A DNA stretch of 22,542 bases from IMG/VR virus record IMGVR_UViG_3300021959_009510, positions 1 through 22,542 of that record; one strand, given 5' to 3'. Of this stretch, positions 1 through 22,542 are shown piece after piece. Source of the DNA: a virus. The translations under genes were made by a program, and so were the position numbers. How positions within the stretch are numbered: position 1 is the first letter of the stretch; every line of letters starts with the position of its first letter. The notes under the pieces were generated by a model. That model was not told the DNA's origin, did not search any database, and saw only the letters and a list, made by a program, of their open reading frames with translations.

Positions 1-1
1 T

Positions 2-124
2 CGTAAAGCGTCTTTGGGAGAACGTGATGATCATATATACGGTACAGCATCAGATAAAGAAATAAAAGAACTTCATGAAGAAGGAATAGGAGCAATAAGG
101 ATACCAAATGTCAAAGATAACTAG
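2..124 (+). CDS. 3' end of an unidentified gene (partial)
   Basis: An open frame enters from the left edge and gives 40 residues before the TAG stop at 122-124. The residues are charged, with the segment GERDDHIYGTASDKEIKE followed by an acidic helix-like stretch and the end IPNVKDN. The last 17 bases overlap the start of the glutaredoxin gene, so the two are probably translationally coupled and belong to one operon. I do not recognise the family from this tail. In T4-like phages glutaredoxin often sits near nucleotide-metabolism genes, but nothing in these residues identifies such a gene. Confidence 0.6.
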   Translation, partial: RKASLGERDDHIYGTASDKEIKELHEEGIGAIRIPNVKDN

Positions 125-359
125 AGCGATTGTGTGGAGCAAACCAATGTGTCCATACTGTGATATGGCAAAAAGCCTATTAAAACAAAAAGAAATCGAA
201 TACGAAGAAAGAAAAATTGGAGAAGGTTGGACCAAAGAGCAACTGTTAGAAGCAGTACCAGGAGTACGAAGTGTACCACAAATCCTGCTTGATGACAAAC
301 TGATTGGTGGTTACGATCAATTAAAAGAATATTTAAAACAAGGAGAAAAAAATGCCTAA
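108..359 (+). CDS. grx: Glutaredoxin
   Basis: An 83-residue dithiol glutaredoxin. The redox centre CPYC is at residues 15-18, the cis-proline motif SVPQI at 55-59 (P57), and the glutathione-binding GGYD at 67-70. The order and the length of about 80 residues are standard for the family. Glutaredoxins pass electrons from glutathione to disulfide substrates; phage versions are thought to reduce ribonucleotide reductase and so feed dNTP synthesis. An AAGG at 97-100 serves as ribosome binding site for the ATG at 108. The frame overlaps the previous gene by 17 bases and the next by 8, indicating an operon. The fold and active site are clear; the electron acceptor is inferred. Confidence 0.95.
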   Translation: MSKITRAIVWSKPMCPYCDMAKSLLKQKEIEYEERKIGEGWTKEQLLEAVPGVRSVPQILLDDKLIGGYDQLKEYLKQGEKNA

Positions 360-639
360 ACCACAACAAGGAGACACAATCACTATCAAACTGATGAGTG
401 GTGAAGAAGTTGTCGCAAGATTACAAGAAGATCAAGAAGAGTTATTAGTGGTCTCTAAACCAAGAGCCATAGTGAATATTCCTCAAAAAGGAATAGGTTT
501 GGGTCCATTTGTTTTCACCATACCTTTAGATGCCACTGTCGAAATATACAAAAAGAATGTGGTATGTTACGCAGAAACAGAAGACGGTATGGCTAGACAA
601 TACACGGAAGGCACATCAGGATTAACACTACCTAAATAA
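352..639 (+). CDS. Small beta-rich conserved phage protein, Sm-like by appearance
   Basis: A 95-residue protein whose N-terminal half alternates hydrophobic and polar residues (TITIKLMSGEEVVARLQED, then LLVVSKPRAIVNI), which suggests a small curved beta barrel. The G-E-E-V-V-A-R-L pattern resembles the first strands of Sm/LSm domains, but I see no diagnostic Sm2 motif. The ATG overlaps the end of the glutaredoxin gene by 8 bases, and an AAGGAG lies just upstream. The stop and the next start share TAATG. The protein encoded at 13361-13600 has a comparable N-terminal pattern (DKITIKCLKNEKMIEAEVLS) and may be a distant relative. The function is unknown; an RNA-binding role would be speculation. 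Confidence 0.8.
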   Translation: MPKPQQGDTITIKLMSGEEVVARLQEDQEELLVVSKPRAIVNIPQKGIGLGPFVFTIPLDATVEIYKKNVVCYAETEDGMARQYTEGTSGLTLPK

Positions 640-1232
640 TGAATAATAATATCATTGCCACAGACTGCGACGGAGTTTTACTCAAATGGGAAGAGGGATT
701 TGATGCTTGGATGAAATTTCAAGGATTTCCCAAAATGGCAAGTGATCATTATGAAATGCATATGAACTATCACATGAACAAAGGTCAGTGTGAAGTATTG
801 ATAAAAATTTTTAATGAATCTGCTTGGATGAAAGATCTAACCCCCATTGAAGGTGCTGTTGAAAATGTGAAGAAAATAGCAGAGTTAGGCTATAAGTTTC
901 ATGTGATTACCAGTCAAACTTTAGATATTAAAGCCAACCAGTTGAGAGAACAGAATCTTAAGGAGGTGTTCGGCGATGTGTTCCATAAAGTAGAGTGTTT
1001 GGACACAGGGGCGGACAAAGATGAAGCATTATCCAAACTGCCAGAAGGCACAATTTGGATAGAGGATAAACCGGTAAATGCTGAATTGGGTGCTGAAATG
1101 GGTTTGGTAGCATTGCTTCTTGACCTACCTCACAATTCAGTGTATAATCAAGGTAAGAGTTCAGTTCAGCGAGTAAAAGATTGGACTGAAATTTATAACG
1201 TTATAAAGGAGAAACATCATGGCAACTCATGA
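639..1232 (+). CDS. HAD-superfamily phosphatase, 5'(3')-deoxynucleotidase-like
   Basis: A 197-residue haloacid-dehalogenase-fold hydrolase. Motif I is DCDGVL at residues 9-14, with D9 the expected nucleophile and D11 the acid/base. Motif II is the T91/S92 region in HVITSQT, a lysine (K127) lies in the GADKDEAL segment, and motif III is WIEDKP with E142 and D143. Between motifs I and II sits a helical cap of about 70 residues, as in C1-type enzymes such as deoxynucleotidases. The likely reaction is phosphate removal from a nucleotide or another small phosphoester. The start overlaps the preceding stop as TAATG, and the last 14 bases overlap the next gene. The substrate is not fixed by sequence; a nucleotide role would suit the glutaredoxin neighbourhood. 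Confidence 0.85.
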   Translation: MNNNIIATDCDGVLLKWEEGFDAWMKFQGFPKMASDHYEMHMNYHMNKGQCEVLIKIFNESAWMKDLTPIEGAVENVKKIAELGYKFHVITSQTLDIKANQLREQNLKEVFGDVFHKVECLDTGADKDEALSKLPEGTIWIEDKPVNAELGAEMGLVALLLDLPHNSVYNQGKSSVQRVKDWTEIYNVIKEKHHGNS

Positions 1233-1395
1233 AGAAATAAAAACTGCGTTTGAATCTTACATCGCAGAGTCAGAAGCATTCGAGACTAAAGGTGTAAAAG
1301 CGGCGGCGGCTAGAGCAAGAAAGGCTCTTGGCATCCTAGGCAAAGCAGTTAAAGTTAGAAGAAAAGAAATCCAAGAGAAGAAAAACTCTATGTAA
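1219..1395 (+). CDS. Histone H1-like (Hc1 family) small basic protein
   Basis: A 58-residue basic protein. After an acidic N-terminal helix (HEEIKTAFESYIAESEAFE) comes a basic segment, KGVKAAAARARKALGILGKA, then VKVRRKEIQEKK. This follows the N-terminal pattern of Chlamydia histone-like Hc1 (KGNKAAAQRVR, then KVAKVYRKE), in which a helical hairpin binds DNA. The long lysine-rich tail of chlamydial Hc1 is absent. An AAGGAG at 1206-1211 is a strong ribosome binding site, and the start overlaps the HAD gene by 14 bases. Expected role: DNA binding or compaction of the host nucleoid or phage DNA. Family assignment is by pattern from memory; function is inference. Confidence 0.75.
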   Translation: MATHEEIKTAFESYIAESEAFETKGVKAAAARARKALGILGKAVKVRRKEIQEKKNSM

Positions 1396-1404
1396 TTTCG
1401 CACT

Positions 1405-1430
1405 GGGTTGCGGAGTAAAATCCGCAACTC
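1405..1430 (+). terminator. Stem-loop after the Hc1-like gene, possible terminator
   Basis: GGGTTGCGGA (1405-1414) pairs with TCCGCAACTC (1421-1430) around a GTAAAA loop: 10 pairs with one G-U. It starts 9 bases after the stop codon. The T-run (1440-1445) lies about 10 bases beyond the stem, which is further than in a classical intrinsic terminator, so it may act as an mRNA 3' end or a weak terminator. Confidence 0.55.
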
Positions 1431-1455
1431 AAACACACATTTTTTATACAATCCA

Positions 1456-1476
1456 CTAAATACAGCATATTAAATA
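1456..1476 (+). promoter_or_regulatory. Candidate late-type promoter boxes before the cold-shock gene
   Basis: CTAAATA (1456-1462) and TTAAATA (1470-1476) each differ from the T4 late box TATAAATA by one or two bases and lie 15-35 bases before the cold-shock ATG at 1491. The bases just before the ATG are A-rich with no Shine-Dalgarno. In an AT-rich genome such hits occur by chance, so this is tentative. Confidence 0.35.
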
Positions 1477-1490
1477 GATACAAAAAAAAT

Positions 1491-1700
1491 ATGGCAAAAG
1501 GTAAAATTAAATGGTTCAACTCCGCAAAAGGATTTGGATTCATTACCCCAGATGATGAAGGTAAGGACGTGTTCCTACACATTTCTGCTCTAAAAGCCGC
1601 CAACTTGAAAGAAGTTAATGACGGCGAAGTGGTTGAATATGAACTGCAAGAGTTCAGAGGTAGAGAAGTGGCTACTGACATCAAGATCATCAAAGAATAA
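1491..1700 (+). CDS. cspA: Cold-shock domain protein (CspA family)
   Basis: A 69-residue single cold-shock domain, the normal CspA length. It opens with GKIKWFN, has RNP1 KGFGFI at residues 13-18 and an RNP2-like VFLH at 27-30, and ends with the usual G-x-x-A-x-x-I-K-I strand (GREVATDIKIIKE). These aromatic residues bind single-stranded RNA and DNA and melt secondary structure, so the protein likely acts as an RNA chaperone or helps translation during infection. There is no recognisable Shine-Dalgarno, only an A-tract before the ATG. A stem-loop separates it from the upstream operon, and a sigma70-like promoter follows it at 1708. Confidence 0.95.
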   Translation: MAKGKIKWFNSAKGFGFITPDDEGKDVFLHISALKAANLKEVNDGEVVEYELQEFRGREVATDIKIIKE

Positions 1701-1707
1701 TCATCAC

Positions 1708-1736
1708 TTGACACTGTTGTAATAATATGCTATGTT
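1708..1736 (+). promoter_or_regulatory. Sigma70-like promoter giving a leaderless start at 1743
   Basis: TTGACA (1708-1713), 17 bp, TATGTT (1731-1736). Transcription would begin near 1743, which is the A of the next ATG. There is no room for a ribosome binding site in the transcript. Confidence 0.6.
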
Positions 1737-1742
1737 TATAAT

Positions 1743-1937
1743 ATGGCAATAAAATTTTACAAGAATAAAATAGTGATAGAAGACTTCCAGAATCATTGGA
1801 AGGAAGACAGCAAACATGGACACATATTCAAATTTGCTCACGGTAAAACATTCAAGGACACAAAACCATTCATCATAGAAGTGAAGCATCCAGACAAAGT
1901 GCGTAGTTCTGATGGTAGATGGCACAAAACAAAATAG
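1743..1937 (+). CDS. Small hypothetical protein
   Basis: A 64-residue, basic, hydrophilic protein (MAIKFYKNKIVIEDFQNHWK at the start) with several aromatic and histidine residues but no motif that I recognise, no signal peptide and no membrane segment. It sits alone between the cold-shock gene and the tmRNA gene. Its own promoter (1708-1736) places the predicted transcription start on the initiation codon, so translation is probably leaderless. The next promoter, for the tmRNA, begins 4 bases after its stop. Function unknown. Confidence 0.65.
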   Translation: MAIKFYKNKIVIEDFQNHWKEDSKHGHIFKFAHGKTFKDTKPFIIEVKHPDKVRSSDGRWHKTK

Positions 1938-1940
1938 TTC

Positions 1941-1969
1941 TTGACTTTCATCAATATATCTGTTTAAAT
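1941..1969 (+). promoter_or_regulatory. Sigma70-like promoter for the tmRNA gene
   Basis: TTGACT (1941-1946), 17 bp, TTAAAT (1964-1969), with predicted start near 1976. It lies just upstream of the acceptor segment of the permuted tmRNA. The TTTAAATA at 1963-1970 also resembles a late box, so the RNA could be made in more than one phase. Confidence 0.55.
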
Positions 1970-2154
1970 ACACTGTAGGCGTTGAAGTGTGTGTAATACA
2001 CTTTTGGGACGTCGGGGCAGTACCGACCACCTCCACCAAAATCGCTCATTTGAAATAGTCTGGTTTATTTCGAGGGGGTGATATAGGTTCGACCGGAGTT
2101 TAAAGACACATGGAGTTTACCAGTCAGGCCTCTGTAAAGGGCTAACTTATAAAT

Positions 2155-2226
2155 GCAAACGCATTTAAACCAGAAGTGACAGTTCCTGTCAGCGTATTCG
2201 CTGATGCGGAATTGGTTGCCGCTTAA
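2155..2226 (+). other. tmRNA tag-peptide reading frame
   Basis: The frame follows TATAAAT, starts with GCA AAC GCA and ends GAA TTG GTT GCC GCT TAA. It encodes 23 residues, beginning ANAFKPEV and ending ADAELVAA. The alanine-asparagine opening and the hydrophobic VAA end match tmRNA degradation tags, whose final residues are read by ClpXP/ClpAP. It is longer than the roughly 8-16 residues I know for most tags. Two perfect hairpins, TGACAG/CTGTCA (2177-2191) and CAGCG/CGCTG (2190-2203), lie inside the extra length and share two bases. Confidence 0.85.
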
Positions 2227-2273
2227 TACCGGCCACTTGGCGGTAGATCTACCGGGCAACAGAACAGATCAGG

Positions 2274-2295
2274 TGTGGGAGTTTCGACTCCCACA
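2274..2295 (+). terminator. Hairpin at the end of the tmRNA gene
   Basis: TGTGGGAG (2274-2281) pairs perfectly with CTCCCACA (2288-2295) around TTTCGA, followed by TTTAAAG. The 8-bp GC-rich stem fits a terminator or a 3'-end stabilising hairpin, but the T-run is short. Confidence 0.55.
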
Positions 2296-2348
2296 TTTAA
2301 AGCACAACATTATCATTAAACCATCACTTAACATTCACATACCGATAT

Positions 2349-2355
2349 CTAAATA
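2349..2355 (+). promoter_or_regulatory. Candidate late-type box before the gene at 2377
   Basis: CTAAATA, related to the T4-type late box, lies 21 bases before the ATG, with AAAGGAG (2364-2370) between. The predicted leader would be short but contain the ribosome binding site. Tentative. Confidence 0.35.
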
Positions 2356-2376
2356 ATTGTGTGAAAGGAGTCGCTT

Positions 2377-2646
2377 ATGGCTCGACCTAAAAGAAGAAAA
2401 CTTTCTCAGTTTTCTAAATGGAAGAAAAAGGCGCCTCGTGTGCCGGACATCACCTGCCCAATAATAGACGATGTGTTGCTACGATTAGACAAGCACTACG
2501 AACAACACAAATTGTTTTCAAAACATCAATGGAACATAATCCACAAACGAATGGAACAACTGCGTACTGACAATGAACTGCTCAGGGAAGGCGGACAATT
2601 TTGGTACGAAATTTGTAAAGAGCATCTCAAAAACCCAAAGAAATAG
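2377..2646 (+). CDS. Hypothetical basic protein
   Basis: An 89-residue protein with a strongly basic N-terminus (ARPKRRKLSQFSKWKKKAPR), then a helical, hydrophilic body. The amphipathic segment from about residue 47 (HQWNIIHKRMEQLRTDNELL) could form a coiled coil. The basic tail suggests nucleic-acid or virion contact but there is no named motif. The start is well supported by AAAGGAG seven bases upstream of the ATG. It follows the tmRNA gene and ends just before a new promoter, so it may be a single-gene unit. Function unknown. Confidence 0.75.
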   Translation: MARPKRRKLSQFSKWKKKAPRVPDITCPIIDDVLLRLDKHYEQHKLFSKHQWNIIHKRMEQLRTDNELLREGGQFWYEICKEHLKNPKK

Positions 2647-2660
2647 CGGTTAATTTGCTC

Positions 2661-2688
2661 TTGATTTATATCTAAAATAGTATATACT
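2661..2688 (+). promoter_or_regulatory. Sigma70-like promoter giving a leaderless start at 2695
   Basis: TTGATT (2661-2666), 16 bp, TATACT (2683-2688). The -10 box ends 6 bp before the ATG at 2695, so the transcript should start at or very near the start codon. Confidence 0.55.
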
Positions 2689-2694
2689 ATTTGT

Positions 2695-3426
2695 ATGGCT
2701 ATTTGGTATAAAAAGTATGTGATAGACAAACTGAACAAAGCAAAAGATTCAGTGGATGAAAAATTGCGAGAAGCATTTCCAAGACGTACCATAAACAAAA
2801 TAAAGATATTTCTTTACAAAGTGTTGGCAGTGATTGTGGTGATTTTTGCCGCATACATCTACGGCACATTCAATCCCAATCCTGTCACTGTGGACAAGAT
2901 CCGCAAAGAAGAAGACAAGCGAATGGTGGAGATGGCAAAAAACTTTGGGCTACACGAGCCTGAATTTGTTTTCAATGGACCAAAAACTTTTGTTAAGGCA
3001 ATGAACAAGTGCATAGATTACATCAACTGGACACTGCCCATTGATCAAAGAATACCCAGAGACATCTTGGTGGCAATGGCCATCATAGAATCCGACTATG
3101 GCAGAAGTAGATTTGCTGTGGAAGGTAATGCTCTGTTTGGGGTTAGAACCTGGAACTTGGACACTGTGCCACACATGAAGCCTGCCGCCATTCCCAACGC
3201 AAGATTTGGTGTTAAAAAATACCCAACCAAATGTCAGAGTGTGGAAGATGTGATCGCAATCATCAATAGGCACCCTGCCTACAAACCTTTTAGAGATTCA
3301 AGAAATCAAAACAGAACACAACTTAACATTGAACAAATGGTGAATGGTTTGAGTGCTTGGAGCACCAATGAGGAGTACTCCAACATTATTTTGGACAAAA
3401 TTCAATCATTGACAAACAGTAAATAA
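2695..3426 (+). CDS. Membrane-anchored glucosaminidase-family peptidoglycan hydrolase (Bax-like)
   Basis: A 243-residue protein. Residues 1-38 are basic and probably cytoplasmic; a single membrane helix spans about 39-57 (FLYKVLAVIVVIFAAYIYG); the rest is a glucosaminidase domain of the Bax type. The likely catalytic glutamate is E132 in MAIIESDYGRSRF, followed by GNALFGVRTW and the usual substrate-groove motifs YPTKCQSVEDVI and HPAYKPFR. These enzymes cut the glycan strands of peptidoglycan. With an N-terminal anchor and no cleavable signal, it would sit in the inner membrane facing the periplasm. It could act in lysis or local wall remodelling; I see no holin nearby. Its promoter predicts a leaderless mRNA. 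Confidence 0.85.
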   Translation: MAIWYKKYVIDKLNKAKDSVDEKLREAFPRRTINKIKIFLYKVLAVIVVIFAAYIYGTFNPNPVTVDKIRKEEDKRMVEMAKNFGLHEPEFVFNGPKTFVKAMNKCIDYINWTLPIDQRIPRDILVAMAIIESDYGRSRFAVEGNALFGVRTWNLDTVPHMKPAAIPNARFGVKKYPTKCQSVEDVIAIINRHPAYKPFRDSRNQNRTQLNIEQMVNGLSAWSTNEEYSNIILDKIQSLTNSK

Positions 3427-3443
3427 CACAATACAATAATAGA

Positions 3444-3827
3444 ATGGGATTTATTATTTTGAACCAACCCAAAAGAATCAAACACAGATTACCCAACACA
3501 GCATCACTGCGAAAGGCTCGTGAGGAACACAAGGCTTGGTTGAAGGAGAGAGGCTTGGACAACATCAAACCAAGACCTAAAAAGTCTGAAACATTACAGT
3601 TTGAAAAGATTGTGGATAGACAAGGCATTCCTTGTGGTGACAAAGTGCCTGTGATGGAAAAAGGTGTGGGCAGTAAGAGAGAAGAAATGAGGTACACAGG
3701 AAAACGTAGGTTGGTTGGTATTGCCACCATGCACAAATCCAATCAAGTACCTGTGTTTGCTGATGACGATGATGTGTCAGGCAGAAAAGCCGCCACAGAA
3801 ATCACACTGATGAAAGGCAACAAGTGA
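3444..3827 (+). CDS. Conserved phage hypothetical protein
   Basis: A 127-residue basic protein with a lysine/arginine-rich first half (LRKAREEHKAWLKERGLDN) and a second half with short beta-type segments. No signal peptide or membrane helix. The C-terminal acidic patch FADDDDVSGRK is distinctive. I recall proteins of this style next to structural or lysis genes in T4-like marine phages but cannot name the family. There is no clear Shine-Dalgarno before the ATG. It is probably in the transcript of the glucosaminidase gene 17 bases upstream, and its stop overlaps the next start as GTGA. Confidence 0.75.
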   Translation: MGFIILNQPKRIKHRLPNTASLRKAREEHKAWLKERGLDNIKPRPKKSETLQFEKIVDRQGIPCGDKVPVMEKGVGSKREEMRYTGKRRLVGIATMHKSNQVPVFADDDDVSGRKAATEITLMKGNK

Positions 3828-4006
3828 CAGAAGAAAAAGAAACTTTTTGGAATTTTATTTGTTGGGATTGTAAATGGAGAGGTGTTGCTCAAGAATTAGA
3901 AAAAGACGAATCTCTGGAAGAATTTTATTGTTGTCCTAGATGTAGCAGTGAAAATTTTGAAGATGTGGATTGGCACCTAGGCGATAAAAAATACACAGGA
4001 GCATAA
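3824..4006 (+). CDS. Small zinc-ribbon protein
   Basis: A 60-residue acidic protein with two cysteine pairs, C13-x2-C16 (CWDC) and C37-x2-C40 (CPRC), spaced as in a zinc ribbon. The start is GTG at 3824 overlapping the previous stop (GTGA), so translation is likely coupled. Such small ribbons bind nucleic acid or a protein partner. Its stop overlaps the next start as TAATG. Function unknown beyond metal binding. Confidence 0.75.
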   Translation: MTEEKETFWNFICWDCKWRGVAQELEKDESLEEFYCCPRCSSENFEDVDWHLGDKKYTGA

Positions 4007-4104
4007 TGTTAGGTTTGTTTTTTATAGGGATAGTGTTTAGTGTAGCAGTGATGGCATTCTTATTACACATCAGGAAATATGATGAAGACCACACAGAAGA
4101 TTAA
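4006..4104 (+). CDS. 32-residue single-pass membrane protein
   Basis: A short frame beginning MLGLFFIGIVFSVAVMAFLL, followed by HIRKYDEDHTED. About 20 hydrophobic residues form one membrane helix with a short charged tail, probably cytoplasmic by the positive-inside rule. The ATG overlaps the zinc-ribbon stop (TAATG), and the last 26 bases overlap the next gene, so it fills what would otherwise be an odd gap in a tightly packed operon. It is too short to assign; holin accessory or membrane-regulator roles are possible but unsupported. Confidence 0.6.
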   Translation: MLGLFFIGIVFSVAVMAFLLHIRKYDEDHTED

Positions 4105-4594
4105 ATCTTGGTTTAACTTTGATTGGTTAAAGAAAACAGAACTGGTTGAATTGAAAGAAGTGGATTGTTCTCAGGATCCTGTGAGACCAGAATTAGACAA
4201 TAAATTTAGAACATCATACGGCAGGAAAATGTTTGGATTAAAACACGACGGCGAAATAAAGGCTGTGATGTGTTTTGGCTTTGTGAATGAAATACCCAAA
4301 ACTGTTGAGGATCTTGATGTGCTATCCAAAGATGCATATCTACAAGCCACTCACAGGGCAGGCATACAAGGTTCAATTGCTATTGCATACACAGTTTGGA
4401 GTCTACAAAAAGGTGGTGGCAAAATGATTGTGAACGAAGTGTACAAAATGATAAAGAAATCTAATCATTTAAACAGATTGATTACACTTTCACCACTTAC
4501 CAAGATGGCTGAAAAATTTCATCTGAGAAACGGCGCCAAGTTGATCCAAAAGAACGAGACCACTCAAAACTTCGAATACACAGTAATCAAATAA
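4079..4594 (+). CDS. GNAT-like N-acetyltransferase fold protein
   Basis: A 171-residue protein. A strand turning on CFGFVNEIP precedes a helix-rich centre (GIQGSIAIAYTVWSLQKGGGK). The C-terminal segment ITLSPLTKMAEKFHLRNGAK, followed by a closing strand, resembles the last part of GNAT folds, where a helix and strand carry (F)H-x-(K)-x-GA. The acetyl-CoA loop R/Q-x-x-G-x-G/A is not clear; QKGGGKMIV at about residue 110 is a possible counterpart. It could acetylate a protein or small molecule, or be a degenerate fold. Two adjacent ATGs (4079, 4082) fit AGGAAAT at about 4073. Likely last gene of the 2695 transcript. Confidence 0.7.
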   Translation: MMKTTQKIKSWFNFDWLKKTELVELKEVDCSQDPVRPELDNKFRTSYGRKMFGLKHDGEIKAVMCFGFVNEIPKTVEDLDVLSKDAYLQATHRAGIQGSIAIAYTVWSLQKGGGKMIVNEVYKMIKKSNHLNRLITLSPLTKMAEKFHLRNGAKLIQKNETTQNFEYTVIK

Positions 4595-4657
4595 TATTTT
4601 GGTAACATCAATGCCAAAACATCAATGTTTATGCCATTTTTTTTTGGTAGTTTGTGC

Positions 4658-4686
4658 TTGACTATTTTGGCAATTTCTTATATACT
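4658..4686 (+). promoter_or_regulatory. Strong sigma70-like promoter for the envelope operon
   Basis: TTGACT (4658-4663), 17 bp, TATACT (4681-4686), predicted start near 4693. The spacer begins ATTTTGGCA, the motif shared with several other promoters in this window. A T-run at 4637-4645 upstream, after the weak hairpin AAACA/TGTTT, may end the preceding transcript. Confidence 0.7.
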
Positions 4687-4708
4687 TTAGACTTACAAAG
4701 GAGGCAAA

Positions 4709-5278
4709 ATGAATAACATTTTGAAATATGGTGCAATAGCAATTTTAGGATTCACCCTTACGGCGTGTTCTAACACAATGGTAAAGTTGCCCATCGAACA
4801 AAAAGAAAGATCAGTACCTAAATGGTACTTGAAGCACAAAGACACAGGCAAGGAAGGTATCATTTTTAGAAATGGTTTCTATTATGCAGTAGCAGTAGCA
4901 GTATCACCTGACATGGAGATGAGTTTGAAAAAATCTACATTAAAGGCAAAGGCTAAAATTGCAGACAGAATCAATGGAGAAATGAACAACAAAACTTTTA
5001 TCGAATACACTGAAAAAGGTTCCGCAGAGCAAATGACTGGTATGTTAGAAGCACAAGATATTATTGTGAATGCTATCAGTGACACTTTGATGAGAACATA
5101 TTCAGTTGAGAAGAAGATCACTGTTTATAATCCAAGCCTTAACAATTACAGATCGTTTGTATTGATTAAACTGTCTAAAAAAGACGTTGAAGACTTAATC
5201 AAGTCGTATAATAGCGATAAAGCAATTGAACAGGCTTCAGAAATAAAAACAGATATCAAAGATATTTCAAAGGATTAA
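4709..5278 (+). CDS. LPP20-family-like lipoprotein
   Basis: A 189-residue lipoprotein. The signal sequence ends in the lipobox LTAC (residues 17-20), so C20 would be lipidated. The mature part starts with a low-complexity linker, then PKWYL and a domain with an alternating A-x-x-x-A helix (STLKAKAKIADRIN), which matches my memory of LPP20-type proteins of unknown role. It would be exported and anchored in the outer or inner membrane of the infected cell. It has its own promoter and a strong AAAGGAGG before the ATG, so expression should be high. A phage lipoprotein could block superinfection or alter the envelope; that is inference. Confidence 0.8.
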   Translation: MNNILKYGAIAILGFTLTACSNTMVKLPIEQKERSVPKWYLKHKDTGKEGIIFRNGFYYAVAVAVSPDMEMSLKKSTLKAKAKIADRINGEMNNKTFIEYTEKGSAEQMTGMLEAQDIIVNAISDTLMRTYSVEKKITVYNPSLNNYRSFVLIKLSKKDVEDLIKSYNSDKAIEQASEIKTDIKDISKD

Positions 5279-5284
5279 TTCCAT

Positions 5285-5620
5285 ATGAGATATTTAATTT
5301 CCACAATCGTGGTGTTGATATCTGTTTTGTGGATTGCTAAAGCAACAGCAGGTGGTCCATGGAGCAATCAATACTGTAATCTAAAAACAGAAACGGTTAA
5401 TGTGGTTGATAGTAATGGCGTTGTCATAGACAGTAAAACAACTGAAGTTTTAGTGTGCGATGATGGAGTTAAAGACTTTTTGGCTTACAGCGGAATAGCC
5501 AAAGAATGCAGAGAATACTACTATCATATCAATTTAAACGGTTCAATGATTAAGAAGAAAGGATATGTCTGTGAAAAACTTGACGGGAGTTATGAGATTA
5601 TTGATCCTAGTGTTAGGTAG
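5285..5620 (+). CDS. Secreted hypothetical protein
   Basis: A 111-residue protein with a clear Sec signal peptide: a basic start (MRY), hydrophobic core to about residue 18, and a probable cleavage around ATAGG (residues 20-24). The mature part has cysteines at 31, 58, 75 and 95, an even number that suggests two periplasmic disulfides, and beta-rich composition. It lies 6 bases after the LPP20-like gene, using an AAGGA near the end of that gene, and its last 29 bases overlap the next lipoprotein gene. Function unknown; the shared operon suggests an envelope complex. Confidence 0.7.
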   Translation: MRYLISTIVVLISVLWIAKATAGGPWSNQYCNLKTETVNVVDSNGVVIDSKTTEVLVCDDGVKDFLAYSGIAKECREYYYHINLNGSMIKKKGYVCEKLDGSYEIIDPSVR

Positions 5621-6014
5621 CATATTATTGACCAATTGTGCAGGTAATCACAATGTTAATGATTCTAATTCATACAAAAGTGTGAACAAACATTATGGTA
5701 ATGTGAGTAGTTCTGCGAATCTGTTGTACAACTACACACTGTCAAAAAGATACAGTTTAAGCAAACAAGACAAAGAAAAACAAAGAAACACAGTTTTCTA
5801 TGCACTTAATAATCTAGAAGAAGGCAAAGTTGTAAAATGGCACAATACAGACAAAAACTCGTGGGGTGCGGTAAAAATTGTAGCATCATATCCAACAGGA
5901 TCTGGTTATTGTAGAATTGTGTTTAGTGAAATTGGTAAAAAAGACAAGTCTAGATTTTACAAAGAGACTGCGTGTAAAGACCTAGCATATTACGGTTGGC
6001 GTTTTATTAGGTAA
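5592..6014 (+). CDS. Lipoprotein with 17-kDa surface-antigen-like domain
   Basis: The chosen start gives 140 residues with signal MRLLILVLGSILLTNC: a lipobox LTNC at 13-16 and lipidation at C16. A GGGAG lies 6 bases upstream of this ATG; an in-frame ATG at 5565 would add nine polar residues before the signal and is less likely. The C-terminal part (WGAVKIVASYPTGSGYCRIV, then TACKDLAYYGWRF) follows the pattern of the 17-kDa surface antigen family, in which G-x-x-CR-x-F and a later TACR-x-W flank a beta hairpin; C-C pairing is plausible. Third gene of an exported set. Function unknown. Confidence 0.75.
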   Translation: MRLLILVLGSILLTNCAGNHNVNDSNSYKSVNKHYGNVSSSANLLYNYTLSKRYSLSKQDKEKQRNTVFYALNNLEEGKVVKWHNTDKNSWGAVKIVASYPTGSGYCRIVFSEIGKKDKSRFYKETACKDLAYYGWRFIR

Positions 6015-6046
6015 ATATACACAGTTGAAAGGTTAATCAAAGGATT

Positions 6047-7933
6047 ATGTTTTTCGGATTATTAGTACTATTCACGGCCCTTACTATATCAGGAGTTGCC
6101 ATTTATTATTCAGTGGCAGGACTTGTGGCTATATTTGCCGCGGCGGCTGTTCCCATTATCATTATGGGTACATCGTTGGAAGTGGGCAAACTGATCACAG
6201 CACTGTGGCTCCATAAAAATTGGAATAGAGCCAAATGGTGGCTTAAAACTTATCTATCCATAGCAGTGTTTGTGTTGATGGTTATAACATCAATGGGTAT
6301 ATTTGGATTCTTATCCAAAGCACACGTGGATCAAAACCTATCCTCAGACACAGTTACACAAAGAATCGAAATCATAGACAACAAAGTAAGAGCCGAAAAC
6401 AGTTACATAGAGCGACAAAAAGGTGTGCTAGAACGTCTTACAGGGCAAAGCACGGGCTCAAATGACAGATTTAATCAAGACATCGCAATAGAACAAAAGA
6501 AGATAGATGATGCTTACAAGAGATTGGAAGTGTTAGATGCAGATGTCAAAGCCTACACAGATCAAGGTAAAGGAGTATTCAAAGGAGACAATATCAAACG
6601 TGGTTTGGAAGTGCGTAAGAGCCAACAGGCAGAAAGAGATAGAATTAATCAGCAGATCACAGTAGCACAAGAAAACATCAATAAATTAAGAGCACAGATC
6701 AACAACACACTGGACAAAAACACAGTGGAGATTAAGACCATAGAAAAGAACATATTTGATGCCCAAGGCAGAATAGAACTATTAATAATTGATCAAGAAC
6801 CGTTAAAAGGTCAGTTAATGAGATTAGAGTCCGAAGTGGGACCAATCAGATATATTGCTGAATTTGTGTATGGTCAAGAAGCAGATAGAAACTTATTAGA
6901 AGAAGCAGTGAGATGGGTAATTATCACGATCATATTTGTGTTTGATCCACTAGCAGTTCTGTTGTTGATTGCTTCACAATATCATTTTCAATGGAGACAT
7001 GAAGAAAAATACGGCAAACTGCCCCCAAAGAATAATCCACCCAGCGAACCTCAACACACACCGCCACAAGATTCATCTGAAGCAGAGGACGATGATGAGC
7101 CATTTGATATCCAAAAATTAGAATCCAAACCATTAAGTGCCGCAAAAATAAAAGAGTTCAAAGAACGAGAAAAGCAAGAGTTGAAAAAACTTGAGCAAAT
7201 AGCAAAAGAAGCCAGAGAAGAAGACGAAGCACCAAAGCCTAAAGGTCTAAAATTAAGTGATATTGTAAAACAACAAGAAGAAAATAAAAAGGCAATGCAA
7301 GAACAACTTAAGAAACACACTAGCACAACTGTAGATGGCTTTGATGAATCAGAAGTGATGTATGATGCAGACCCTGTAAAAAAAAAGATTGAAATAGACA
7401 CAACTGTACCGCCTGCTAATGAAGTAATAGATGAATTGATAAAAGACGCAGAGCAAAACCAACCAGAACCAATTGATGTCCCTTTGGATGATAATGCCAG
7501 AGAAAGATTGCGTATATACGAAGAAAAAGATAAAAAACTTTTTGATCAAAAAAAACACTGGAAGAATGATAATCCAGGCGACACAATTAAAAAACATAAA
7601 GAGTATTTTGTAAAAGGTATAATAGACAGACTTCCTTGGGAAGACTACGTGCCAAAACAAGAAGAACCTCCGATGCCATTAGATCAATGGAATCAAATGA
7701 TTGCTGAAGCAGAAAAAGAAGTTTCGAAAGAGGCTGTCAAAAAAAAAATCAGCGAAGAAAAAGACATTCATAATGAGAGATCAGGAGAATCAAATCAGAA
7801 TAAAGTACAAAAGCAAAGAATAAAACCTGATCTAACCACAGTGCTTCCACCAAATTTTGAAATGGATGTCCAAAACTATGTTCAAAATGAAGAGCAAAAC
7901 AACAACTCAGTTTGGAAGAAAATTAAAAAATAA
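6047..7933 (+). CDS. Large membrane/coiled-coil protein
   Basis: A 628-residue protein. Hydrophobic helices lie at about 1-22, 24-43 and 69-90, and a fourth at about 288-310. Between the third and fourth is a long charged, probably coiled-coil stretch (about 100-265). After 315 comes a very hydrophilic tail with a proline-rich linker (PPKNNPPSEPQHTPPQ), acidic patches and lysine/glutamate helices. I recall similar proteins in T4-like marine phages annotated as structural or hypothetical. The layout would suit a scaffold in the host inner membrane with a large cytoplasmic tail. AAAGGATT is the ribosome binding site, and a GTAAATA at 6012-6018 resembles a late box. Function not established. Confidence 0.85.
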   Translation: MFFGLLVLFTALTISGVAIYYSVAGLVAIFAAAAVPIIIMGTSLEVGKLITALWLHKNWNRAKWWLKTYLSIAVFVLMVITSMGIFGFLSKAHVDQNLSSDTVTQRIEIIDNKVRAENSYIERQKGVLERLTGQSTGSNDRFNQDIAIEQKKIDDAYKRLEVLDADVKAYTDQGKGVFKGDNIKRGLEVRKSQQAERDRINQQITVAQENINKLRAQINNTLDKNTVEIKTIEKNIFDAQGRIELLIIDQEPLKGQLMRLESEVGPIRYIAEFVYGQEADRNLLEEAVRWVIITIIFVFDPLAVLLLIASQYHFQWRHEEKYGKLPPKNNPPSEPQHTPPQDSSEAEDDDEPFDIQKLESKPLSAAKIKEFKEREKQELKKLEQIAKEAREEDEAPKPKGLKLSDIVKQQEENKKAMQEQLKKHTSTTVDGFDESEVMYDADPVKKKIEIDTTVPPANEVIDELIKDAEQNQPEPIDVPLDDNARERLRIYEEKDKKLFDQKKHWKNDNPGDTIKKHKEYFVKGIIDRLPWEDYVPKQEEPPMPLDQWNQMIAEAEKEVSKEAVKKKISEEKDIHNERSGESNQNKVQKQRIKPDLTTVLPPNFEMDVQNYVQNEEQNNNSVWKKIKK

Positions 7934-7951
7934 TCTAATAAATTACTACAA

Positions 7952-8338
7952 ATGCCTGAAATAAAGTTAATCACGCCTCCTGATTCTATTCATGACTCAA
8001 ACAAGTCTGTTCTATTAATTAATTTTGATGACTCTCTTAAACAAGACTTCAATGAAGCAATGAAGGATATCAAACAAGACTTAAACATATACATGTATGA
8101 TTTTGAAAAAATGTTGAATGAAAAATGGTTAGTAGAAACTGTGTCGATCGTGGATCACATCTTTATTAATCTTAATGGTCTGGACAGTCACTGGTTAACT
8201 GGATACATTTTAAGTAAATCTAAAACTTATTATTTGGTATCAGACTCTAACAAACCCTACAACAGTTTGAATAATAATCGCATTTACAAATTTGAACAAG
8301 CAACGAAAGTGTTTGCACCAACAGAGGAAAAACAATGA
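7952..8338 (+). CDS. Hypothetical protein
   Basis: A 128-residue protein with alternating hydrophobic strands and helices (SVLLINFDDS; SIVDHIFINLNGLDSHW; TYYLVSD), suggesting a small alpha/beta fold of the Rossmann or TIR type, without a motif that decides. No signal or membrane helix. The ribosome binding site is weak. It lies 18 bases after the membrane coiled-coil gene, and its stop overlaps the start of the oxygenase gene (ATGA), so the three are likely co-transcribed. Function unknown. Confidence 0.7.
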   Translation: MPEIKLITPPDSIHDSNKSVLLINFDDSLKQDFNEAMKDIKQDLNIYMYDFEKMLNEKWLVETVSIVDHIFINLNGLDSHWLTGYILSKSKTYYLVSDSNKPYNSLNNNRIYKFEQATKVFAPTEEKQ

Positions 8339-8955
8339 AAGCAGACTTATGGTTCCCTACTATAATTTGGCAAGGTGATTTAAAACAAGCCAACAACTTT
8401 GAATTGACAGAGTATGTTTACAAATTAAAAGAAGAATCTCAAGGAAGAAAAATAAGCAATTATGGTGGATGGCAAAGTGAAGCTCAAGATCTCTTGGCTC
8501 AAAAGCCTATCACTGTGGAAGTTTTGTTACAAGGAATTCAAAACAGTATCAATCAATGCACCAAGATGGCAGAATTGCCCACACTACAAATCAGTGACTT
8601 TTGGTGGAATGTTAATCCTAACGGCAGTTATAATCAACCTCACAATCACAGAGACAGTTTGTTGAGTGGAGTTTACTACATAGATGCCACACCAGAACAA
8701 GGAAGAATACAATTTTATAGAGAGGATGATGCTGAATTTTTTATGCCAAGACTGCCAAAATATTCACAAATCACTTCGCAAAAAGCCACTTATAATCCGG
8801 CACCAGGCAAGATCATAATTTTTCCAAGTTGGGTCAAACACAGTGTGGAAGGAAACACAACAGACAAGGATCGTATCAGCATGAGTTTTAACACCATGAT
8901 TGCCATGACTCCAGAAAATGATCAGATAGCCAAACTAAATGGATTCCAACAATAG
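8335..8955 (+). CDS. 2-oxoglutarate/Fe(II)-dependent oxygenase
   Basis: A 206-residue double-stranded beta-helix oxygenase of the type often annotated as putative 2OG-Fe(II) oxygenase (TIGR02466-like). WWNVNPNGSYNQPHNHRDS leads into LLSGVYYI. The candidate iron ligands are H105 and D107 (HRD) and H169 in PSWVKHSVEGN; R180 in DRISMSFN should bind the 2OG carboxylate. These enzymes couple decarboxylation of 2OG to hydroxylation of a substrate; in T4-like marine phages they are common but their substrates are unknown. The start overlaps the previous stop as ATGA. A T-rich segment follows the stop and may end transcription. Confidence 0.9.
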   Translation: MKADLWFPTIIWQGDLKQANNFELTEYVYKLKEESQGRKISNYGGWQSEAQDLLAQKPITVEVLLQGIQNSINQCTKMAELPTLQISDFWWNVNPNGSYNQPHNHRDSLLSGVYYIDATPEQGRIQFYREDDAEFFMPRLPKYSQITSQKATYNPAPGKIIIFPSWVKHSVEGNTTDKDRISMSFNTMIAMTPENDQIAKLNGFQQ

Positions 8956-8985
8956 TTGTTTTGGTAAATTTTTTTATTTTTTCTC

Positions 8986-9015
8986 TTGATTTTTTAGGTT
9001 TAACTATTATATAAT
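8986..9015 (+). promoter_or_regulatory. Sigma70-like promoter for hsp20, with 5' leader hairpin
   Basis: TTGATT (8986-8991), 18 bp, TATAAT (9010-9015), predicted start near 9021. The leader begins with ATTACGCA (9021-9028) pairing with TGTGTAAT (9033-9040), 8 pairs with one G-U around ATTA, right at the predicted 5' end. The leader is about 85 bases long. No heat-shock-specific promoter is evident. Confidence 0.6.
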
Positions 9016-9106
9016 ACAGTATTACGCAATTATGTGTAATAAATAAGTGTGTAGGTTGCTTGATAGGACTTACATTACATTAACTTGCTTAAAAAGGAGA
9101 AAAGCG

Positions 9107-9550
9107 ATGACAAATAAAACACTATCTATATTCAATCAATTAAGACCCGTAACAGTAGGATTTGACAATGTGTTCGATCATTTCGAAAGAATGATTGATG
9201 ATCACAATTTCAACACCATGACTGCTACAAACTTCCCACCGTACAACATTGTGAAGACTGGTGACTACACATATGACGTGGAACTTGCACTTGCAGGTTT
9301 TTCAAAAGACGACATTGATGTAGAATACAAGGACAATATGTTGACTGTCAAATCTAAGGAAAAAGCCAAAGATTCTGACGTAGACGGTATGCTTCACAGA
9401 GGAATCAGTAAGAGATGGTTTTCAAAAGCCTTTACTATTGCTGACGATGTGGAAGTAAAAGGAGCAGAACTTAAAGATGGTTTGCTAAAAATATCCATGG
9501 AAAGAATAATTCCAGAAGGTAAGAAGGCAAGAACTATCGAAGTTAAGTAA
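9107..9550 (+). CDS. hsp20: Small heat-shock protein (Hsp20/IbpA-like)
   Basis: A 147-residue small heat-shock protein. The N-terminal arm (FDNVFDHFERMI) resembles IbpA; the alpha-crystallin domain runs from about residue 45 (FPPYNIVKTGDYTYDVELAL) through AGFSKDDIDVEYKDNMLTV, and ends with the conserved DGLLKISMER; a short C-terminal tail follows. It holds unfolded proteins in a refoldable state without ATP. The ATG at 9107 has AAGGAG eight bases upstream; an upstream GTG at 9047 in frame is rejected because the added residues look unlike the family. Hsp20 is widespread in T4-like marine phages and is thought to support virion assembly. clpS follows after a structured gap. Confidence 0.95.
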   Translation: MTNKTLSIFNQLRPVTVGFDNVFDHFERMIDDHNFNTMTATNFPPYNIVKTGDYTYDVELALAGFSKDDIDVEYKDNMLTVKSKEKAKDSDVDGMLHRGISKRWFSKAFTIADDVEVKGAELKDGLLKISMERIIPEGKKARTIEVK

Positions 9551-9560
9551 CTTTAATATA

Positions 9561-9582
9561 GGTAGGGTGGCAACACCCTACC
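9561..9582 (+). promoter_or_regulatory. GNRA-loop hairpin between hsp20 and clpS
   Basis: GGTAGGGTG (9561-9569) pairs perfectly with CACCCTACC (9574-9582), closing a GCAA tetraloop of the GNRA class. It starts 11 bases after the hsp20 stop and has no T-run, so it is more likely an mRNA processing or stability element than a terminator. Confidence 0.7.
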
Positions 9583-9602
9583 GCACTAACAACAGGAATA
9601 GA

Positions 9603-9911
9603 ATGACAGGCACTGGCATAGATGTACAAATAGATGAAAAAGTCAAACAGGTTGTAAAGGAACCCGACAATTTTAAAGTGATCATCATGAACGATGATAT
9701 AACACCAATGGATTTTGTGATAGACATAATTTGTAGTGTGTTCAAACACACCATAGAAACAGCAAAAGACTTAACACTTAAAATTCACAAAGAAGGTTCG
9801 TGTGTGATTGCAGTGTACACATACGAGATAGCAGAACAAAAAGGCACAGAAGTTACCAATGCCAGTAGAGCAAAAGGTTATCCACTACAAGTAATAATAG
9901 AAAAAGAATGA
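9603..9911 (+). CDS. clpS: ClpS-like protease adaptor
   Basis: A 102-residue ClpS, close to the 106 of E. coli. After a flexible arm, the core opens NFKVIIMNDDITPMDFVI. The N-degron pocket residues are present: N30, D31, D32, T34, P35, M36, and H62 in LKIHKEG, matching the spacing N34/D35/D36 to H66 in E. coli. It should bind proteins bearing destabilising N-terminal residues and hand them to the ClpA/ClpP protease of the host. I chose the ATG at 9603, preceded by AGGAAT; an upstream in-frame GTG lies inside a stable hairpin. The stop overlaps the heme oxygenase start (ATGA). Phage ClpS may redirect host degradation; that is inference. Confidence 0.93.
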   Translation: MTGTGIDVQIDEKVKQVVKEPDNFKVIIMNDDITPMDFVIDIICSVFKHTIETAKDLTLKIHKEGSCVIAVYTYEIAEQKGTEVTNASRAKGYPLQVIIEKE

Positions 9912-10453
9912 GTTCATTAAAAGAATTAACAATGGAAGAACACAAAAATGCTGAACGTCAGCAATTTGTGATGGAGATATTTCGCGGCACTGTGGACGAA
10001 AAACAATATGCGGAATTTTTATTCAATCAACATGCCATTTATGATACACTTGAAGCCACAGCAATGATGCATGGTATCTTCAACAACATTCCAACAATCA
10101 GAAGAGCTCCTAGCATAATGGAAGACTATATTGAATTATGGGGAGATAATCCTCCACCAGAACATAAACCTTCCACAAAGAAATATATGGAACACATTTT
10201 CCGTATACGTGACGATGTTGACAAAGTGATGGCCCATGTTTATGTGAGGCACATGGGAGATTTAAGTGGTGGACAGATACTGAAAAAGAAAGTGCCTGGT
10301 TCAGGTAAACTGTATCAGTTTGAAGGGGACGTAACAGATTTAAAAGACAAAATTAGAAGCAAAACCAAAGACAGCATGGCAGAAGAAGCCAAAGTGTGTT
10401 TTAACTTTGCCACACAACTGTTTAAAGAAATGCAAGATGGTCAAATTAAGTAA
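9908..10453 (+). CDS. ho1: Heme oxygenase
   Basis: A 181-residue heme oxygenase. The proximal heme ligand is H12 in MEEHKNAE, and the distal-helix signature is GDLSGGQ at 117-123, within HVYVRHMGDLSGGQILKK. These open heme to biliverdin, CO and Fe2+ using electrons from ferredoxin. It is shorter than the roughly 230 residues of cyanobacterial HO1, mainly at the C-terminus. It is translationally coupled to clpS and lies one small gene upstream of a bilin reductase, so biliverdin is probably the product that matters, although released iron could also benefit the cell. Heme oxygenases occur in cyanophages with phycobilin genes. Confidence 0.93.
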   Translation: MSSLKELTMEEHKNAERQQFVMEIFRGTVDEKQYAEFLFNQHAIYDTLEATAMMHGIFNNIPTIRRAPSIMEDYIELWGDNPPPEHKPSTKKYMEHIFRIRDDVDKVMAHVYVRHMGDLSGGQILKKKVPGSGKLYQFEGDVTDLKDKIRSKTKDSMAEEAKVCFNFATQLFKEMQDGQIK

Positions 10454-10661
10454 CACATCGCCTTTAAGAAAAGCACGTAAGGACTTTTCAGGCAATCTAA
10501 TTAGAACAAACATACTTCAACAAGAAATAAACTATTTGAAAAGCATAGTACAAGAAACAGATTGTGGCCATATCATAACTGCAATCAGTGTGCTTGAAGA
10601 CAGAGTCAAGGCATTAAAGGGAGAAGACATTGATGATCCTTTTATAGATGGTGATGTTTAA
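10437..10661 (+). CDS. Small hypothetical protein between heme oxygenase and bilin reductase
   Basis: A 74-residue protein from the ATG at 10437 (MVKLSNTSPLRKARKDFSG), with a central helix (QQEINYLKSIVQET) and an acidic end (DIDDPFIDGDV). An in-frame ATG at 10407 would add ten residues that read like out-of-frame heme oxygenase sequence, so I prefer 10437. It overlaps the heme oxygenase gene by 17 bases and the bilin reductase start by one (TAATG), which couples translation of all three. I do not recognise a family; its position suggests a possible partner or regulator of the bilin pathway, without direct support. Confidence 0.65.
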   Translation: MVKLSNTSPLRKARKDFSGNLIRTNILQQEINYLKSIVQETDCGHIITAISVLEDRVKALKGEDIDDPFIDGDV

Positions 10662-11359
10662 TGAGTTACATCTGGGACACTCTAATAGACTGCAAAGAAC
10701 AAATCATAAAAGAGTTTGACGCAAGAGGTACCGAAATTCAAGAAGAAGGCATGAGTCAATTCAATCAACCCGACAATGGTTGGATCAACAGAGTATGGAA
10801 AACAGAAGACTGTAGACGTTGTCACATAGATGTTGTGGATGCCAGAGAGTCAAAAGGATTATGGATGATGCACGTGTGTATCTTTCCTAATTTGGATAAC
10901 AATGGTCCTATATATGGCTTTGATGTGATTGCAGGCAAAAACAAGATGACTGGTGCATTTCATGATTTTTCAAAAAGTTCAGGTGGTGAAGAGCATCCAT
11001 TGATAGATTGGTTCAAAGAGGCTGTGGAAGAATTTATACCCAGCAAGAAACGTGAATTACCGCAATGGGCATTGAACATATTCAGTGGTTCTATGGTTGC
11101 CGCAGGTAATGTCAGCAGTGAAGAAGAATCCAAAGCCATTGTGGATTTAGCATTGGAAAATTTGAAAGTGTATTTTGATTCTATAGGTGAATACAACAAC
11201 ACAGCCAAATTCGAAGACACCATAGATGCTCAAAACTATTACTGCCATAATCAGCAACAAAATCCCCACACTCCAAGAGTGATGAAGTCATTGGGACTAA
11301 AAGAAGAGGATGTCGAATTGTTCTGTACAGATGCATTATTTCCAAAAATTCAAAAATAG
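10661..11359 (+). CDS. pcyX: Ferredoxin-dependent bilin reductase (PcyA/PcyX-like)
   Basis: A 232-residue FDBR, the usual family size. The core WMMHVCIFPN, PIYGFDVIAGKNKMTGAFHDFS is diagnostic. H71 and D88 are 17 residues apart, as are the catalytic H88 and D105 of PcyA. The position matching PcyA E76 is V59, flanked by D57 and D60, so that glutamate is not conserved. The C-terminal helix carries CHNQQQNPHTPRVMKSLG. FDBRs reduce biliverdin to phycobilins with electrons from ferredoxin. From memory, uncultured marine phages carry a PcyA-related enzyme, PcyX, reported to make phycoerythrobilin; this resembles that class, but PcyA, PebA or PebS activity cannot be excluded by eye. It is coupled to the heme oxygenase gene set. 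Confidence 0.88.
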   Translation: MSYIWDTLIDCKEQIIKEFDARGTEIQEEGMSQFNQPDNGWINRVWKTEDCRRCHIDVVDARESKGLWMMHVCIFPNLDNNGPIYGFDVIAGKNKMTGAFHDFSKSSGGEEHPLIDWFKEAVEEFIPSKKRELPQWALNIFSGSMVAAGNVSSEEESKAIVDLALENLKVYFDSIGEYNNTAKFEDTIDAQNYYCHNQQQNPHTPRVMKSLGLKEEDVELFCTDALFPKIQK

Positions 11360-11363
11360 ACAA

Positions 11364-11392
11364 TTGACATAGACTTGTATTTGTGTTATTAT
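11364..11392 (+). promoter_or_regulatory. Sigma70-like promoter giving a leaderless start at 11399
   Basis: TTGACA (11364-11369), 17 bp, TATTAT (11387-11392). The -10 box ends 6 bp before the ATG at 11399, so the predicted transcription start coincides with the start codon. Confidence 0.65.
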
Positions 11393-11398
11393 ACAAGT

Positions 11399-11563
11399 AT
11401 GTTACAATATCATAATTTTAATGATATAAAAATTAAACTAACTGCCATGAAACAAAAAAGCATGGAAGTTGAAAAAGCAGTTGCAGATAAAAAATCACAA
11501 GAAGAAATAAATTTTTTAATTTCTGAATTAAAACAAATGGCTATGGAGTTGGCAAAAGGATAA
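11399..11563 (+). CDS. Small helical hypothetical protein
   Basis: A 54-residue protein starting MLQYHNFNDIKIKLTAMKQK. Most of it is predicted helix with heptad-like spacing (MEVEKAVADKKSQEEINFLI), probably a small coiled coil. The ATG at 11399 sits at the predicted transcription start, so the mRNA is probably leaderless. The stop and the next start share TAATG, coupling it to the metallopeptidase. It could be a partner or inhibitor of that peptidase, but nothing in the sequence proves this. Confidence 0.65.
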   Translation: MLQYHNFNDIKIKLTAMKQKSMEVEKAVADKKSQEEINFLISELKQMAMELAKG

Positions 11564-12027
11564 TGTTGGTCACAGTTTCAGGAGCAAACAAAAGTATCAC
11601 AGACTTGACGGAAAGTCTTGTTCATTACTGTGCCAAGAAATTAAAGATCAAAGACTCGGTTGTGATTGATGTAGAATTTACCAAGACATTGTACAAGGAA
11701 GATGGTATATTAGGCGAAGTTGATTTTGATGACACAAACCACAGACCAAAAGAATTTACAATAACTGTGGACAGCACAGGATCCAAAAGAACAATAATGG
11801 AGACCATAGCACACGAAATGGTCCACGTCAAACAGTACAGCAAAGGTGAGTTGGTTGATATGTCACGTTCGGGATCAAGCAGATGGCAAAATAAAGCAGT
11901 GGACAGCAACACCAACTACTGGGATCTGCCCTGGGAGATAGAAGCACATGGCAAGGAACTGGGACTGTTCATAAGATGGACTGAAGATTCAGAACTATCC
12001 AAATATTCCTGGACTCAACAGGATTAG
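11563..12027 (+). CDS. Zinc metallopeptidase (HExxH, SprT-like)
   Basis: A 154-residue zincin-like protein. The metal-binding motif HEMVH (HExxH) lies at residues 85-89 in TIMETIAHEMVHVKQY, and the third ligand is probably the glutamate or histidine in WEIEAHGKELG about 40 residues later. The N-terminal half is a beta sheet. SprT-like and related phage peptidases cut proteins, sometimes DNA-protein crosslinks; the phage target is not known. There is no signal peptide, so it acts in the cytoplasm. Translation is coupled to the small helical protein upstream. It precedes the ClpP-like gene but a separate late promoter lies between them. Confidence 0.85.
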   Translation: MLVTVSGANKSITDLTESLVHYCAKKLKIKDSVVIDVEFTKTLYKEDGILGEVDFDDTNHRPKEFTITVDSTGSKRTIMETIAHEMVHVKQYSKGELVDMSRSGSSRWQNKAVDSNTNYWDLPWEIEAHGKELGLFIRWTEDSELSKYSWTQQD

Positions 12028-12067
12028 TTCCATTAACTGCCCATATAATTCCCATACCCAAATTTCT

Positions 12068-12075
12068 TATAAATA
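12068..12075 (+). promoter_or_regulatory. T4-type late promoter for the ClpP-like gene
   Basis: An exact TATAAATA, 8 bp before the ATG at 12084. By T4 geometry transcription starts about 6 bp after the box, near 12081, again leaving almost no leader and no ribosome binding site. Confidence 0.7.
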
Positions 12076-12083
12076 CAACGATA

Positions 12084-12644
12084 ATGAAAAAGTACGAAAA
12101 TTACAGTGCAGAAGAGCGAGCAGAAGTCAGTCTTTATGACAATGACGTTCATTATTTGAACGGAGAAATCACAGAAGATAATGTCAGCAAAGCAATTAAA
12201 TGGATTCTGTCAGCCAATCTTCAGAAGAAACCCAAACGCAAATTGACATTGTACATCAACACCGTGGGTGGAGACTTGTATGAATCTTTCGCATTGATTG
12301 ATGTGATGAAAGATAGTCATCACTCAATAGCCACAATAGGTATTGGTGCTGTGATGAGTGCAGGCTTTTTGATATTTGCCAGCGGTCAACAAGGTGAGCG
12401 TTACATTGGGAAGAACACAGGCATATTAAACCATCAACACTCGGACACAATGGAATCCAAAATGCATGACATGAAAGCACAGATGAAAGAAAACAACAAC
12501 TGTGAACAAAGATGTATGCAGATATTAAGAGATGCTACCGGATACAGTTTGGTAGATGTTAGAAAAAAATTCAACAATCCTTCCGATCAATATTTTACAG
12601 CAAAACAATTGGTTGATTTAAAAATTGCAGATCATATCTTGTAA
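12084..12644 (+). CDS. clpP: ClpP-like serine protease
   Basis: A 186-residue ClpP-family protein. The catalytic triad is present: S92 in GAVMSAGFL (where ClpP has the nucleophile in M-S-A/M-G), H117 in GILNHQHS (equivalent to MIHQP), and D168 in NPSDQYFTA (equivalent to DRDxFxSA). The oligomerisation helix and YINTVGG oxyanion loop are also visible. ClpP forms tetradecamers that degrade unfolded substrates delivered by ClpX or ClpA. The N-terminus has no long propeptide. Phage ClpP-like enzymes are also used as prohead proteases in some phages, so a capsid-maturation role is an alternative. The late promoter would favour that, whereas clpS and tmRNA in the same window favour a degradation role. 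Confidence 0.9.
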   Translation: MKKYENYSAEERAEVSLYDNDVHYLNGEITEDNVSKAIKWILSANLQKKPKRKLTLYINTVGGDLYESFALIDVMKDSHHSIATIGIGAVMSAGFLIFASGQQGERYIGKNTGILNHQHSDTMESKMHDMKAQMKENNNCEQRCMQILRDATGYSLVDVRKKFNNPSDQYFTAKQLVDLKIADHIL

Positions 12645-12675
12645 TTGATCTTCTAGTGCAAAAAGCACAAAGTCA

Positions 12676-12858
12676 CTATTTATCAAAATCCGGATTAGTT
12701 AGATCATCTAGGGTGATTACGTGGGATTCTGGAAAAGTTTCTTTTCTATCCAGACTGGATTTGGTATCACGTTTTGGTATTATACGTGATTTATTACGAA
12801 TGGCTTTCTCGGCTTTTTTGATTTCGCGTCTGCGTACTCTATCCGATTTTTTAGCCAT
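12676..12858 (-). CDS. Small basic hypothetical protein on the minus strand
   Basis: The only credible minus-strand gene. It encodes 60 residues, MAKKSDRVRRREIKKAEKAI at the start, then a polar second half ending LTNPDFDK. GGAGAG lies 8 bases upstream of its ATG (12856-12858). The charge pattern and the ribosome binding site look real, whereas the overlapping + strand frame (12656-12925) is leucine-rich and lacks a ribosome binding site. It converges on clpP, with its stop 32 bases away, and diverges from bS21. A short GTGC/GCAC hairpin lies in the convergent gap. Function unknown; the basic half suggests nucleic-acid binding. Confidence 0.6.
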   Translation of the reverse strand: MAKKSDRVRRREIKKAEKAIRNKSRIIPKRDTKSSLDRKETFPESHVITLDDLTNPDFDK

Positions 12859-12892
12859 TGGTAACTCTCCATTAATAATACTTATCTTGCTA

Positions 12893-12921
12893 TTGACTTT
12901 ATGCACAAATAATGTTATATT
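12893..12921 (+). promoter_or_regulatory. Sigma70-like promoter for the bS21 gene
   Basis: TTGACT (12893-12898), 17 bp, TATATT (12916-12921), predicted start near 12928. The leader of about 36 bases carries GGAGGA before the GTG at 12964. Confidence 0.65.
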
Positions 12922-12963
12922 TTAGTAGTATTTGACTAAATTAAACATAACAATGGAGGAACT

Positions 12964-13161
12964 GTGAAAATAGAAGTCAGGAATAATAATGTTGAAAAAG
13001 CCTTACGTTTAATGAAACGTAAAATGAAAAAGGAAGGACTTTTTCAAGAACTAAAAGATAGACAGCACTATCAAAAACCTAGTGAAGTAAAAAGAGAAAC
13101 CGCAAAAAAAAGATTGATTAATCTTAAAAAAGCAGAAAAAATTAGAAAATTCAATAGTTAA
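12964..13161 (+). CDS. rpsU: Ribosomal protein bS21
   Basis: A 65-residue bS21. MKIEVRNNNVEKALRLMKRK, then KEGLFQELKDRQHYQKPS and a basic helical tail follow the family pattern V-x-x-N-x-x-x-x-A-L-R-x-x-K-R, with Y-x-K-P and basic end. bS21 sits at the 30S platform near the anti-Shine-Dalgarno region and affects mRNA selection. The start is GTG with a strong GGAGGA. Phage bS21 is known in marine phages, including from memory SAR11 phages, and is thought to replace the host subunit and bias translation. It is interesting here because many genes in the window lack a Shine-Dalgarno or are predicted to be leaderless. Confidence 0.93.
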   Translation: MKIEVRNNNVEKALRLMKRKMKKEGLFQELKDRQHYQKPSEVKRETAKKRLINLKKAEKIRKFNS

Positions 13162-13380
13162 ATGAACTGGTTACTTTGGACCGTACCCATTCATCGTAAA
13201 AGACATTATCTACTTATGTTGTGGCTGGTGTTATTTTTCTTACCAATATTGTTTAATATCAGATACAGTATGTTTGGATACCTTGTAAATCTATTATGGG
13301 CAGATTTTATATTGTATCACTTTTATGCAACTCAAGACAAAATCAACAATAAGGACAATGATGAAAACAACACACTTTGA
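13162..13380 (+). CDS. Small membrane protein
   Basis: A 72-residue protein with two hydrophobic helices at about residues 16-33 (HYLLMLWLVLFFLPILFN) and 37-55, with a short loop between them, and a hydrophilic tail (TQDKINNKDNDENNTL). The ATG directly follows the bS21 stop codon, so it may depend on reinitiation; no Shine-Dalgarno is visible. Two close helices and a charged tail are compatible with a holin-like or membrane-adaptor protein, but no specific family is recognised. Confidence 0.6.
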   Translation: MNWLLWTVPIHRKRHYLLMLWLVLFFLPILFNIRYSMFGYLVNLLWADFILYHFYATQDKINNKDNDENNTL

Positions 13381-13600
13381 CGATAAAATCACAATCAAAT
13401 GTTTAAAAAATGAAAAAATGATAGAAGCAGAAGTATTATCATTTAGAGAGAAAGAATTTTTAACAGCAGTGGTACAGAAAACTGCCAAAATTAATATGCA
13501 ATGGAATCCAAAAAAAAATCTGTACATCGGTCGACAGGTAGGACTGGAATTTGTTACAGAAGGTCCAGAAAAATTCATCACCGATAGCGGCAGAGGATAA
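13361..13600 (+). CDS. Small beta-rich hypothetical protein
   Basis: A 79-residue protein beginning MKTTHFDDKITIKCLKNEKM. Alternating hydrophobic residues (MIEAEVLSFREKEFLTAVVQK) suggest a small beta barrel, and the pattern is loosely similar to the protein at 352-639. The ATG at 13361 is 5 bases after AAGGA; the adjacent in-frame ATG at 13358 is possible but too close to it. It overlaps the membrane-protein gene by 20 bases. Function unknown. Confidence 0.65.
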   Translation: MKTTHFDDKITIKCLKNEKMIEAEVLSFREKEFLTAVVQKTAKINMQWNPKKNLYIGRQVGLEFVTEGPEKFITDSGRG

Positions 13601-13610
13601 AATACTACAT

Positions 13611-14633
13611 ATGAAAAATATTGGAATACTTGGTGCTGGCAAAATTGGTGGCACAATTTACAACTATCTTAAAACAACTGAACACAATGTCACTGTTGCT
13701 GATAAATTTGGCAATGACGAAGTACAAAAATTAGATGTGTTTAACAAGACAGAACTAGATGCATTTGTATCTAAACAAGACATCATAGTGTCAGCGGCTC
13801 CATATGATGCTAATCCATTAATAGCCGATTCATGCAACGAAAACAATGTTGCATATTTTGATTTAACAGAAGACACAGCAGTTACAGATCATATTAAAAC
13901 ACTTAACTCTGATGTGTTCATGATGCCACAATGCGGGTTTGCTCCCGGAGCCATTAACATTGTAGCCAGTAATTTAATGAAACAATTTTCAAGAGTTGAT
14001 AAAGTCAACATGAGAGGCGGAGCATTGCCTAAGTACCCAAACAATCAAATGAGTTATTATCTAACTTGGAGTACATCAGGATTGATCAACGAATACATCA
14101 ATGAGTGTGATGTGATTAGAAATGGTAAACACATCAAGACTCAGCCACTAGATGGATTGGAAACACTGTACATAGATGGTGACAGATATGATGCATTTAA
14201 CACTTCAGGTGGTGCGGCAAGCATGTGTGAAACTTTTCAAGATAAAGTAAAAACATTGGATTATAAAACAATCAGATATCCAGGACACCACAGTTCAATT
14301 AAGTTTTTGTTAGACGATTTAAATTTAAAACACAACAAAGAAAAATTTATCGATCTGTTTGATCAAGAAGTACCTTACACAACCTCAGATGTCATAGTGA
14401 TGTTTTGCAGTGTGGTGGGTATTAAGAACGGTACCTTACAAGAAGTAACCTACAGTAGAAAGATATATGGTGATAAAGACTTCAGTGCTATACAAAGAAC
14501 AACTGCTTCAGGAATGTGTGCGATTGTGATTGCTTACGCTGAAGGAAAACTAACAGGCAAAGGATTCCAACGTCAAGAAGATGTTCCTTTGGAAACTTTT
14601 TTAAGCAATAAATTTGGTAAACTTTATGAATAG
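13611..14633 (+). CDS. Saccharopine dehydrogenase / lysine 6-dehydrogenase-like enzyme
   Basis: A 340-residue oxidoreductase. The N-terminal Rossmann fold carries GAGKIGG (residues 8-14) for NAD(P), and an acidic residue follows the second strand (VTVADK). The second half contains CGFAPGAINIVAS and MRGGALPKYPNNQMSYYLTW, typical of the saccharopine dehydrogenase/lysine dehydrogenase family. Saccharopine dehydrogenase splits saccharopine into glutamate and 2-aminoadipate semialdehyde (AASA); lysine 6-dehydrogenase makes AASA directly from lysine. Either product is the substrate of the enzyme encoded next, supporting this assignment. I chose the ATG at 13611 because the Rossmann strand starts there. 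The gene's last bases overlap the next start. Confidence 0.82.
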   Translation: MKNIGILGAGKIGGTIYNYLKTTEHNVTVADKFGNDEVQKLDVFNKTELDAFVSKQDIIVSAAPYDANPLIADSCNENNVAYFDLTEDTAVTDHIKTLNSDVFMMPQCGFAPGAINIVASNLMKQFSRVDKVNMRGGALPKYPNNQMSYYLTWSTSGLINEYINECDVIRNGKHIKTQPLDGLETLYIDGDRYDAFNTSGGAASMCETFQDKVKTLDYKTIRYPGHHSSIKFLLDDLNLKHNKEKFIDLFDQEVPYTTSDVIVMFCSVVGIKNGTLQEVTYSRKIYGDKDFSAIQRTTASGMCAIVIAYAEGKLTGKGFQRQEDVPLETFLSNKFGKLYE

Positions 14634-16005
14634 ATCAGACTACGACATCACTATCACAAAAGCAAAAGCAATTCAAACACAGTGGCGCACAGTGCCAGCA
14701 CCTAAAAGAGGTGAATTGATTAGAGTGTTTGGCAATATCTTAAGACAAGACATTGAAAAGATTGGCACAGCCATCATGACAGACGCAAAAAAAATACACG
14801 CAGAAGCAATCGGCGAAGTTCAAGAAGCAATTGACATGTGTGATTTCGCTGTGGGACTGTCTAGACAGTTGTATGGATTGACCATACAGAGCGAAAGACC
14901 AGAACACAAATTACAAGAAGTTTACAATCCATTAGGAGTTGTAGGTGTGATCACAGCATTCAATTTTCCTTGTGCCGTTTGGGCATGGAATCATTGTTTA
15001 GCCATTGTGTGTGGAAACAGTGTGCTTTGGAAAGGTTCGCCCAAAGCAACTGAGGTAACAAAATGTTGTAAGTCAGCATGGGACAAAGCAGTGGATGAAT
15101 GTATGCCTGGCACAGATTACAAAGATTTGTTGCAATTGATTGACGGAGACAAAGAACAGGCAGAATGGATGGCAGATGATGGCAGAATAAATTTATTAAG
15201 TGCCACAGGTTCAACTGAAATGGGCAAAGCACTGGCACCTAGGGTGTCAGCAAGAATGGGCCGAGCATTATATGAATTGGGTGGAAACAATGGAATGATT
15301 GTGTCCAAACACGCCAACATAGATTTAGCAGTGAGAGGTATTGTGTTTGGTGCTGTTGGTACAGCAGGACAAAGATGCACCACCCTGAGAAGATTGATTG
15401 TGCAAGAATCTGTGTATGATGAATTGATGATAAAATTAAAACCAGCATATGAAAGTTTATCTGTGGGAGACAATTTCAAACCAGAAACACTGGTTGGTCC
15501 TCTGATCAATTCAGCATCTGTGGATAAAATGCAGTCAGCATTGAGCACAGCCAAATCAAAGGGCTACACTGTACACGGTGGAGATGTGATCGATGAAGCA
15601 CAATGTTTGGTGCGTCCAGCAATAGTGGAGGTGACAGAACAATGTGATTTGGTTAAGACCGAAACATTTGCTCCAATTCTTTATGTGATGAAGTATCAAG
15701 AGTTAGATCAAGCAATTGAAATTCACAACTCAGTTCCGCAAGGTTTAAGTTCGTGTATATTCACTGACAATGTTCAAGAAGCAGAAACATTTACATCAGC
15801 CACAGGTTCGGATTGTGGTATTGTTAACATCAATATTGGACCAAGTGGAGCAGAAATTGGCGGAGCATTTGGTGGTGAGAAAGACACAGGTGGTGGCAGA
15901 GAATCTGGATCCGATGCTTGGAAACAGTACATGAGAAGAAGCACAGTCACAATCAACTACGGTAAATCATTACCATTGGCACAAGGGATCACGTTCGGAG
16001 ATTAA
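14629..16005 (+). CDS. Aldehyde dehydrogenase of the antiquitin (ALDH7) type, AASA dehydrogenase
   Basis: A 458-residue aldehyde dehydrogenase. Motifs: AFNFP at 111-115 with N113, catalytic E217 in YELGGNN, and C251 in GTAGQRCTTLRRL. The C-terminal segment with GGGRESGSDAWKQYMRRST, then INYGKSLPLAQGI is the antiquitin signature of ALDH7A1 and bacterial AmaB-type enzymes. These oxidise AASA to 2-aminoadipate with NAD+. It is slightly shorter than the usual 500 or so residues, mostly at the N-terminus. The ATG at 14629 overlaps the previous gene's last codons, so the two are co-translated. Substrate assignment relies on motif and neighbour; both agree. Confidence 0.93.
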   Translation, partial: NRSDYDITITKAKAIQTQWRTVPAPKRGELIRVFGNILRQDIEKIGTAIMTDAKKIHAEAIGEVQEAIDMCDFAVGLSRQLYGLTIQSERPEHKLQEVYNPLGVVGVITAFNFPCAVWAWNHCLAIVCGNSVLWKGSPKATEVTKCCKSAWDKAVDECMPGTDYKDLLQLIDGDKEQAEWMADDGRINLLSATGSTEMGKALAPRVSARMGRALYELGGNNGMIVSKHANIDLAVRGIVFGAVGTAGQRCTTLRRLIVQESVYDELMIKLKPAYESLSVGDNFKPETLVGPLINSASVDKMQSALSTAKSKGYTVHGGDVIDEAQCLVRPAIVEVTEQCDLVKTETFAPILYVMKYQELDQAIEIHNSVPQGLSSCIFTDNVQEAETFTSATGSDCGIVNINIGPSGAEIGGAFGGEKDTGGGRESGSDAWKQYMRRSTVTINYGKSLPLAQGITFGD

Positions 16006-16006
16006 T

Positions 16007-16600
16007 ATGCTAAAGGGTTTTTACAGAGATCCTACATTAAAGTTTGATGTTGCCAAAATGCAGTCAGCACTCAAAGAAGTGGATTCAAGAGTTTCAAGAC
16101 AGTCGCCAATTGGGGAAAGAGATATCAATGCTATCTGTCTTACACAAATACCAAATGATCCAAATTCAATCACAGGTGGTAATGTGAGAGGACTGTATTG
16201 GACCAAACCAGACAGCACTTATCAAGAAGTTCAAAGAGAAAAACCTATTGACGAAGGCAAGTATTCTGAATTTGTCAAACTGTTTGAAGACACATATTTC
16301 AAAGAGATCTATGATGCCATTACCAAAAAGTATCGACTTGGTAGGATTAGGTTGCTTTGGAAACTGCCTCGTACCACTTTAAGTTGGCATAGAGATCCAG
16401 AGCCTAGACTGCATATACCAATTGTAACAAATTTTGGTGCCAGAATGTGTATCGATACAGATATTGTTCATATGCCTGCAGATGGCGGAGTATGGATCAC
16501 CGATAATACCCGATATCATAATGCTTTCAACGGCGGTGAAGAAGACAGAGTTCACTTGGTTGCCACAGTTTTAGACTGTGACATGAGCATATTTGAATAA
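16007..16600 (+). CDS. 2OG-Fe(II) oxygenase, aspartyl/asparaginyl hydroxylase-like
   Basis: A 197-residue cupin-type oxygenase. Candidate iron ligands are H128 and D130 (WHRD) and H171 in NTRYHNAFN, with R181 (EDRVHLVATV) for 2OG. The order WHRDPEPRLHIPIV, then GVWITDNTRYHNA is typical of aspartyl/asparaginyl beta-hydroxylase-like proteins. The substrate is unknown. The gene starts one base after the aldehyde dehydrogenase stop, so it may use an intermediate of the same pathway, or simply share the transcript. It is unrelated in close detail to the oxygenase at 8335-8955. Confidence 0.85.
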   Translation: MLKGFYRDPTLKFDVAKMQSALKEVDSRVSRQSPIGERDINAICLTQIPNDPNSITGGNVRGLYWTKPDSTYQEVQREKPIDEGKYSEFVKLFEDTYFKEIYDAITKKYRLGRIRLLWKLPRTTLSWHRDPEPRLHIPIVTNFGARMCIDTDIVHMPADGGVWITDNTRYHNAFNGGEEDRVHLVATVLDCDMSIFE

Positions 16601-16618
16601 TTTGGTAAACCTACATAA

Positions 16619-16647
16619 TTGACTTTATCCACAAAAGAATGTATATT
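16619..16647 (+). promoter_or_regulatory. Sigma70-like promoter before the HTH gene
   Basis: TTGACT (16619-16624), 17 bp, TATATT (16642-16647), predicted start near 16654, three bases before an ATG at 16657. Confidence 0.6.
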
Positions 16648-16734
16648 AGTGTTAATATGTTAAACATAATAAAAAATATGTTTTCAGATGTATCGAATAC
16701 CGAGCAGTTGGAAACAAACAAAGGAGTTAGTCGA

Positions 16735-16998
16735 ATGGCTAAGAAAAAAACTATGACTATACAAAAAAGAGTAGAGACTGCTTTACTAAACGGTGAAGCG
16801 TTATCATCAAATGCTATCAAAAATAGATTTGGTGCTGGTAACCCAGGTGCTGTAATTCAAGCATTAAGATTCAAAGGTTTACCTGTGTTCTTAAACACTA
16901 ACAAAAGAACTGGTGTTAAAGTATACAGAACAGGTAAAGCACCTAGATCAGTAGTAGGCTTAGGTTACAAAGCATTAGCAAAAGGTGTACAATTATAA
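16735..16998 (+). CDS. Small winged-helix-like DNA-binding protein
   Basis: An 87-residue basic protein. IQKRVETALLNGEALSSNAI followed by KNRFGAGNPGAVIQALRFKG reads as a helix-turn-helix with recognition helix around residues 34-47, then a wing (VFLNTN, VKVYRTG). It probably binds DNA or RNA and could regulate phage transcription. The ATG at 16735 has AAGGAG upstream, which supports it. A second in-frame ATG at 16657 lies at the predicted transcription start and would add 26 residues, so a leaderless longer form is possible. A strong terminator follows the stop. Single-gene transcript and tight terminator suggest high, separate expression. Confidence 0.7.
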   Translation: MAKKKTMTIQKRVETALLNGEALSSNAIKNRFGAGNPGAVIQALRFKGLPVFLNTNKRTGVKVYRTGKAPRSVVGLGYKALAKGVQL

Positions 16999-17020
16999 TT
17001 GTATAGTTTTTAACTAGATT

Positions 17021-17051
17021 AAAAAGGCGGCTTCGGTCGCCTTTTTTTTTT
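17021..17051 (+). terminator. Intrinsic terminator with UUCG loop
   Basis: AAAAAGGCGGC (17021-17031) pairs with GTCGCCTTTTT around a TTCG tetraloop, followed by ten T (17042-17051). The GC-rich core with a stable tetraloop and long T-run is the clearest rho-independent terminator in the window. Confidence 0.95.
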
Positions 17052-17061
17052 GGCTGTACTA

Positions 17062-17091
17062 TTGACAAACCATAAAGAATTATTATATAAT
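17062..17091 (+). promoter_or_regulatory. Consensus sigma70 promoter giving a leaderless start at 17097
   Basis: TTGACA (17062-17067), 18 bp, TATAAT (17086-17091): both hexamers are exact. The -10 box ends 5 bp before the ATG at 17097, leaving no leader. Confidence 0.8.
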
Positions 17092-17096
17092 ATAGT

Positions 17097-17357
17097 ATGA
17101 GCGAATTTAAACAAGGTATATTCAATTTACTAAAACGCCTAATAGGTGGCAGTTCGTTTATGCTGGCGGCAATATACACTGTGGGACACATCATCATTGC
17201 CATGATCTGTAACAATCTGATCACAGGTGCTAGATTTGATTTGGCGGCGGCGGATGCCATCATAGAACCCTTGATCAACGGTGTTTGGTTTTATCTGCTA
17301 CACAAATTGTATAGAAAATACACAGGCGATCCCAACGCCAAAGCATTCCGAGATTAA
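17097..17357 (+). CDS. DUF2061-like small membrane protein
   Basis: An 86-residue protein with two hydrophobic segments, about residues 20-40 (FMLAAIYTVGHIIIAMICNN) and 50-69. The layout, with TGARFDLAAADAIIEPLING followed by YLLHKLY, resembles the DUF2061 family (T-G-x-x-x-x-A then Y-x-x-H). The family has no established role. It is bounded by a terminator upstream and a promoter downstream, so it is a one-gene unit, with a consensus promoter predicted to make a leaderless mRNA. Confidence 0.7.
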   Translation: MSEFKQGIFNLLKRLIGGSSFMLAAIYTVGHIIIAMICNNLITGARFDLAAADAIIEPLINGVWFYLLHKLYRKYTGDPNAKAFRD

Positions 17358-17373
17358 AATATCCGCATAAACC

Positions 17374-17417
17374 TTGACATTTTTGGCAGTTGACATTTTC
17401 CAATAAGACAGTATAAT
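17374..17417 (+). promoter_or_regulatory. Sigma70 promoter with duplicated -35 box
   Basis: TTGACA at 17390-17395, 16 bp, TATAAT (17412-17417). A second TTGACA (17374-17379) followed by TTTTTGGCA lies 16 bp upstream, too far to use the same -10 box, and looks like a repeat of the -35 region or a regulator site. The leader is about 66 bases and carries GAGGA before the ATG at 17489. Confidence 0.75.
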
Positions 17418-17488
17418 ATTATTAGCGGTTCTAAAAAAACTGTGTAAATTAACCTTAGGCTGGATATGCCGACAACAGAGGATATAAG

Positions 17489-18616
17489 ATGAGTAAACAC
17501 GCAGATATTGTAAATGAACAATACAATCACAAAGAGAGTAATTTCGTATCTCTACAAACACGTATAACAGAAGCATTCAAACTGGCACCAAAGTTTGAAG
17601 CACAACTAGAAGCAGTTGTAGAAGAATTCAAAAGACGCAACAAAGACAATTGGTCATCATTCAAAGAGATGGAATTGGTACAGGCAATTCCTGTAGATTT
17701 TAGCAAAATATTAATTGATTCAACAATGCAACGTCCTGTTAATATGCGTCATGTGTTAAAGATCCTAAACTATTTCAGTCAAACCATGGTAATGCCTATA
17801 CAGGTGTATAAAGAAGGTGACAACTATATTGCATGGGACGGACAACATACCAGTATTGCACTTTTTCTTATTCTTACAAAAGTGTTTGGCGAGCGACAAG
17901 CAGGCACAATGATTCCTGTCAACATTTATCCAGTGAAACAAAAACTAGAAATTCGTAGGAACTTTATTTTGTTAAATGGTGATGCCAAAGAAAAATTAGA
18001 TTTTATCGATACATATCGTCAGATGGTGTACGGTGCTATCATTGATAACAGTGACGATCCAATTTGGCAAGACACTGCAAAAATTAATGATTTGCTCAAA
18101 GACGCAGGTCTATTTGCCACACACGAAAAGTTTGGTGATGACAGAGAGCCAGGTGCATTTACATTGTTGGCCGATACTATCATGACCAAGAAATTAGAAA
18201 AACGTAAAGATGTCGATGTTACTCGTATGTTTGCCAAGTATTGGGTTTATATAAACGAAGAACGTCCAGTGCAGGCAAAAGAGGCTAGGATGCTTTATGA
18301 ATACTTTGATGCTTGTTTTAAAGACGGCATTAAAATAGATGACAAATATCTTTTAGACTTTGCGTTGTTTTGTAAAGAATACTTTGAAGCCAATTGGAGT
18401 GAAACAGGATCGTTCTGGAGTAAAACAAAACTGTCATATGAAACTTGGTATAAAAAAGCCAACCCAGAAGAATTTGAGGAAAATGGAGTGAAAGGATTTA
18501 CAACAGAACCACGTTTTGGTATTCCATTTCTAATTGCCCAACTTAAAAAGAGTACCAAACTCAAGACACCCAAGTACAAACATCTTTATGCAGTTGATAA
18601 AAAGGATCTTTGGTAA
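17489..18616 (+). CDS. ParB/Srx-like domain protein
   Basis: A 375-residue protein. The N-terminal third includes QRPVNMRHVLKILNYF, then MPIQVYKEGDNYIAWDGQHT and SIAL, which match ParB-like/sulfiredoxin-fold nuclease domains: a conserved arginine and a D-G-x-H (DGQHT, 117-121). In other contexts the fold binds nucleotide and can act as a nuclease or CTPase. The remaining 240 residues are helical and not recognised. The stop overlaps the HNH gene start (TAATG). The pair suggests DNA processing, for example host-DNA degradation or defence between phages. Confidence 0.75.
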   Translation: MSKHADIVNEQYNHKESNFVSLQTRITEAFKLAPKFEAQLEAVVEEFKRRNKDNWSSFKEMELVQAIPVDFSKILIDSTMQRPVNMRHVLKILNYFSQTMVMPIQVYKEGDNYIAWDGQHTSIALFLILTKVFGERQAGTMIPVNIYPVKQKLEIRRNFILLNGDAKEKLDFIDTYRQMVYGAIIDNSDDPIWQDTAKINDLLKDAGLFATHEKFGDDREPGAFTLLADTIMTKKLEKRKDVDVTRMFAKYWVYINEERPVQAKEARMLYEYFDACFKDGIKIDDKYLLDFALFCKEYFEANWSETGSFWSKTKLSYETWYKKANPEEFEENGVKGFTTEPRFGIPFLIAQLKKSTKLKTPKYKHLYAVDKKDLW

Positions 18617-19074
18617 TGATTAGAAATGCAGATAAAGACAAGTTCAAAAGTTCTGCGGTATTGACAGAACAACAACTTAAAGGAAAAACTTGTATGTTGC
18701 AAGACTGTGACAACAAGTTGAGTATGTATGAAGGTCCTGGCAGTCAAGTATTGTGCAGAGAGCATCAATTGGAATGTGTAGAATATGGCGGTATGGGTAA
18801 GGCAGAACGACCACACACTTTCTACAGAGGTTGGGATTGTGTAAAATGTGGATATGATCCTAGAACAGACGAATTAAGATTTGGATACATTGATGATGAA
18901 TATCACAAGTTGAGAGCCATGCGTGGAGTGATGCATGGTGATCATATACACCTAAAAAGTCGAGGTGGAAACGACTCCAAAAGCAACATACAAACCCTGT
19001 GTGTTCTGTGTCATATGGCAAAAACCTATGGTGAAAAGGACTATTTAGGGCAAAAAAAGTTATCCACAGACTAG
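18616..19074 (+). CDS. HNH endonuclease
   Basis: A 152-residue HNH nuclease. The motif is MHGDHIHLKSRGGNDSKSNI, with D109-H110 the usual first pair, N119/N124 as the central asparagine, and H133 in LCVLCH. Zinc-binding pairs C75-x2-C78 and C129-x2-C132 frame the finger. A further cysteine cluster (C26, C31, C47, H50) may form a separate zinc knuckle for DNA binding. The start ATG at 18616 overlaps the ParB-like stop. It could be a homing-type or host-degrading nuclease; the paired ParB-like gene favours a two-protein system. Confidence 0.85.
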   Translation: MIRNADKDKFKSSAVLTEQQLKGKTCMLQDCDNKLSMYEGPGSQVLCREHQLECVEYGGMGKAERPHTFYRGWDCVKCGYDPRTDELRFGYIDDEYHKLRAMRGVMHGDHIHLKSRGGNDSKSNIQTLCVLCHMAKTYGEKDYLGQKKLSTD

Positions 19075-19114
19075 AAACCCGCATAAAATGGGACTTCTTT
19101 TAGATAACTTTTGG

Positions 19115-19144
19115 TTGACTTTTTGGTACGTCAGAATGTATAAT
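19115..19144 (+). promoter_or_regulatory. Sigma70-like promoter for 19181
   Basis: TTGACT (19115-19120), 18 bp, TATAAT (19139-19144), predicted start near 19150. The spacer begins TTTTGGTA. The leader contains AAGGCAACAAA, also present in the leader of the AAA+ gene. Confidence 0.7.
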
Positions 19145-19180
19145 AATATTATAACAAGGCAACAAACAGAGAGGCACAAA

Positions 19181-19585
19181 ATGGCATACGTAATATACAG
19201 AACAGACACAACAGAAATAGTAAGCGAAAAACAATATGCTTACTCAGGACAAATCCACAGAGAACTAGGACACGCAAAAGCATCTTTAACTAGAATTAAG
19301 AAGAAGTTTGCAGAAGGGTTTGCTAAAAGAGAACCATACTCAACTTTCAGATTTGAAGGTTTAGGTTTACACGAAAATGGTAAAACTGGTAGACAAGCAG
19401 AAGGTGAATTGACTGGTGAAATGGTTGAAATGAAGATTGTGGATTTGGACACTTACAGAAAGTCAATTGAAGCCACTGAAGTTGTTTACAGCATACACGA
19501 TGCAGATAGAAAAAATCCAATCAAGCAGTCAGTGAACACTCCACACTTTTTATCACCAAGTTCAGAAACATATTGGAGTATGTAA
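19181..19585 (+). CDS. Hypothetical protein
   Basis: A 134-residue hydrophilic protein beginning MAYVIYRTDTTEIVSEKQYA. The first half has a helix with lysines (ASLTRIKKKFAEGFAKRE), the second is acidic and ends with an S/T-rich tail. I recall proteins with this opening in T4-like marine phages but not their role. The ATG at 19181 is preceded by GAGAGG; frames upstream of it (to 19088) cover the promoter and are rejected. It overlaps the next gene's start as TAATG. Confidence 0.75.
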   Translation: MAYVIYRTDTTEIVSEKQYAYSGQIHRELGHAKASLTRIKKKFAEGFAKREPYSTFRFEGLGLHENGKTGRQAEGELTGEMVEMKIVDLDTYRKSIEATEVVYSIHDADRKNPIKQSVNTPHFLSPSSETYWSM

Positions 19586-20055
19586 TGGATATAGAGAGTG
19601 CAGAAAAATGGTTAGACACACTAATGAATCAATTTAACAAAAACACAAATCAAAAGGAAGGAAACACTATGTTAAAAGAAGATGTAAAAAAAGTTGTAAA
19701 ATTTGTAAACGCAAAAGTAGAACCCGTGCAGATGTGGGGCATAGCCAGAGAGGCGGCTGTTGATGCTGTTGATACCTACATGGAAGGCAAAGAAGAACCT
19801 ATGTATTGTGGATTCGCTAACATTTCAATCAGACCAGCTCAAGGTAAATTTGTAGGTTGGTTAAAGAAACAAGGCATTGGTGACAACGGTTACAGAGGTG
19901 GTTGGAGAGTATCATACTACGATATCATGCCAGAAAACCACAAGTGGAGACACACACAATCTATGAGTATTAAGGAAATCGCTTGTGATGCCTTTGCTAA
20001 GGTGTTGGAAGAACAGTACGGATTAACTTGTTACAGTGAAAGTAGAGCAGACTAA
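19585..20055 (+). CDS. Hypothetical protein with two possible starts
   Basis: 156 residues from the ATG at 19585, which overlaps the previous stop (TAATG). An internal in-frame ATG at 19669 has a stronger ribosome binding site (AAGGAAGG, 8 bases away) and would give 128 residues beginning MLKEDVKKVVKFVNAK. The linker between the starts is asparagine- and glutamine-rich. The C-terminal part has GGWRVSYYDIMPENHKWRHT and ends with a cysteine in TCYSES. No recognised family. Both starts may be used. Confidence 0.7.
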   Translation: MDIESAEKWLDTLMNQFNKNTNQKEGNTMLKEDVKKVVKFVNAKVEPVQMWGIAREAAVDAVDTYMEGKEEPMYCGFANISIRPAQGKFVGWLKKQGIGDNGYRGGWRVSYYDIMPENHKWRHTQSMSIKEIACDAFAKVLEEQYGLTCYSESRAD

Positions 20056-20059
20056 TTGG

Positions 20060-20088
20060 TTGACATTTTGGTCACCAGAAACTATAAT
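20060..20088 (+). promoter_or_regulatory. Exact-consensus sigma70 promoter for the AAA+ gene
   Basis: TTGACA (20060-20065), 17 bp, TATAAT (20083-20088), both exact. The spacer starts TTTTGGTC. The leader of about 40 bases carries AAGGCAA twice. Confidence 0.85.
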
Positions 20089-20131
20089 ATTAATATAAGG
20101 CAAACAAACTAAGGCAACAAAAAGGGCACAT

Positions 20132-21136
20132 ATGAAAAACACAATATACTTACTAGAAGGCACTTACAGAAACAAAACTGTAGAAAATCAAACTTTCAAC
20201 TTGGTAAAAGGATATCAACCACATCCACACAAAGAAGGTGGATTTATCACTGTTAAGATAGATGATGTTGAAAAGTACCCAGGTGCTACAAAAAATCAAA
20301 TCAGAATAAATGTTGAGAATGAGAATCAATTGAGAGACTCTGCTCCTGAACAACCCAAAGAAGAATCGGATGCTGAAACTGTGGAAAGAATGAGACAACG
20401 TTTCGACATATTAACAGACATGACAAAAGCCACTAAAAGAGGTGATGTGAGAGCAATGATTGTTAGTGGCCCTCCAGGCGTAGGTAAATCACACGGTGTT
20501 GAGCAAGTGCTTGATAGATATGGTGTTGTTAGCACATTGGGTAACACAAGACCAAAATATGAAGTTGTAAAAGGTGCAATGTCTCCAATAGGATTATATT
20601 GTAAATTGTACAATTTTTCAGATGCTGACAATGTGTTGGTATTTGATGACTGTGATTCTATCTTGTTGGACGATTTAAGTTTGAACATATTAAAAGCGGC
20701 TTTGGATTCTAAAAAAACTAGAAAAATTTGTTGGAACACAGACTCGCATATGTTGAGAAGAGAAGGTGTGCCAGATACTTTTGATTTTGCTGGTTCAGTG
20801 ATCTTTATCACAAACATTAAATTCGACAATGTAAAAAGTAAAAAGTTGAGAGATCACCTAGAGGCATTGGAATCAAGATGTCATTATATTGATCTTACAA
20901 TTGACACAATTAGAGAGAAGATTTTGAGAATTAAACAGATAGTACAGGATGGTATGTTGAAATCGTATGCTTTACCTACTGAAACTGAAGATTCAATTGT
21001 GTCTTTTGTGGATGAAAATAAAAGACAGTTGAGAGAAATCAGTTTGAGAACTGTGCTGAAAATTGCTGATTTGGCAAAAGCCTTTCCAGAAAATTGGAAA
21101 GATATGGCTAAAAGCACAGTGTTAAAACCAGTATAG
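20132..21136 (+). CDS. AAA+ ATPase
   Basis: A 334-residue ATPase. An N-terminal domain of about 85 residues precedes the AAA+ core: Walker A GPPGVGKS (113-120), Walker B VLVFDDCD (168-175), a sensor-1-like SVIFITNIKF with N at about 227, and a possible arginine finger in LESRCHYIDL. The C-terminal lid is helical. The family resembles single-gene AAA+ proteins of T4-like marine phages, whose work is not settled; remodelling of a protein or DNA complex is likely. It is driven by the strongest promoter in the window and is followed by a small membrane protein and the ligase. Confidence 0.88.
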   Translation: MKNTIYLLEGTYRNKTVENQTFNLVKGYQPHPHKEGGFITVKIDDVEKYPGATKNQIRINVENENQLRDSAPEQPKEESDAETVERMRQRFDILTDMTKATKRGDVRAMIVSGPPGVGKSHGVEQVLDRYGVVSTLGNTRPKYEVVKGAMSPIGLYCKLYNFSDADNVLVFDDCDSILLDDLSLNILKAALDSKKTRKICWNTDSHMLRREGVPDTFDFAGSVIFITNIKFDNVKSKKLRDHLEALESRCHYIDLTIDTIREKILRIKQIVQDGMLKSYALPTETEDSIVSFVDENKRQLREISLRTVLKIADLAKAFPENWKDMAKSTVLKPV

Positions 21137-21149
21137 GAGATTGACAATT

Positions 21150-21308
21150 ATGGTAAAAGATAATAATATTAGTACAATGAAAAAAGCAAAAAGAAACAAA
21201 TTGGAACGAAAATTGGACGAGTACAACCACACAATGGAATTGATTAGAACAATCGTTCCTATTGCGGTATTATGTCTACAAATTTACATTTTGGTAAAAC
21301 TGATATGA
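21150..21308 (+). CDS. 52-residue single-pass membrane protein
   Basis: A basic, helical N-terminus (MKKAKRNKLERKLDEYNH, residues 10-27) is followed by a hydrophobic helix, IRTIVPIAVLCLQIYILVKL (32-51). A TTGACA at 21140-21145 overlaps the region before the ATG, but no -10 box follows. The stop overlaps the ligase start as ATGA, supporting real translation. The charge pattern predicts a cytoplasmic N-terminus. Function unknown. Confidence 0.65.
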   Translation: MVKDNNISTMKKAKRNKLERKLDEYNHTMELIRTIVPIAVLCLQIYILVKLI

Positions 21309-22542
21309 GAACACAACCGCAAGACATTATTGCTAAACTAGAAGCAGACAACAGTAGATTGGCTAAAGAAAAGATTCTGTTAGATGCTATGAACGAAGGT
21401 CTTGATGAGTTCTTTGAAGGTTTGAAGATGTGTTTGGACAAATTGTACACTTTTGGCGTCAAGCAGGTGCCCACAAAAGATGAAGTGATATCTGGACAAG
21501 GTTGTAAATGGGAAGTTTTTAAAGAACTTGCTGAAAAATTACATGCAAGAGAACTCACAGGACATGCGGCAAGAGATGCCATTGAACTGGTGATGAGCTC
21601 AGCAACTGCTGAACAATGGAATGGATTTTACAGAAGAATATTAATTAAAGATTTAAGATGTGGAGTTTCAGAAAAAACTGTGAACTCTGTGGCTAAAAAG
21701 AATAAGTTTGGCAAGTACATGGTGCCCGTGTTTACTTGCCAACTTGCCCATGATTCAACAAACCATGAAAAAAAGTTGGTGGGTAAGAAGATGTTGGAAG
21801 TAAAACTGGATGGTGTTAGAGTGGTTACTATTGTGTATCCAGATGGCAAAGTGGATATGTTCAGTCGTAATGGCAAAGAGTTCTCAAACTTTGGACACAT
21901 ACAAGAACAAATATCCAATGTTGTTAAAGCAAGTCCTCCACCATATCCTGTGGTATTAGATGGTGAAGTGATGAGTGAAAACTTTCAGGACTTGATGAAA
22001 CAGGTACACAGAAAAAGTGGAGGCACAGCCAAAGACGCAGTGCTTCATTTGTTTGATTTTTTACCATTAGAAGATTTTAAAAAAGGTGCCTGGGCCAAAA
22101 GCCAAACATTGAGAACACAGATGTTAAAAGCATGGTATGAACAGCACAAAACCAATTTAGACGCCGTTACAGTGCTGGACCATGAAATTGTGGACTTAGA
22201 CACATCCGAAGGTCAGAAGACGTACACAGAGGTGAATAAGAGGGCAGTAGAGGGTGGTTATGAAGGTATTATGATTAAAGATATTGAGTCTTCGTATGAA
22301 TGTAAAAGAAGTCATGCTTGGTTGAAACTGAAGCCGTTTATAGAAGTGAGTTTGACTGTGAAAGCCACAGAAGAAGGCACAGGCAGAAATGTGGGCAAAC
22401 TGGGTGCATTGATTTGTGAAGGTTTAGATGATGGCAAATTGATTAAAACCAATGTGGGATCTGGTTTGACAGATGACAATAGAGATGAATTTTGGAAACA
22501 CAAGGATCAATTGATTGGTCAAATTGTGGAAGTGAGAGCAGA
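21305..22542 (+). CDS. 30: ATP-dependent DNA ligase, T4 gp30-like (3' end outside window)
   Basis: At least 412 residues are present. Motif I is K167-L-D169-G (EVKLDGVRV), where the lysine takes AMP; T4 ligase has it at K159. Then RNGKEF (motif III region), LDGEVM, LHLFDFLP, GIMIKD (motif IV/V region), and WLKLKP (motif V). An N-terminal DNA-binding domain includes DLRCGVSEKTVN. The enzyme seals nicks during replication and recombination. The total for T4 is 487 residues, so about 75 are missing. The start overlaps the small membrane protein stop (ATGA). No intron or frameshift seen. Confidence 0.93.
   Translation, partial: MRTQPQDIIAKLEADNSRLAKEKILLDAMNEGLDEFFEGLKMCLDKLYTFGVKQVPTKDEVISGQGCKWEVFKELAEKLHARELTGHAARDAIELVMSSATAEQWNGFYRRILIKDLRCGVSEKTVNSVAKKNKFGKYMVPVFTCQLAHDSTNHEKKLVGKKMLEVKLDGVRVVTIVYPDGKVDMFSRNGKEFSNFGHIQEQISNVVKASPPPYPVVLDGEVMSENFQDLMKQVHRKSGGTAKDAVLHLFDFLPLEDFKKGAWAKSQTLRTQMLKAWYEQHKTNLDAVTVLDHEIVDLDTSEGQKTYTEVNKRAVEGGYEGIMIKDIESSYECKRSHAWLKLKPFIEVSLTVKATEEGTGRNVGKLGALICEGLDDGKLIKTNVGSGLTDDNRDEFWKHKDQLIGQIVEVRA

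Follow-up and report, generated by a model that had tools for sequence, protein, structure and literature searches.

A permuted phage tmRNA gene with a conserved tag, found in a viral lineage that also encodes Clp protease components

We identified a circularly permuted tmRNA gene at positions 1975-2295 (forward strand) of a marine phage contig, IMG/VR virus record IMGVR_UViG_3300021959_009510; the window, as we call the whole stretch of DNA analysed, comprises the 22,542 bases of this record, which is itself a fragment. The reading best supported by the sequence, and the one put forward in the preliminary description of this DNA, is that the phage would supply its own ribosome-rescue RNA with its own tag. 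We put at about 0.8 the probability that the gene encodes a working phage tmRNA, which would rely on the SmpB and alanyl-tRNA synthetase (AlaRS) of the host and would add a tag specified by the phage, in viruses that also supply parts of a Clp protease. Permuted tmRNAs borne by phages have already been published (in the phages Melnitz and Mosig, and in a survey; see below), and the window gene is a further member of this group. The conserved phage-specific tag appears to be new, and so does the presence, in phages with this tag, of genes for ClpS and ClpP and also, in a relative, for ClpA; in the literature that we searched, which covered a minority of the subscription journals, no phage tmRNA, ClpA, ClpP and ClpS were described as one system.

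Two reasons why phages carry tmRNA have been suggested: it may help to keep the translation machinery that they hijack in working order, or it may serve to degrade host proteins selectively (PMC9004378). In the present lineage, the tag is conserved as a protein, is unlike tags of the host type, and is accompanied by ClpS, ClpP, and ClpA. This renders the selective-degradation idea directly testable, and raises the question of whether the tag routes proteins to a protease built by the phage; the phage tag and its tmRNA would, moreover, provide a naturally occurring alternative pair of degron and tmRNA.

The permuted tmRNA gene and its structure

The gene was detected by two Rfam covariance models, alpha_tmRNA (RF01849; 99.3 bits, E = 2.4e-26, over 1937-2273) and tmRNA_permuted (RF04321; 95.2 bits, E = 1.3e-17, over 1975-2226), with scores that exceed the gathering scores of 50 and 47, respectively; ARAGORN reported a permuted tmRNA at 1943-2317, with a tag identical to that read from the sequence. 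The covariance-model search and the ARAGORN run, which the preliminary description had proposed for the interval, were both positive. The coordinates given there (1976-2295) agree well with the structure, in which the first long-range helix begins at 1975 and the terminal hairpin ends at 2295. All elements stand in the permuted order described there: the 3′ tRNA half (T-arm, CACCTCC, and ACCA; 2011-2038) lies upstream of the 5′ half (beginning with GGGGGTG; 2074-2093), and a resume frame ending in ELVAA follows downstream.

The gene has a probable sigma-70-like promoter of its own at 1941-1969 (TTGACT and TTAAAT, 17 nt apart), which was read from the sequence and is conserved in the clade alignment; a simple promoter scan of the window did not list 1941-1969, and the sister lineage represented by contig L128 has a better promoter (TTGACA and TATAAA, also 17 nt apart). 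The acceptor piece opens with a 5′ part (1975-2007) whose segments pair with 2093-2120 as long-range P2-like helices (helices 1-3 in the RNAalifold structure of 32 relatives); compensatory changes occur in the second and third of these. It continues with the T-arm (2011-2027), which has a GGCAGUA loop and a covarying GUCGG/CCGAC stem (GAGGG/CCCUC and GCGGG/CCCGC being the other variants in the alignment), and ends with the 3′ acceptor strand CACCUCC (2028-2034) and the encoded discriminator and CCA (ACCA, 2035-2038), which are invariant in 32 of 32 relatives. The 35-nt intervening spacer (2039-2073), the removal of which is expected, contains a covarying hairpin (helix 6) with changes on both sides in 5 of its 7 pairs.

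The coding piece starts with the 5′ acceptor strand GGGGGUG (2074-2080), which in the Rfam alignment forms with CACCUCC the 7-bp acceptor stem that had been noticed earlier between the two halves, and which is likewise invariant in all 32 relatives. The stem, with its CACCUCC-ACCA end, contains a G3-U70 pair, the alanine identity pair for AlaRS; this pair, A73, and the CCA end do not vary among the 32 sequences. The D-loop-like region AUAUAGGUUCGAC (2081-2093; Rfam alignment) is followed by the tag reading frame (2155-2226), which consists of the resume codon GCA and the further codons of ANAFKPEVTVPVSVFADAELVAA, 23 in all throughout the clade, and the stop codon TAA. In the Rfam alpha_tmRNA alignment, a further element, ACCGGGCAACAGAA (2251-2264), lies close to the coding piece's 3′ end, as does ACCUGGCAACAGAA in the alphaproteobacterial model. 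A terminal hairpin, GUGUGGGAGU-UUCG-ACUCCCACAU (2272-2295; helix 14), with a 10-bp stem and changes on both sides in five pairs, is probably a terminator or the 3′ boundary of the RNA.

The structure was derived from 32 distinct relatives, all of them marine viral contigs, and comprises 79 pairs, 21 of which show compensatory changes. Standard pairs make up 99.0% of the pair cells, a percentage that is inflated since the structure comes from the same alignment, versus 92.3% after shuffling; when the partners are slid by 1-3 columns, paired cells drop to 34-42%. Double changes are the stronger evidence: there are 184 such cells against 63 expected, a count that none of 500 shuffles reached, and they sit in the T-stem, the P2 helices, the spacer hairpin, a 3′ helix, and the terminal hairpin. 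This covariation, together with the tests of tag conservation (see below), rules out a chance resemblance or a degenerate pseudogene.

Across the spacer, the type of T-loop tracks the type of D-region in all 32 aligned sequences: GGCAGUA occurs with AxxxAGG, UUCGACU with UACUUGGU, and UUCAACU with UACUGGGU. T-arm types and tag types, in turn, occur in all four combinations (in L131, L122, L071, and L123). These patterns are as expected if the tRNA-like domains are mosaic, recombination reassorting the segments and selection keeping the contact between D-loop and T-loop. Over window positions 2011-2093, comparison with L225, L229, and L122 shows the T-arm and D-loop types switching jointly, with nearly unchanged flanks.

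The tag and the Clp genes of the phage lineage

About 55 viral contigs share the conserved tag, ANAFKPEVTVPVSVFADAELVAA, which is 23 residues long in every member of the clade. The motif ANAFKPEVTVP (with N or K at position 2) occurs in 50 viral contigs; a search of 84,980 bacterial and archaeal genomes (one genome per species, short contigs lying outside the set) gave no match to it, and a shorter motif had none in the 385 genomes of an alphaproteobacterial sample. On the strength of these absences, we rejected a tag borrowed from the host. One match to the shorter pattern, in L301, arose by chance, inside another protein. Sampled bacterial tags have 9-25 residues (median 12, mostly 9-15), and 31 of the 35 distinct tags in the alphaproteobacterial sample start with ANDN, a start never seen in the phage clade.

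Among the members of the window's clade, the DNA of the tag varies very little, in part because it folds, so that the L128 sisters provide the informative comparison. Their tag, ALAFKPEVTVPVSIFADRELVAV, ends in VAV (ELVAV), the final alanine being replaced, whereas all members of the window's clade keep the LVAA end. The two tag sequences differ at 16 nucleotides, of which 9 are third codon positions, and in 4 amino acids versus 10.3 expected, a result obtained in none of 5,000 random trials; by this comparison of sequences, the tag is under purifying selection as a protein, and the changes between the lineages are mostly synonymous. ARAGORN missed the tmRNA with the ELVAV ending (L128:2598-2854; also in L129, L130, and L191), and its suggestion that these sisters lack a tmRNA is wrong, as there is an Rfam match with a tag ending in VAV. 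The same program gives ADAELVAA as the tag in L122, L013, L038, L045, and others, where the 23-codon frame is intact; this is an artefact of the tool.

The site of the tmRNA gene is conserved, between the gene of a cold-shock protein (csp) with a small ORF (1743-1937) and the ORF g2377 (2377-2646), and the gene order is kept over about 20 kb in four contigs (G308, G312, G325, and G331). About 7.3 kb downstream of the tmRNA gene there is a block encoding Hsp20, ClpS, heme oxygenase, and bilin reductase, followed by ClpP. The window genes, all on the forward strand, encode the small heat-shock protein Hsp20 (9107-9550; PF00011, E = 8.9e-18), the protease adaptor ClpS (9567-9911; PF02617, E = 8e-28), and a ClpP-like protease subunit (12084-12644; PF00574, E = 1.3e-26); functional residues are retained in both Clp proteins (the catalytic Ser/His/Asp triad in ClpP, and NDD..TPM..H in ClpS). 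The hsp20 gene adjoins clpS in nearly all relatives that bear ClpS. Judging the reach of each contig from the position and strand of its tmRNA, we found ClpS encoded in 25 of 25 clade contigs that extend far enough downstream, and ClpP in 13 of the 20 that are long enough; ClpP is not obligatory in the clade, since the other seven lack it. SmpB was found in none of the 51 contigs of the phage lineage that we searched.

Several neighbours of these genes deserve mention. At 11563-12027 there is a small, conserved protein, probably a metallopeptidase, that bears an HExxH motif (AHEMVHVKQ) and always adjoins ClpP where close relatives have ClpP. The heme oxygenase and the ferredoxin-dependent bilin reductase (9908-11359) resemble the PcyX cassette of marine phages, and G325 has an ORF resembling 5-aminolevulinate synthase (L270:13464-14654). 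Further downstream, at 13611-16600, a saccharopine-dehydrogenase-like gene, an aldehyde dehydrogenase (near L-piperidine-6-carboxylate dehydrogenase, with 692.7 bits, under the cut-off of 730), and an Asp/Asn hydroxylase form a possible lysine-breakdown set of the phage. In another contig, a ROSE_3 RNA thermometer (L151:9435-9501; 44.4 bits, cut-off 43) stands immediately 5′ of the phage hsp20, and the window has no match to this model.

The longest clade contig, G325 (148 kb), is the only one long enough to show ClpA, and is the only member of the tag clade in which we found it, about 60 kb from the tmRNA gene; the window ends before any such gene. The G325 protein has 749 residues, with the Pfam domains AAA, AAA_2, ClpB_D2-small, and Clp_N; its best NCBIfam model is that of ClpA (TIGR02639; 878 bits, below the cut-off of 993). 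Both Walker A motifs are present, and MGF takes the place of the ClpP-docking IGL/IGF motif, a position at which its relatives have IGF or VGF. The clpA gene of G325 is adjacent to a DnaJ gene (L318:1061-4656). Among 41 records searched, phage ClpA was found in 10, including 6 of the 7 viral contigs of at least 140 kb, and was absent from HTVC008M, Mosig, and Melnitz.

In the wider phage family, permuted tmRNAs score over the cut-off in 23 of 30 ClpS-bearing contigs of at least 40 kb, many of them at sites other than that of the window, and we therefore rejected a tie between ClpS and tmRNA through adjacency. Their tags vary, being either short (ATEEAFALAA, ANDNYAPETALAA) or long (ANASTFEYFTVEGFTADNGLVAA, ANADTFDFTAMSFTGNTVSGKSKVALAA); overall they are not significantly longer than bacterial tags (P = 0.07), and tags of at least 20 residues are commoner among them (6 of 15 versus 2 of 35, in samples that are non-independent). 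One contig of the same family carries a tmRNA of the betaproteobacterial type (L151:15186-15559; RF01850, 133.1 bits) with the long tag ANVSTFKFWQSPVSIAANDEAFALAA. This tmRNA and the variety of tags suggest that tmRNA was probably gained or replaced more than once in the wider family.

Proposed function and its alternatives

We infer from these sequences the following course of transcription, processing, charging, tagging, and degradation. The gene would be transcribed from its own sigma-70-like promoter, and cleavage at the spacer would split the precursor into an acceptor piece with CCA at its end and a coding piece starting with GGGGGUG, which would remain joined through the pairing in the acceptor stem and in the P2-like helices. 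Alanine would be charged by the host AlaRS via G3-U70, and the RNA would be delivered to stalled ribosomes by the SmpB of the host, which we assume because SmpB was not found in the phage lineage. A need for ribosome rescue is expected in infected cells with mRNA under degradation; there, the stalled ribosome would be released and the 23-residue phage-specific tag ending in LVAA added. Since these phages carry genes for ClpS, in many cases for ClpP, and in G325 for ClpA, the simplest fate of the tagged proteins would be a Clp protease to which the phage contributes at least some of the parts. The tag probably sends its products to a Clp protease, although the VAV end of the L128 tag, which is not a usual ClpX or ClpA signal, counts against degradation by Clp. 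The ClpS of E. coli inhibits the degradation of ssrA-tagged proteins by ClpAP, so the phage ClpS need not serve the tag. The sequence is compatible both with phage ClpA-ClpP as the reader of the tag and with a ClpS that, like that of E. coli, would keep ClpA off tagged proteins.

Somewhat short of even odds go to the reading that the phage tmRNA is for rescue only: it would free ribosomes, the host ClpXP would take the tag as it takes any ssrA tag, and the phage Clp genes would serve other ends, for example capsid maturation or the breakdown of host proteins by N-degron proteolysis. Such a role agrees with the LVAA end, which resembles the AA ending of ordinary ssrA tags, with the 7 of 20 testable clade contigs that lack ClpP, with the distance between tmRNA and clpS in the wider family, and with the ordinary short tags of most phage tmRNAs listed. 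It leaves unexplained, however, why the interior of a 23-residue tag should be conserved at the protein level, and why the tag lacks the ANDN start of most alphaproteobacterial tags.

We are doubtful of a private pathway of trans-translation and proteolysis in large marine phages, in which the phage tag would be read by the phage's ClpA-ClpP, with ClpS as a switch, apart from the ANDN tags of the host, and host protein would be recycled in the course of infection.

It seems distinctly improbable that the phage RNA is a decoy, which would compete for SmpB and AlaRS and swap host tags for a less degradable one, sparing phage proteins. In model bacteria, the ANDN start of the tag is the binding place of SspB-type adaptors, and the phage tag does without it; the L128 lineage, moreover, has the VAV end, which is likely a weak degron. 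A precedent exists in phage DS6A, whose CDS-less tmRNA inhibits the tmRNA of E. coli (PMC11915505). Against a decoy, however, stand the LVAA end, kept in all members of the window's clade, and the fact that the phages carry Clp parts and no evident Clp inhibitor.

That the gene is a host ssrA copy acquired without a selected role can hardly be upheld: ssrA fragments do occur in some prophages integrating at ssrA (PMC9004378), but against it speak the covariation, the invariant acceptor stem, the selection on the tag, and, in about 55 contigs, a conserved position with a promoter and a terminal hairpin belonging to the gene.

Relation to known tmRNAs

A published survey found tmRNA in 402 of 18,146 phage genomes, with 53 of 133 unique structures being two-piece, mostly marine (PMC9004378); elsewhere, 79 unique phage tmRNAs were counted (PMC11915505). 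Similar to the window, the marine Methylophilales phage Melnitz (MZ577097; PMC9004378) has a complete permuted tmRNA of the alpha type, for which a role in early infection has been proposed (PMC9004378). Melnitz differs in its short tag (ANDNYVPVDYALAA), its T4-type capsid, and a glutamine riboswitch in the tmRNA gene (PMC9004378); in addition, ClpA was not found in it, and it is not among the ClpS matches. We rejected a riboswitch of this kind for the window gene, as no Rfam riboswitch matched the window above its gathering score. The RNA type of the window gene suggests an alphaproteobacterial host. The preliminary description had likewise taken the permuted gene to point to a host lineage with two-piece tmRNA; the alphaproteobacterial type of the RNA stands, but the step to the host is weak, because Melnitz carries an alpha-type tmRNA yet infects a gammaproteobacterium.

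The Pelagibacter phages HTVC008M and Mosig also have permuted tmRNAs (90.6 and 93.6 bits, respectively), and Mosig shares with the window the heme oxygenase and the bilin reductase, the latter 56% identical to that of the window. However, their tags are different (ANFNEYALAA in HTVC008M and GEDNFALAA in Mosig), they have a Gp23 capsid and another gene order, and neither gives a ClpS match. Gp23 was found in Mosig, HTVC008M, and Melnitz, and in none of six clade contigs, all of them fragments, including the 148-kb G325; given this, and the lack of a ClpS match in Mosig, a close kinship to the T4-like pelagimyophages seems unlikely. A BLAST search of the tmRNA DNA against cultured phages gave short matches only. 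The permuted tmRNA of HTVC008M is at L266:2940-3281 (KC465899.1, 145120-145461), where the GenBank record has no tmRNA feature.

The two-piece tmRNA of alphaproteobacteria (RF01849, the Caulobacter type) shares with the window gene the permuted order, the T-loop GGCRGUA, the acceptor stem, and the CAACAGAA element; it differs in the tag, which in the bacteria mostly starts with ANDN, and in the phage clade has 23 residues and a motif not found in bacteria. Among jumbo phages, ClpA is annotated or matched in Phosso (Sinorhizobium), Atu_ph07 (Agrobacterium), and the Pseudomonas PA5oct group, and ClpS in Phosso and the PA5oct group, as in the family of the window phage, although the jumbo-phage proteins are only 28-45% identical to those of this family. 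The nearest published case, Sinorhizobium phage AP-J-162, is reported to carry a single tmRNA along with six Clp ORFs, Hsp20, and DnaJ; the paper that describes it draws no link between tmRNA and Clp (PMC11242549). In Phosso, the genes for DnaJ, peptide deformylase, and the Clp ATPase stand in a row.
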